Under the pieces are notes generated by a model, which saw nothing but the letters and a program-made list of their open reading frames with translations, did no database searches and was not told where the DNA came from. From Candidatus Brocadia sapporoensis (lineage in GTDB: Bacteria > Planctomycetota > Brocadiia > Brocadiales > Brocadiaceae): DNA of 52,242 nucleotides. Positions 1 to 52,242 of this stretch are shown piece by piece. Both the position numbers and the translations under genes were made by a program. The stretch is from contig NZ_MJUW02000024.1 of NCBI RefSeq assembly GCF_001753675.2, forward strand, positions 1 through 52,242, written 5' to 3'. Numbering within the stretch: position 1 is the stretch's first letter; each line of letters begins with the position of its first letter.

Positions 1-250
1 CCCTTGTATTTGCTGGCTTAGCAGCTCATACACCCCTCGAATTGCGAAGGTCGGGTTAAGTGTGAATTGTGAAAGTCAGGCTAAGAGGTATTGTGCACTG
101 GGAGTGGTGGCGGCGAATTTACACAAACAGGGGAACGTGCTTCAGGAGAGACGCAAAAGAAGCACGAGAAGCTGCTTAAAAACTACAAGAAACAGCATGA
201 CAAGGGAGATACTATCTCCAGACAAGTCTAAAATGAAGGGAAATAAGTAA
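1..250 (+). pseudogene. possible C-terminal remnant of a DDE transposase, with flanking short repeats
   Basis: A 62-codon open frame (62-250) reads ALGVVAANLHKQGNVLQ followed by a basic tail. This resembles the C-terminal helix of several DDE transposase families (…LGVLA.NLHRLG.LL…). No catalytic residues are present and nothing upstream in the window continues it, so at best it is a stub. It is preceded by two imperfect copies of a gaattg(c/t)gaa(g/a)gtc(g/a)gg(g/t/c)taag motif at 38-60 and 64-85. The family match is from memory of typical sequences and is weak. Confidence 0.33.
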
Positions 251-365
251 GAAATACTTTTTTCTGTCAGAAGTCTAACATCAAATTTTATGAAACGATT
301 TTAGTAAGTGTAAAATCGCACTGCCGCTTTTCAAAAAAAGGATGTTTTTCGCTCAGACACTAATT

Positions 366-515
366 ATGTCCTTTTAGGGCTAATCAAGCCACCAGCTACG
401 CTGATAATTCTGGCTCCATTTTTTAGCATTTAGTTATAGGTAATTCAGGATTGCCCCGAGCAATAGAATCCCAAACATCTTCAACAAGTATCGACTTGCC
501 GGATAAACCTGACAT
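366..515 (-). pseudogene. decayed addiction-module antitoxin (Unstab_antitox-like)
   Basis: An ATG at 515 (minus strand) opens a 30-codon frame containing ILVEDVWDSIA and then PELPIT, ending at TAA 423-425. This matches the conserved start of the short 'addiction module' antitoxins (…LVEDIWDSIA…PE.…LT..QK.ELD.R). The frame stops where the family continues for another 30-40 residues. In a shifted frame just beyond (towards 366) a short stretch resembling the QK.ELDRR part can still be read. No adjacent ParE/RelE toxin is visible. It is probably a relic; the family call rests on one motif. Confidence 0.42.
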
Positions 516-585
516 GTTTTTTTGCAATTTCGTTTGGCCTTATAAAACTACCCATGATTCAGTTTGTGCTTCTTGAAACGATCCA

Positions 586-1773
586 CTAGATGCCCAAAAA
601 TTTTTCAAACCGGTCGATCCCCTTTTCAATATTTGCCATAGAAGTTGCATAGGAAATTCTGATGCATTCATCCGACCCAAAAGGGGCACCGGGGACAAAG
701 GCGACGTGTGCCTTTTCGAGTAACAGGTTTACGAAATCAAAAGAGTTTGTGACTGAATGTCCGCCAACTTTCTTTTTGTACAAATCGGATACATTGGGGA
801 AGGCGTAAAAAGCCCCTTGTGGGAGCAAACAAGAAACCGCATCTATCTTGTTGAGCCGCTCAACGATATATTTTCTTCGTCTGTCAAATTCACGTACCAT
901 CATTCCGACAAAATCCTGATTGCCTTTCAGCGCCTCCACACCTGCCAGTTGGGTAATGGAGTTGGCTCCGGAAGTTGTATGGTCCTGTATGTTGGTTGCC
1001 GCCTTGATGATTTCTTCAGGACCAGCAGCATAGCCTAACCGCCAGCCCGTCATAGAATAGACCTTCGAAAAACCATTCACGGTAATGACTTTTTTGTAGC
1101 ACTCTTCATGAAAAGCCGCCGGGCTGAAATGTTGGGCGCCGTCGTATAATATCTTTTCGTAAATTTCATCGGAGATTACGTAAAGTCCTCTTTCTACGGC
1201 AAAGCCTATAATTTCCCGAAGGTCCTTTTCGGTGTAAACCATACCGGTCGGATTGGCAGGACTATTCATAAAGAGCAATTTTGACCTGGGCGTGATCGCC
1301 TTGGCGAGGGATTCCTTAGTTATCTTGAAATGTTCCTTGTCGGTGGTTCTCAGAAATACGGGTGTTGCGCCCGCCATGACCACCATTTCCGGATAACTTA
1401 CCCAGTAAGGAGTGGGTATAATTGCTTCGTCTCCGGTGTCACATAAAACGAGCACAATATTCAGAATAGCCTGTTTTGCTCCGGCAGAAATGATAATCTG
1501 CGAGGGGTTATATTTTACGTGATTTTCATTGAGGAGTTTTTCGCAGATGGCCTCCTTTAATACAGGAGCTCCTGCGGTGGGGGTGTATTTCGTGTAACCG
1601 TCCTTGATGGCCTTGATGGCTGCATTTTTCACGTTTTCTGGTGTGTCAAAGTCAGGTTCTCCTGCGCCAAAGCCAATTACATCAACCCCTTTTGCCGCTA
1701 GTTGTTTGGCCTTGGCGGTGATGGCAAGCGTTGCCGATGTCTTTACCTCCCTTGCGATCCTTGATAACGTCAT
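586..1773 (-). CDS. aspC: aspartate aminotransferase (PLP fold type I)
   Basis: Predicted to transfer the amino group between aspartate/glutamate and the corresponding 2-oxo acids in the cytoplasm. The 395-residue chain is full length for the class I family. Visible motifs are GAGEPDFDTP near the N-terminus, NSPANPTGMVYT, the SDEIYEKILYDG region, the PLP lysine in NGFSKVYSMTGWRLGY, and the C-terminal RISYATS arginine segment. The open frame extends upstream to 1833, but I chose ATG 1773 because it is preceded by AAAGGAG at about 10 bp and the protein then begins MTLSRIAREV, as in relatives. It is the last gene of a minus-strand run of housekeeping genes, 151 bp from glcD. Substrate specificity within class I (Asp versus broader) cannot be settled by eye. 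Confidence 0.92.
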   Translation of the reverse strand: MTLSRIAREVKTSATLAITAKAKQLAAKGVDVIGFGAGEPDFDTPENVKNAAIKAIKDGYTKYTPTAGAPVLKEAICEKLLNENHVKYNPSQIIISAGAKQAILNIVLVLCDTGDEAIIPTPYWVSYPEMVVMAGATPVFLRTTDKEHFKITKESLAKAITPRSKLLFMNSPANPTGMVYTEKDLREIIGFAVERGLYVISDEIYEKILYDGAQHFSPAAFHEECYKKVITVNGFSKVYSMTGWRLGYAAGPEEIIKAATNIQDHTTSGANSITQLAGVEALKGNQDFVGMMVREFDRRRKYIVERLNKIDAVSCLLPQGAFYAFPNVSDLYKKKVGGHSVTNSFDFVNLLLEKAHVAFVPGAPFGSDECIRISYATSMANIEKGIDRFEKFLGI

Positions 1774-1924
1774 ATACAAACATCTCCTTTTTTCGTATGG
1801 GTACTTTTCTTTAGTTAAAAAACACGGGAGCACCGGGGCACATAGATGAAAAAGTAAAATTTTAAGATAATTATACCGTTCGGAATTCTCTGTGTTTCCG
1901 TGTTTCTGTGGTTCACGGTGCCTC

Positions 1925-3331
1925 TTATTCTAAAAATATTTTGCCGGGATTTAATATGCCTTTGGGATCCAAGAGATGTTTTATGTTCTTCATAATTTCT
2001 AATTCTCTCGGTGGAATTTCAAGGGGCAGAAAGGCCGATTTTACATTTCCAATGCCATGCTCGCCGGAAATTGTTCCGCCCACTTCCACGGTGTTGCTGA
2101 GGATTTCCTCAATCATCCGCTCTGCCAATGCCTTTTGCTGATCTCCCTTGTCGTACATAACATTTACGTGGATATTGCCGTCGCCGATATGCCCAAAGCT
2201 GGCAACTTTTAAGGAAGGATACCGTTTGTGGATACCGTCTATCCTCTCTAATATCTCTAATATCCTGCTGCGTGGAACGCAGATGTCTTCGTTGATTTTA
2301 TAAGGGGCTATATTGTAAAGCGCCGGGGAAATGGCGCGTCTTACCTCCCAAAGCGCATCGCGCTCTTGAGCATTTTCTGCGGAGGTGACACGGATTGCAT
2401 TGTTTTTTCTAACAATTTCTTTTACAAGAGACGCTTCAGCTTTAACGCTCGTCTCTCTTCCGTCTATATCAATAAGCAAAAGGGCATCTACTTCATCGGG
2501 TATTTGAATTTCCTGCTTGTATCCCTGAATGCAAGTGATGCTCGATTTGTCAATGAATTCTAATGCCCTGGGCAAGAGATTGTTGAGAATTATCTGGTTT
2601 GCCGATTGTATAGCATCCTGAGTTGTTGCAAAAAAGACCAAGAGGGTTTCGATCTTTTCCGGCAGTGGCAGCAGTTTTACCGTAATCTGAGTAAACACGC
2701 CCAGCGTCCCCTCAGAGCCAACAAACAGGCGGGTAAGATCATAGCCGGTGACGCTCTTCAGTGTCTTGCGGCCTGTGTGGATGACGCTTCCGTCGGCAAG
2801 GACAACCTGCAGTGATAGAACGTAATCCCGCGTAACGCCATATTTTAAACCGGTGATTCCACCGGAACATTCAGCTACATTGCCGCCTATCGTTGAGAAT
2901 GGAGCGCTAGCAGGATCTGGTGGATAAAACAGTTTGTATTTTGCAACCTCGCTTTGGAGCGTTTGGGTAACTACACCTGGTTCTACCGTGGCTGTCAGGT
3001 CTTCAGGGCGGATCTCTACAATGTGATTCATTGGGGTGAAATCCAATACTATGCCACCCTTTACCGGCACAGCACCTCCGGTAAGCCCTGAACCTGCACC
3101 ACGGGGATACACGGGTATTTCGTTCTCATGTGCAAGCTGTAATATGGCAGAAACATGATGGGTAGATCGTGGCCGCACAACAACATCCGGTACGTATTTT
3201 TGTTTCGAGCCATCATATGAATAACATATCCGGTCCTCGAGGACGGAAAATACGTTTTCTTTTCCAACGAGCTGGTTTAGTTTTTCTGTAACTAGGGCCG
3301 CTTTTGTCTTTTTGCTGGTAGTTGTATTCAT
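1925..3331 (-). CDS. glcD: FAD-linked oxidase, glycolate/D-lactate dehydrogenase GlcD type
   Basis: A flavoenzyme predicted to oxidise a 2-hydroxy acid (glycolate or D-lactate). The 468 residues match the GlcD family. The N-terminal PCMH-type FAD domain shows VVVRPRSTHHVSAIL, PRGAGSGLTGGAVP and FSTIGGNVAECSGG. The C-terminal FAD-oxidase domain carries FGHIGDGNIHVNV, GGTISGEHGIGNVK and the terminal DPKGILNPGK signature. It starts at ATG 3331, 39 bp after mnmA, and is followed by aspC. No GlcE or GlcF iron-sulphur subunit gene lies beside it, so the electron acceptor is unknown. An aminotransferase of the glyoxylate family lies 31 kb away (34.9 kb), but a functional link is only a guess. Confidence 0.88.
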   Translation of the reverse strand: MNTTTSKKTKAALVTEKLNQLVGKENVFSVLEDRICYSYDGSKQKYVPDVVVRPRSTHHVSAILQLAHENEIPVYPRGAGSGLTGGAVPVKGGIVLDFTPMNHIVEIRPEDLTATVEPGVVTQTLQSEVAKYKLFYPPDPASAPFSTIGGNVAECSGGITGLKYGVTRDYVLSLQVVLADGSVIHTGRKTLKSVTGYDLTRLFVGSEGTLGVFTQITVKLLPLPEKIETLLVFFATTQDAIQSANQIILNNLLPRALEFIDKSSITCIQGYKQEIQIPDEVDALLLIDIDGRETSVKAEASLVKEIVRKNNAIRVTSAENAQERDALWEVRRAISPALYNIAPYKINEDICVPRSRILEILERIDGIHKRYPSLKVASFGHIGDGNIHVNVMYDKGDQQKALAERMIEEILSNTVEVGGTISGEHGIGNVKSAFLPLEIPPRELEIMKNIKHLLDPKGILNPGKIFLE

Positions 3332-3370
3332 GTTTAGCGTTTTAAAGTCCTTTAGTCAGGAGCTTAGTCC

Positions 3371-4450
3371 TCACCAGTTACTTTTCCTTTCAATCCATCC
3401 TCCTCCTATAACCGTCTCGTCATCATAAAAAACGACTGCCTGTCCCGGGGTAACGGCTCTCTGTGGTTCTTTGAAGATGACACGTACCGTATCTGGCTTA
3501 TAAGGATATACGGTAGCATCTGCCGCAACATGATTGTAACGTATCTTTGCCTGGACGTTCATGGGGGAATCGAGCCTGTCGATCGATATCCAATTTATCA
3601 TTGACGCTATCAATTCATCTTCCATAAGTTCGGCCTCGGTACCAATCACGACCGTATTTTCCCACGGGTTTATATCGACAACATACCGCGGTGTACCCAG
3701 GGCAACGCCAAGCCCTTTACGTTGTCCAATGGTAAAGAAGGGTGACCCAGGATGTCTTCCCAGAATGTTTCCCTGTGTGTCCTTAAGAAGGCCCGGCGTT
3801 ATCCGGCTTCCGAATCTTTCAGATAAAAGGGAGCGGTAATTGTTGTTAATGACAAAACAGACGTCCTGGCTTTCAGGTTTATCCTTGGTCTTTAAATTTA
3901 AGTTCCTGGCGACTTTCCGAACTGCTTCTTTGGTTGTCGTACCCAAAGGAAAGATAGTTCTTAAGAGCTGGTCCTGATTTAATGAGAACAATACGTAGGA
4001 TTGATCCTTGCGGGAATCCGTACCCTTTTTCAGAAGATACCGGTTATTTGGCTTTTCAACCTTTGCATAGTGCCCGGTTGCAATAAAATCAGCATTCAGC
4101 ATTTTCGCAAAATCCAGCAATCTGCCAAATTTGAGATCCTGATTGCAGAGGATGCACGGATTTGGGGTTCTGCCATCGAGGTATTCCGTGCAAAAGGTAT
4201 TAATAATGCGGTCAAAGGCGTCTTTAAAGTTTAGTACATGGAATTGAATACCGAGCAGATCTGCCACGGCACGGGCATCATGTGCATCTTCCAGGCTGCA
4301 GCAGACCTTTGTCTTGGTTATCGTATCGAGCTTATCAATACCCAAACGCATAAACAGGCCAACGACTTCATATCCCTGTTCAACCAGAAAATGTGCGGCA
4401 ACACTGCTATCAACACCGCCACTCATGGCAATAACAACTTTCGTCTTCAT
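3371..4450 (-). CDS. mnmA: tRNA-specific 2-thiouridylase MnmA
   Basis: It activates U34 of tRNA Lys/Glu/Gln with ATP and inserts sulphur to give 2-thiouridine. The 359-residue protein has the PP-loop SGGVDSS at residues 10-16, the first catalytic cysteine in NPCILCNQDLKFG, the ATGHYAK motif, and the second cysteine in SQDVCFV. It ends with the MnmA beta-barrel (GQAVVFYDDETVIGGGWI). It lies 57 bp downstream of the M50 protease gene on the same strand. All expected catalytic positions are present, so it should be functional. Confidence 0.96.
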   Translation of the reverse strand: MKTKVVIAMSGGVDSSVAAHFLVEQGYEVVGLFMRLGIDKLDTITKTKVCCSLEDAHDARAVADLLGIQFHVLNFKDAFDRIINTFCTEYLDGRTPNPCILCNQDLKFGRLLDFAKMLNADFIATGHYAKVEKPNNRYLLKKGTDSRKDQSYVLFSLNQDQLLRTIFPLGTTTKEAVRKVARNLNLKTKDKPESQDVCFVINNNYRSLLSERFGSRITPGLLKDTQGNILGRHPGSPFFTIGQRKGLGVALGTPRYVVDINPWENTVVIGTEAELMEDELIASMINWISIDRLDSPMNVQAKIRYNHVAADATVYPYKPDTVRVIFKEPQRAVTPGQAVVFYDDETVIGGGWIERKSNW

Positions 4451-4507
4451 ACTATAAAAAACCTTTTTCGCTACGTTGTGATTTCGGTGTCACGGTTTCT
4501 GTTGTAA

Positions 4508-5317
4508 TCAAAGTTTAAGTGGTACGGGGGTGAAAGAGGTTAAAAATATAATGAACAGAATTATCCCTAGGATCTTGCGTTTGCGGTCGAGGTGGGTAAT
4601 CTCGTCGATGGGTGCTGGATGTCTGAAGCCAAAGATAAGGAGCAAAATGGCAAAGACCATCCAACCGGGGTATAAAAGGATCGCTATTATGCAAAAGATA
4701 AAAATGCCAATGCGGTAAACAATTGCACTCTTTTTACCCAACAATGCATACACGATGTGTCCGCCGTCTAGCTGTCCAATCGGCAGGAGATTTAGTGCGG
4801 TGACAAATAATCCTGCCCAGCCCGCAAAGGCGACAGGATGGAGATAGATATCCATTCCATCGGGTAACTGGCCAAATATCAGCTTGGATATACATGAAAA
4901 CAGGATTGGTTCTCCAAGTCCCAGATAATCAGAGGTATCACTGGGTACGGGGCGTACGTCCGAGAGATTTAAGCCGATAATAATAGCAGGAATAGAAAAG
5001 AAGAGTCCCATAAGCGGACCGGCAGCACCGATATCAAACAAAGCCTTCTTGTCTGGTATAAGCCCCTTCATTTTGATCACAGCGCCAAAGGTGCCGAAAG
5101 GTGGAAGAGGAAGGGGGAGAAAATAGGGCATCGTAGCGGCAACACGATACTTTCTGCACATGAAAAAGTGTCCCAGTTCGTGGGAAAGCAGAATCGTCAT
5201 GATGGTAACTGAATACCAAAGACCATTAACATAATACGTGGTCAAAAACGTTGCAATAAAGAGCAATACATGGATGCGCGCTTTGCTAAAGAAATTTTCT
5301 GAAGTAACTTGTTCCAT
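4508..5317 (-). CDS. site-2 protease family (M50) membrane metalloprotease
   Basis: An intramembrane zinc protease of 269 residues. HELGH at residues 46-50 supplies two zinc ligands and the catalytic glutamate; NLLPIGQLDGGH at 176-187 supplies the third ligand in the conserved LDGG motif. Roughly six hydrophobic segments are visible. There is no PDZ domain (as in RseP) and no CBS domain, so it belongs to the compact M50 subgroup whose substrates are mostly unknown. It is the first gene of the M50-mnmA-glcD-aspC run. Immediately upstream lies the insertion-sequence graveyard of 5.4-6.5 kb. Confidence 0.86.
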   Translation of the reverse strand: MEQVTSENFFSKARIHVLLFIATFLTTYYVNGLWYSVTIMTILLSHELGHFFMCRKYRVAATMPYFLPLPLPPFGTFGAVIKMKGLIPDKKALFDIGAAGPLMGLFFSIPAIIIGLNLSDVRPVPSDTSDYLGLGEPILFSCISKLIFGQLPDGMDIYLHPVAFAGWAGLFVTALNLLPIGQLDGGHIVYALLGKKSAIVYRIGIFIFCIIAILLYPGWMVFAILLLIFGFRHPAPIDEITHLDRKRKILGIILFIIFLTSFTPVPLKL

Positions 5318-5450
5318 AACGTAATGATGTTATCAAAAAAAACCCCCAAATTCAATTGGATTTGCGTGTCCGGCGGAACAATTGCCGGATATGTCTTATG
5401 CTGATACATCCTTTCCTTATGTAGTAGTCAGTGTCCGTACAAATATTTTC

Positions 5451-5795
5451 TGTGTCATCGTGGAAACGAGTGGGTAAAATTTAGGGGGAAAAGGTTGTAA
5501 TGAGGCATAAAGGAAGGTGAAAGTGAATTGAAGAGGATGAAAAAAAGATGGCAAGATACGACGACAGGAAAAAAGAAGCGGCTCCCGGACGAACATCATT
5601 TTCCCCAGGTTTCGTTCGAAGACAGAGACACAGGGGATATTTGGCGATGCAAAGACACGTGTTATCCGACTTGTTCGGACTCAAAAAAACGGTGTTCGGT
5701 TGTTGTGGTGAGATGCACTCTAGCTATTAAAACAAGAAGGTCCAGTGGGTACGAGACTTATCCTGTGCAGAGATGCGGGAAGGTCGGGTTAACCC
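5451..5795 (+). mobile_element. truncated ISL3-type insertion sequence (terminal repeat plus transposase N-terminus)
   Basis: Positions 5451-5483 match the terminal inverted repeat of the full copy at 24531-25803 (…cgtggaaacgagtgggtaaaattt). From 5528 the sequence follows the 5' part of that element's transposase gene, starting MKRMKKRWQDTTTGKKKRL, with an extra C near 5601 and other lesions that break the frame. A shifted frame reads …GIFGDAKTRVIRLVRTQK and then KKVQWVRDLSCAEMREG, which fits an ISL3 zinc-finger region. Homology stops at about 5790-5795 (gggaaggt), where the sequence runs into cgggttaa. The DDE domain and the other end are missing, so it is dead. It is about 40 bp longer than the 24.5-kb copy between the terminal repeat and the gene start. 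Confidence 0.8.
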
Positions 5796-5864
5796 AGAGT
5801 CCCGCTGTCGGTTGAAAACGCTGTTAGCTGTTTATTGCGCCAATCTGAGAAGGGCAATGGCTAC

Positions 5865-6154
5865 CTATGAATCAACTTGCTTACCAGCTCTTTTAACGGC
5901 GAGGATTGCTTTGCGATGTTGTTTGAGGAAAGACGAACCGTAAGCCGGCCTGAAAATGGCTTTTCTGGCTACTCGTTACGTTGAGCACAGAATTCCAAAT
6001 AATCGTCAACGGAATCTTGGAATGCTTTTTTAGCTCTTCAACGGACTTGCCTTGAAAAGTAATTACGCCACAGATGCTGACAACTTCACCGTGGAAGAAA
6101 TTGGCCTCTGAGCCAAACTCGACCCGAGACACATAACCCCTTATACTGCATCAT
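5865..6154 (-). pseudogene. hicB: decayed hicB antitoxin gene
   Basis: Starting at ATGATG (6154), frame 1 gives MMQYKG; after a shift it reads SRVEFGSEANFFHGEVV and ITFQGKSVEELKK. A second shift gives AFQDSVDDYLEFCAQRNE, a TAG stop, then PEKPFSGRLTVRL. A third frame near the end gives AILAVKRAG. Joined together these make a nearly complete HicB antitoxin of the type with a C-terminal ribbon-helix-helix. At least three frameshifts and one in-frame stop show it is inactive. Its ATG overlaps the TGA of the hicA remnant, preserving the usual hicA-hicB coupling. Confidence 0.82.
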
Positions 6155-6416
6155 GGTTCAACTCCTGTTCCTATTAAAAACCGACGCATCGGGACGACTG
6201 TGCCTTTGTCAGTTTCTTTTCTGGGAAGCAGGCGATGGAATACCGCTCGTACATTATTAAGTACATTCGCACTCGCGAACCTCATCTATCACTAATCTCA
6301 GCACCGCATGAAATTCGCAAGCTTTCAATGCCCTTCCAGAGAATATTGGAATGAACTGGAGTCTCAAAGATTGTATGTAACGTTTTAGGAAGCTTAGGCT
6401 TCGTTTCTTGGCGACT
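6151..6416 (-). pseudogene. hicA: decayed hicA toxin gene
   Basis: The minus strand reads KTLHTIFETPVHSNI, W.GIESL, CGAEISDR, a TGA stop, GSRVRMYL, a one-base loss, and then NVRAVFH, PRKETDKGTVVPMRRF, GTGVEP and TGA at 6151-6153. This matches the HicA family whose members read (K)TL.AIF..PV.SNI.W..IESL….GAEISEGRGSRVR…LN.VRAVFHRPHP.KETDKG. The in-frame stop and frameshift, and the lack of a clear start codon near 6416, make it a pseudogene. It precedes hicB with a 4-base ATGA overlap, so the whole toxin-antitoxin module decayed in place. Confidence 0.82.
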
Positions 6417-6472
6417 GGAGTGATAATGTGGGAGCAAGGCGGATCAGCAATATACCGTGTTGTGCAATTTCA

Positions 6473-6499
6473 GCACGGACAAACTACGTTTGTCCGTGC
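6473..6499. repeat. perfect 12-bp-arm hairpin related to the interspersed repeat
   Basis: gcacggacaaac - tac - gtttgtccgtgc is a perfect hairpin 42 bp beyond the nifJ stop codon. It has no following T-run on the nifJ transcript, so it is a poor intrinsic terminator by itself, though it may protect the 3' end. The same hairpin core, with changes, opens the ~240-bp repeats at 10264 and 51868. Confidence 0.75.
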
Positions 6500-6540
6500 C
6501 ATTGCAATTATTTTATTTATGCCCATGATTCTTCCTGGCA

Positions 6541-9500
6541 TTACTGACTCTGCGCTGGAGACCATGCTGCCTGATGCTTGAGCAGTTTCCATCTCCTCTG
6601 GATTTCTGTCTCCGCCTGCTTCATAAGCGCTGCGGCAACCTCAGGATTGCTTGCCTTTAGTGCCCGGTAGCGATTTTCATGATAAGCATATTCTTCAAAG
6701 GGAACGGACGGGTCTTTGCTGTCCAGAACCAACGGGCTTTTCCCCTGGGCCTCGAGCTGAGGATTATACCGGTAGAGAGGCCAGTAGCCGCTCGCTACGG
6801 CATTCTTCTGTTGCTCGATACCCCTGCTCATGTCGATACCATGCGCAATACATACCGAATAAGCAACAATGAGCGCAGGGCCGTTATAGGCCTCTGCCTC
6901 CGTAATCGCCCTGACGGTCTGCGCAAGATTTGCACCGAAAGCTATCTGGGCAACATATACTTTACCATAGGTGGCTATCATCAAGCCGATATTTTTTTTA
7001 GGAGTTCTCTTTCCGCCCGCTGCAAACTGGGCAATTGCCCCCAGTGGTGTAGCCTTGGACATCTGCCCGCCGGTATTCGAATAAACCTCGGTATCCATAA
7101 TAAGGAGCTTTATGTTTTCACCTGATGCCAGTACATGATCAACCCCGCCATATCCAATATCATAACCCCACCCATCACCACCAATCGACCATACCGATTT
7201 CTTCACCAGGTAATCAGCAAGGGAGAGGAGGTTTTTTGCATCAGGTGCGGCATCCTTTGATAACCTTTTTTTCAGCTCTTCTACACACACCCTCTGTTTG
7301 TCAATCCCTTCCTGGGTAGACTGGTCGGCATTTTTCAATGACTCAAAAAGTTCTTTTGCATCCGCATACCCAGGGGTCTTGGCCAGCTTATCCAGTAATT
7401 CCACTGCCTGTGAGTGAAATTTGTCCACGGTCTGTCTCATGCCGAGACCAAATTCAGCCGTATCCTCAAAAAGAGAATTTGACCACGCAGGTCCGCGCCC
7501 GTCGGCCCTTTTGGTATAAGGTGTTGTTGGTAAATTGCCGCCATAAATAGAGGAGCAGCCGGTGGCGTTGGCAATAATCAAGCGGTCGCCAAACAACTGG
7601 GTAAGCAACTTTATGTAGGGAGTCTCACCGCAACCCGGACAGGCACTGTGATACTCAAAGAGCGGCTTTACAAACTGGCTCCCCTTTACGGAATTGGCAT
7701 TAAACTTCGAAGTGTCCGTTTCGGGAAGATTGAGAAAGAATGCATAATTCTCTGCCTCTATCTGGCGAAGCGGCTCCTGAAGCTTCATATTAATAGCCTT
7801 GACACCAGGAATCTTGTTCCCCTGCGCATCCTTCTTTTGGCCTGGGCAGTTAAACACACAGGAACCGCATCCGGTACAATCTTCCGGCGCTACCTGAACG
7901 GTAAACTTGAGCCCTTTCAGTTCTTTTCCTGTTGCGTCAACTGATTTGAAATTTTGAGGTGCACCCAGTAATGATGCGGAATCATACGCTTTTATCCGGA
8001 TTGTTGCATGAGGACAGACAAATGAGCATTGACCGCATTGAATACAGGCATCAGGCTCCCATTCGGGGATATGCACCCCGATATTTCTCTTTTCATACTG
8101 TGTCGTCCCGGTTGGCCAGGTGCCATCTGCAGGTATAGCAGAAACGGGCAGGCTATCTCCTTTGTTGGCAACCATCTTTGCCGTTACCTTCTTAACAAAA
8201 TCAGGTGCATCTTCAGGCACCGGAGGTCGCATCCTGATCTTGCTGGTAATCTTATCGGGCACTTTTACCTCTACAATGTTCTGAAGCGCCTTGTCTACTG
8301 AGGCATAGTTCATCTTCACTACGTCCTCACCTTTTTTGATATACGTTTTTTTGAGTTCCGCCTTAATTGCCTCAATGGCCTCTTCCTTAGGAATAATGCC
8401 TGAAATAACAAAGAAGGCGGTCTGCATGATGGTATTAATCCTTGAACCCAACCCGATCTCTTCGGCGAGAGCGATAGCGTTAATAATATAGAACTTCATT
8501 TTCTTTGCGATAAGCTGTTCCTGCACCTCAATCGGCAGACTGTCCCACACTTCATCTTTATTGTGAGAGGTAGTAAGTAAAAATGTTGCGCCTTCCTCCG
8601 CACTGGATAACATGTCGAATTTTTCAAGAAATGAAGGATTGTGACAGGCTATGAAATCTGCCTTCGAAACAAGATAGGGATTGAGTATCTTGTCCTTTCC
8701 AAAGCGCAGATGGGATACCGTTGTTGAACCCGATTTTTTTGAGTCATACACAAAGTAACCCTGCGCATAATTATCCGTTTCAGAGCCGATAATCTTAATT
8801 GTGTTTTTATTTGCACCAACGGTGCCATCCGCACCCAGCCCGTAAAACAGCGCCCGGTATGCCCCCTTCCCTTCTATCGTAAAGGATTCGTCGTAAGCAA
8901 GGCTGGTGCCCGTGACATCATCATTGATACCAATGGTAAAGTGGTTCTTTGGTTTGTCCTGTGTAATATTGTCAAACACGGCCTTCACCATCGCAGGGGT
9001 AAAATCCTTTGAACCGAGCCCATAACGGCCTCCGACCACCACCGGATAATCCTTAAATTTTGCTATGCCTTTATCCATTGCTTCGCCGATGGCCGTTCTC
9101 ACATCAAGGTATAAGGGTTCACCAATAGCGCCGGGTTCCTTGGTGCGATCAAGGGCGGCAATTGCTTTTACACTAGCCGGTAAACTATCAGCAAAGGCAG
9201 CTACATCAAATGGCCGGTAAAGTCTCACCTGAACGAGCCCCAGTTTTTCTCCCTTCGCATTGAGATTCTGGATGGTATTGAGTACCGTCTCTCCGGCTGA
9301 GCCCATAATGATAATAACGCGTTCCGCATTGGGTGCACCAGAATACTCAAAGAGTTTGTACTGACGTCCGGTAATCTTTGCGAACTTGTTCATTGCCTTC
9401 TGCACAATAGCCGGAGTTGCTTGATAATATTTGTTAACCGTTTCCCGACCCTGGAAATATACATCCGGGTTCTGCGAGGTGCCGCGGATATTGGGGTTGT

Positions 9501-10131
9501 CTGGGGTAAGCCCCCTCTTGCGGTGGGCTATAACAAGCTCATAATCAATCATCGCCCGCATATCATCGAAGGAAACCTCTTCAATCTTTTGTACCTCGTG
9601 AGACGTCCTGAAACCGTCGAAGAAGTGCATAAATGGTATTCTGGATTCGAGGGCAGACGCCTGGGCAATTAAGGCGAAGTCCATCGCCTCCTGCACGTTT
9701 TTTGAGCATAGCATGGCAAAGCCTGTGGATCGCGCAGTCATGACGTCTGAATGATCGCCAAATATGGATAGTCCCTGACATGCCAGGGAACGGGCGGTTA
9801 TATGAAATACCGTTGGGGCAAGTTCTCCGGCAATCTTGAACATGTTCGGAAGGAGCAACAAAAGCCCCTGAGAACAGGAAATAGTGGTTGCCAGTGCGCC
9901 TGTTGTCAGTGACCCGTGCACGGCGCCTGCAACGCCTGCCTCCGATTGCATCTGACTTACCTTCGGCACCGAACTCCATATATTTACCTGCCCGGCAGCC
10001 GACTTTGCATCGCAGATTTCCGCAATAGGCGAAGAAGGAGTTATGGGGTAAATTGTAATAATTTCATTTGTGGCGTGCACCACATGTGCACACGCCGTAC
10101 AACCATCAACCGTTATCATTTTACGACTCAT
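6541..10131 (-). CDS. nifJ: pyruvate:ferredoxin (flavodoxin) oxidoreductase, single-chain
   Basis: Interconverts pyruvate + CoA and acetyl-CoA + CO2 with ferredoxin or flavodoxin; in autotrophs using the acetyl-CoA pathway it can run in the pyruvate-forming direction. The 1196-residue chain is full length. Domain order is the pyrimidine-binding domain with YPITPSSPIAE near residue 30, the transketolase-C and gamma domains, a two-[4Fe-4S] ferredoxin domain with CIQCGQCSFVCP and CTGCGSCVFNCPG (about 690-765), then the TPP domain with HSACPGCGETPY and GDGWGYDIGYGGVDH. ATG 10131 has AAGGAG 5 bp upstream. It is monocistronic, lying between the decayed hicAB and a repeat. Whether the enzyme mainly oxidises or synthesises pyruvate here depends on the organism and is inferred only from context. 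Confidence 0.96.
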   Translation of the reverse strand: MSRKMITVDGCTACAHVVHATNEIITIYPITPSSPIAEICDAKSAAGQVNIWSSVPKVSQMQSEAGVAGAVHGSLTTGALATTISCSQGLLLLLPNMFKIAGELAPTVFHITARSLACQGLSIFGDHSDVMTARSTGFAMLCSKNVQEAMDFALIAQASALESRIPFMHFFDGFRTSHEVQKIEEVSFDDMRAMIDYELVIAHRKRGLTPDNPNIRGTSQNPDVYFQGRETVNKYYQATPAIVQKAMNKFAKITGRQYKLFEYSGAPNAERVIIIMGSAGETVLNTIQNLNAKGEKLGLVQVRLYRPFDVAAFADSLPASVKAIAALDRTKEPGAIGEPLYLDVRTAIGEAMDKGIAKFKDYPVVVGGRYGLGSKDFTPAMVKAVFDNITQDKPKNHFTIGINDDVTGTSLAYDESFTIEGKGAYRALFYGLGADGTVGANKNTIKIIGSETDNYAQGYFVYDSKKSGSTTVSHLRFGKDKILNPYLVSKADFIACHNPSFLEKFDMLSSAEEGATFLLTTSHNKDEVWDSLPIEVQEQLIAKKMKFYIINAIALAEEIGLGSRINTIMQTAFFVISGIIPKEEAIEAIKAELKKTYIKKGEDVVKMNYASVDKALQNIVEVKVPDKITSKIRMRPPVPEDAPDFVKKVTAKMVANKGDSLPVSAIPADGTWPTGTTQYEKRNIGVHIPEWEPDACIQCGQCSFVCPHATIRIKAYDSASLLGAPQNFKSVDATGKELKGLKFTVQVAPEDCTGCGSCVFNCPGQKKDAQGNKIPGVKAINMKLQEPLRQIEAENYAFFLNLPETDTSKFNANSVKGSQFVKPLFEYHSACPGCGETPYIKLLTQLFGDRLIIANATGCSSIYGGNLPTTPYTKRADGRGPAWSNSLFEDTAEFGLGMRQTVDKFHSQAVELLDKLAKTPGYADAKELFESLKNADQSTQEGIDKQRVCVEELKKRLSKDAAPDAKNLLSLADYLVKKSVWSIGGDGWGYDIGYGGVDHVLASGENIKLLIMDTEVYSNTGGQMSKATPLGAIAQFAAGGKRTPKKNIGLMIATYGKVYVAQIAFGANLAQTVRAITEAEAYNGPALIVAYSVCIAHGIDMSRGIEQQKNAVASGYWPLYRYNPQLEAQGKSPLVLDSKDPSVPFEEYAYHENRYRALKASNPEVAAALMKQAETEIQRRWKLLKHQAAWSPAQSQ

Positions 10132-10263
10132 ACATTCTCCTTGTTGGTCTTGGTGTTGAGAAAAAACCTGACGCGGCCATACCGCAACCCAATCCCTTTC
10201 CTAGTAAGGGATGTGTAAAAAACTCAGCAAAGAAAGATTTTATATGATTTTTTCGTCTCAAAT

Positions 10264-10505
10264 CGTAATTTAATTGTATAGAAATTTTCATTTTATTTAA
10301 GCGAGTTACCGGGTGGCACTAACAAACGTCGTTTGTCAGTGTGATATATTCCAAATCCGTGTGTATATTCAAACAACATGGACAAACTAGCTTGCTGTTT
10401 GGCTGATCCTTCGGCAGGCTCAGAATGTAGCGCCGTGCATGATGGGTCTGACGAACCATCACGACGAAGTCCATACCACCTTGTACCCGAAGACATAACT
10501 TGTGA
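10264..10505 (+). repeat. interspersed repeat, copy A (~240 bp)
   Basis: This stretch aligns along its whole length with 51868-52105. Shared blocks include accgggtggcac, a hairpin (cactaacaaac - gtc - gtttgtcagtg, one mismatch), attccaaatccgtgtgtata, cttcggcaggctcag.atg, tagcgccgtgcatg, and a final cataacttg. No coding frame is conserved between the copies. The central segment is an imperfect palindrome built on cggcaggctca, which is cleaner in the 52-kb copy. Part of this segment also recurs at 34567-34644. Confidence 0.8.
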
Positions 10506-10718
10506 TCCGTAAACTTGCTATCTATTTTCATTGTACCCTAGTGTCTCTGTGGTAAATACAAATGATATTCATTTAACATACATTATTTTTCCCACATTGT
10601 CGAGGAAATATATTTTCTATGTAAAAACTCGACCACAAAACGACGTCCATATTATGGTTCACAAAGTTAACTCCTATCTTTGTAAAAGGTTAAAATTAAA
10701 ACGGAAACATTTTTAATG

Positions 10719-10747
10719 TTGACTTCAAAAAGACATGAACGTATAAT
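10719..10747 (+). promoter_or_regulatory. near-consensus sigma-70 promoter for the TrkA-N/DHH gene
   Basis: TTGACT (10719-10724), a 17-bp spacer, and TATAAT (10742-10747) differ from the textbook housekeeping promoter at a single base. The expected start point is about 45 bp before the ATG at 10800. The following gene and the lipoprotein gene at 12309 could share this transcript. Confidence 0.75.
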
Positions 10748-10799
10748 GTTCTTCCTTTGGATTTTTCCTGGAGAAGAATTTCTGTAAAAGGATACGTCG

Positions 10800-12272
10800 A
10801 TGTATATTATTCTTGGATACGATGAAATCGCCCATGCTCTGGCCAGAAATTTAAGCAGGTCTGGCGAGGAAACCCTGGTGGTTGGCAATGACGAGGCTGT
10901 TTTTGCGGGCTTAAAAGAACCCAATCTGCGCACCGTGGTTGCCGATATTCATACCGTAGACTTTGGTTCGTTACCGATGAAAAATGCCATTGCCCTTATC
11001 CTTCTTCAGAAAACGTACGATGACAATTTGATCTTAGCAAACCGTATCAGGAAGTTATTTCCGGATAAATTTATCTTATCGCGCGCAACCGATGATACAG
11101 AGGATGCTGAATTATTAAAGAACGGTACAGATCGTACCGTGCAAACCGTTAGGATTATTGCCAATGCATTACAGAACGAGCTAGAAACTGCAAAGCTGAA
11201 AAGGTCTGTTTTCCGTTTAGTAAGTGTTATTCAGGCGGCAAAGAGCAAAGGACTGGCTATTTTTTTGCAGGATAATCCGGATCCCGACGCCATTGCCTCT
11301 GGATTTGCACTTAAACGAATTGCTGAAAAATATAATATTAAATCCAATATTTATTACGGTGGAAATATCGGTCATCAGCAAAATAAGACCCTCGTCAATT
11401 TGTTGGAAACTGATCTGATTCGGTTAAAAACCACGGATGAGGTGCTGAAAATAATTAATGCAGCGGATAAGGTAGCATTAATAGAAGCGTCTATTCCTTC
11501 AAAAAATAATATATTGCCAATAGATACGATTCTTCACATTATCATTGACCATCATCAAACGGACTTTAGCCTTGTTAAAGGTGAGTTTGTTGAAATTTTA
11601 CCCCATATTGGCGCCACGTCTACAATCATGACACGGTATTTGAGGCATCTGAATATTGTTCCTGATCCACCCCTTGCCACGGCCCTTCGTTATGGAATAC
11701 GGGTAGACACAGGAGGTTTTACCAGGAATACAACCACGGAAGATCTCGACGCAGCGGCTTACCTCTCGCCTTTACTGGATACGGCGCTCTTAAATCAGAT
11801 CGAAAATCCTCCCATGAGCGCAGAAACCATGGATATCATCGGAAAGATTATACGAAACCGTGAAATACGGGGTTCGTATCTGATATCTTTTGCAGAATTT
11901 ATAACTGACCGAGACGCATTACCGCAGGCGGCTGAATTGATGTTGCAAATGGAGGGCGTATCTACCGTTCTCGTTTTTGGTATCGACAAGGATAAAGTCC
12001 AGCTATCGGCGCGAAGTGTAGATTCAAGGATCAATCTCGCATTTTTATTACAAAAGGCTTTTGGATTTATGAATGCAGGTGGGCATGCCAACATGGCGGC
12101 AGGAAGTATCGACTTGGGGATTTTTGGAGACGTGAACGATAAGAAATCACTTTCAAGAATTACACTTGATGCGGTAAGAAAAAAGTTTTTTTCTGCGGCA
12201 GGAATAGACATAGAAAAACGGGAAATACCCGACGACTTAGAATTAATGGTCGGCAACAGCATTAAGGATTAA
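10800..12272 (+). CDS. DHH/DHHA1 phosphoesterase with N-terminal TrkA-N-like domain
   Basis: A 490-residue protein. Residues 1-120 form a TrkA-N/RCK-like Rossmann domain (IILGYDEIAHALARNL, then ETLVVGND), though the usual GxGxxG loop is reduced to GYDEIA, so nucleotide binding is uncertain. A DHH domain follows with DNPDPDAIASG at 158-168 and IIDHHQTD around 248-255, then a DHHA1 domain with GGHANMAAGS near the C-terminus. The metal-binding residues look intact, so hydrolysis of a (di)nucleotide or oligonucleotide is likely. The RCK module hints at a link to potassium or c-di-AMP signalling, but that is inference. There is no membrane segment, unlike GdpP. It is followed after 36 bp by the CCHC-repeat lipoprotein. 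Confidence 0.82.
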   Translation: MYIILGYDEIAHALARNLSRSGEETLVVGNDEAVFAGLKEPNLRTVVADIHTVDFGSLPMKNAIALILLQKTYDDNLILANRIRKLFPDKFILSRATDDTEDAELLKNGTDRTVQTVRIIANALQNELETAKLKRSVFRLVSVIQAAKSKGLAIFLQDNPDPDAIASGFALKRIAEKYNIKSNIYYGGNIGHQQNKTLVNLLETDLIRLKTTDEVLKIINAADKVALIEASIPSKNNILPIDTILHIIIDHHQTDFSLVKGEFVEILPHIGATSTIMTRYLRHLNIVPDPPLATALRYGIRVDTGGFTRNTTTEDLDAAAYLSPLLDTALLNQIENPPMSAETMDIIGKIIRNREIRGSYLISFAEFITDRDALPQAAELMLQMEGVSTVLVFGIDKDKVQLSARSVDSRINLAFLLQKAFGFMNAGGHANMAAGSIDLGIFGDVNDKKSLSRITLDAVRKKFFSAAGIDIEKREIPDDLELMVGNSIKD

Positions 12273-12308
12273 TCGTAATAACTATTTGAAAAATTAAGGA
12301 GGGGCATT

Positions 12309-13403
12309 ATGAGGAAAGGGTTTTGGGTGTTAGGTTTAATAAGTCTTACCATTTTTTTAAGTTCTTGTGTTACCACAGAAACACAAGTCAAGGAAACACC
12401 ACAAGTAAAAGCGGAGACTCTGAAAGAGACCAAAAGACCGCAGGCAATACCAATACCTACTCCAGAAAAAACTGTTGCCCCTGAAACTCAAGTAACAAAA
12501 CCGGAAATCACTCTGATGTCCAAGCCAACAGTGTCAGAGACGCCGGTAGCACCTGAAGCTCCTGTGACACCGGCTGTAGTGTCCGAGGCTCCACCAGTAT
12601 CTGAAATTCCTGAAGCGCCAAAGGCACCGGCGTTACCGGAAGTACCGGCTGAACCAGAGGCACCAGCAATGCCGGAGGTCCCAGCGGTGCCTGAAGCAGC
12701 AAAGGCACCGGAAGTACCGGCAGTACCTGAAGCTCCAGCAATACCAGAGGTCCCAGCAGTACCTGAAGCAGCAAAGGCACCGGCATTACCGGAAGTACCG
12801 GCAGTACCAGAAGCTCCAGCAATGCCAGAGGTACCAGCGGTACCTGAAGCACCAAAAGCCCCAGTTGTACCAGAAATTCAAGCTGCACCAGAGGCTCCAC
12901 ATGCCGCTGCCCCGGAAATACCATCAGTAAAACCTCAGGAAGAAAAAACAGAAGCATTATCGCAGGAAAAAAAGGAATCTATGGCTGAAACACTGCACAA
13001 ATGTGCAACTTGTAATAAGGAAGTTGGGGAAGGACATATTTGTGGTGTTACCACATATTGTCAGCAATGTAAAGAGGAAGTGGGCAGTGGTCACATTTGT
13101 GATTTAACGTACTTTTGTAAGGATTGCAAAAAAGAGGTGGGGGACGGACATATCTGCGGAGTAACTACTTTTTGTTCAACGTGTGAAGAAGAAGTAGGTC
13201 CAGGTCATATCTGTGATATTACTTACTTCTGTTACGATTGCGAGAAAGAGGTGGGAGATGAACATATTTGTGGTGTAACTCATTTTTGTCCTATCTGCAA
13301 AGCAGAAGTTGGAGCAGGGCATGAATGCGGAAAGACGTATTTCTGCTTTGATTGCGAGAAGGAGGTTCCCAAAGACCATCAGCATGAACCGTCGGAAAAG
13401 TAA
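12309..13403 (+). CDS. lipoprotein with Pro-rich spacer and seven CCHC zinc-finger-like repeats
   Basis: A 364-residue protein preceded by a strong AAGGAGG. Residues 1-20 form a lipoprotein signal ending in the lipobox LSSC, with Cys20 the predicted lipidation site. Residues 78-205 are a Pro/Ala/Glu/Val spacer made of [10 protein letters not shown]-type units repeating about every 24-27 residues. Residues 232-358 hold seven tandem units with an exact 19-residue period. Each reads C-x2-C-x7-H-x-C (232/235/243/245, then +19 each time to 346/349); in the seventh the final H-x-C becomes H-x-H. Units typically read YFCxxCxxEVGxGHICGVT. Each probably binds one metal ion. The protein should be membrane-anchored with the metal ladder held away by the stiff spacer. 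I do not recognise a named family. It lies 36 bp after the DHH gene. Confidence 0.85.
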
Positions 13404-13961
13404 TCGTCCAATATCAGCATTTGCAGAATGTAATTTTTGCAAAGTTCTTTGAAGTTATTGTGACAGTAGATAGCAGCGAAAGATATGCAATTAACTCTGC
13501 GAGGGTGCCAGAAAAGAGTATGTTTCCTGATTTGAAAGGATTGGTTTTATAACGGATTTATTGTATGTTCTTTAATACGGCAGGCAAAAGTTGTCCTGTT
13601 GCCTGCCGTAGGTCAAAGCCCTTATAATAGCACTGACAATAACTGTATGTGACTCCCTTCTGGGCGAAGTAGGATGTCGTGTTTACGAAGAAGAGATTTC
13701 TAACTTTGCCATCGGCTTAAGGTTCTGTGAAGCGTTGGAATATTTTGCTATTTGCAAAAGGTACAACGGTACATGGTATTTTATAATTCATTTATCATCA
13801 AAATGTTATAAATATTTTACCGTTGTTAGTTATTTCAAAAAATTAAGTAAACAGTCTCTCTTTCTTAATAAAACATTGCTTTTTGATTTAAATTGAAACC
13901 GGACAATACCGATGATGATTCGAAATAATAATTTTATCCGCGACGTTAAACGATCGTGTGG
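13404..13961. other. AT-rich intergenic region with one strong hairpin
   Basis: No convincing gene is seen in this convergent gap between the lipoprotein and the SHOCT-like gene. It contains a perfect 11-bp-arm stem-loop at 13577-13609 (acggcaggcaa / ttgcctgccgt, 11-base loop). No T-run follows on either strand, so terminator function is doubtful. The rest is AT-rich sequence without readable protein relics. Confidence 0.6.
13577..13609. repeat. perfect 11-bp stem-loop
   Basis: The arms acggcaggcaa (13577-13587) and ttgcctgccgt (13599-13609) pair perfectly around an 11-base loop. It lies between two convergent genes, about 175 bp after the lipoprotein stop codon. It could stabilise a transcript 3' end, or be part of a small RNA or an old repeat end. 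Confidence 0.6.
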
Positions 13962-15014
13962 TTAAAACTGATCTAATAATTCCTTTTTCTTTTCTGTGTA
14001 ATCTGTTTCCGTGATAAGCCCTTCGGTTTTGAGATCTTTTATCTCCTGTAACTGTTCCTTTATGCCCAGATTTCCCATGGCCTCTCTGAGTATTTTAGCC
14101 TTTTTGTAGTCGTAATCTTCTGCGGAAATAATTCCCTCATCAACCATTTCACGCAAGAGCATCAGCTTATTTTTTATTTTACTTTCCTGACGGTTTTCTT
14201 TTATAAGGATTGATGGATTCGGTGCGTGCGTTTCGCCAGTACCACCCATTTTTTCTTCCAATTTTTTTAGGCGAGTATCCAGTTCAGACGTTCCCACCTT
14301 GATCTTTTCATCAATCGTTCCTGTCCGTTGTATTACAGGCTGCTGGTAGATTTTATCCGACAGATCAATAACCAACCAGTTTTCATGATTTGATTCTAAT
14401 CGTTGTCCGGCTGCGGGAATCAGCTTCCAAAAGCGACTACGCTTTATTTGAGCAGGGTTTTCTTTTTTTGTTGTATATTGTTTCTTCTCCGACATAGTAT
14501 CATTATACGTTTGCAGCATATGAACTCGGCTAAAGGCTATGTTGAGGCTATGATCTAAAATAAATGCGATACAGTAATTTTGCTGGTCCGTTAAAAGTAA
14601 ACGCTCTGAATAGGATGAAATAGCAATAACCTGGGAAGGTGTTGCTACGGAAAATGCCTGTATAATCAACGGAACTAATTTTCGTATCTCATCATCCTGA
14701 AAAACGCGCAAGGCACCTTTCTTCTTTAATAGCCCTTTTTCTTCAAAATAAATATTGGATAATGCATTCGTGATAACATTCTCCTGGAATTTATACGGAT
14801 GATCACATTGAATGTAGCGGCCATTTTTCTTCACCTTTAACTCTTCGTGCTTTACAATAATCTGGCCGTCGGTGTAGGTATCAGCATGGGTCTCGTGAAA
14901 CTCTCGCACATATATCATGCAGATAATTCCTATAAGAAGGATGGTCTGCTTCCATCGGCAATTATTAATTAACTGCATAGCTATCTGCAACAATCTATGG
15001 GTCCTTTTATCCAA
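13962..15014 (-). CDS. membrane-anchored protein with two C-terminal SHOCT-like motifs
   Basis: A 350-residue protein of unknown function. One hydrophobic segment near residues 24-37 (ILLIGIICMIYV) suggests an N-terminal membrane anchor. The middle, about 45-190, is soluble and unrecognised. A charged stretch around 235-255 (LDTRLKKLEEKMGG) looks like a short coiled coil. Two SHOCT-like helical hairpins end the protein: LREMVDEGIISAEDYDYKK and IKDLKTEGLITETDYTEKK. Such modules often close proteins that oligomerise or bind partners at membranes. Its start overlaps the radA stop by 8 bp, so it is translationally coupled downstream of radA. Confidence 0.72.
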   Translation of the reverse strand: MDKRTHRLLQIAMQLINNCRWKQTILLIGIICMIYVREFHETHADTYTDGQIIVKHEELKVKKNGRYIQCDHPYKFQENVITNALSNIYFEEKGLLKKKGALRVFQDDEIRKLVPLIIQAFSVATPSQVIAISSYSERLLLTDQQNYCIAFILDHSLNIAFSRVHMLQTYNDTMSEKKQYTTKKENPAQIKRSRFWKLIPAAGQRLESNHENWLVIDLSDKIYQQPVIQRTGTIDEKIKVGTSELDTRLKKLEEKMGGTGETHAPNPSILIKENRQESKIKNKLMLLREMVDEGIISAEDYDYKKAKILREAMGNLGIKEQLQEIKDLKTEGLITETDYTEKKKELLDQF

Positions 15015-16365
15015 TGATTTCTACGGATTCAGAAAGATAGCATATTTCGATCAGTTCTATCTTTAAGTCTTTACTAATTCCCTTCGCATTATCCTTTGGA
15101 ATAACTGCTCTTTTAAACCCCAGTCGTTGTGCCTCTTTCAGCCGGATTTCCATCTGACTTACACTGCGAACCTCTCCGCCCAGACCTATCTCTCCAACAA
15201 ATACCGTGTCCGTTGGAATCGCCTTTTCTTTAAAACTCGATGCAATAGTCATCGCAATACCCAAGTCTGCAGCGGGTTCGTCTACCTGTACACCACCTAC
15301 AATATTCACAAATACATCCTGCCCTCCCAGCCTTAACCCTATCCGTTTTTCCAGAATAGCAAGGATCATGGAGACCCGATTGTAGTCAACCCCGCTTACC
15401 TTCCGCTCAGGCATGCCAAAATTTGCACGTGCCACCAGCGCCTGTATCTCAACAAGCAAGGCACGCGTGCCTTCCATGCAGGAGATAATAGTAGATCCTG
15501 CACTAACCCTTCTGCCTAGAGAAATGAATATCTCCGATGGGTTGTCTACGGGTTGCAAGCCATTTTTTCTCATCTCAAAAATTCCGATTTCATCGGTAGA
15601 ACCAAACCGATTTTTAACTACCCGCAGGATACGATAATACTGGAATTTTTCCCCTTCAAAATATAAAACGGTATCTGCCATATGTTCCAGCACTTTGGGT
15701 CCGGCGATAATGCCCTGTTTGGTTACGTGGCCTACCAGGAAAATCGCAGATCCTGTGGACTTAGCGATTGAAATGAGATCGTTCGCACATTGCCGTACCT
15801 GTGCAACTGTACCAGGGGCCGAATCCAATTGAGGTTTATATATCATTTGAATGGAATCAATCACTACAAGGGCAGGACGGGAGTTATGAATATTTTCCAG
15901 GATGAACTCGAGATTCGTTTCAGCAACAACCAGCAAATTTTCTGACAAAATGGATAGCCGTTCAGCGCGCAGTTTTGTTTGTGCCACGGACTCTTCGCCG
16001 GTTACATAAAGGGTTATGTACCCTTTCTGACTAATGAGCTGACAAACCTGTAACAGAAGGGTAGATTTCCCTATTCCAGGCGTTCCTCCAATCAATACTG
16101 CGGAACCATTAATCAGTCCACCGCCCAAAATCCTATCAAACTCTTTCATCCCCGTTTCAATACAGGGGCATTCTTTTAATTTTACATTCGTTATCGGTTG
16201 TGGCAATTCCCGATGGAGCACAACTGATCTGTAGGCGGAACCGGGAGGAGTGGTAATTTCTTCGATAGTTGAGTCCCATTCTCCGCAACCACCACAACGT
16301 CCGACCCATTTCAGGCTTTTCCAGCCACAATGCTGACAGACATAAACCGCACCTGTTTTTGTCAT
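15007..16365 (-). CDS. radA: DNA repair protein RadA
   Basis: A DnaB-like branch-migration helicase acting in homologous recombination. The 452 residues contain the N-terminal C4 zinc finger (CQHCGWKSLKWVGRCGGC), Walker A GGTPGIGKSTLL, the RadA-specific KNRFGSTDEIG motif, and a C-terminal Lon-like domain (GGVQVDEPAADLGIAM). It lies just beyond the clpC terminator hairpin and overlaps the following SHOCT-like gene by 8 bp. RadA next to clpC and mcsAB is a familiar bacterial arrangement. All key motifs are intact. Confidence 0.96.
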   Translation of the reverse strand: MTKTGAVYVCQHCGWKSLKWVGRCGGCGEWDSTIEEITTPPGSAYRSVVLHRELPQPITNVKLKECPCIETGMKEFDRILGGGLINGSAVLIGGTPGIGKSTLLLQVCQLISQKGYITLYVTGEESVAQTKLRAERLSILSENLLVVAETNLEFILENIHNSRPALVVIDSIQMIYKPQLDSAPGTVAQVRQCANDLISIAKSTGSAIFLVGHVTKQGIIAGPKVLEHMADTVLYFEGEKFQYYRILRVVKNRFGSTDEIGIFEMRKNGLQPVDNPSEIFISLGRRVSAGSTIISCMEGTRALLVEIQALVARANFGMPERKVSGVDYNRVSMILAILEKRIGLRLGGQDVFVNIVGGVQVDEPAADLGIAMTIASSFKEKAIPTDTVFVGEIGLGGEVRSVSQMEIRLKEAQRLGFKRAVIPKDNAKGISKDLKIELIEICYLSESVEIIG

Positions 16366-16393
16366 ATTGGTGTAAAAAAAATGTTAGAGAAAC

Positions 16394-16430
16394 AAAAAAG
16401 GGAAGAGCTTTACTCTCCCCTTTTTTATTT
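16394..16430 (-). terminator. intrinsic terminator after clpC (also works on the other strand)
   Basis: aaaaaagggaagag (16394-16407) pairs with ctctccccttttttatt (from 16413), with one mismatch and a 5-base loop. The A-run before and T-run after make it able to terminate on either strand. On the minus strand it lies 20 bp after the clpC stop and before the radA start, so radA may depend on readthrough or its own promoter. Confidence 0.75.
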
Positions 16431-16450
16431 CACTTTACAACCCGTTTCAT

Positions 16451-18931
16451 TCACAGACTGCTTTCTGCATTCGTCAACGCAGGTTCCTGGGTTTCAAGTA
16501 CCTCATCAAAAACCAGTTTGCCATCATGAACCCTAGCCTTTACATGCTTCTTTCCCTCAAATCTGCCCTGGAGAATCTCCTCAGAAAGCGGGTCCTCCAA
16601 ATAACTTTCAATTGCTCTTCGAAGCGGACGTGCACCAAAATTTTGATTGTATCCTTTTTCTATCAAGAAATCTAATACCTCATCCGTCAAGGTAACACTG
16701 ATATTGTAATTTTCCAGCCTCTTCCTAACGCCCTTTAATTCAATTTCTATGATCCGTTTCAAATCCTCTTTCGTCAGGGGTTTAAAAACGATAATATTGT
16801 CTACCCGGTTTATGAATTCCGGACGGAAATGTTTGTCGACTTCTTTCTTTAATTGCTCTTTCATCATTTCATAGGTGTGCTCGTCGGTCACTTTTTTGAA
16901 ACCCAAAGATGCCTGATTCTTAATTACATCGGCGCCAATATTTGACGTCATAATGATGACCACGTTGCGAAAATCTATGTGACGTCCGAAACTATCCGTC
17001 AGTTTTCCATCCTCCATAATTTGTAACAGCATATTGAATACGTCCGGATGGGCCTTCTCAATTTCATCCAGCAAAACAACGGCATAAGGTCGGCGGCGAA
17101 TCTTTTCCGTGAGTTGCCCTCCCTCATCATAGCCAACATAGCCTGGAGGCGCACCGATCAAACGTGAAATGTTATGTTTTTCCATGTATTCTGACATATC
17201 GATCTGGATGAGAGCCTCTTCTTCCCCAAATAAAAACTTCGCTAAAGATCTTGCAAGGTGAGTCTTGCCGACACCCGACGGTCCCACAAATATGAAAGAG
17301 GCAACAGGACGGTTTGGATTCTTCAACCCGGCGCGAGAGCGGCGTATAGCTTTCGCTACTGCCTTCGTCGCCTCCTCCTGGCTTATCACCATTTTATGGA
17401 GTTCTTCTTCCATCCGGAGCAACCGTTTGGCTTCCGCAGATTCTATACGCGTCATAGGAATTCCTGTCATTTTAGAAACAACTTCAGCAACGATTTCACT
17501 ATCCACCACACCCTCGACTTCGGCTCTTGTTTCCCGCCATTCTTTTTCAATGGTTTCCTTTTTCTTTTTTAGCTTATCGGCTTTATCCCGCAAACGGGCA
17601 GCCCTTTCAAAATCCTGGATTGCAACGGATTCATCTTTGTCCTTTTCCAGTTTATTAATTTCTTCCTCTATATGACGCAAATCGGGCGGCTGGGTCGTCG
17701 CCTTCAGTCGTACCCGTGCGCATGCTTCGTCGAGTACATCAATTGCCTTATCCGGAAGGTATCTTCCCGTGATATATCGAATGGACAACTCGGCTGCAGA
17801 CTCTAATGCGTCATCCATAATTTGAACCTTATGATGCGCTTCATAGCGATCACGAAGTCCTTTTAATATTTCAATAGTTTCTTCCTTTGTTGGGGGTTCA
17901 ACAACGATGGTTTGAAATCGTCTTTCTAAGGCACCATCTTTTTCAATATATTTTCTGTATTCATCCAGAGTGGTGGCGCCAACGCACTGTATTTCTCCCC
18001 GTGACAGCGCTGGTTTTAATACATTGGAAGCATCAATGGCGCCTTCTGCGCCACCTGCCCCAACCAAGGTATGGAGTTCATCAATAAAAAGGATGATGTT
18101 TTTTGCCCTTTTTACTTCTGACATTACAGCTTTAATCCGCTCTTCAAACTGTCCTCGGTACTTCGTGCCTGCAACCATCATGGCAAGGTCTAAGGCTACG
18201 ATCCGTCGATCACGCAATAGTTCAGGAATATTTCCCTGAACAACAGCCTGCGCAAGACCCTCAACGATGGCGGTCTTTCCGACGCCTGCTTCGCCCAACA
18301 ATACGGGATTATTTTTTGTCCTGCGGCACAGAACCTGGATCACCCGTTCAATCACATCCTGTCGGCCGATAACGGGATCGAGTTCGTGTTCGCGGGCTTG
18401 CTGGGTAAGGTCACGACCAAAAGAATCCAATGCAGGCGTTTTTGACTTCCCCTTCTTTTCTTCTTTTTCTTGGGTCATGCCACCCTGAACCGACTCAGAA
18501 CCCAAGAGACCAATAACCTCTTCCCGGACATCCTCGAGTTTTACTCCCAGATTAAGCAACACCTGCGCAGCGACACCTTCCTGCTCTCTCAACAACCCAA
18601 GCAATAAGTGCTCAGTTCCAATATAATTATGCCCCAATGCCCGCGCCTCTTCCATTGCATATTCCAGCACTTTTTTCACGCGTGGGGTAAAGGGTAGCTG
18701 TCCCACGGAAACCAGGTCAGACCCGCTTTGAACAATTTTTTCCACTTCCAAACGGATCTTTTTTAGCTCGATATCCAGATTTTGTAAAACATTAGCTGCA
18801 ACCCCGCTTCCTTCTTTCACCAGGCCTAACAAAATGTGCTCCGTTCCAATATATTCGTGATTAAACCGCCTGGCCTCTTCTCGTGCAAGCGCCATAACCT
18901 TTCTGGCGCGGTCAGTAAAACGATCAAACAT
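16451..18931 (-). CDS. clpC: ATP-dependent Clp protease ATP-binding subunit ClpC
   Basis: A AAA+ unfoldase that feeds substrates to ClpP. The 826 residues carry two Clp-N repeats (about 1-145), AAA+ domain 1 with Walker A GEAGVGKT at 213-220 and Walker B LFIDEL, and a middle/UVR-like coiled-coil region (FERAARLRDKADKLKKKK). AAA+ domain 2 follows with GPSGVGKT and VVLLDEIEKAHPD, then the Clp-C terminal domain. The M-domain identifies it as ClpC, the form that works with adaptors such as McsB, rather than ClpA. It lies 23 bp after mcsB. No clpP is in the window. Confidence 0.96.
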   Translation of the reverse strand: MFDRFTDRARKVMALAREEARRFNHEYIGTEHILLGLVKEGSGVAANVLQNLDIELKKIRLEVEKIVQSGSDLVSVGQLPFTPRVKKVLEYAMEEARALGHNYIGTEHLLLGLLREQEGVAAQVLLNLGVKLEDVREEVIGLLGSESVQGGMTQEKEEKKGKSKTPALDSFGRDLTQQAREHELDPVIGRQDVIERVIQVLCRRTKNNPVLLGEAGVGKTAIVEGLAQAVVQGNIPELLRDRRIVALDLAMMVAGTKYRGQFEERIKAVMSEVKRAKNIILFIDELHTLVGAGGAEGAIDASNVLKPALSRGEIQCVGATTLDEYRKYIEKDGALERRFQTIVVEPPTKEETIEILKGLRDRYEAHHKVQIMDDALESAAELSIRYITGRYLPDKAIDVLDEACARVRLKATTQPPDLRHIEEEINKLEKDKDESVAIQDFERAARLRDKADKLKKKKETIEKEWRETRAEVEGVVDSEIVAEVVSKMTGIPMTRIESAEAKRLLRMEEELHKMVISQEEATKAVAKAIRRSRAGLKNPNRPVASFIFVGPSGVGKTHLARSLAKFLFGEEEALIQIDMSEYMEKHNISRLIGAPPGYVGYDEGGQLTEKIRRRPYAVVLLDEIEKAHPDVFNMLLQIMEDGKLTDSFGRHIDFRNVVIIMTSNIGADVIKNQASLGFKKVTDEHTYEMMKEQLKKEVDKHFRPEFINRVDNIIVFKPLTKEDLKRIIEIELKGVRKRLENYNISVTLTDEVLDFLIEKGYNQNFGARPLRRAIESYLEDPLSEEILQGRFEGKKHVKARVHDGKLVFDEVLETQEPALTNAESSL

Positions 18932-18954
18932 AAATGCACCTATCCTTTCAAGCT

Positions 18955-20007
18955 TTATATCATTTCCAGGCGTTTTCTTACATATGCTGCGCGAATAACA
19001 TTTCTTTGTTGGGAAGTAAGCTCGCGCCCTTCTAACTTTTGTAAATGCCCCGGTAATGTGAGAATGAAAAGCTCATTTAAAGTTTTCATTTCAATATCGT
19101 TAATTATTCCCAGATTAACTCCCATGCGAACCTGCGACAATAGATGCATGATTTCTTCTGAAGAAATTATCCTCGCTACCTTAAGCATCCCGTATGACCG
19201 CCATATGCGATCCTCTAGTTGTTCGCGGCTCTCGGAAATCAAGGCTTTTCTTGCCATCCGTTCATAACTCGTAATCCTGGGAATTACCCCTTCGATAATT
19301 TCAATAATTTCCGTCTCGGACTTGCCGAGGGTAAACTGGTTTGATATCTGATATAAATCTCCGGAAACCTGAGTCCCCTCACCATATAAACCCCGCACGA
19401 TCAGACCAAGCTTCATAACCGCATTGAAGACTTTTTCGATATGATGCGTCATTCCTAACGCTGGTAAATGCATCATAACGGACGCCCTCATTCCTGTGCC
19501 AACATTAGTAGGACAGGCTGTCAAGTAACCAAAACGCGATGAATAGGCATAATTCAATCTTTTCTCTAATTTATTATCAACCTCGTCGATCGTCTTCCAT
19601 GCTTCTTTGAGTTCAAACCCTGAACGAATTACCTGTATTCGCAGATGATCTTCTTCGTTTACCATCAGACTAATAGTCTCTGATTTTCCAAAAGCCACAC
19701 CTCTTTCACCTTCTCCTCCGGCGTGTTCCCGGCTAATAAGATGACGTTCTACAAGAAAAAGCCTGTCTACAGGGTCAATGTCCGCAAGATTTATATACCG
19801 GAGATCCGACGTAATTTCAGCTTCCTTAATTTTATTCCTTACAATTTCTTCCAGCTCTCTTTTTTGTTTTACATTAGCCCTTGAAAGAAAAGGGAATCGC
19901 GCCACATTTCTCGCAAGACGAATTCGGCTGCTGATAACAATATCCGATTCAGCCCCTGTGCCTCTAAGCCATTCTCCGGTATTATCCGCCAGGTCGCTAA
20001 TCTTCAT
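18955..20007 (-). CDS. mcsB: protein-arginine kinase McsB
   Basis: Phosphorylates arginine residues to mark proteins for ClpC-ClpP. From ATG 20007 the protein has 350 residues and begins MKISDLADNTGEWLRG, matching the family start; the open frame could extend to 20028. Guanido-kinase-fold motifs are SSRIRLARNVARFPF, ISREHAGGEGERGVA, the NEEDHLRIQ segment with the catalytic glutamate, and the CPTNVGTGMRASV cysteine loop. It overlaps the end of mcsA, so the two are translationally coupled. The active-site motifs are intact, so it should be an active arginine kinase. Confidence 0.95.
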   Translation of the reverse strand: MKISDLADNTGEWLRGTGAESDIVISSRIRLARNVARFPFLSRANVKQKRELEEIVRNKIKEAEITSDLRYINLADIDPVDRLFLVERHLISREHAGGEGERGVAFGKSETISLMVNEEDHLRIQVIRSGFELKEAWKTIDEVDNKLEKRLNYAYSSRFGYLTACPTNVGTGMRASVMMHLPALGMTHHIEKVFNAVMKLGLIVRGLYGEGTQVSGDLYQISNQFTLGKSETEIIEIIEGVIPRITSYERMARKALISESREQLEDRIWRSYGMLKVARIISSEEIMHLLSQVRMGVNLGIINDIEMKTLNELFILTLPGHLQKLEGRELTSQQRNVIRAAYVRKRLEMI

Positions 20008-20494
20008 TGGTATCGCCTGAAAGTTCATAAATCCTATCCCGTAGCTCGGCAGCCTTTTCGTAATCTTCTTTTTCCACAGCTTTGTTCAGTTCATTTCGTA
20101 ACTGCATAAGCTCATTCTTTTTGATCAATTCTTTTCCGGCCATTGATGGCACTTTTCCCACATGCTGGGTGCTCCCGTGCATCTTTTCTAACAAGGGAAT
20201 CAATCCTTTTCTAAAAATCGTATAATCCATAGGGCAACCCAGTCGCCCGTGAGAGCGAAATTCTAAATAGGACAGTCCACATACCGGACAAACAATCTTG
20301 GACATTTCATTAATTTCTGGGGCAACCTGATTAATGAGACTTGTCAGAATTTCGGTAGGAGAAGGTATTTTGGCAAGCTGTTTGTTGATACCCTGTGCAC
20401 AGTCTTCGCAGAGATGCCGTTCTTTTTTTGCAGTGCCAACAATCTCTGTTAAATGCACCGTTGCGTGCTTTTTATTACAAGATTCACATTTCAT
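19997..20494 (-). CDS. mcsA: McsA, zinc-binding activator of McsB (UVR domain protein)
   Basis: A 165-residue adaptor that activates McsB and joins the Clp stress response. The N-terminal zinc sites are CESCNKKHATVH with CEDC, then CPVCG in the middle. A UVR domain (ELNKAVEKEDYEKAAELRDRI) ends the protein. Its end overlaps mcsB. A ctsR repressor gene normally lies next to mcsA in Firmicutes; here the gene in front is the HPS-RraA fusion, and I see no CtsR in the window. Confidence 0.93.
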   Translation of the reverse strand: MKCESCNKKHATVHLTEIVGTAKKERHLCEDCAQGINKQLAKIPSPTEILTSLINQVAPEINEMSKIVCPVCGLSYLEFRSHGRLGCPMDYTIFRKGLIPLLEKMHGSTQHVGKVPSMAGKELIKKNELMQLRNELNKAVEKEDYEKAAELRDRIYELSGDTNED

Positions 20495-20536
20495 TCTTTG
20501 TATATCCTGATTGAATCTTAAATGCTAGTTCTCAAT

Positions 20537-21826
20537 TTATTCTTTTTCCCATTTTAACACATCTATAACTTTTCCTAAAGAACTTTTTTCTGATGCAATC
20601 TCTTCCCGAATCCTATTTTCCTTTTCCAGACAGTCCATGCCATAATTAATCCAGACATCGGCTGACGACTGAGGAATTACCATTAATCCATCATCGTCGC
20701 CCAGAATCCAGTCTCCCGGATTGACTCGAATTCCTGATACATAAACTGGAATATTAATTTCTCCAAACCCTTTGGGTTCACCGGCGGTCGGCATTATCAT
20801 TTTTGTAAAGGCAGGAAATTTTAATTTTCTAATCTCTGCCACATCCCGCATTGCTCCCCAAACCACAACACCACTGATCTTTTTTTGCATTGCGCTATGG
20901 GTTGCCAATTCTCCCCATACTGCAGGGCCTACACCTCCCGCATCAACAACAATCACATCTCCTTCTTTTGCAACATCTATTGCTTCAACGGGTTTTGCCC
21001 AATCACCAGGATATGTCCGAACCGTAACAGCATTCCCGATGATTTTGATATTTTGGTAGAGCGGATATAATTCGGTAATACCTTTTGCGCGATGACTGCC
21101 ATCAGAAACGTTTGCCGTAGAAAGTTTCTCAAGGGCTTGACGTACTCCTTCATGCGTCGCCCTTTTAAAAAATGTTGTGGGAATCTTTTGGTTTTCCCGA
21201 ATGGAGCGCTTGATACTTTCTGCTGCAGCCTTTACATTCTCCGATTTGGTGATGTACCCGCCAACAATGATGATGCTTGCCCCGGCATTTACAGCGTCCA
21301 CCGCATTTTCAGAAGTTATACCACCTGCCACAGCAATAGGTATTCTTATTTTGTCGGAAATGCGGCGCAAGCTGTTGAACGGTGTTTTTCCATACATTTG
21401 ATCATCTATTGCAGCATGAACTCCAACATAGGTTGCTCCCCATTTCTCTATAGCAACAGCACGATCCTCAATGTTAAAATCATTTATACAATCCACGCAT
21501 ATTTTTATACCATAGTTTTTTCCTGCTTCGATACACTCCTTGATAGTTGAATCCGGGGCATCCGCCATAACAACGGCAATATCAGCACCTGCCTTGGCAG
21601 CCATTTCCATCTCTGCACGACCGGCGTCCATGGTTTTCATGTCAGCAATCAATGTCGTCCTGGGGAACAACTTTCGAAAATGACGTATTGCGTTCATTCC
21701 CTCGCTTTTGATGAGTGGCGTGCCAATCTCCAGCCAATCTGCCCCACCATCAAGCGATTCCCTGGCAACGTTGATTGCTCTGTGAAGGTCGACAAAATCA
21801 AGGGCTACCTGTAATATTATCGCCAT
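20537..21826 (-). CDS. 3-hexulose-6-phosphate synthase fused to RraA-like domain
   Basis: A 429-residue fusion. Residues 1-210 form an orotidine-decarboxylase-fold hexulose-phosphate synthase with LQVALDFVD, the DMKTMD (DxKxxD) active-site motif and a phosphate-binding GGIT/IIVGGYI region. It would condense formaldehyde with ribulose 5-phosphate or, in reverse, make ribulose 5-phosphate for pentose supply. Residues 225-429 are an RraA/4-hydroxy-4-methyl-2-oxoglutarate aldolase-like domain (NVSDGSHRAKGITELYPLY, VVVDAGG, VVVWGAMRDV). Such bifunctional proteins are known in archaea and some bacteria, and the role of the RraA half is unclear. It lies 29 bp after queD and 42 bp before mcsA. Confidence 0.9.
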   Translation of the reverse strand: MAIILQVALDFVDLHRAINVARESLDGGADWLEIGTPLIKSEGMNAIRHFRKLFPRTTLIADMKTMDAGRAEMEMAAKAGADIAVVMADAPDSTIKECIEAGKNYGIKICVDCINDFNIEDRAVAIEKWGATYVGVHAAIDDQMYGKTPFNSLRRISDKIRIPIAVAGGITSENAVDAVNAGASIIIVGGYITKSENVKAAAESIKRSIRENQKIPTTFFKRATHEGVRQALEKLSTANVSDGSHRAKGITELYPLYQNIKIIGNAVTVRTYPGDWAKPVEAIDVAKEGDVIVVDAGGVGPAVWGELATHSAMQKKISGVVVWGAMRDVAEIRKLKFPAFTKMIMPTAGEPKGFGEINIPVYVSGIRVNPGDWILGDDDGLMVIPQSSADVWINYGMDCLEKENRIREEIASEKSSLGKVIDVLKWEKE

Positions 21827-21855
21827 ACGTATATACTCAGATTATTAAAGAACTA

Positions 21856-22221
21856 CTACTCGAAATACGAAGCGCCACAACGGTCTGATTCCCAAGTCGT
21901 AACTTTTTCTACCTTTACTCCGTTTGGGAGACCATGCCGCAATTCTCCATACAGTATTTTAGATAGATTTTCGGTAGTGGGGTTTACCTCTGCAAAATCT
22001 GCGAGTTCATTTAAATAAACGTGATCAAACCTGTTCATGATTTCCCCAATAATCCTTTTTGCATCTCTAAAATCCATAACCATACCTGATTTATCTAGCT
22101 TTTCCGACCTCAATATAACCTGTACCTTCCAATTGTGACCATGAAGCCTTTCGCATTGGCCTTTATACTCCCGTAAATTATGCGCTGCAGCAAAATCGGT
22201 TTCAATTATAAGTTCGAACAT
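21856..22221 (-). CDS. queD: 6-carboxy-5,6,7,8-tetrahydropterin synthase QueD
   Basis: A 121-residue enzyme of the queuosine/7-deazapurine pathway that converts 7,8-dihydroneopterin triphosphate to 6-carboxytetrahydropterin. Zinc ligands are the His of DFAAAHNL and the two His of ERLHGHNW. The catalytic cysteine precedes in GQCERLHG, and the substrate-binding glutamate is in NPTTENLSK with the terminal WESDRCGASYFE. It is the first gene of the probable queD-HPS/RraA-mcsA-mcsB-clpC transcript. No queC or queE is in the window. Confidence 0.93.
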   Translation of the reverse strand: MFELIIETDFAAAHNLREYKGQCERLHGHNWKVQVILRSEKLDKSGMVMDFRDAKRIIGEIMNRFDHVYLNELADFAEVNPTTENLSKILYGELRHGLPNGVKVEKVTTWESDRCGASYFE

Positions 22222-22280
22222 GTATTAATAAGTTACAAAATGTCAGATTTCCGCGATTTTTCAGTTACTTTACAAAGAAG

Positions 22281-22299
22281 TGATAAGAAAATCTTATCA
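22281..22299. promoter_or_regulatory. perfect inverted repeat overlapping the queD -10 element (candidate operator)
   Basis: tgataaga - aaa - tcttatca is a perfect 8-bp-arm palindrome that covers the -10 hexamer of the promoter at 22291-22319. Its position suits a repressor site. It does not look like the CtsR heptanucleotide direct repeat, nor like a long CIRCE element. The function is inferred from position alone. Confidence 0.45.
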
Positions 22300-22319
22300 T
22301 TCACAAAAATAAAAGTCAA
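22291..22319 (-). promoter_or_regulatory. near-consensus promoter upstream of queD
   Basis: On the minus strand, TTGACT (22319-22314), a 17-bp spacer and TAAGAT (22296-22291) lie about 70 bp before the queD start. It would drive the five-gene queD-to-clpC run, which has short gaps or overlaps throughout and ends at the 16394-16430 terminator. Confidence 0.62.
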
Positions 22320-22396
22320 GGGATTTCTAATTGTTTATTTTGACTTAAACACTCGTTGCTACAAAACATAGGATAATTTAAAATCTATAAGATTCC

Positions 22397-24319
22397 CTAT
22401 TTCCTCTTAAATTGTTTTTGTAGTTCGTCCAAGGAGAAGAATAAGGTTGTAGGTCTCCCATGAGGGCAGTTATTAGTATATGCATGAATACTCTCTTTCA
22501 TTTTCAAAAGCTCTTCAATCTCCTGTGGTTCTAACCGTTGCCCTGCCTTAATAGCTCCTTTACACGCCATGATGCTTATTAATTTGTTTAAAATCGTGTC
22601 TTTTCCTTTTAGATAATTCTCATCACTTAACTCGGCCAGTAAGCTTTCTATAAATTCCTTACCAGATAAATGCCTCAGGATTTGAGGAAATGTACGAATC
22701 ACAATGGTACTCTGCCCGAATTCATCAATTTCGACTCCCAACTCTTCCAGATATTTCTTTATACTGACAATGGAAAAAAAATCCTTTAGACTCAACTCTA
22801 TCATTTCCGGTATCAACAAGCGCTGACTCAACGATTGGGATTCCCGCATATTTCTTTCTATTTCATGATACAAAATAATTTCGTGCAGCGCATGTTGGTC
22901 AATAATGTTGACTCCGGTGTCTGTTTCTTCGACAATAAAAGCATTGTGAATTTGAAAAAATATCTTTTTTTTATTGATTTCCTCTGCAAGAAATACATTT
23001 TCTTTCCAGTCCCTGGCGCCTGGCGTTTGAGCATAGGCTCCTTTTTGGGATCTTGTTGTATTGAAAAATTTTTCTGGATTTTCCTCTGTATGTTTTCCTG
23101 GAATGGCGGGGGCAATCTCCTCCTTGTTAGGGGGGATAAGCGTATCACGGTTACTTATGCTGGAGACGGATAGTGGAACATCTTCATTCCCCTTCATGTC
23201 TTTTGTTTCGCTCGTTCTCCCAAAAGAAAACTGTTCCCACAAAGATCCCCTAATAAAGTCAACATCCCCCGCTTTTGTTAATTCCTTTTCTGTTCTCTGC
23301 GAGAAAGATGTTGTGGCTGATGATTTCGGAGCAGATTTATTTAAGCCCTCTTTCAGTGCAGAAAGAACATAGTTATAGATTGTGGCAGTATTTCGGAAAC
23401 GCACCTCAGTCTTTGTCGGATGAACGTTCACATCCACCTCAGAGGGCGCTATCTGTAAAAATAAAAATACGATCGGATACCTCTTGTGCATTAATTTTCC
23501 GTGATAGGATTCGCTGATAGCGCGGAAAATAGCACTGTCCTTGATGTAGCGCCCGTTTAAAAAAATGAACTGCATTCGCGCATTCGCTTTGTCAAAAAAA
23601 GGTGGTGCAATATATCCTGAAAGAGTAAACAGTTCTTCCCGAAGAAATACCGGGATGAGATTGTTCCTCATCTCATCGCCAAAAAACGTTGCAATCCGTT
23701 CGGCAGTTTCCCGAACCGGAGGAAGGTTAAATACCGTCCTGGTATTATGCATAAGAGTGAAATGAATTGCTGGATAAGAAAGCGCAAACCTTGTAAGTAC
23801 TTCTGAAATATAAGCCATTTCCGTGGGTATTGTTCGTAAAAATTTCTTGCGAACAGGTACGTTAAAAAACAGATCCCGCACTTCAACTTGTGTTCCTTCC
23901 GGCGCACCACATTCCTTCATGCGCTCCAAAACTCCGCCGTCTATCGCTATTTCCGCTCCCTGTAGCGCCCATTTTGTTCTGGAGATAATGCTGGCACGCG
24001 AAACGGCTCCGATGCTGGGTAATGCCTCCCCCCTAAAACCAAGCGTATGGATTGCAAAGAGATCATCCGCATTGAGGAGTTTGCTGGTGGCGTGACTTTG
24101 AAATGTAAGAGAAAGATCCTCGGCATCCATCCCAACGCCATCGTCTGATATCCTGATCATTTTTCTTCCCCCATCCTCCAAATAGGTGTCGATCCTTGAT
24201 GCCATGGCATCGATTGAATTTTCAATCAATTCTTTTACGACAGCAGCCGGCCGGTCAATTACTTCTCCGGCGGCAATCTTGTTAATAACAGATGCGGGGA
24301 GAATCTTAATATGCGACAT
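22397..24319 (-). CDS. mutL: DNA mismatch repair protein MutL
   Basis: A GHKL ATPase that couples MutS recognition to strand incision. From ATG 24319 (AGGAAA upstream) the 640-residue protein starts MSHIKILPASVINKIAAGEV, the family start; the frame extends to 24391. N-terminal ATPase motifs are KELIENSIDA, SDDGVGM and TLGFRGEAL. The C-terminal domain holds the endonuclease-type motifs DQHALHE…, ACKGAIKAGQ and CPHGRPT, so this is an incising MutL used where no MutH is present. In the DQHAx2Ex4E motif the second glutamate position is histidine, with glutamate one residue later. The linker, about 330-470, is low-complexity. No mutS is adjacent. Confidence 0.95.
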   Translation of the reverse strand: MSHIKILPASVINKIAAGEVIDRPAAVVKELIENSIDAMASRIDTYLEDGGRKMIRISDDGVGMDAEDLSLTFQSHATSKLLNADDLFAIHTLGFRGEALPSIGAVSRASIISRTKWALQGAEIAIDGGVLERMKECGAPEGTQVEVRDLFFNVPVRKKFLRTIPTEMAYISEVLTRFALSYPAIHFTLMHNTRTVFNLPPVRETAERIATFFGDEMRNNLIPVFLREELFTLSGYIAPPFFDKANARMQFIFLNGRYIKDSAIFRAISESYHGKLMHKRYPIVFLFLQIAPSEVDVNVHPTKTEVRFRNTATIYNYVLSALKEGLNKSAPKSSATTSFSQRTEKELTKAGDVDFIRGSLWEQFSFGRTSETKDMKGNEDVPLSVSSISNRDTLIPPNKEEIAPAIPGKHTEENPEKFFNTTRSQKGAYAQTPGARDWKENVFLAEEINKKKIFFQIHNAFIVEETDTGVNIIDQHALHEIILYHEIERNMRESQSLSQRLLIPEMIELSLKDFFSIVSIKKYLEELGVEIDEFGQSTIVIRTFPQILRHLSGKEFIESLLAELSDENYLKGKDTILNKLISIMACKGAIKAGQRLEPQEIEELLKMKESIHAYTNNCPHGRPTTLFFSLDELQKQFKRK

Positions 24320-24530
24320 GGTACATTTTCCTGAAAAGTAATTATCTTTTGTTGAACCCCATCCCAGTATGCTAAAAAACGCAAACAGCACAATATTCGT
24401 GAAAACATGCCGTTCGCATATTTATAGTTTATACCCAAAGTAATATGCATTCTAATAATACCACTTAATATGTGTAAATCATAATAAATTTAGATATGGT
24501 ATTGGGTTGTTTCACTTGCAAAATATAAAA

Positions 24531-25803
24531 TGGGTCGTCGTAAAAACGAGTGGGTAAAATTTGCGTTTTTATATCTCCGGAAGCATACAGGTCAGAATTT
24601 TTAAGTGAAGATATTCTTCATCTCTTAGACGGTAGGCCCGTCGCTGGATAACCCGGATTTTGCCATTCAATTCCTCGACAAAACCCAAAGAAACTATAAT
24701 CTCCGGCTTACTGTATGCAGCAATTCCATCCCAGTGCCTTTCTATCATCTCAGCAAATTTCTCATAGGGTTTAAGCCTCTGCCACTTTAAAGACTTTTTC
24801 CAGTTTTCGAAAAAACGTCTTGCCCATCCCTCCGACCTATAATTCCATAGCTGCCCAAAAGACTCTCTCAGTATATACGCAATATGGATTCGCTTATTGG
24901 CCTCCAACAGCTTTTTGAGCGCCTTTCTCCCGTCTATCGTGAGGTTTTCCCAATTTGACAACAAGGTATACTTGTGCCCTTTGATAAACGAACGATCCTT
25001 CTCCTTCAACCGGGCATACTCCTGCTTGCGAATCTTGTCCAATGCCTCCCCTAAATGTCTCATCACATGAAATTTATCATACAGAATAGATGCCCCTGGC
25101 ACATTCTTCCGCGTGGATTTCTCAAATGCCTTCCACATATCCATAACCGCCAACCGTACTTTTTTTATCTTCTTTTGTCCAAGCCACTCATAAAACATAT
25201 CCATACTCTCTTCCGACCTGTCCTTGCCTCCAAACCATATCGGTCGCTTCCTCTCCAAATCGCTTACCACGATTCGATACGTATGGCCTTTCCTTAACGA
25301 TATTTCGTCTATCCCTATAGCTCCAGGAGCAGGAACTCCCGTCCTCTGAAGCTGCTTCTCCATGTATTGTTTGTCCAATTCTTTAACCGTATGCCAATCC
25401 AATTTCAACTCTTTGGCCACATCCTGTATCGTCATCGGCCGGCATCGCCTCCCTACAAAAAAGGCAAACATCTTTGTGCAGAAAGAATTTCTCGAAAGCC
25501 ACCCTGACGCCTCCCGTTTCACCTTCCCGCATCTCTGCGCAGGGTAAGTCGCGTATCCACCTGACCTTCTTGTCGTAATAGCTCCGGTGCACCTCACCAC
25601 CACAACCGCACACCGTTTTTTGAGTCCGAACAAGTCGGATAACACGTGCCTTTGCATTGCCAAATACCCCCTGTATCTCGGCCTTCGGATGAGACCTGGC
25701 AAAATGATATTCGTCCAGGAGCCGCTTCTTTTTTCCTGTCGTTGTATCTTGCCATCTTTTTTCATCCCCTTAAATTTTACCCATTCGTTTCCACGACGAC
25801 CCA
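24531..25803 (-). mobile_element. ISL3-type insertion sequence, full length
   Basis: It is bounded by 32-bp imperfect terminal inverted repeats: 24531-24562 (tgggtcgtcgtaaaaacgag…) and 25772-25803, matching at 29 of 32 positions. One transposase gene on the minus strand fills the interior and ends 7 bp from the left repeat. The flanking 8-mers (atataaaa and attttttt) are AT-rich but not identical, so a target duplication is not evident. The element separates mutL from rodA. A truncated relative lies at 5451-5795. Confidence 0.88.
24569..25765 (-). CDS. ISL3 family transposase with scrambled N-terminal zinc-finger region
   Basis: A 398-codon frame from ATG 25765 (inside-element start; upstream codons fall in the terminal repeat). 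The C-terminal two thirds is a good DDE_Tnp_ISL3 domain: MTIQDVAKELKLDWHTVKE, IGIDEISLRKGHTYR (first Asp), VMDMWKAF (second Asp), ILYDKFHVMRHL. The first ~95 residues are not family-like in this frame. Another frame of the same DNA, without stops, reads GNAKARVIRLVRTQK, CGCGGEVHRSYYDKKV and RWIRDLPC, which is the expected ISL3 zinc-finger part. The shift into the observed frame fits loss of one A in an A-run after the start codon (six A here, seven in the 5.5-kb relative). The shift back fits an internal deletion near 25530. Activity is doubtful. Confidence 0.8.
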   Translation of the reverse strand: MKKDGKIQRQEKRSGSWTNIILPGLIRRPRYRGYLAMQRHVLSDLFGLKKRCAVVVVRCTGAITTRRSGGYATYPAQRCGKVKREASGWLSRNSFCTKMFAFFVGRRCRPMTIQDVAKELKLDWHTVKELDKQYMEKQLQRTGVPAPGAIGIDEISLRKGHTYRIVVSDLERKRPIWFGGKDRSEESMDMFYEWLGQKKIKKVRLAVMDMWKAFEKSTRKNVPGASILYDKFHVMRHLGEALDKIRKQEYARLKEKDRSFIKGHKYTLLSNWENLTIDGRKALKKLLEANKRIHIAYILRESFGQLWNYRSEGWARRFFENWKKSLKWQRLKPYEKFAEMIERHWDGIAAYSKPEIIVSLGFVEELNGKIRVIQRRAYRLRDEEYLHLKILTCMLPEI

Positions 25804-25861
25804 ATTTTTTTAAGAACTCTAATTGTTGTTAAAAAACGATCATTATGCGGCCTTTATAGCA

Positions 25862-25889
25862 TTGCTTTCGCTGACAGATTGTGTAATAA
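25862..25889 (+). promoter_or_regulatory. possible weak promoter for rodA
   Basis: TTGCTT, a 16-bp spacer and TAATAA end 9 bp before the rodA ATG, which would give an almost leaderless transcript. It lies 59 bp outside the insertion sequence. The match is modest; no better candidate is seen between the IS and rodA. Confidence 0.3.
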
Positions 25890-25898
25890 TAAGATATT

Positions 25899-27008
25899 AT
25901 GCAAAATACGGTCGACTCAAAAAATTTTGACTGGCTGATGTTTCCTTTAATATGTATTATTCTTGCCGTGGGTATTTTTTTTGTCTGGAGCGCATCGTCA
26001 GAGAAGTTTGTTCTTAAACAGCTTATATGGATTTTAATGGGTTTCACGCTTTTTTTTATTCTTCTTTCCTTTGACTATCTCTCGTTTGCCAATCATGCGT
26101 ATATCATTTATGGCGGTGTCATTTTTCTGTTAATTGTCTTGCTGGCATTTGGCGGTTCTGTAAAAGGTACACAGAGGTGGCTATCTATTGGTTCCTTTTC
26201 AATTCAACCTTCAGAATTCATGAAAATCACCATAGTTCTTACCCTTGCGCGATTTCTCAGGTACAAGAAGTACGGACTCGGACTATTTGATATCGGGATT
26301 TCCCTTCTTTTAACTCTGGTACCCATGGTGCTCATTGTGAAGCAGCCAGACTTAGGAACCGCGTTGATCATGCTTCCGATCTTGCTTTTCATGTTATACA
26401 CTGCCGGTATCCGGCTCTCTTATCTCTTGCTATTCATTGGTGCAGGATTAGCTATTTCTCCCTTACTCTGGATATTCGTATTAAAATCATATCAAAAATT
26501 AAGGATCATTGGCTTTCTTTGGCCTGAAAAAACTACTGACTGGGGAGCCGGTTATCATAGACTTCAGTCCCTCATTGCTATCGGTTCCGGTGGCTTATTT
26601 GGAGCCGGATGGGGAAATGGCACACAGAACCAAATGAAATTCCTGCCCGAGCGGCACACGGATTTTATCTTCGCCGTTATTGCTGAAGAGTGGGGATTCT
26701 TACGGGCATGCTTCGTTCTGCTTCTCTATATGATTTTTTTGACGTGCGGCATTGGTATTGCGCGAAACACACGGGAGCCATGCGGACGGCTCATTGTCGT
26801 GGGACTGGTTACCATGTTTGCAACTCAAATTGTTGTTAATGTCTGTATGACCTTGGGAATAGCTCCTATCGTGGGAATAACACTTCCTTTTGTCAGTTAT
26901 GGAGGTTCCTCTATGCTCACCTCATTTATCGCCCTTTCTATCATCTTTAATGTCAAGATGCACTCGAAGGTTGACCTGGCATCAAGACGTCACCATACAA
27001 TGCGGTAA
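25899..27008 (+). CDS. rodA: rod-shape-determining protein RodA (SEDS glycosyltransferase)
   Basis: A polytopic inner-membrane peptidoglycan polymerase of the elongasome. The 369 residues show about ten hydrophobic segments and SEDS landmarks: WLSIGSFSIQPSEFMKI, KQPDLGTAL, the large loop with GAGYHRLQSLIAIGSGGLFG, RHTDFIFAVIAEEWG and GITLPFVSYGGSSM. The size fits RodA better than FtsW. Its usual partners (mrdA/PBP2, mreBCD) are not upstream; instead an insertion sequence ends 95 bp away. The next gene starts only 5 bp after its stop, so the ABC exporter genes may be co-transcribed. Confidence 0.93.
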   Translation: MQNTVDSKNFDWLMFPLICIILAVGIFFVWSASSEKFVLKQLIWILMGFTLFFILLSFDYLSFANHAYIIYGGVIFLLIVLLAFGGSVKGTQRWLSIGSFSIQPSEFMKITIVLTLARFLRYKKYGLGLFDIGISLLLTLVPMVLIVKQPDLGTALIMLPILLFMLYTAGIRLSYLLLFIGAGLAISPLLWIFVLKSYQKLRIIGFLWPEKTTDWGAGYHRLQSLIAIGSGGLFGAGWGNGTQNQMKFLPERHTDFIFAVIAEEWGFLRACFVLLLYMIFLTCGIGIARNTREPCGRLIVVGLVTMFATQIVVNVCMTLGIAPIVGITLPFVSYGGSSMLTSFIALSIIFNVKMHSKVDLASRRHHTMR

Positions 27009-27013
27009 TAAAA

Positions 27014-28168
27014 ATGAATTTCATTGCATTAAAAATGCTGGTGGGGAATCGCGCCAAATATGCTGGCATTATCATCGGGTTGACGTTTGCCTCTTTGCTC
27101 ATTACTCAACAATCGGCCATCTTTGTCGGCCTGATGACGCGCACGTTTGGTTTTCTGACGGATACGGCACTTCCCGACATCTGGGTGATGGACCCAAAGG
27201 TGCAGTACATCGACGACATCAAACCGCTGAAAGAAACGGAATCGATTCGTGTTCGTAGTGTGGAGGGAGTCGCCTGGGCCGTTCCGATGTACAAAGGACT
27301 GCTGAAGGCGCGGTTATCGAATGGAACTTTCCAGACGTGCAACGTTATTGGTCTTGATGACGAAACGTTAATTGGTGGTCCGCCACGAATGCTACAGGGA
27401 AGCCTGTCTGATCTGCGCCGAAGTGACGCTATTGTTGTAAATGATATTGGCGCGGCTGGCAAGCTGGCGAAAGTCCTGCCGGATGGGAAGCGCATACCAT
27501 TGAGAATTGGCGACACTATGGAATTAAATGATCACCGTGCCGTCGTTGTAGGGATTTGTAAGGTACAGCGAACGTTTCAATCACAGCCAGTTATCTATAC
27601 TACCTACTCACGTGCAACGATCTTCGCGCCTCGCGAGCGTAAATTGCTTTCTTTTGTTGCTGCAAAAGCCAAACCAGGTCAGGATCTTCAGACGCTATGC
27701 CAGCGTATTCACAGAGTAACAGGCTTGGTCGCTTATACAAAGGATGAATTCAAAGCGCTTACCATCCGCTACTACATGAAGTATACTGGTATTCCTATTA
27801 ACTTTGGAATGACGGTGGTGCTTGGTTTTATCGTTGGTATTGCAATAGCAGGACAAACCTTCTTCAACTTCACCCTTGATAATCTCCGGTATTTTGGTAC
27901 TCTTAAGGCAATGGGTGCTACCGATCGCATGTTGCTGCAGATGATCTTGCTTCAGGCAGCGGTGGTAGGAAGTATTGGATACGGACTCGGCGTAGGAATC
28001 GCCACGGCGCTGGGTACCCTGTCTGGCCATACTGAACTTTCCTTCCAGTTGCCATGGCAACTCCTGCTTATCAGTGCGTTTGCCGTCATGCTTATCTGCG
28101 CAGCATCTGCTGTCCTCAGCATAAGAAAAGTTATTCGGCTTGAACCAGCAATTGTCTTCCAGATTTAA
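27014..28168 (+). CDS. ABC transporter permease, DevC/MacB (FtsX-like) type
   Basis: A 384-residue permease. An N-terminal transmembrane segment (about 15-35) is followed by a large extracytoplasmic domain (about 40-255). Three C-terminal membrane segments follow: FGMTVVLGFIVGIAIAGQTF, MILLQAAVVGSIGYGLGVGI and LLLISAFAVMLICAASAVLS. This is the four-segment FtsX layout used by mechanotransmission exporters. The gene order permease-ATPase-adaptor corresponds to cyanobacterial DevC-A-B rearranged. It follows rodA by 5 bp and precedes the ATPase by 4 bp. Confidence 0.87.
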   Translation: MNFIALKMLVGNRAKYAGIIIGLTFASLLITQQSAIFVGLMTRTFGFLTDTALPDIWVMDPKVQYIDDIKPLKETESIRVRSVEGVAWAVPMYKGLLKARLSNGTFQTCNVIGLDDETLIGGPPRMLQGSLSDLRRSDAIVVNDIGAAGKLAKVLPDGKRIPLRIGDTMELNDHRAVVVGICKVQRTFQSQPVIYTTYSRATIFAPRERKLLSFVAAKAKPGQDLQTLCQRIHRVTGLVAYTKDEFKALTIRYYMKYTGIPINFGMTVVLGFIVGIAIAGQTFFNFTLDNLRYFGTLKAMGATDRMLLQMILLQAAVVGSIGYGLGVGIATALGTLSGHTELSFQLPWQLLLISAFAVMLICAASAVLSIRKVIRLEPAIVFQI

Positions 28169-28172
28169 CACC

Positions 28173-28901
28173 ATGGCGAATTCATCTGAGATTGCTCTGC
28201 GATGTAAAGACGTAACCAAGACGTATGTAAACGGCAGTACCGTAGTGCATGCACTGCGAGGCATAGACCTTGAAGTATACGCGGGTGAACTGATGATGCT
28301 CGTTGGTCCATCTGGAAGCGGGAAGACCACCCTCATCTCTATTATCGCAGGTGTTCTGGACAGAGATGATGGGGAATGCCTGGTGTTTGGCCATGATTAT
28401 AAACACATGAACCAGCGTGAAAAAACGCAGTATCGTGGGCAGAACATCGGGTTTGTCTTCCAGATGTTTAATTTGATCCCAACATTATCTGCAGCAGAAA
28501 ACGTTGCAATACCTTTAATAATCAATGGGATTAAGCGAAACGAAGCTATTGACAGAGCATGTGAAATGCTCGGCCGTGTTGGTTTGAGTGATCGAACTTA
28601 CTCCCTCCCATCACAGTTATCGGGCGGACAGCAGCAACGCGTAGCCACCGCACGGGCTATAGTACATAACCCGAAGCTCATTGTCTGCGACGAACCAACC
28701 AGTGCGCTCGACCATGAGACAGGCCATAAGATCATGGAGTTGTTGCGGGAAGTTGCAGTTGGTGATGGCCGCACATTAATCGTTGTCACTCATGATGCAC
28801 GTATCTTTGAATTTGCAGACAAGATAGCCAAAATGGATGACGGTCATATTGTTACTACAGAAAATTCAAAATCGAATTTCACAAATAAAAAAAAGCCTTA
28901 G
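28173..28901 (+). CDS. ABC transporter ATP-binding protein, DevA/LolD/MacB type
   Basis: A 242-residue ATPase subunit. Motifs are Walker A GPSGSGKTT, Q-loop FQMFNLIPTLS, signature LSGGQQQRV, Walker B LIVCDEPTSALD and switch His in VVTHDARIFEFAD. The open frame begins at 28140 inside the permease gene, but ATG 28173 gives the normal family start and lies 4 bp after the permease stop. It partners the DevC-like permease and the HlyD-type adaptor on either side. Confidence 0.93.
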   Translation: MANSSEIALRCKDVTKTYVNGSTVVHALRGIDLEVYAGELMMLVGPSGSGKTTLISIIAGVLDRDDGECLVFGHDYKHMNQREKTQYRGQNIGFVFQMFNLIPTLSAAENVAIPLIINGIKRNEAIDRACEMLGRVGLSDRTYSLPSQLSGGQQQRVATARAIVHNPKLIVCDEPTSALDHETGHKIMELLREVAVGDGRTLIVVTHDARIFEFADKIAKMDDGHIVTTENSKSNFTNKKKP

Positions 28902-28909
28902 GAGTTTTC

Positions 28910-29905
28910 ATGATAATCAAATATCTGATTCCTTTTCTCGCCATTCTGGGCATCGGGTTCGCCGTGCTGACGGTTATTAAAGGCAGCAAGTCCTTTCCCC
29001 CCTCTCCGCCTGTCGTGGAACCGAGTTCACCGCCTTTCAGATCATCGGTGGCTGGCGCTGGCATTGTGGAAGCAAATACAGAAAATATTTCCATCGGGAC
29101 ACTCGTGCCTGGCGTTGTTTCCGAGAGATATGTTGCCATTGGCAGCAAGGTCCGGGCCGGTGATCCCTTGTTCAAGATTGATGACAGGGACCTGAGGGCA
29201 CAGTTGGAGATACGACAGTCGGCGCTCAGGGTGGCAAAGGCAAATGTTAGCGTGGAAAAGGCCCAGTTGTATGATTTGCAAGATCAATTTATCAAGGCTG
29301 AAATACTGTCTTATAAAAAGGTCATTGGTACAGATGAACTGGACAGACGTCGTTATGCAGTACAAACCGCTGAGGCAAGAGTAGCACAAGCAAAAGCGGC
29401 GGTCGTTTCCGCCAGGGCGCAGGTAAAGGAGACGGAGACGAATCTTGGACGGCTTATTGTGCGCGCTCCTTACGACGGTGAAGTCCTGCAGGCGAAAATT
29501 CACGTTGGCGAATTTGCCCCGGCGGGCGTCACTCAAACGGCGCTTATAATTTTCGGTAACATAGAGCCTCTGAACGTTCGTGTTGACATAGATGAAAACG
29601 ATGCGTGGCGGGTGCGTCCGGAAGCGCCGGCCGTAGCTTTTCTGCGCGGCAACAGAGAAATCAACACGCCTCTGAAATTTGTGCGCTTTGAGCCGTATGT
29701 TGTTCCCAAAAAATCGCTCACCGGAGACAGTACAGAACGCGTTGACACGAGGGTGCTTCAGGTCATATACAGCATAGAGCATCCCAATCTGCAGGTCTTT
29801 GCCGGTCAACAGATGGACGTATTTATTGAGTCGCCTGATCAGTTTTCGCCTTCCCCTGCAAACCGGCAGACTATAGGGGAAGGAATAAATGGGAAGGGTT
29901 CATAA
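28910..29905 (+). CDS. HlyD/DevB-type periplasmic adaptor protein
   Basis: A 331-residue membrane-fusion protein, with AGGAG 6 bp before the ATG. The N-terminal hydrophobic segment is IPFLAILGIGFAVLTVI, then comes a Pro/Ser stretch. A biotinyl-lipoyl-like half (VAIGSKVRAGDPLFKIDD), a coiled-coil hairpin (about 95-175, heptad-rich, Ala/Gln/Glu) and the second half (LIVRAPYDGEVLQAKIHVGE) follow. It would bridge the ABC exporter at 27-29 kb to an outer-membrane channel; no TolC gene is present nearby. The cargo is unknown. Confidence 0.88.
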   Translation: MIIKYLIPFLAILGIGFAVLTVIKGSKSFPPSPPVVEPSSPPFRSSVAGAGIVEANTENISIGTLVPGVVSERYVAIGSKVRAGDPLFKIDDRDLRAQLEIRQSALRVAKANVSVEKAQLYDLQDQFIKAEILSYKKVIGTDELDRRRYAVQTAEARVAQAKAAVVSARAQVKETETNLGRLIVRAPYDGEVLQAKIHVGEFAPAGVTQTALIIFGNIEPLNVRVDIDENDAWRVRPEAPAVAFLRGNREINTPLKFVRFEPYVVPKKSLTGDSTERVDTRVLQVIYSIEHPNLQVFAGQQMDVFIESPDQFSPSPANRQTIGEGINGKGS

Positions 29906-30228
29906 TCAGTGCAGATACGGCACCTTGCTAAAAGGAGTTCGCCACTGTCTGTGGGTTTTTCATGTTGATCTTTCGCATAAAAATATGAAACACCTATTAT
30001 CTCAAACGAAACAGGCTTGCTTAATATCTGATATAATATTATTATTACGAAATAGAGCATAGTCACGATCAAAAAAGATACAGCAGGCAGTAAGCAAAAA
30101 GTCTAGCCCAGGCAAGTTGAAAAAGGCAAAATCTGAAGTATAAATTTTGCGCACCGACCCTGTCAGGGTTTTAAACTCAGGCATGAGTAGTTTTGTAACA
30201 TTTTTGAAAGACACTAAATATTAAATTC
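29906..30228. other. intergenic region, no gene found
   Basis: AT-rich sequence between the DevB-like gene and the radical SAM gene. It contains a short palindrome at 30157-30169 (accctg-t-cagggt, followed by TTT) that looks like a widespread small repeat or a weak terminator. A TATAAT at 30032-30037 has no acceptable -35. No coding relic could be read. Confidence 0.5.
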
Positions 30229-32073
30229 GTGAATACATTAAAACGCTTCGTAACTGAAAATATATTACCCCAGGTGGAAATGCCTGGGCAATATATCGGA
30301 GGAGAATGGAACTCCATTGTTAAGAACCATGCCGATGCCGATGTAAAAATCGCATTGGCATTCCCCGACACTTACAGTATTGGCATGTCACATCTGGGCA
30401 TGCAGATTCTATATGGACTTCTCAACGAAAGAGACGATACTGTCTGCGAAAGAGTTTTTGCGCCGTTAGACGACATGGAATCTCTGATGAGAAAGCACAA
30501 GATTCCCCTCTTTTCCCTTGAAACCTATACCCCTTTACGGGAGTTTGATATCATAGGTTTTTCGCTTCAATATGAACTCTCCTATACCAATATCTTAAAC
30601 ATGTTGAATCTCTCGGGGATTCCTGTCATAGCGTCTGACCGAAGTGAAGCAGATCCTCTCGTTATCGCCGGAGGTCCTGTCGCCATATCTCCGGAGCCAT
30701 TAGCAGATTTTATTGATATTTTTTTCGTTGGAGACGGGGAGGAATGCCTGCCGCAGTTCATTGCGTTATGGAAGGACATGAAGCGGACAAGGCTCTCCCG
30801 GCAGGAAAAAATGGTTTCTGTCGCCCAAGCCATGAAAAACGCCTATGTTCCATCTCTCTTCGACGTTACCTATCGATGGGACAACACCATACAACAGATA
30901 CGCCCAAAGATAGACGGTTTGCCACCGCTTATCCGATCCGCATCGGTAAAGGATTTAAATACAACCTATTTTCCAACAAAACCGATTGTGCCTTATGTAA
31001 AAACGATTCATGATCGGATTACGATCGAGGTTATGCGCGGCTGTACCCAAGGATGCCGGTTTTGCCAATCAGGCATGAGTAAGCGGCCTACACGGCCTCG
31101 CACCGTAGAAAACATTGTAAAGCTTGCCGAACTTTGCTATGCGAATACGGGGCACAATGAGATTTCCCTGGCATCTCTCTCCATTAGTGACTATCCGGCA
31201 TTACAAAGCTTAATGGAGCAGATGAACGGGGCCTTTCATCCGAGGCATGTAAATATTTCTTTTCCGTCCCTGCGGGTGAATGAGCAGCTACAGTTTTTAC
31301 CCTCCCTGTTGAACGTTGTCCGTAAGTCGGGACTTACCCTTGCACCGGAAGCTGCAACTCAGGGCCTAAGAAGAATCATCAATAAAAATATTACCGACGA
31401 AGATCTGTACAACGGCGTTAGAGAAGCATTTAAACAGGGTTGGAATTTAGTAAAGCTCTACTTTATGGTTGGACTTCCTACCGAGACGGATGATGATATT
31501 GATGCCATTGCAAGCCTCGCCTATCATGTCTCTGAATTAAAAAGAGAGGTAGGCGGTAATTTCGGACAAGTTAATATCAGCATTGCGCCTTTTGTGCCGA
31601 AGGCACATACACCGTTCCAATGGCATCCTATGATTAGCCTTCAACGGATAAAGGAGATCAGAAGCAGGTTGTTTGATCGAGTCCGGCGCAAATGCATTCG
31701 TATCAAATTCCACAACGCGGAGCGCAGTATTCTGGAAGGCATCTTTGCAAGGGGAGACAGAAGGTTAGGGAAGGTTATTTATCAGGCGTGGCAGGATGGC
31801 TGTAAGTTTGATTCATGGGAAGAACATTTTCGGTTTCAAAAATGGATGGATGCCTTTCAAAAGGCAGGAGTAGAGTGGGCCTTTTATGCGCACCGGCAAA
31901 GAGATGCTGATGAAGTCTTTCCGTGGGATCATATCAGTTGCGGTGTTGTAAAGCCATTTCTCATACAGGAGAGGCAAAGGTCCTTTCACGAAGAAGTTAC
32001 TCCTGATTGCCGTATCGACATGTGTCCGGAGTGCGGAAGCTGTGCACGTTCTCAGAATTTTTGTGCTGTGTAA
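30229..32073 (+). CDS. TIGR03960-like B12-binding-domain radical SAM protein
   Basis: A 614-residue protein starting at GTG 30229. Its N-terminus (ENILPQVEMPGQYIGGEWNS, then ALAFPDTYSIGMSHLGMQIL) matches the TIGR03960 family. A cobalamin-binding-like domain (about 30-190) precedes the radical SAM core with MRGCTQGCRFCQSGMSKRP (CxxxCxxC), about residue 268. It ends with a Cys cluster CPECGSCARSQNFC. In many genomes this family is fused or next to a TIGR03936/DUF2344 partner and ribosomal or RNase G genes; no such partner is here, and folK follows 31 bp later. The reaction is unknown. No good ribosome-binding site is seen before the GTG. Confidence 0.85.
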   Translation: MNTLKRFVTENILPQVEMPGQYIGGEWNSIVKNHADADVKIALAFPDTYSIGMSHLGMQILYGLLNERDDTVCERVFAPLDDMESLMRKHKIPLFSLETYTPLREFDIIGFSLQYELSYTNILNMLNLSGIPVIASDRSEADPLVIAGGPVAISPEPLADFIDIFFVGDGEECLPQFIALWKDMKRTRLSRQEKMVSVAQAMKNAYVPSLFDVTYRWDNTIQQIRPKIDGLPPLIRSASVKDLNTTYFPTKPIVPYVKTIHDRITIEVMRGCTQGCRFCQSGMSKRPTRPRTVENIVKLAELCYANTGHNEISLASLSISDYPALQSLMEQMNGAFHPRHVNISFPSLRVNEQLQFLPSLLNVVRKSGLTLAPEAATQGLRRIINKNITDEDLYNGVREAFKQGWNLVKLYFMVGLPTETDDDIDAIASLAYHVSELKREVGGNFGQVNISIAPFVPKAHTPFQWHPMISLQRIKEIRSRLFDRVRRKCIRIKFHNAERSILEGIFARGDRRLGKVIYQAWQDGCKFDSWEEHFRFQKWMDAFQKAGVEWAFYAHRQRDADEVFPWDHISCGVVKPFLIQERQRSFHEEVTPDCRIDMCPECGSCARSQNFCAV

Positions 32074-32104
32074 AAGTTCACAAAAAGAAGAGGTTTGTTG
32101 AAAT

Positions 32105-32602
32105 ATGCTAAAAAAAATTTCCAGGATGCCTGTATACATAGGGATGGGTTCAAATATCGGAAACAGGGAGGAAAACCTACGTACTGCCTGTAAGCGCATT
32201 ATTGCTATCCAGGGAATACAGATGATGAGATGTTCACGCTTTTATGAAACGGTGCCCATTGGCGGGCCTCTGCAGCCGATGTTTTTGAACGCTGTACTCG
32301 GTATAAAAACGGTAATATCTCCTCATAAATTACTCGAACAATTCCAAGGCATTGAAATCCTTATGGGCAGAACACGCACGGTGAAATGGGGGCCCAGAAC
32401 TATAGATATTGATATCCTGATCTATGGTGATAAAATCGTTGATGATGACCGGCTGAAGATACCGCATTCCCTGATGCATACGCGATTATTTGTTTTAGAG
32501 CCTTTTGTCGAAATTGCGCCCAACGTGGTTCATCCCGGATTACAAAAAACGATTCTTCATTTGTATCGGGAACTCCAAACTTCATTATCAGTTACAGCAT
32601 AA
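32105..32602 (+). CDS. folK: 2-amino-4-hydroxy-6-hydroxymethyldihydropteridine diphosphokinase
   Basis: Transfers pyrophosphate from ATP to the pterin in folate synthesis. The 165 residues have YIGMGSNIGNREENL at the start, RFYETVPIGGPLQPMFLNAV, the FolK signature GPRTIDIDILIYG and IPHSLMHTRLFVLEPFVEIAP. An internal ATG at 32129 (MPVYIGMGSNIG) is an alternative start that fits the family equally well. It lies between the radical SAM gene and the LptF/G-like gene, which starts 4 bp after its stop. Confidence 0.93.
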   Translation: MLKKISRMPVYIGMGSNIGNREENLRTACKRIIAIQGIQMMRCSRFYETVPIGGPLQPMFLNAVLGIKTVISPHKLLEQFQGIEILMGRTRTVKWGPRTIDIDILIYGDKIVDDDRLKIPHSLMHTRLFVLEPFVEIAPNVVHPGLQKTILHLYRELQTSLSVTA

Positions 32603-32606
32603 AGAC

Positions 32607-33680
32607 ATGTTTTCCAGGCTAGACAACTATATATTAAAGGCTTTTATCCCCACGTTTTTTATGTGCCTGCTCATTATTTCCGGAATTTATATCGTTGCTG
32701 ACCTCCTTCAAAAACTGGGAGAATTTGTGGATATGGGGAGTGATGCCTTGAGCACAGGGATGCGTTACTATATGTACCTCTTTCCTGTTATTGTCTTCCA
32801 ATTTTTTCCTGCAATTACTTTAATTGCAGTCGGTATTGTTCTGGTAAAATTATCCAGGAATCGTGAAATACTGGCAATGCAGGTCGCCGGCATCTCGTTA
32901 TACCGGATTTTAGTCCCCATTTTTATTGTTACGGCATTCCTGTCTTTTGCTTCATTTGGGGATCAGGAATGGATTATTCCGCGGTTTGCGGAAAGGTTAG
33001 AGACCTTACGGCAAGCTTCATTCGATGATAATATCAGCCGAAATCTCCTTTTGGATGACAAGGAAAATGGTACCTTGGTTCGTATCTGGAGATATAATAA
33101 GAAAACACAAACTATGCAATCGGTGTTTATTCTCGGAAGATATGAAAACAAAAGAAAGAAATTTACCATCAATGCCGATGAAGGCAGGTGGATCGGAAAT
33201 AACACCTGGTTCCTGAGCAAGGTGACAAAACATATTTATAATGAGCAGGGGAAGTGGGTTGCACCTATAGCACAAATGGATACTTTGGAGTTTAAATCCT
33301 CTATAACACCGACAGTGCTGGGGGAAATAAAGCTCGATCCTAGTTTGTTGAGTTTTGAACAATTGAAAGAACTGTGTAAAAACGAACCGAATAACCCAAG
33401 AAACCGCGTATTATTTCATTCCAGGATAGCTTACACCCTTACACACTTTGTGCTGCTCTTGCTTGGCATACCTCTTGTTATCGGATTTGACCGGTTAAGC
33501 AGGAATTTGTTTCTTCGTGTGGGGCTGTGTGTCTTTGTCTGCGGTGTTTTTTACGCATTGTCTTTCGTGTGTACCAGTCTCTGTAATATGGGAGCGATTC
33601 ACCCCATATTGGCAGCATGGCTGCCGCATATTATGTTTGGATCTGTGGGATTGCTATTTTTTGATATGATGAGAATGTAA
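32607..33680 (+). CDS. LPS export ABC transporter permease, LptF/LptG family
   Basis: A YjgP/YjgQ-family permease of 357 residues when started at ATG 32607 (MFSRLDNYILKAFIPTF), 4 bp after folK; the frame runs back to 32505 inside folK. Three N-terminal membrane segments, an extracytoplasmic beta-jellyroll region (about 115-270) and three C-terminal segments (FVLLLLGIPLVIGF, LRVGLCVFVCGVFYALSFVC, LPHIMFGSVGLLFF) are visible. Its role is moving lipopolysaccharide out of the inner membrane, which supports a Gram-negative-type envelope. Only one of the LptF/G pair is here, and I cannot decide which. Confidence 0.88.
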   Translation: MFSRLDNYILKAFIPTFFMCLLIISGIYIVADLLQKLGEFVDMGSDALSTGMRYYMYLFPVIVFQFFPAITLIAVGIVLVKLSRNREILAMQVAGISLYRILVPIFIVTAFLSFASFGDQEWIIPRFAERLETLRQASFDDNISRNLLLDDKENGTLVRIWRYNKKTQTMQSVFILGRYENKRKKFTINADEGRWIGNNTWFLSKVTKHIYNEQGKWVAPIAQMDTLEFKSSITPTVLGEIKLDPSLLSFEQLKELCKNEPNNPRNRVLFHSRIAYTLTHFVLLLLGIPLVIGFDRLSRNLFLRVGLCVFVCGVFYALSFVCTSLCNMGAIHPILAAWLPHIMFGSVGLLFFDMMRM

Positions 33681-33761
33681 CAGATCGAATATGGGCGACA
33701 GGACGTTGGTATTTTCCTCTCCCGAATCCTTATTTTTCTTGTATTTAGCGGGTAATATGAT

Positions 33762-34520
33762 ATGGCTATCCGTGGATACTTCCATGCCTTTCTGGATCTC
33801 TTTTATCCCCGTACGTGTCTCCATTGTAATCGTAATTTAAACCGTTCGTACGAACTTTATCTCTGTAAAGGTTGTACAAAAGGAATTTCCTACGTCAGCA
33901 ATACTCATTGTATCCGGTGCGGGGCTGCTCTGGGACCCCACAGTCTTTCAACGATGCAGGAGGGTTGTACGGTATGCAAGGGAAGGTATTTCCCTTATGC
34001 GACAACAACATCTGTCACCTATTATGATGGTGTTATGAAAACATTAATACATAAGTTTAAGTACTCGAAACAAAAATTCTTGTCTCGTACGTTAAATGAT
34101 ATCATGCTGGCGCAAGACACCGTGAAGGAGACGATTCAGAACATCGACGTCATTGTACCGGTGCCTCTTCATTGGATTAAAAAGATGTATCGGGGTTTTA
34201 ATCAATCAGAGCTTCTGGCGTGGGGAATTCATCAATATTTTTCAAAGCCTATATTGTTAAACAATCTCTGCCGTGTTAAAAATACTGCGTCGCAGACCCG
34301 GTTGTCAAAAAAACAAAGACAGGCAAATATCCACAATGCGTTTCGTGTAAATAATCCAAAAATGTTTCAAGAAAAGAGGATATTGCTGGTAGATGATGTA
34401 TTAACTACCGGCGTAACTGCATCCGAATGTTCAAAAAAATTAAAACAATCCGGCGCAAAGTCTGTTCATTTGCTCGTTTTGGCGACCGCACCGGATCGTG
34501 GCCCGAGGTACGCTTCTTAA
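33762..34520 (+). CDS. comF: ComF family protein (phosphoribosyltransferase-like)
   Basis: A 252-residue double-zinc-ribbon plus PRTase protein. N-terminal zinc ligands are CLHCNRNL, CKGC, CIRCG and CTVCKG. The PRPP-binding motif VLLVDDVLTTGVTASEC is near residue 210, and VIVPVPLHW lies in the core. The family is needed for DNA uptake in naturally competent bacteria but is widespread, with the substrate often unknown. It stands alone 81 bp after the LptF/G-like gene. No other competence gene is in the window. Confidence 0.9.
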   Translation: MAIRGYFHAFLDLFYPRTCLHCNRNLNRSYELYLCKGCTKGISYVSNTHCIRCGAALGPHSLSTMQEGCTVCKGRYFPYATTTSVTYYDGVMKTLIHKFKYSKQKFLSRTLNDIMLAQDTVKETIQNIDVIVPVPLHWIKKMYRGFNQSELLAWGIHQYFSKPILLNNLCRVKNTASQTRLSKKQRQANIHNAFRVNNPKMFQEKRILLVDDVLTTGVTASECSKKLKQSGAKSVHLLVLATAPDRGPRYAS

Positions 34521-34566
34521 TTTCAATGATTCGTAACGCAGCAAATCCGCAACCAGATCACCCCTA

Positions 34567-34644
34567 TCGTTCGACGGACCCTTCGGCAAGCGCAGGATGT
34601 GCGCCGTGTATGGTGAGCCTGTCGAACCATCACGACGAAGTCAA
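34567..34644 (+). repeat. partial copy of the interspersed repeat (palindromic core)
   Basis: cgttcgacgga, cttcggcaagcgcaggatgt, gcgccgtgtatggtgagcct, gtcgaaccatcacgacgaagtc match the central part of the repeats at 10264-10505 and 51868-52105. The two arms (cggcaagc and agcctgtcg) form an imperfect hairpin. It lies 46 bp after the comF stop. Confidence 0.72.
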
Positions 34645-34730
34645 GGGAGGCGAATGGGGGTATAAAAAACTTACAAAAAAGGGAAGATTTTACACGGTAA
34701 TACCACTATAATTTTTCACCTGTTTATTCC

Positions 34731-34758
34731 TTGACTCTTTTTCTCAATTTCATATAAT
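34731..34758 (+). promoter_or_regulatory. near-consensus promoter upstream of the aminotransferase gene
   Basis: TTGACT (34731-34736), a 16-bp spacer and TATAAT (34753-34758). It would give a 5' leader of about 155 nucleotides before the ATG at 34920. A weaker TATACT at 34879-34884 lies closer to the gene. Confidence 0.55.
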
Positions 34759-34919
34759 AACGCTTTTTCTTTGATTTATATAGTGTTTGCCCGTAGGTAA
34801 GTCTCTCCTGAGGAAATAGTGTTTTCTTTCAAAATATCTCGTAAATGCTGTGGAGTTTCTTCTTAACCGTTGATCGGCTATACTGCCGGTGCTACTAGAC
34901 AATCGAAAGGACAATTTCT

Positions 34920-36071
34920 ATGAAAAAAAACTACCTCTTCACGCCTGGCCCAACCATGGTGCCGCCTGAGGTTGCATTGGCTGAAGCGCAAACGATGATC
35001 CATCACCGGACACCACAGTTCTCGCAAATCTTTTTTGAGTTGAGTGAGGATTTAAAGTATTTGTTTCAGACAAAGACCGGCGAAGTGTTTACCCTTATGT
35101 CTTCCGGAACCGGCGCTATGGAGGCATGCGTGGTGAATGTCTTGTCTCCCGGCGATAAGGCATTGGTGGTGGTCAGTGGAAAATTCGGTGAACGGTGGGC
35201 AGAATTATGCGCTTGTTTTGGCATTGAAACGATTTCCATTTGCGTTGAAAATGGCAAGGCGGTGGATCCTGCGGATATTGAGGCAGCGCTGAAAAAAACA
35301 CCGGGAATCACTGTGGTATTTACTACACAATGCGAGACATCTACGGGCGTAGTGCATGATATACAATCGATCTCTCCCATTGTGAAGAAATACGGGGCTC
35401 TTATGGTTGTTGATTCTATTACGGGCATCGGCGTTCATCCATTTATGATGGACGAATGGAAGATTGACGTTGCTATTACCGGTTCTCAAAAGGGATGCAT
35501 GATGCCGCCAGGGCTTGCCTTTGTTTGTGTGAATAACAGCGCCTGGGCGGCCATAGAAAAAGCAGGTTTGCCCAGATATTATTGGGATTTCAGGGAGATG
35601 GGGAAGGCATTAAAAGACAAAACAACCCCTTTCACTCCTGCCGTTTCCCTGGTCATGGCGATGAAAACAGCAATGGATATGATCAAGAAAGAAGGAATTG
35701 AGAATGTCTGGAAGAGACATGCACGCCTTGCTCAGGCCACAAGAGAGGGAGCAAAGTCGCTTGGCCTGGAACTCTTTGCCGGGGAATATGCGAGCAATGT
35801 ACTAACCGCAATCAAGGCACCGAAAGGGATAGATGTCGATAAGATTATTAAAAAGCTAAGGGACGAGACAGGAGTAACCTTCACGGGAGGGCAAGATGAG
35901 TTAAAAGGAAAGATTGTCAGAATCGGCCACATGGGCTATGTGAATGATTTTGACGTCATTGTTGCTATCGCAGCCCTTGAAAAGGGTCTCTATGATGCAG
36001 GATATCGCTTCGAATTAGGAATAGGACTTTCCACGGTGCAGTCGTTGCTTGTCAGTAAGAAACAGGGGTAG
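34920..36071 (+). CDS. alanine/serine-glyoxylate (pyruvate) aminotransferase family protein
   Basis: A 383-residue class V PLP aminotransferase. The ATG is preceded by GAAAGGAC at 9 bp. Landmarks are LFTPGPTMVPPEV at the start, HHRTPQFSQI, MSSGTGAMEACVVN, TQCETSTGV, VDSITGIG and the PLP lysine in GSQKGCMMPPGLAFV. The C-terminal domain contains TFTGGQDELKGKIVRIGHMGY. The family interconverts glyoxylate, glycine, serine and pyruvate, or acts in purine-derived amine metabolism. It is monocistronic, with its own promoter. The exact substrate is not readable. Confidence 0.9.
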   Translation: MKKNYLFTPGPTMVPPEVALAEAQTMIHHRTPQFSQIFFELSEDLKYLFQTKTGEVFTLMSSGTGAMEACVVNVLSPGDKALVVVSGKFGERWAELCACFGIETISICVENGKAVDPADIEAALKKTPGITVVFTTQCETSTGVVHDIQSISPIVKKYGALMVVDSITGIGVHPFMMDEWKIDVAITGSQKGCMMPPGLAFVCVNNSAWAAIEKAGLPRYYWDFREMGKALKDKTTPFTPAVSLVMAMKTAMDMIKKEGIENVWKRHARLAQATREGAKSLGLELFAGEYASNVLTAIKAPKGIDVDKIIKKLRDETGVTFTGGQDELKGKIVRIGHMGYVNDFDVIVAIAALEKGLYDAGYRFELGIGLSTVQSLLVSKKQG

Positions 36072-36674
36072 GATGACATATGGGTTTGGCCTCAGGCCTT
36101 ATGTCTTTCATTCCCGGAAATGAGAAATATTTATTATTTTTCTAAAGGATTTTCAGCCTCGGTACGCAACTCGTTAATCAAAAAGAGAGATTGCAGAGGG
36201 ATTGAGTAACTTCTGATAGCCTAACACGGCAAGCCACAATCAATGCCTCCTTGGCAAAGGGAGGAGGATGTGAGTTGTGAAAAGATTTGCTAAAACGTAT
36301 CGTCATGAAAACAGAGGAAGGGAGGATTTTGCGCGGTAATATTCCAACATAAAATAGTTTTTCACGACCATAATTGAATCAAACGCAGGAATTTGATAGC
36401 AATGCTTTCCGGTGATTTGCAAAACGGAAATCATACATTGCGTTTTTGCTTACATTAAATTCTTTTTACTCACATCATTTAACACATCTCACCAGAAACA
36501 TCGACAGTATCTCTTCTGAATCCATTTCACCAGGGGTTTTAAGATTGATTACAGGATTCTTAAATATTAAAATATATCGTATTCACATGGAGATTTTAAA
36601 TGGTATGAAAAAAATCGATCAGGTCGATTCCAAATTCTGTATCGTGGTCTGACAACGTAATTGAAGAAGATCAC
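36072..36674. other. long intergenic region, no supported gene
   Basis: About 600 bp of mixed sequence before the B12/radical SAM gene. A 68-codon plus-strand frame (36446-36652) has no recognisable motif or ribosome-binding site and is not called. A short Pur-rich stretch (gcctccttggcaaagggaggagg, about 36246) forms a small imperfect hairpin of a type common in intergenic repeats. A ggcct-c-aggcc palindrome lies at about 36087. Confidence 0.5.
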
Positions 36675-38165
36675 ATGAACATCCTTCTGATAGACCCGCC
36701 TTTTTATCGTTTTTTCAATTATTACAATCGATATTTCCCTTTAGGATTGAGCTGCCTGTCCTCTACGCTGAAAAAAGCCGGTCATGCGGTGATTATCTAT
36801 GACGCAGACTGCAATAAGAATTCAAAAGGAATGGATTATACGCGATTGCCTGAAAAATATCGTATCTATCTGAGAGAATTAAAGAATCCGGAGAACCCCA
36901 TTGTAAAGGAGATTGCTGAAACTATAAAAAAATATCAACCTGATATCATTGGGATAACGGTTATGACTCCAAAGACGGCGTCCGCATTTACGATCGCCTC
37001 TCTGGCAAAACAATACAACAAAGATTGTTGCGTTATCTTTGGTGGTCCTCATGCAACTTTGAGGTCCGATGAGATATTGAAGAATACACGGGATGTTGAT
37101 TTTGTGATAAACGGAGAGGGTGAAGCGGTATTCCTCGAGCTGGCAAATGCTTTACGAGCGAGAAATAATGCTTTCCGTGAGATACGAGGGCTTTCTTATC
37201 GCCAGGGTGATGCTATCGTCCATAATGCAGCACGAAGTTTTATTGACGATTTAGATGCTCTTCCATTCCCGGACAGGGAGATGCTTTTGGGTTTTGATAC
37301 CTATACCTCGGAAGATATGGGGTTACTCATGGGAAGTCGAGGTTGCCCCTATCGTTGTTCCTATTGTGCGACACAAATATGGACAAGGAAGGTACGGTAT
37401 CGGTCTCTAGCAAATATTTTAGAGGAAATCAAGTATGTACATCTTCGTTACGGTACCCGTCAGTTTACCTTTAAAGATGATTCTTTTACGGTTAACAGAA
37501 AAAGAGTCCTGGAATTTTGTCATAAAGTGCTCGAAGAGAACTTAAAGATCAATTGGGACTGCAATACGCGGGCAGATTTAGTTGATTTCGAACTCCTGGA
37601 GACGATGAAAAAGGCGGGTTGTAATAGTATAAAGGTGGGAATAGAATCCGGGAGTGAAAGAATATTGGCATTGATGGACAAAGGTATTACCCTTGAGCAC
37701 ATTCACAATGCGGCAAAGCTTTTCCGGGAAGCGGGAATTCATTGGACCGCCTATTTTATGATGGGTATTCCCACGGAGACAAAGGAAGATATGAAAAAGA
37801 CCCTGGATTTATTGTATAAAATACGGCCAAGTTTTGCCTCAATCGGTGTTTACGAACCATTTCCTGGGACAAAGCTCTTTGATGTAGGTATCGAACACGG
37901 GTTGGTGAAAAGAGAGATGTCATATGAAGATTTTTTCACTCATATACCAAGTGATTATTATTTAAAGGACGTTAAACGGCGGGTTGATACCATGGATTAC
38001 GAGAATTTCACAACTATGGAAAATGAGGCGAAAGACGTATTTCATAACTATAATAAAAGTGTAATGCGTATCCTTGAAAGGGCAAAAGCCAGAAGCAATG
38101 TCTATTTGCATAATCCCAGAATTTTTTTTAATGATATTAAAAAATTTTTAGGATGGCTACGGTGA
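36675..38165 (+). CDS. B12-binding domain radical SAM protein (BchE/hopanoid-type superfamily)
   Basis: A 496-residue protein. Residues 1-170 form a cobalamin-binding Rossmann domain (NILLIDPPF, then PLGLSCLSSTLKKAGHAV, CCVIFGGPHATLRSDEIL). The radical SAM core has GSRGCPYRCSYCATQIW (CxxxCxxC) near residue 221 and KVGIESGSERILALMDKG. The C-terminal ~100 residues are helical and basic. Members methylate or rearrange unactivated carbons in lipids, cofactors or sugars; the substrate is not evident. It is followed after 174 bp by a polyprenyl sugar-phosphate transferase, so an envelope glycolipid or polysaccharide is a possible target, by inference. Confidence 0.85.
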   Translation: MNILLIDPPFYRFFNYYNRYFPLGLSCLSSTLKKAGHAVIIYDADCNKNSKGMDYTRLPEKYRIYLRELKNPENPIVKEIAETIKKYQPDIIGITVMTPKTASAFTIASLAKQYNKDCCVIFGGPHATLRSDEILKNTRDVDFVINGEGEAVFLELANALRARNNAFREIRGLSYRQGDAIVHNAARSFIDDLDALPFPDREMLLGFDTYTSEDMGLLMGSRGCPYRCSYCATQIWTRKVRYRSLANILEEIKYVHLRYGTRQFTFKDDSFTVNRKRVLEFCHKVLEENLKINWDCNTRADLVDFELLETMKKAGCNSIKVGIESGSERILALMDKGITLEHIHNAAKLFREAGIHWTAYFMMGIPTETKEDMKKTLDLLYKIRPSFASIGVYEPFPGTKLFDVGIEHGLVKREMSYEDFFTHIPSDYYLKDVKRRVDTMDYENFTTMENEAKDVFHNYNKSVMRILERAKARSNVYLHNPRIFFNDIKKFLGWLR

Positions 38166-38339
38166 TGGGAAAAATATCAGAAAGAAATCATGGATTCTCC
38201 TTTTGTACGTATAGCAGACATAACAAATAAGCATACATGCAAGCGTCGTTTTGCAAGGGCGACAGCCAGAAATAATCTCCCGTACCCGGACAGCACTAAA
38301 TTTTTTTTATTACTATAAGGTTTTACTTTACACAAGAAT

Positions 38340-39731
38340 ATGTCAATCAAGAAGTTTTATTACCCTGTACCAAAACAACAGATACTCCTCATTGCAGGAG
38401 ACCTGCTTATCGTAAATGGATCGGTTTTCTTATCGGCAATACTCCGTTTAGGCTTGAACGATGGGTGGGACTATATAAGAAATAATCCCCTATCATTTGT
38501 GTTGACAGGCATCATCTTTATTTTTACCTTCTTTTTTGCCGAACTGTATGATACCCGAAAGGATTTCAAGGCTGCCGGAAATATCATGAGCATTGCCTTT
38601 GCATCCGCCAGTGCCTTTATTATTACCACCTTTTTATTTTATATAAACTGGTCTCTGAGGATAGGACGAGGTGTATTTGTTATCAATGGTCTATTGATTA
38701 CCCTTTTTATCATCGGATGGAGGATTCTCTACAGTTATCTGCAGGATCAGCCGATTTTTAAAAGAAACGTTTTAATTGTGGGCGCCGGTTGGGCAGGAAA
38801 AACCATTTTGCAAGAAATAAACAGGGCAAAGAAAACAGGGTTGCAGGTGGCAGGCTTCATTGATGACAACCCAGGAAAACAGGAAGGTAGCGTTGAAGGA
38901 TTCCCGGTATTTGGAGGCCGATATACCTTGCCCTCAGTTGTTCGTCAAAATGACATTAGCCTGATTGTAAACGCTATTACCCACGAAAAACATGCGGATC
39001 TCATTAAGGCATTAATTAATTGTTCATGGAATGGGATAGAAATTGTCGATATGCCCACCCTTTACGAACAGCTTACAGGCAAGATACCTTTCAAGCACAT
39101 TAATGATATGTGGATGCTGCATGTAGTTATTAGTAAACCGAAATTGTATGGTAAATTGGTGAAGCCTGTTGTTGAAATATTATTTACGTTGATCTTGTTT
39201 GTGCTGTTCATGCCCGTTATGGTGGTTATCGCATTATTGATAAAGATGGATTCACAAGGGCATATTTTCTATACGCAGGAACGTATCGGAAAAGATGGGA
39301 AAGGTTTTACGATCATAAAATTCCGTACCATGGTGGAGAATGCCGAATTAACTACGGGTGCGGTTTATTCATCGGATAATGATCTCAGGATTACAAAAAT
39401 TGGAAAATTTTTGAGAAAATGGCGACTGGATGAGATCCCTCAATTGCTCAATGTAATCAAGGGAGAGATGAGTCTGGTAGGACCGCGCCCGGAACGACAT
39501 GTCTTTATCAGAGAGTTTGAAGAAAAAATCCCTTTTTATACCCAGAGGCTCGCTGTCAGGCCAGGCTTAACAGGCTGGGCACAAGTAAAGTACCCATATG
39601 CTTCTTCGATAGAACAAACCGAAGAAAAACTGCAATACGATCTTTACTATATCAAAAATATGTCTTTTATGCTGGATTTTGTGGTATTGCTGAAAACGAT
39701 AAAGGTCGTATTTTTTGGAAGTGGAAAATAA
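38340..39731 (+). CDS. polyprenyl glycosylphosphotransferase (exopolysaccharide initiation)
   Basis: A 463-residue polyisoprenyl-phosphate hexose-1-phosphate transferase. Four to five N-terminal membrane segments, a Rossmann-like CoA-binding domain (VLIVGAGWAGKTILQEI, about 142-158), one more membrane segment and the catalytic bacterial-sugar-transferase domain are visible. Catalytic-domain motifs are FYTQERIGKDGKGFTIIKFR, LRKWRLDEIPQLLNVIKGEM, SLVGPRPE and RPGLTGWAQVKYPY. It loads the first sugar on undecaprenyl phosphate. The architecture fits WcaJ/EpsB-like enzymes and the XrtA-associated TIGR03013 group. It is not surrounded by other glycosyltransferases, and a convergent TPR gene ends 24 bp away. 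Confidence 0.92.
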   Translation: MSIKKFYYPVPKQQILLIAGDLLIVNGSVFLSAILRLGLNDGWDYIRNNPLSFVLTGIIFIFTFFFAELYDTRKDFKAAGNIMSIAFASASAFIITTFLFYINWSLRIGRGVFVINGLLITLFIIGWRILYSYLQDQPIFKRNVLIVGAGWAGKTILQEINRAKKTGLQVAGFIDDNPGKQEGSVEGFPVFGGRYTLPSVVRQNDISLIVNAITHEKHADLIKALINCSWNGIEIVDMPTLYEQLTGKIPFKHINDMWMLHVVISKPKLYGKLVKPVVEILFTLILFVLFMPVMVVIALLIKMDSQGHIFYTQERIGKDGKGFTIIKFRTMVENAELTTGAVYSSDNDLRITKIGKFLRKWRLDEIPQLLNVIKGEMSLVGPRPERHVFIREFEEKIPFYTQRLAVRPGLTGWAQVKYPYASSIEQTEEKLQYDLYYIKNMSFMLDFVVLLKTIKVVFFGSGK

Positions 39732-39754
39732 GAAGTGTTTTTGCGACAACGGTG

Positions 39755-41257
39755 TTACTGTGGTTTCTCTCCCGTTTTCATCTGGCTTTTTGTCTGTTGT
39801 TCTTTTATCCGGTGAGCGCCCTCTAACTTGTGGAATATATCCTTCATTTCTGGCGATATTTCCAGGGCTTTCTTGTATTCTGCAATGGCCTCATCAAGGT
39901 GCCCCTGTTTTTGATAAATATCACCAAGTTTATCGTGAGCAGTTGCTAACCTTGGGTTGCGTGCGACTATTTTTTTTATGTCCGAAGCGGCATCATCTAA
40001 CTTACCATTTTCTAAATAAAGCACCCCGCGGTTATAAAGTGACGAAAGGTCATCCGGGATAACTTTTAAAACTTCACCATATTCGTTTATTGCTTCTTCT
40101 GCCATCCCTTTTTCAGAATAAATAACACCCAGGTTAAAATGTGCGCCTGCGTGATTCCTGTTAAGAGACAGTGCCTTTTTGAACGCAGAAACTGCATCAT
40201 CATACGCCTTTTTTTTTGTATAAGCTACTCCCAGATTGTTGTAAACCTCTCCAAAATTTGGGCTGATGGTAAGCGCTTTTTTATAGGTGACGATTGCATC
40301 GTCGATCATTCCTTTGTCGACATAGGCAGCCCCCAGATTATTGTATACCTCACTAAAATCTTCCTTATTTTGTAAAGCTTCTTTATATGAGGCGATCGCA
40401 TCATCCTTTTTCCCCTGGAGTGCACAGGATACTCCTTTATTGTTATACAGCAGAGCAAGCCGGTTTTTTGTTTCTTTATGAGAGGGGTCTGCAGACAGCA
40501 ATTTTTTATAGGTAAGAATGGCGTTGTCTTGCGACCCGTTTGATTCATAAGCAGAAGCCAGATCAAAGAGAAGTCCGGTGTCTTTGGGGTTGAGCGTAGC
40601 TGCCTTTTCAAAGGAAGAAATGGATTTTGAGACATCGCCCTTTTTTTTGTAAAGGTATGCCATGTTTTTATGGCTTTCTGCAAGGCCTGGATCTATTTCG
40701 ACGGCCATCTGGTAATAGGTAATAGCATCGTCAATCATTCCCTTGTTGGTAAAGGCATTCCCGATATTATGGAATACCGCCGCGTCGCGGGGTTGAATAG
40801 CCAAGGCTTTTTTATAAGCATTGACGGCGTTGTCGTACTGAGACGTTTTGTTATAAATGTTTCCTAAATTGTAATACGCTTCTGCGTCATTTGGATTAAT
40901 TTCAATGACTTTGTTGAATTCACGGATGGCTTCATTATAGTGAGCGTTTCTATATAAAAGAATTCCAAGATTGAAGTGTGCATTTAGATTGGAAGGCTCT
41001 TGCAAAAGTATTTTTTGATATTTTTTCATGATTTCTTTATCAGGGATGTCGGTGGGGTCGATGGGGGAAGAAAAGACCATTTGAAAAGAGAGAAAGACGG
41101 TAATGCCAACAATTCCAAAATAATTACCTATTTTTACGGCATTTTCCCGCAAAAACAGCTTCCCGGGAAACAAGTTTTTCCTTTTCTCCTTGTTTCTGAA
41201 TGAAGTAACAGGACAGGTTTGCTTGCAGCGAAGATGTGTTCCGAAATATCTGCACAT
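39755..41257 (-). CDS. TPR-repeat protein, membrane-anchored or secreted
   Basis: A 500-residue protein. A hydrophobic stretch around residues 46-63 (YFGIVGITVFLSFQMVFS) suggests a signal anchor behind a basic N-terminal extension; no ribosome-binding site marks the start at 41257, so a later start is possible. From about residue 90 there are eleven consecutive 34-residue tetratricopeptide repeats (for example AYYNLGNIYNKTSQYDNAV and VYNNLGVAYTKKKAYDDAV). It is probably a periplasmic scaffold. The repeats are similar at DNA level, so recombination within the gene is possible. It is convergent with the glycosylphosphotransferase gene. Confidence 0.85.
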   Translation of the reverse strand: MCRYFGTHLRCKQTCPVTSFRNKEKRKNLFPGKLFLRENAVKIGNYFGIVGITVFLSFQMVFSSPIDPTDIPDKEIMKKYQKILLQEPSNLNAHFNLGILLYRNAHYNEAIREFNKVIEINPNDAEAYYNLGNIYNKTSQYDNAVNAYKKALAIQPRDAAVFHNIGNAFTNKGMIDDAITYYQMAVEIDPGLAESHKNMAYLYKKKGDVSKSISSFEKAATLNPKDTGLLFDLASAYESNGSQDNAILTYKKLLSADPSHKETKNRLALLYNNKGVSCALQGKKDDAIASYKEALQNKEDFSEVYNNLGAAYVDKGMIDDAIVTYKKALTISPNFGEVYNNLGVAYTKKKAYDDAVSAFKKALSLNRNHAGAHFNLGVIYSEKGMAEEAINEYGEVLKVIPDDLSSLYNRGVLYLENGKLDDAASDIKKIVARNPRLATAHDKLGDIYQKQGHLDEAIAEYKKALEISPEMKDIFHKLEGAHRIKEQQTKSQMKTGEKPQ

Positions 41258-41275
41258 AGTAAGGGTTGATTCGAC

Positions 41276-41779
41276 TTATAATATTTTTCTCAATAAGGTA
41301 CGCCTTTCATGCTCTAAATATTTTTCTTTATTGATGAGCTCTTTTGTTTTGTGAGGATTTTTAATTCCCCTGAACACGTGACTGGCTTGGTTCGTGACTA
41401 TCGTAAGGTTGCCGATTTTCAATCGCTTTTGCATGTTTCCCTGCGTTACGGAAATATTGTTGATATCACCGTAGGGTATTTCCTTTAACGTTCTGGAAAA
41501 GAGTCCTTTTTGAATCTGAATTTTACCCTGTGTGATTACATATTTGGTTGTGTAAACAGAAAGAACATGATAGAGGATCAGGAGACTACTAAGAGACAGG
41601 ATGGTCAAACCTGTAATGTTCTCGAAACCAAATTTTGTTAATGCTAAAAAAATGGCAAACGAAGAAATCGTAAATACGAACCAGTTTTGGCGTATCTGCG
41701 GTTTAAAAGATTGAACGGTTTTGGTTTCTGCATCCTTATCGAAATCCGCGTCTTTATATAAAGTGTGTATGTTTGTCAT
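41276..41779 (-). CDS. PH-domain (YdbS/bPH2-like) membrane protein
   Basis: A 167-residue protein with two hydrophobic helices (about 33-50 and 56-72) followed by a bacterial PH-like domain: KYVITQGKIQIQKGLFSRT, IPYGDINNISVTQG and RLKIGNLTIVTNQA. This is the layout of the YdbS/YdbT (DUF304) family, with roles in membrane stress resistance suggested for some members. It starts at ATG 41779 and ends 18 bp before the TPR gene start, so the two may be co-transcribed. Confidence 0.83.
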   Translation of the reverse strand: MTNIHTLYKDADFDKDAETKTVQSFKPQIRQNWFVFTISSFAIFLALTKFGFENITGLTILSLSSLLILYHVLSVYTTKYVITQGKIQIQKGLFSRTLKEIPYGDINNISVTQGNMQKRLKIGNLTIVTNQASHVFRGIKNPHKTKELINKEKYLEHERRTLLRKIL

Positions 41780-42044
41780 GGTGATTTATTTGGTCTCAAA
41801 AAATCGCAAACAGACGGTCCCTGATTTTTAGGAAAATGCCTTGCCTGGATTGTCAAAAACTGGAGATGCCCTCTGCGTGTGAATTATAGGCAAGAATGGC
41901 AATCATGTCAAGGCAAATGCACCATAAGGATGCTCACGATATACAGATGAAAATTCAGGAGAAAATAAATCCTTACCGGTCTGTTTATATCCGTATAATG
42001 ATCGTGGCACAGAGGGTTTTCCTCCCGGCCCTGACACTATATTG

Positions 42045-42728
42045 TCAATGGTTAGAGTACAAAGGATAGATCCGTTTTATAAGATGAAAGATCCAACTGC
42101 CAAAAAAGGCAAAGCATAAGAGTGTTGCCCAAAAGGATTTTAAAAAAGAGGTATATTTGGTATTTTTTGTATAAAGTTCAAGACCTTTTACGATAAGGGT
42201 AAGGAGCGCGGGATTCATCAGGATATCATTCGTTCCCGGCGGACTATGATCGCCAATATAATTAATGAGTATGCCAATTGCAGTACTGACAAGCAGAGAA
42301 AAGTATTTGTTTTCCTTAACAAGGATGATGCAAAAGACAATGAATGCGTGCGATACTATGGATTCGATTAATGCAAGAAAATGCAGATAAAATTCGTAGG
42401 AGGTAACAAAGTATGGTATTAGAAATAGAAACAATAAGGTGCCATTTTTCTGATCTTTATTATAAACGAGGAGGTAGAAAGAAATGGGCGCGATGAGCTT
42501 GAGCACATCATTGTCGCTGAAATAGCCGATGTCTCCTAAAAAAAGACAGGCGACACCAATAATGGCCGACAGGAATAAAAGCACCACTTGTCTTGAATTC
42601 CAACTGATAATCCACCGGAAAAAGAGGAAAAGCAATAGCGATTTAAATGCGGTGAGACACTCCTTCAGCCAAAATACCTCTCCGTGAATATACAACAGGC
42701 TTTCAATAAATTGAAGGATGAATTCCAT
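42045..42728 (-). CDS. polytopic membrane protein of unknown function
   Basis: A 227-residue protein with about six hydrophobic segments (for example LLLFLFFRWIISW, VVLLFLSAIIGVACLFLG and FWATLLCFAFFGSWIFHLI). It contains no motif I recognise. Polar residues between helices (GDIGYFSDNDV and YIGDHSPPGTND) could sit on one membrane face. It lies between the PH-domain gene (265-bp gap holding no gene) and phoR (190-bp gap with a repeat), on the same strand as both. Confidence 0.7.
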   Translation of the reverse strand: MEFILQFIESLLYIHGEVFWLKECLTAFKSLLLFLFFRWIISWNSRQVVLLFLSAIIGVACLFLGDIGYFSDNDVLKLIAPISFYLLVYNKDQKNGTLLFLFLIPYFVTSYEFYLHFLALIESIVSHAFIVFCIILVKENKYFSLLVSTAIGILINYIGDHSPPGTNDILMNPALLTLIVKGLELYTKNTKYTSFLKSFWATLLCFAFFGSWIFHLIKRIYPLYSNH

Positions 42729-42825
42729 AACGACACGTTGGGGTCAATTAGACCGTAGAAATAAGAACGAAGAAAACCATGGTATTTCTAACATATAAAA
42801 ACCTATACACAAACAAATGTCATTG

Positions 42826-42890
42826 CGAGGAGTGGAGCAGCGAAGCAATCTCCCATGCCTGGATTGCTTCGCTCCGTTCGCAACAACCAT
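42826..42890. repeat. tcattgcgag…gaagcaatc interspersed repeat
   Basis: tcattgcgaggagtggagc, agcgaagcaatctccc, then ggattgcttcgctcc form an inverted-repeat element (gaagcaatc…gattgcttc) between phoR and the membrane-protein gene. A second, more diverged copy is at 49374-49450. Such elements are common in many bacterial genomes and do not code for protein. Confidence 0.7.
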
Positions 42891-42918
42891 GTTCTTTGTT
42901 GTGTTCACGATATCTCAT

Positions 42919-44346
42919 TTATGCCGGATGCTTCGACTGTTGCTGAGGTATGGTAATGAGGAATTTCGTTCCAATGTTTACCGCACTTTCAACTTGAATG
43001 TGTCCGTGATGGAGAAGAACAATGTGCTTGACAATGGAAAGTCCTAGTCCGGTTCCGCCCATTTCCCGTGAGCGGGCAAGGTCGACGCGGTAAAACCTTT
43101 CAAAAATGCGTGGAATGTGCTCTTGCGGGATGCCAATGCCGGTATCGGATATTTCCAAGCAAAGGGAGGTATTGAATGCCGTAACTTTTAAATGTATTTT
43201 GCCGCCTTCTGCTGTATATTTTATGGCATTATCAAGCAAATTGGTCAGCAATTGGCGCAAAAGATATTCATTCGTTTCTATCAGGGGTAATTGTTGGGGT
43301 ATGTCCAGTTCAAGCGCCTGATTTTTTCTGATACCGTGCTCCTGGTATTGAGAAAAAATATTTTCTATGCATGGATGGATATCCAGCATGGTGAACTCTG
43401 TTTTTAGGTCATGTGAATCGAGTCTGGATAGTTCTAAAATGTCTTTGATAAGGTTGTCGAGCCGCTGTGAGTGTTTCATGATAATATGAAGAAATTCGTG
43501 TATTTCTTCTTGTCTTAGAGAGTTGTTTTCGAGCAGGGTTTCCACGTATCCCTTAATAGAAGCCAGCGGGGTTCGTAATTCATGGGATACATTGGCAACA
43601 AATTCTCTGCGGGTGTTTTCCAGTTTCCGTAATTCTGTGATATCGTGAAATACCAGAAGGATGCCCTGGTTCTCCTTATCAACCTGAATGGGAGAAAGAT
43701 GTATGTGTAGTAATTTTTTCTCCGGTGCAGAAATCTCTGTCTCAGATACCCTGGCCGTTTGTGTTTTGATGGTCTCTCTAACCAGACGATGTAGCTTTTC
43801 ATTTCTTATCTTTTCCCATAAATAATCTCTGTGTAAAACAACCGTTGATATGTCAAACATCGTTTTTGCCGCATTATTGATAAGTATGATCCTTTCCTGC
43901 AAGTCCGTGGTAATAACCGCATCATTCATGTGGGCCATGATAGCGTCCAGTTTGTTTTTGTCATCCACGATCGTTTGCTTACGGGATTGAAGTTCAGCCC
44001 CCATGGCATTAATTGCAGTTGCCAGGTCTCCTATCTCATCTGAGGAAACAATCTCTGCTTTTTGAGCGAAATTGCCTCGTGCAAAATTTTTTGCTATGTG
44101 CGTAATATGTAGGAAAGAAGACGTATTGATCCGGATGAGGACAAAACCGATAACCAGGGTGATCACAAAGGCCGGGAGCATGTGGCCGATAACTGTTTTC
44201 ATGTCGTATGCCATTGTTCTGGTTAACGGACTCAGGGAGTATTCTTGTATGATCTTGTTTACAAAATATCCAGCGATTGCCAGGCATAAGCATAAAAGGC
44301 CAGCGTAGCTGATAAAAATCTTCCAAAAGAGGCTGTTTTTTAACAT
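42919..44346 (-). CDS. phoR: sensor histidine kinase, PhoR type
   Basis: A 475-residue kinase. Two membrane segments (about 12-30 and 53-70) enclose only about 22 periplasmic residues. A HAMP linker, a PAS domain (about 120-220, ITTDLQERIILINNAAKTMF), HisKA with FVANVSHELRTPLASIKGYV and HATPase_c with LLDNAIKYTAEGG, DTGIGIPQEHIPRIFERF and GGTGLGLSIVKH follow. Like PhoR it lacks a real periplasmic sensor, so it probably reads a membrane partner or cytoplasmic cue through the PAS domain. It follows phoB by 3 bp. No pst or phoU gene is adjacent, so phosphate sensing is an inference from architecture. Confidence 0.9.
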   Translation of the reverse strand: MLKNSLFWKIFISYAGLLCLCLAIAGYFVNKIIQEYSLSPLTRTMAYDMKTVIGHMLPAFVITLVIGFVLIRINTSSFLHITHIAKNFARGNFAQKAEIVSSDEIGDLATAINAMGAELQSRKQTIVDDKNKLDAIMAHMNDAVITTDLQERIILINNAAKTMFDISTVVLHRDYLWEKIRNEKLHRLVRETIKTQTARVSETEISAPEKKLLHIHLSPIQVDKENQGILLVFHDITELRKLENTRREFVANVSHELRTPLASIKGYVETLLENNSLRQEEIHEFLHIIMKHSQRLDNLIKDILELSRLDSHDLKTEFTMLDIHPCIENIFSQYQEHGIRKNQALELDIPQQLPLIETNEYLLRQLLTNLLDNAIKYTAEGGKIHLKVTAFNTSLCLEISDTGIGIPQEHIPRIFERFYRVDLARSREMGGTGLGLSIVKHIVLLHHGHIQVESAVNIGTKFLITIPQQQSKHPA

Positions 44347-44349
44347 ATG

Positions 44350-45033
44350 CTATTCCTTGAATTTATAGCCAATTCCCCGAATGGTAGCAATACGATTTGC
44401 GAAGGTTTTTAATTTTTTTCTTAGGGAAGCGACGTGTACATCAATCGTCCGGTCCGTGACAGCTGTTTCAGGACCGGAAACAGCATCGAGTAGCTGGTCG
44501 CGGGTAAACACTCGTCCCGGCTTTCTGGCAAGATGGTAAAGAATCTTGAATTCTGTTAGGGTCAGTTGAACAGGTTCATTCTTAATGATTACTTCATGTT
44601 TATCCAGATCAATCGTAAGGTCGTCTATTTTAATATATTCTTGTGTTGCCGAAGTGCTTTTTGTCCGTCTGAGGACTGCCTGTGCACGCGCTACGAGCTC
44701 TTTTGGACTAAAGGGTTTTGTTATATAATCATCTGCACCCAATTTTAAACCCGTTGTTATATCTGCTTCCTCCCCTTTTGCAGTTAACATTACAATGGCA
44801 GTATTTGTAAGATCCCGGTCTGCTTTTAATTTTTTGCATACCTCCAGACCATCCATTCCCGGTAACATGAGATCTAATATGAGAAGCTCCGGTCTCTCTT
44901 TTCTGCTCAGAAACAATGCGTCTTCGCCGTTATAAGCTGATAATACCCGATAGCCATCTTTTTCAAGATGATAACGAATTAGTTTGACAAGGTCTTGTTC
45001 ATCATCAACTACAAGGATTTTTTCTTTTGCCAT
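44350..45033 (-). CDS. phoB: response regulator, PhoB/OmpR family
   Basis: A 227-residue regulator. The receiver has VDDEQDL, the phosphorylated Asp in LLILDLMLPGMDG, TAKGEEAD and KPFSPKELVARAQAVLRR. The C-terminal winged helix reads LTLTEFKILYHLARKPGRVF and IDVHVASLRKKL. It is upstream of, and coupled to, the PhoR-type kinase (3-bp gap). I see no clear pho box in the 250 bp before it. Confidence 0.92.
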   Translation of the reverse strand: MAKEKILVVDDEQDLVKLIRYHLEKDGYRVLSAYNGEDALFLSRKERPELLILDLMLPGMDGLEVCKKLKADRDLTNTAIVMLTAKGEEADITTGLKLGADDYITKPFSPKELVARAQAVLRRTKSTSATQEYIKIDDLTIDLDKHEVIIKNEPVQLTLTEFKILYHLARKPGRVFTRDQLLDAVSGPETAVTDRTIDVHVASLRKKLKTFANRIATIRGIGYKFKE

Positions 45034-45285
45034 GAAATTCTCTTGGGTCTCAATTCAGCAACAGCCGGACTTTCAATGCATTCTTTTCCTCAAGGGAATA
45101 AACGTCTTTACATTATTTCCTCCAACCCTTGTCTGGTGACGCTATTCATATCACAGATTGTTTTTAAAGCTCACGATAGTGGTATCCAAAACCAAAATTG
45201 ACAGGACGGAAGCTCTCCGTACCAATCCGGTCAAAGAATAGTACATCAATCATTGTCTGCTGCGGTTGTCCGTGTGGCAAACGAG

Positions 45286-46212
45286 TCAAGGCTGGTTCGA
45301 ACCGTTGAATCGTTTTAGTCTTTCTCTTATCTTGAAGAGGGACAAAAAACGTGGCAAAAATTGGCCAAGAAGACGGGCAGAACTGTTTTCGCGCAACAGA
45401 TTCATCCGATGTGCTTTATCTTTTTTTCCTGGATCAAAACGGGAAATTGGATCATCAAAAGGTTCTGCGATGGTTTTCTCATGATCGTAACCAACAGGAG
45501 AGGGAGGAGTGGCAGAGGCAATACCTTCGGGTATCTTATTTTTAATATTACTTCTTTTTGAACGGATATCCGTTTCAGCAATGATTTTGAAGTTAAAGTA
45601 TTTAGTCATTGCCGGTGTAACTCCAAAGGCGAAGTCGATGCAATCATGGTAAGCCGATACAATCAAATGAGATAATTCTTTGAGGCCATCTTCGTTAAAC
45701 GAAACATAGGTTGATTCCTGCGTGGATAATTTTTCAGAAGGAGGATTCCATCCCTTTTTCATTTCTGTAAATGATTCATCCGTTTGGTCAATCTCGAAGA
45801 AACAATCCCCCGATATGCGGCGAACAATAGCATCCGCGCCGGAAAAGTCCAGGTTTCTCCAGACATTTAACAGGTTCTTGCTGTCATAGTTCGCCAATAT
45901 CCACGGAAGGACAAACCAGAGATGCCGCCGGTATTCCCGCGGGACGCTTATTCCCTGCAGGCAATAAATATCACGACCCTCTTTGTCTTTATGGTTCGAC
46001 AAGCCGCAGCTTACAAGAAATGTCGTCTCGGGATAGTTCAAACAGTAGAGAGGCAAAAGTGATGATTTGCTGAGGATATGTTTGTGCTCATCATACGAAT
46101 CGTATAATCGATTTAATGCCTGAAGGCTTTCCAAAGAAACCTTTGGCGGAATAATCATCCACCGGTAATCTCTGGACAAGGAACGAGAGTATAAGAGTTC
46201 CCGATAGATCAT
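45286..46212 (-). CDS. unknown partner protein of the GTPase module
   Basis: A 308-residue soluble protein with no family I can name. It starts MIYRELLYSRSLSRDYRW, has aromatic- and Arg-rich patches (PREYRRHLWFVLPWILANYD) and a long charged C-terminal third (about 215-308), probably disordered and basic at the end (FLSLFKIRERLKRF). The N-terminal region, beginning with an I-Y-R-E-L-L-Y strand, is reminiscent of GTPase-associated (GAP1-N-like) proteins found beside bacterial GTPases; this is only an impression. Its ATG overlaps the GTPase stop codon by 4 bp, a strong sign of coupled translation and a shared job. Confidence 0.68.
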   Translation of the reverse strand: MIYRELLYSRSLSRDYRWMIIPPKVSLESLQALNRLYDSYDEHKHILSKSSLLPLYCLNYPETTFLVSCGLSNHKDKEGRDIYCLQGISVPREYRRHLWFVLPWILANYDSKNLLNVWRNLDFSGADAIVRRISGDCFFEIDQTDESFTEMKKGWNPPSEKLSTQESTYVSFNEDGLKELSHLIVSAYHDCIDFAFGVTPAMTKYFNFKIIAETDIRSKRSNIKNKIPEGIASATPPSPVGYDHEKTIAEPFDDPISRFDPGKKDKAHRMNLLRENSSARLLGQFLPRFLSLFKIRERLKRFNGSNQP

Positions 46213-47282
46213 GCAATTCGTCTTACCCTTTCCAGCGCCTTATTGAGGAGAGGTTCAATATGTGGTTCAAATTGACTTAACACCTCGTAATCCTTGTTTT
46301 TTTCTTCCAGGATAGCTCTGGCGATGCTCTCAGCATCTGGCTTGCGGGTAATGAGTGACCAAATCTTGTTTACTAGCCCCGCCTTTTTCAGAACTTCTGA
46401 AAGTTCTTTCTCGCGCTGTTTAATACTCTTGTGGGCCTCAACCTTCATCTGTTTTAACGTTTGTCCCAGACAATAAAACAAGACATGCTCTGCATTTAGC
46501 GGCGCCGGAAATCCTATGATTTTATCTTCAGATTTAAACGGATGCATTACGTCTCCTGTGGGAACAACCGTCCTTTTGGCATTCCCCTCTCCTACGGCGG
46601 AGACAGGGACTATGCCGCCCTGCCAGTCCGGATTTTGCTTACATAACGACACCATCTGATTGAACACTTCCAGACCACGTTCTATCAAGGGTGCGTAATT
46701 ATCGCTTTTCCATTTAGAATCAACCGTATCAGCTTTTGTTAGCATGATTACAAAGGTTAGATTCCTGTTGGGATATACCCTGCTGTAGGTCGTGAATATC
46801 TCATGGATCCTGCGGGCGCCCGACCGGTGCCGTGCCTCTTTTATGTTAGAATAATACGTGAGGACAAAGGCATCGACGACGAGGATTACCGCATTACTGA
46901 GTTCGATATGAGAAGCGAGGTCAGAAATTTCTGATTTTGTTATCTCCGAAGTGTCATTTGAATCAGGAATATCGGTGATTTCCGTTAAAATACCGCCACG
47001 ATAATCAATCCAGTCAAAATACGTTACCGGTTTTGAATTATAAAAAACTGTGAAAGGCCATACCGTGGTTTGTTGTGTCCCGTCCGGCCAGCTAAACGTA
47101 TCTGCAAGAGAGAATCTGCTAAAATCACCGATACTCAGAATGGCCTTATCAAATGGTTGCATTGAACGTGGAGCAAGACAAAAACCCGCATCATTTTGCC
47201 CCGCGTCTCCCAAGGTCTCGTAAAGTGACGACATATACGTTGTTTTGCCTGAGCCTGAAATTCCTACCATGGTTACTTTCAT
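46209..47282 (-). CDS. TRAFAC-type GTPase of unknown function
   Basis: A 357-residue GTPase with G1/Walker A GISGSGKTT at 7-15, G3 DYRGG at 93-97, G4 TKAD at 182-185 and a G5-like PVSAVGEG at 227-232. After the G domain come a helical, charged coiled-coil region (about 275-305, HKSIKQREKELSEVLKK) and another helical C-terminus. There is no membrane segment. It resembles the stand-alone 'double-GTPase' class found in predicted bacterial conflict systems more than translation or Era/Obg GTPases, but I cannot assign a family with confidence. It is the middle gene of a three-gene module, 117 bp after a two-TM peptide gene and overlapping the following gene by ATGA. Confidence 0.78.
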   Translation of the reverse strand: MKVTMVGISGSGKTTYMSSLYETLGDAGQNDAGFCLAPRSMQPFDKAILSIGDFSRFSLADTFSWPDGTQQTTVWPFTVFYNSKPVTYFDWIDYRGGILTEITDIPDSNDTSEITKSEISDLASHIELSNAVILVVDAFVLTYYSNIKEARHRSGARRIHEIFTTYSRVYPNRNLTFVIMLTKADTVDSKWKSDNYAPLIERGLEVFNQMVSLCKQNPDWQGGIVPVSAVGEGNAKRTVVPTGDVMHPFKSEDKIIGFPAPLNAEHVLFYCLGQTLKQMKVEAHKSIKQREKELSEVLKKAGLVNKIWSLITRKPDAESIARAILEEKNKDYEVLSQFEPHIEPLLNKALERVRRIA

Positions 47283-47399
47283 ATTCCAAATTACCTCTAA
47301 TAAACGCTGTTAATTATCGTTGGCTATTCTGTAGTCGGTTCCTGGCTGCCGCTTCATCAGCAAAATCAGAAAGAGAGAAATTCTGTAACTGCCTGCCGC

Positions 47400-47672
47400 C
47401 TACTCGAAACATTTTCGTCGTATCATCTCCATGGTTACACCTAAAAATCCCATGATAAACGGCAACATAATTGCTACTTTTGAAAATCCGGCAATAATCC
47501 AAATCGTCACCGAAATAAAAAAACCAATTATTGCGCCCAGGAAAAAAAGATACATGAGGTGCGTCATACCCCGTTGGGTTTGCACTGGCGTTCTTTGCCC
47601 GGAGGATTTTGCCTCTCCGGAAATTAGCGCCTTTTTACTCAATTCCCTATGCTTTTTTATAGTATCTGACAT
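47400..47672 (-). CDS. small two-transmembrane protein upstream of the GTPase
   Basis: A 90-residue protein with a basic cytosolic N-terminus (1-35) and two hydrophobic helices (about 38-60, MYLFFLGAIIGFFISVTIWI; about 65-82, VAIMLPFIMGFLGVTMEM), ending in a basic RRKC tail. No motif is recognised. It is the first gene after the promoter at 47704-47731 and precedes the GTPase by 117 bp on the same strand. Pairing of a tiny membrane protein with a GTPase and a soluble partner suggests a membrane-tethered assembly. Confidence 0.65.
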   Translation of the reverse strand: MSDTIKKHRELSKKALISGEAKSSGQRTPVQTQRGMTHLMYLFFLGAIIGFFISVTIWIIAGFSKVAIMLPFIMGFLGVTMEMIRRKCFE

Positions 47673-47703
47673 CTGATTTTACCCGCAATTTTCTAAGGAA
47701 TTA

Positions 47704-47731
47704 ATTATAGTGAGTAATATCATTGAATCAA
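47704..47731 (-). promoter_or_regulatory. promoter for the GTPase module
   Basis: On the minus strand TTGATT (47731-47726), a 16-bp spacer and TATAAT (47709-47704), ending 31 bp before the start codon of the two-TM protein. The perfect -10 makes this one of the better promoters in the window, and it separates the module from miaB upstream. Confidence 0.6.
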
Positions 47732-47848
47732 ACATTTTTTTAATAATATTTTTGAATTTTGGCAACAATTTGGTTTTTTGAAAAGGTGGTTTTTCTTTGA
47801 AACAAGGGCGATTGGAATATCGCTTTTCCTGGAACAGGAGAAAGAGGC

Positions 47849-49207
47849 TCAGGAACACGAAGGCTGTTTGCCGTAAAGGGTAAGGTCTGTTACCTCATCC
47901 ACCATAACGTCCGCCAGTTTTCCTGCCAGGTCCCGTGACCCGCGAAAAACAACGATATGGTTTTGCCTTGTCCTGCCCGACAGCTTATTTGGGTCGGATT
48001 TGCTGGCGCCTTCGACAAGCACCTGCACCTTTTTGCCAATCATTTTTCTATTCTCTTCCAGGCTGATACTTTTCTGCAATTCCAGCAACTTCATATTTCT
48101 CGCCCTTTTCACCCCATCGGGTAAATCATCTTCCAGTTCGGCAGCCTTCGTGCCTGTACGGGGTGAATATTTAAATATAAAACAATTATGAAAACGGATG
48201 TCTTCCATCAACCGCACCGTTTCCTGGAAATCTCCGTCCGTCTCTCCCGGAAAGCCCACAATAAAGTCGCTGGCTATGCTAATATGAGGGATCCATTCCC
48301 TTGCGTAAGAGATCAAGTCACGGTAATAATCCACCGTGTAACCACGACGCATCCTTTTGAGGATGGAGTCAGAACCCGACTGGGCAGGCATGTGCAAATG
48401 TTCACAGACCTTGCTCAGTCGGCTCATGGTACGGATGAGATCGCGGGACATATCCGCAGGATGTGAAGTCACAAACCGTATTCGTTCAAGCCCGTCTATA
48501 TCGTTTAATTCCGAAAGCAGATCTCCAAGTGTTACACCCCCTGTCAAACCTTTCCCGTAGGAATTTATATTTTGACCGAGTAGGGTAACCTCCTTGCAAC
48601 CATTTGATACAAGGGCTTGCACCTCTTCTTTTACATCGGCAATTGTCCGGCTGATCTCCCGTCCACGCACATAGGGCACAATACAATAGGAACAAAAGTT
48701 ATCGCAGCCCCGCATAACCGTAACGAATGCCTGATAAAAATTTGGCCGGTAGGTCACTGCCCTCTTCACGTTAACGATCTGATCCTCCTCTACAGCAAGG
48801 ACATGTGAACCATGATTTTTAATATTTAAAAGCAGTTCTGGCAACCGGGAAAACATGCGCGTCCCGCAGACCAGGTCAACATGAGGCATACGTTTAAATA
48901 TAGATTCGCCGTCTTTTTGCGCCATGCATCCAAGGACACCCACAATGACTTCCGGATGTTTTTTCTTCAGCATTTTTAATGCACCGAGATGGGAATACAC
49001 CTTATCTTCGGCATGCTGCCGTACGCTGCAGGTGTTGAACAGGATGACATCGGCCGCGTCAGGTTTGTCAACAATTCTGTAACCTTCTTCCTGTAATAAC
49101 CCTAATGAGAGCTCGGCATCGAGTTTGTTCATTTGGCAGCCGAAGGTTTCAAAAAAAACGGTCTTGTATTGGCGGCCTTTATTAGTAAAATTAGGAGAAT
49201 CGATCAT
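47849..49207 (-). CDS. miaB: tRNA-2-methylthio-N6-dimethylallyladenosine synthase MiaB
   Basis: Adds the 2-methylthio group to i6A37 of tRNA. The 452 residues contain the N-terminal MTTase domain (FETFGCQMN…, FNTCSVRQHAEDK and GVLGCMAQKDGE supply three cluster cysteines), the radical SAM motif RGCDNFCSYCIVPYVRGRE and HMPAQSGSD, and a C-terminal TRAM domain (about 385-450). It stands alone; a 540-bp gap with repeats lies upstream. Confidence 0.95.
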   Translation of the reverse strand: MIDSPNFTNKGRQYKTVFFETFGCQMNKLDAELSLGLLQEEGYRIVDKPDAADVILFNTCSVRQHAEDKVYSHLGALKMLKKKHPEVIVGVLGCMAQKDGESIFKRMPHVDLVCGTRMFSRLPELLLNIKNHGSHVLAVEEDQIVNVKRAVTYRPNFYQAFVTVMRGCDNFCSYCIVPYVRGREISRTIADVKEEVQALVSNGCKEVTLLGQNINSYGKGLTGGVTLGDLLSELNDIDGLERIRFVTSHPADMSRDLIRTMSRLSKVCEHLHMPAQSGSDSILKRMRRGYTVDYYRDLISYAREWIPHISIASDFIVGFPGETDGDFQETVRLMEDIRFHNCFIFKYSPRTGTKAAELEDDLPDGVKRARNMKLLELQKSISLEENRKMIGKKVQVLVEGASKSDPNKLSGRTRQNHIVVFRGSRDLAGKLADVMVDEVTDLTLYGKQPSCS

Positions 49208-49747
49208 GGTACGGATCTATAACAAACGATATGTGGGTTTTTTACTTACGCCCGGTTTAAAAGCAACTCCATTTTTTTCGAATGCTCAGCTATCAATTGT
49301 TGGCAAGCAGGTTCTGTCAGACCGCAGGAGGCTAGCGTAGCGTTTCACAAGGTGTGTCTACACGGGTTATTGTCATTGCGAGCACATTCGTATTGCCCCG
49401 TGTAAACTCCGCGAAGCAATCTTAAGTCTTTTGTAAACAACGGATTGCTTGCGTATAGATTTCTATGAAAACGACATACTAGCCGCTCTTAACCTAAGAT
49501 TTACATTGTAACGAAACACGGGAGGTAATCCAAGTATTTTTTGGGTATCGTACCGTTTGCTGCCCAAATTCATACCTCACGGACCGCTAAGATTTTAAAC
49601 AGGGAAATATTTGGTACGTGTAACAGAATATGCTTCAAACTTATCCGTGGGTAAATCTGGAGGGAATGCAATAGTGGACAAGTCGAAAAGGGATTCAGGT
49701 GTGGGTAAAAATAGGGGTAAAATTTGAATTTTAGAGAATGATACTTT
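49208..49747. other. intergenic region with a tcattgcgag-type repeat, no gene found
   Basis: The divergent gap between miaB and the CusR-like gene holds a diverged repeat at 49374-49450 (tcattgcgagcac…gcgaagcaatc…ggattgcttgcg). The 150 bp before the regulator gene are AT-rich with agggg-containing stretches. I see no promoter close to consensus and no readable relic. Confidence 0.5.
49374..49450. repeat. second tcattgcgag…gaagcaatc repeat
   Basis: tcattgcgagcacattcgta, then gcgaagcaatctt and ggattgcttgcg share the ends and inverted gaagcaatc/gattgcttg arms of the element at 42826-42890, with a different interior. Confidence 0.6.
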
Positions 49748-50425
49748 ATGAGAATATTGGTCGTAGAGGATGAAAAAAAATTAGCAGCCTATATAAAAAA
49801 GGGGCTCGAAGAAAACCACTTTGCCGTTGATGTGAGTCATGATGGTGAAGAAGGTCTCTTTCTGCTTAATGCAAATGAATATGATCTCGTTATCCTGGAT
49901 ATCCTGCTTCCAAAGAAAAGCGGACTCGAGATACTACAGCAGGCAAGAAAAAACGACAAGGATATGCCGATCCTTTTGTTAACTGCAAGGGATGCCGTTG
50001 AGGACAAGGCTCGTGGATTAGATTCAGGGGCGGATGATTACCTGGTAAAACCCTTTTCTTTTATAGAACTGATGGCACGGGTACGGGCATTAATCCGAAG
50101 GGGAAAGGTTCATTATCAAACACGGTTATCGGTTGCGGATATTTTGCTGGATGTGGCAACACACAGACTTTATCGAAATGGACAGCCCGTAGATCTTACC
50201 AATAGAGAATTTGCCTTGTTAGAGTTTTTTATGAGAAATCTCAATACGGTAATAACCCGTACCCAGATTGCAGAACATGTATGGGATTACAATTTTGACA
50301 GCCTTACCAATGTAATCGATGTCTTTGTAAATCGCCTGAGAAATAAGATTGATAAAGATCGCACCCATAAACTGATTCACACGATCAAGGGTGTCGGGTA
50401 CATCATGAAAGATAAAAAATCATGA
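49748..50425 (+). CDS. response regulator, CusR/OmpR family
   Basis: A 225-residue regulator: VEDEKKLAAYIKKGL at the start, phospho-Asp in VILDILLPKKSG, LLTARDAVEDKARGLDSGAD, KPFSFIELMARVRALIRR, then a winged-helix domain with DLTNREFALLEFFMRN and IDVFVNRLRNKID. The receiver sequence resembles CusR/CopR metal-response regulators, but no metal efflux gene is next to it. It overlaps the kinase start by 4 bp (ATGA). A short possible ribosome site (tagaga) precedes the ATG. Confidence 0.9.
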   Translation: MRILVVEDEKKLAAYIKKGLEENHFAVDVSHDGEEGLFLLNANEYDLVILDILLPKKSGLEILQQARKNDKDMPILLLTARDAVEDKARGLDSGADDYLVKPFSFIELMARVRALIRRGKVHYQTRLSVADILLDVATHRLYRNGQPVDLTNREFALLEFFMRNLNTVITRTQIAEHVWDYNFDSLTNVIDVFVNRLRNKIDKDRTHKLIHTIKGVGYIMKDKKS

Positions 50426-51810
50426 AATCGTGGACAATTCGCACAAAACTCACCTTCTGGTACACCAGCATTTTCGGAACGACGCTTGTTCTTTTTGGTT
50501 TATTAATCTATCTCGCATTTTCTTATGCAAATAACAAACGCATAGATGTCGGGCTTAAAGAAGAAGCTGATGGAATAGCTCATTATGCACAAATTAATAT
50601 GAATTCTTTCAAGGAATACATTGTGCGTATCTCAAATGAAAGAGATGATGAATGGGCTGCGGGAAAATATGTCGCGATACTCGATTCTGCAGGAAACCTT
50701 CAATTCCGGTCGGGAAACTTAACGGATGCTCATCTGCCGCTGCAAAGCCATCAAATCAAGGAAATCCTTTCAGGAAAGATATACTTCAAGACTAAGAAGA
50801 ACTCAAAGGGACGTCTTTTGCGTATCATTACGATGTCCATGATGGACACCCGGGGATTAATTCAGATTGGAATCGCCATTAACAAGGATGTTGCACTCAA
50901 TATCTTTCTATTTATCCTTACGGCGCTGGGATTCCTTGCGATTGTCAGTAGCTGGTTTGGCGGTCGCTTTATGGCGAAAAAGGCCCTAAAGCCCATAGAT
51001 CGTATGACAAAAGAACTCAGGAAGATCGAAACCGAACAATTGGGAGAAAGGCTGGCACTCCATCCGGCGAAAGATGAAATCCATAAGCTTTCGGGAGTTG
51101 TTAACGAAATGTTGTCGCGCCTGGAAAACTCTTTTAATCAGACACGCCGGTTCACAGCCGATGCCTCTCATGAATTGCGTACTCCTATCGCTATTATGAG
51201 AGCGGGACTCGAGATTGCTCTATCAAGAGAGAGGGATATCCGTGGCTATCAGCAAGTCCTTGCAAACACCCTGGAGGATTTGGGGCGGCTGTCTAAAATT
51301 GTAGAGAATCTGTTTCTCCTGGCAAAGGCAGATGTGGGACGTTATGAATTGCATAAGGAGCGGATGAATCTTTGTCCTGTTATCACAGATATTGCTGAAC
51401 AGTTAAAACTTATTGCCGAGCCGAAAAATATCTTCGTATCCATGGATAAGATGGAAGAGGCATTTATTAGCGGTGACGACTTGCTTGTCAGGATGCTGCT
51501 TTTAAATCTCGTTGACAATGCCGTAAAATATACCCTGCCGCATGGGGCAATCAGGATGTCACTCGGCAAGACAAATGGTTATGCAAAAATCGTCATCAAA
51601 GATAATGGTATCGGTATTTCTCCAGAAGACATTCCTCACATATTCGATCGTTTTTACAGATCCAATAATGCCCGTACGGCAAACCATAACGGTACCGGGC
51701 TCGGACTCAGCATCTGTCAATGGATCGTCAAGTCCCATTATGGCACAATTGCTGTCGAAAGTACGCTGCAAAAGGGAAGTGCCTTTACCGTCACACTCCC
51801 CACCTGTTAG
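50422..51810 (+). CDS. sensor histidine kinase, CusS-like
   Basis: A 462-residue kinase. Two membrane segments (about 12-34 and 158-180) bracket a periplasmic domain of about 120 residues with no obvious His/Met metal-binding cluster. A HAMP linker, HisKA with FTADASHELRTPIAIMRAGL and HATPase_c with LVDNAVKYTLPHGA, DNGIGISPEDIPHIFDRFYR and GTGLGLSICQWIV follow. All kinase boxes are intact. It is translationally coupled to the regulator. The ligand is unknown. A repeat begins 58 bp after its stop. Confidence 0.9.
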   Translation: MKSWTIRTKLTFWYTSIFGTTLVLFGLLIYLAFSYANNKRIDVGLKEEADGIAHYAQINMNSFKEYIVRISNERDDEWAAGKYVAILDSAGNLQFRSGNLTDAHLPLQSHQIKEILSGKIYFKTKKNSKGRLLRIITMSMMDTRGLIQIGIAINKDVALNIFLFILTALGFLAIVSSWFGGRFMAKKALKPIDRMTKELRKIETEQLGERLALHPAKDEIHKLSGVVNEMLSRLENSFNQTRRFTADASHELRTPIAIMRAGLEIALSRERDIRGYQQVLANTLEDLGRLSKIVENLFLLAKADVGRYELHKERMNLCPVITDIAEQLKLIAEPKNIFVSMDKMEEAFISGDDLLVRMLLLNLVDNAVKYTLPHGAIRMSLGKTNGYAKIVIKDNGIGISPEDIPHIFDRFYRSNNARTANHNGTGLGLSICQWIVKSHYGTIAVESTLQKGSAFTVTLPTC

Positions 51811-51867
51811 ACCCCTGGATTACAAACAATTAATTTTGCGTTCATCCCCTGTTCATACACCGCACGA

Positions 51868-52105
51868 TATAATGTAATTGCATAGGAATTATCATTGTAT
51901 TTAAGCAGATTACCGGGTGGCACGGACAAGCGTTGTTTGTCTGTGCGATAAATTCCAAATCCGTGTGTATATTCAAGCACCATGGACGAACAAGTATGTC
52001 GTTCGACGGATTCTTCGGCAGGCTCAGGATGTAGCGCCGTGCATGGTGAGCCTGCCGAACCTCCCGATGAAGTCCATGTTACCCTGCAACCGAAGGCATA
52101 ACTTG
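51868..52105 (+). repeat. interspersed repeat, copy B (~240 bp)
   Basis: This copy aligns in the same orientation with 10264-10505 over its whole length. It starts with aattgcata.gaatt, carries a hairpin cacggacaagcgttgtttgtctgtg (51921-51945), attccaaatccgtgtgtata, a stronger palindrome (cggcaggctca…tgagcctgccg, about 52016-52057), and ends in cataacttg. No coding frame is shared between copies. Confidence 0.8.
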
Positions 52106-52183
52106 ATGTCAAGGAATTTCAAACAGAGGGTTTCCCCGCTAGAAAGCTTAGCATGTCCCACAAATATTACTGGACAAACAGAG

Positions 52184-52207
52184 CTAACCCGACTTTCGCA
52201 ATTCGAG
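52184..52207 (-). repeat. short repeat inverted relative to the left end of the window
   Basis: Reading the minus strand gives ctcgaattgcgaaagtcggg-ttag, which matches 36-59 on the plus strand at 23 of 24 positions. Related but shorter matches occur at 64-85 and at 5783-5796 (gaaggtcgggttaa). Confidence 0.65.
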
Positions 52208-52242
52208 CTGAAAAAAGGTTATTTTTAGGCATGAATCGCCCA

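Follow-up and report, generated by a model that had tools for sequence, protein, structure and literature searches.

Gene organization of the locus

The window, that is, the whole stretch of 52,242 nucleotides that was analysed, comes from the anammox planctomycete Candidatus Brocadia sapporoensis, in whose genome a hydrazine synthase alpha match is present. Anammox bacteria are ammonium-oxidising organisms with an internal organelle. On the minus strand the window carries three genes, encoding a small two-helix membrane protein, a GTPase and a third protein, hereafter the partner, with the following features:

47704..47731, minus strand: promoter-like sequence TTGATT-16-TATAAT, unproven
47400..47672, minus strand: two-helix membrane protein, 90 aa (open reading frame, hydropathy, 12 orthologues aligned)
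47421..47549, minus strand: two predicted transmembrane helices with a short loop (hydropathy)
46209..47282, minus strand: GTPase, 357 aa, probably divergent DO-GTPase2-like (open reading frame, profiles, alignment, model)
47241..47264, minus strand: G1/P-loop, GISGSGKT (alignment)
46992..47012, minus strand: G3 segment, W-x-D-Y-R-G-G, DxxG present (alignment)
46728..46739, minus strand: G4, TKAD (alignment)
45286..46212, minus strand: partner, 308 aa (open reading frame, alignment, model)
45838..46212, minus strand: putative longin/GAP1-N-like N-terminal domain of the partner, residues 1-125 (predicted model, profile comparison)
46159..46188, minus strand: partner motif SRSLSRDYRW, with R10, D15 and R17 (alignment)
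45952..45987, minus strand: partner motif D-x-x-G-R-D-I-Y-x-L-x-G, with D76, R80 and G87 (alignment)
45331..45384, minus strand: basic amphipathic C-terminal segment of the partner (orthologues examined)

The three open reading frames lie where the initial annotation had placed them, as does the four-base overlap (ATGA, 46209-46212) between the GTPase and partner genes, an arrangement that recurs in nearly all orthologues read. The 90-residue protein likewise proved to be a two-helix membrane protein as described, with hydrophobic stretches at residues 42-60 and 66-84 (Kyte-Doolittle 2.56 and 1.99) and with both termini basic. The upstream sequence that had been called a good promoter is present, but its promoter status is unproven, because the number of promoter-like sites in the region equals the chance expectation (5 observed against 5.6 ± 2.0 expected) and the site shows no visible conservation upstream of orthologues. 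Flanking the trio are genes that, as named from sequence, are miaB (47849-49207) and a PhoB/PhoR-type pair (42919-45033). The region as a whole is bracketed by two such PhoB/PhoR-like two-component pairs, the second at 49748-51810, on opposite strands, and in most Brocadia genomes the gene immediately upstream of the trio is miaB, which was not seen at this position in other genera.

The GTPase and its family relationships

The GTPase comprises a G domain of approximately residues 1-260 and a helical C-terminal region (264-350). The motifs first read from the single sequence are borne out by alignment of the anammox orthologues, in which G1 (GxSGSGKT), G3 (W-x-D-[YF]-R-G-G) and G4 (TK[AC]D) vary hardly or not at all and a G5-like segment can be recognised. 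In the other relatives described below, G3 has the form D-Y-R-G-[GSR], compared with D-[YF]-R-G-G in the anammox orthologues; neither glutamine nor glutamate follows DxxG, and glycine occupies the Walker-B position at which DO-GTPases have glutamate (for example, DLGGE or DMAGE), a residue conserved in those proteins (Kaur et al. 2020, PMC7159879). The best Pfam family is DO-GTPase2 (PF19993), matched by three divergent members at 24.6-24.7 bits (E ~2e-5), the anammox GTPases thus scoring below the curated cut-off of 27 bits, while cyanobacterial relatives score up to 57 bits and exceed it. A PDB sequence search with the GTPase profile returned nothing significant; the predicted model (mean pLDDT 70.5) matches Arf/Arl/Rag G domains with Z up to 15.3 over 160 residues. 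Judged by its profile scores, the protein is probably a divergent, sub-threshold relative of DO-GTPase2, and its invariant G1 and TKxD motifs together with the Arf/Rag-like model mark it as a P-loop GTPase of TRAFAC type.

The partner protein

No Pfam family, including GAP1-N1 and GAP1-N2, matches the partner, and the copy in the window has no match in NCBIfam or PADLOC. Neither GAP1-M nor GAP1-C was recognised in it, and nothing significant emerged from a PDB sequence search with its profile or from HMMER comparison of that profile with GAP1-bearing loci. In a combined alignment of anammox, cyanobacterial and gut homologues, residues R10, D15, D76, R80 and G87 are invariant and R17 is retained in more than 90% of the sequences. 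The predicted model, with a mean pLDDT of 62.6 overall and about 80 over the first 110 residues, shows a mixed alpha/beta domain and, after it, a tail predicted with low confidence. The model comes structurally closest to TagF (Foldseek E 3e-4, Z 7.8, 194 residues), the match spanning residues 1-225, and most of the other matches are longin domains of GTPase regulators or adaptors at Z 4-6, including GATOR1, C9orf72-SMCR8, Lst4, FLCN, Mon1-Ccz1 and TRAPP. Since Z values below 8 can reflect a common arrangement or unrelated folds, the apparent resemblance of the N-terminal domain to TagF and to longin-domain GTPase regulators is suggestive; MglB chains occur low in the same Foldseek list, and related folds are indistinguishable at this model quality.

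Profile comparison with hhalign gave the partner N-terminus a score of 20.6 against GAP1-N2, with a probability of only 6%, a value reached by none of 200 decoys (mean 10.8, sd 2.1, maximum 20.0); in control comparisons of the partner profile with the GTPase and with the membrane protein, no signal rose above decoys. GAP1-N2 and TagF_N profiles in turn align with each other at a score of 21.0, which none of 150 decoys attained. The direct score of the partner against TagF_N, best aligned at the D-x-x-G-R segment, falls within the decoy range, and a direct profile kinship of these two was rejected as not significant, with 9 of 150 decoys scoring as high. These comparisons hint that GAP1-N, TagF_N and the partner may belong to one superfamily, as distinct from membership of the partner in either named family. 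The alignment above all decoys of profiles from the GAP1-N2 loci (L082-L106) and the TagF_N loci (L113-L132) may reflect a kinship of GAP1-N and TagF that has gone unrecorded. The basic amphipathic C-terminal segment of the partner could possibly act as a membrane-binding helix.

The statement in the initial annotation that none of the three proteins belongs to a nameable family is not quite accurate, since the GTPase is a divergent relative of DO-GTPase2 below the cut-off; the partner has neither a Pfam nor a GAP1 match.

Distribution and selective constraint

Of 59 relatives, 21 have the GTPase; the partner occurs in these 21 and in no others, and the two genes are contiguous in 21 of the 21 genomes having either. 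Six genera of one family account for all but one of these pair-bearing genomes, the remaining one belonging to a second family of the order; when 62 genomes of the order were surveyed, the pair again turned up in those 21 only, and no partner was found in the further planctomycete genomes sampled. The small membrane protein is encoded upstream of the GTPase in 17 of the 32 genomes searched, corresponding to 17 of the 21 with the pair. The exceptions, where it was not found, are G018, G020 and G025, all of the Kuenenia type, and G036, the genome of the other family; small open reading frames upstream of the GTPase in these loci include no clear two-helix protein, so the pair does not depend on the membrane protein. 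Across 19 flanking regions the neighbours are ordinary genes that differ by genus, and the trio itself stays together. The co-occurrence count called for initially thus bears out an uncharacterised unit that is kept together in related genomes, the GTPase-partner pair being found in other phyla too.

In Candidatus Brocadia carolinensis (L017 and L050) the GTPase frame is interrupted by internal stops and the membrane-protein frame is split, and in a Jettenia-type genome (L016) the GTPase frame has a shifted start; assembly error and decay are indistinguishable as causes. Hydrazine synthase, the anammox marker, was also found in genomes without the trio, which is therefore not tied to anammox as such and was rejected as a marker of that metabolism; the hydrazine synthase search is only a rough guide, since it failed to pick up the marker in several genomes that are nearly complete.

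The GTPase is a single-copy gene. In six Brocadia comparisons, pairwise identity amounted to 87-94% for the GTPase and 85-87% for miaB, and to 50-65% for the partner and 42-58% for the membrane protein. The corresponding dN/dS values were 0.027-0.037 for the GTPase against 0.061-0.100 for the housekeeping gene miaB, 0.144-0.217 for the partner and 0.168-0.315 for the membrane protein, ratios that are rough because dS exceeds 1 in most of the comparisons. Strong purifying selection acts on the GTPase, more tightly than on miaB, and the partner changes much faster. The contiguity of the pair in every genome that carries it, together with the strong constraint on the GTPase, exceeds what chance would be expected to produce; the pair is not universal, as it is missing from part of the order.

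Relatives in cyanobacteria and a gut contig

Searches of the GTPase with tblastn recovered relatives in the cyanobacteria Geminocystis, Calothrix and Anabaena, where they are known from plasmid records only (E 2e-14 to 8e-8), and on a contig from the gut that had been deposited as a phage (E 2e-9). The cyanobacterial operons resemble the trio in their homologous D-Y-R-G GTPases and in partner motifs (Y-x-R-T-x-x-V-D-F-R and D-x-x-x-R), and differ from it in having three GTPases (two in the Anabaena stretch read) and two partner homologues each. In two of the three plasmids, those of Geminocystis and Calothrix, the first partner of the operon ends in two C-terminal transmembrane helices, and this fused hairpin corresponds to the two-helix protein that has a gene of its own in the window, which is the strongest indication that the membrane protein is part of the system. 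On the gut contig a partner homologue lies directly 3' of the GTPase, with a 116-aa protein containing hydrophobic stretches on its 5' side. The anammox partner profile scores 29.8 against the cyanobacterial profile (decoy maximum 17.9) and 36.5 against the gut protein (decoy maximum 17.2), whereas the cyanobacterial and gut partners have no direct match, 27 of 100 decoys reaching their score, so that the anammox set forms the link between the partner groups.

Several features of these surroundings were recorded alongside. On the 11-kb human gut contig (L136, MT836273) a double AAA+ ATPase is encoded beside the trio of GTPase, partner and transmembrane-protein genes, and no obvious phage structural gene occurs among the open reading frames; on the plasmid of Anabaena sp. 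90, Hsp70-family and dynamin-family genes lie near the GTPase-partner operon; and one cyanobacterial plasmid copy is located near an annotated anti-phage dCTP deaminase.

A proposed membrane-associated switch and its alternatives

The trio is best read, with a confidence somewhat better than even, as a membrane-associated GTPase switch with its own cognate regulator. This interpretation draws on low-diversity alignments and on structure comparison by predicted models, and it retains from the membrane-tethered switch originally proposed the membrane-associated GTPase with a dedicated partner, but not the defence role. GTP binding by the GTPase is supported at the level of motif and fold, and the downstream partner would be its dedicated regulator. 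In the longin-domain GAPs of Arf and Rag, an arginine finger is placed in the nucleotide site (PMC8213707); by analogy, the longin/GAP1-N-like domain of the partner would most likely bind the G domain and complete or control GTP hydrolysis, in which one of its invariant arginines, R10 or R80, or the nearly invariant R17, perhaps serves. An Arf/Rag-like GTPase with a longin-like partner, as the models predict it, is the composition seen with GATOR1 NPRL2, FLCN-FNIP2 and C9orf72-SMCR8, although there is no sequence relation to these proteins and no DENN domain was found. The combination of a bacterial G protein and a cognate regulator in one operon also recalls MglA/MglB and the conservons, which, as described in the literature, are set apart by a roadblock-domain regulator and a Ras-sized GTPase. 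The two-helix protein, possibly aided by the basic amphipathic tail of the partner, would hold the complex at the membrane, and candidate processes under its control are those of the envelope, the anammoxosome or division membrane, and secretion.

A reduced DO-GTPase/GAP1 conflict system, in which the GTPase would act as a threshold switch, the partner as a stripped-down GAP1 protein and the two-helix protein as a pore-forming effector released on infection, is considered unlikely. Its likeness to DO-GTPase2/GAP1-N2 systems (PF19993, PF20013) extends to a TRAFAC-type GTPase with relatives scoring on DO-GTPase2, above the cut-off in cyanobacteria, to a dedicated gene directly downstream, the usual place of GAP1, with an N-terminus matching GAP1-N2 weakly though above all decoys, and to membrane segments, which are common there, two-TM SLATT effectors included (PMC7159879); the plasmid copy near the dCTP deaminase would also fit. 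The trio departs from those systems in that the Walker-B glutamate is replaced, the GTPase falls below the Pfam cut-off and the partner, of about 300 aa, has no recognisable GAP1 domain. No effector, GASH or FNIII gene family recurs in the 19 flanking regions, whose neighbours were partly scanned against Pfam, the GTPase has no PADLOC match of note, and no relative turned up among the viral contigs covered by five scans. The defence or conflict module suggested initially was rejected on these PADLOC, neighbourhood and viral-contig scans and is also at odds with a single-copy GTPase more constrained than miaB. The tight constraint on the GTPase and the lack of any recurrent effector gene make defence less likely and suggest that the switch serves ordinary cell physiology.

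Somewhat less probable again is an arrangement in which a membrane complex is assembled by the action of the GTPase, with the partner serving as scaffold or repressor and not as a GAP, on the pattern of type VI secretion with its TagF and its NTPase TssM, although the secretion machine itself is missing here. TagF (PF09867), reported to repress the T6SS by binding Fha directly (PMC5995506), is the structure matched best by the partner and has the D-x-x-G-R segment in common with it, and the GAP1-N2 and TagF_N profiles align above all decoys. The direct partner-TagF_N score is not significant, however, a TagF_N match is absent from the genome carrying the window, and the GTPase resembles Arf/Rag G domains. 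Least probable of all is a lineage-specific housekeeping GTPase, acting in ribosome assembly or trafficking, and an unrelated neighbour co-transcribed by chance, which would account for the strong constraint but neither for a pair that stays intact in varied surroundings, in another family of the order, in cyanobacteria and on a gut contig nor for its absence from part of the order.

Biological significance

The pairing of a GTPase switch with a longin-type partner of its own is familiar above all from membrane traffic in eukaryotes. A far-reaching version of the preferred membrane-associated switch, which we regard as distinctly improbable, is that an Arf/Rag-like GTPase, a longin-type regulator and a membrane anchor control an internal membrane such as the anammoxosome and are common to anammox, cyanobacteria and gut bacteria; with equally slight likelihood, such a system might parallel, in prokaryotes, the longin-GTPase logic found in eukaryotic endomembranes. 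A common origin of GAP1-N, TagF_N and the partner, which is possible, would tie predicted conflict systems to type VI regulation by one fold. The constant pairing of the strongly conserved GTPase with its partner in anammox bacteria, together with the recurrence of the pair in cyanobacteria and on the gut contig, points to an undescribed membrane-associated molecular switch and away from defence. If GTPase and partner are a true regulator pair, they would represent an undescribed bacterial GTPase-partner family present in at least three lineages, the partner would contribute a domain without a Pfam entry, and the system would be a tractable candidate for a part in organising the membranes of anammox bacteria.
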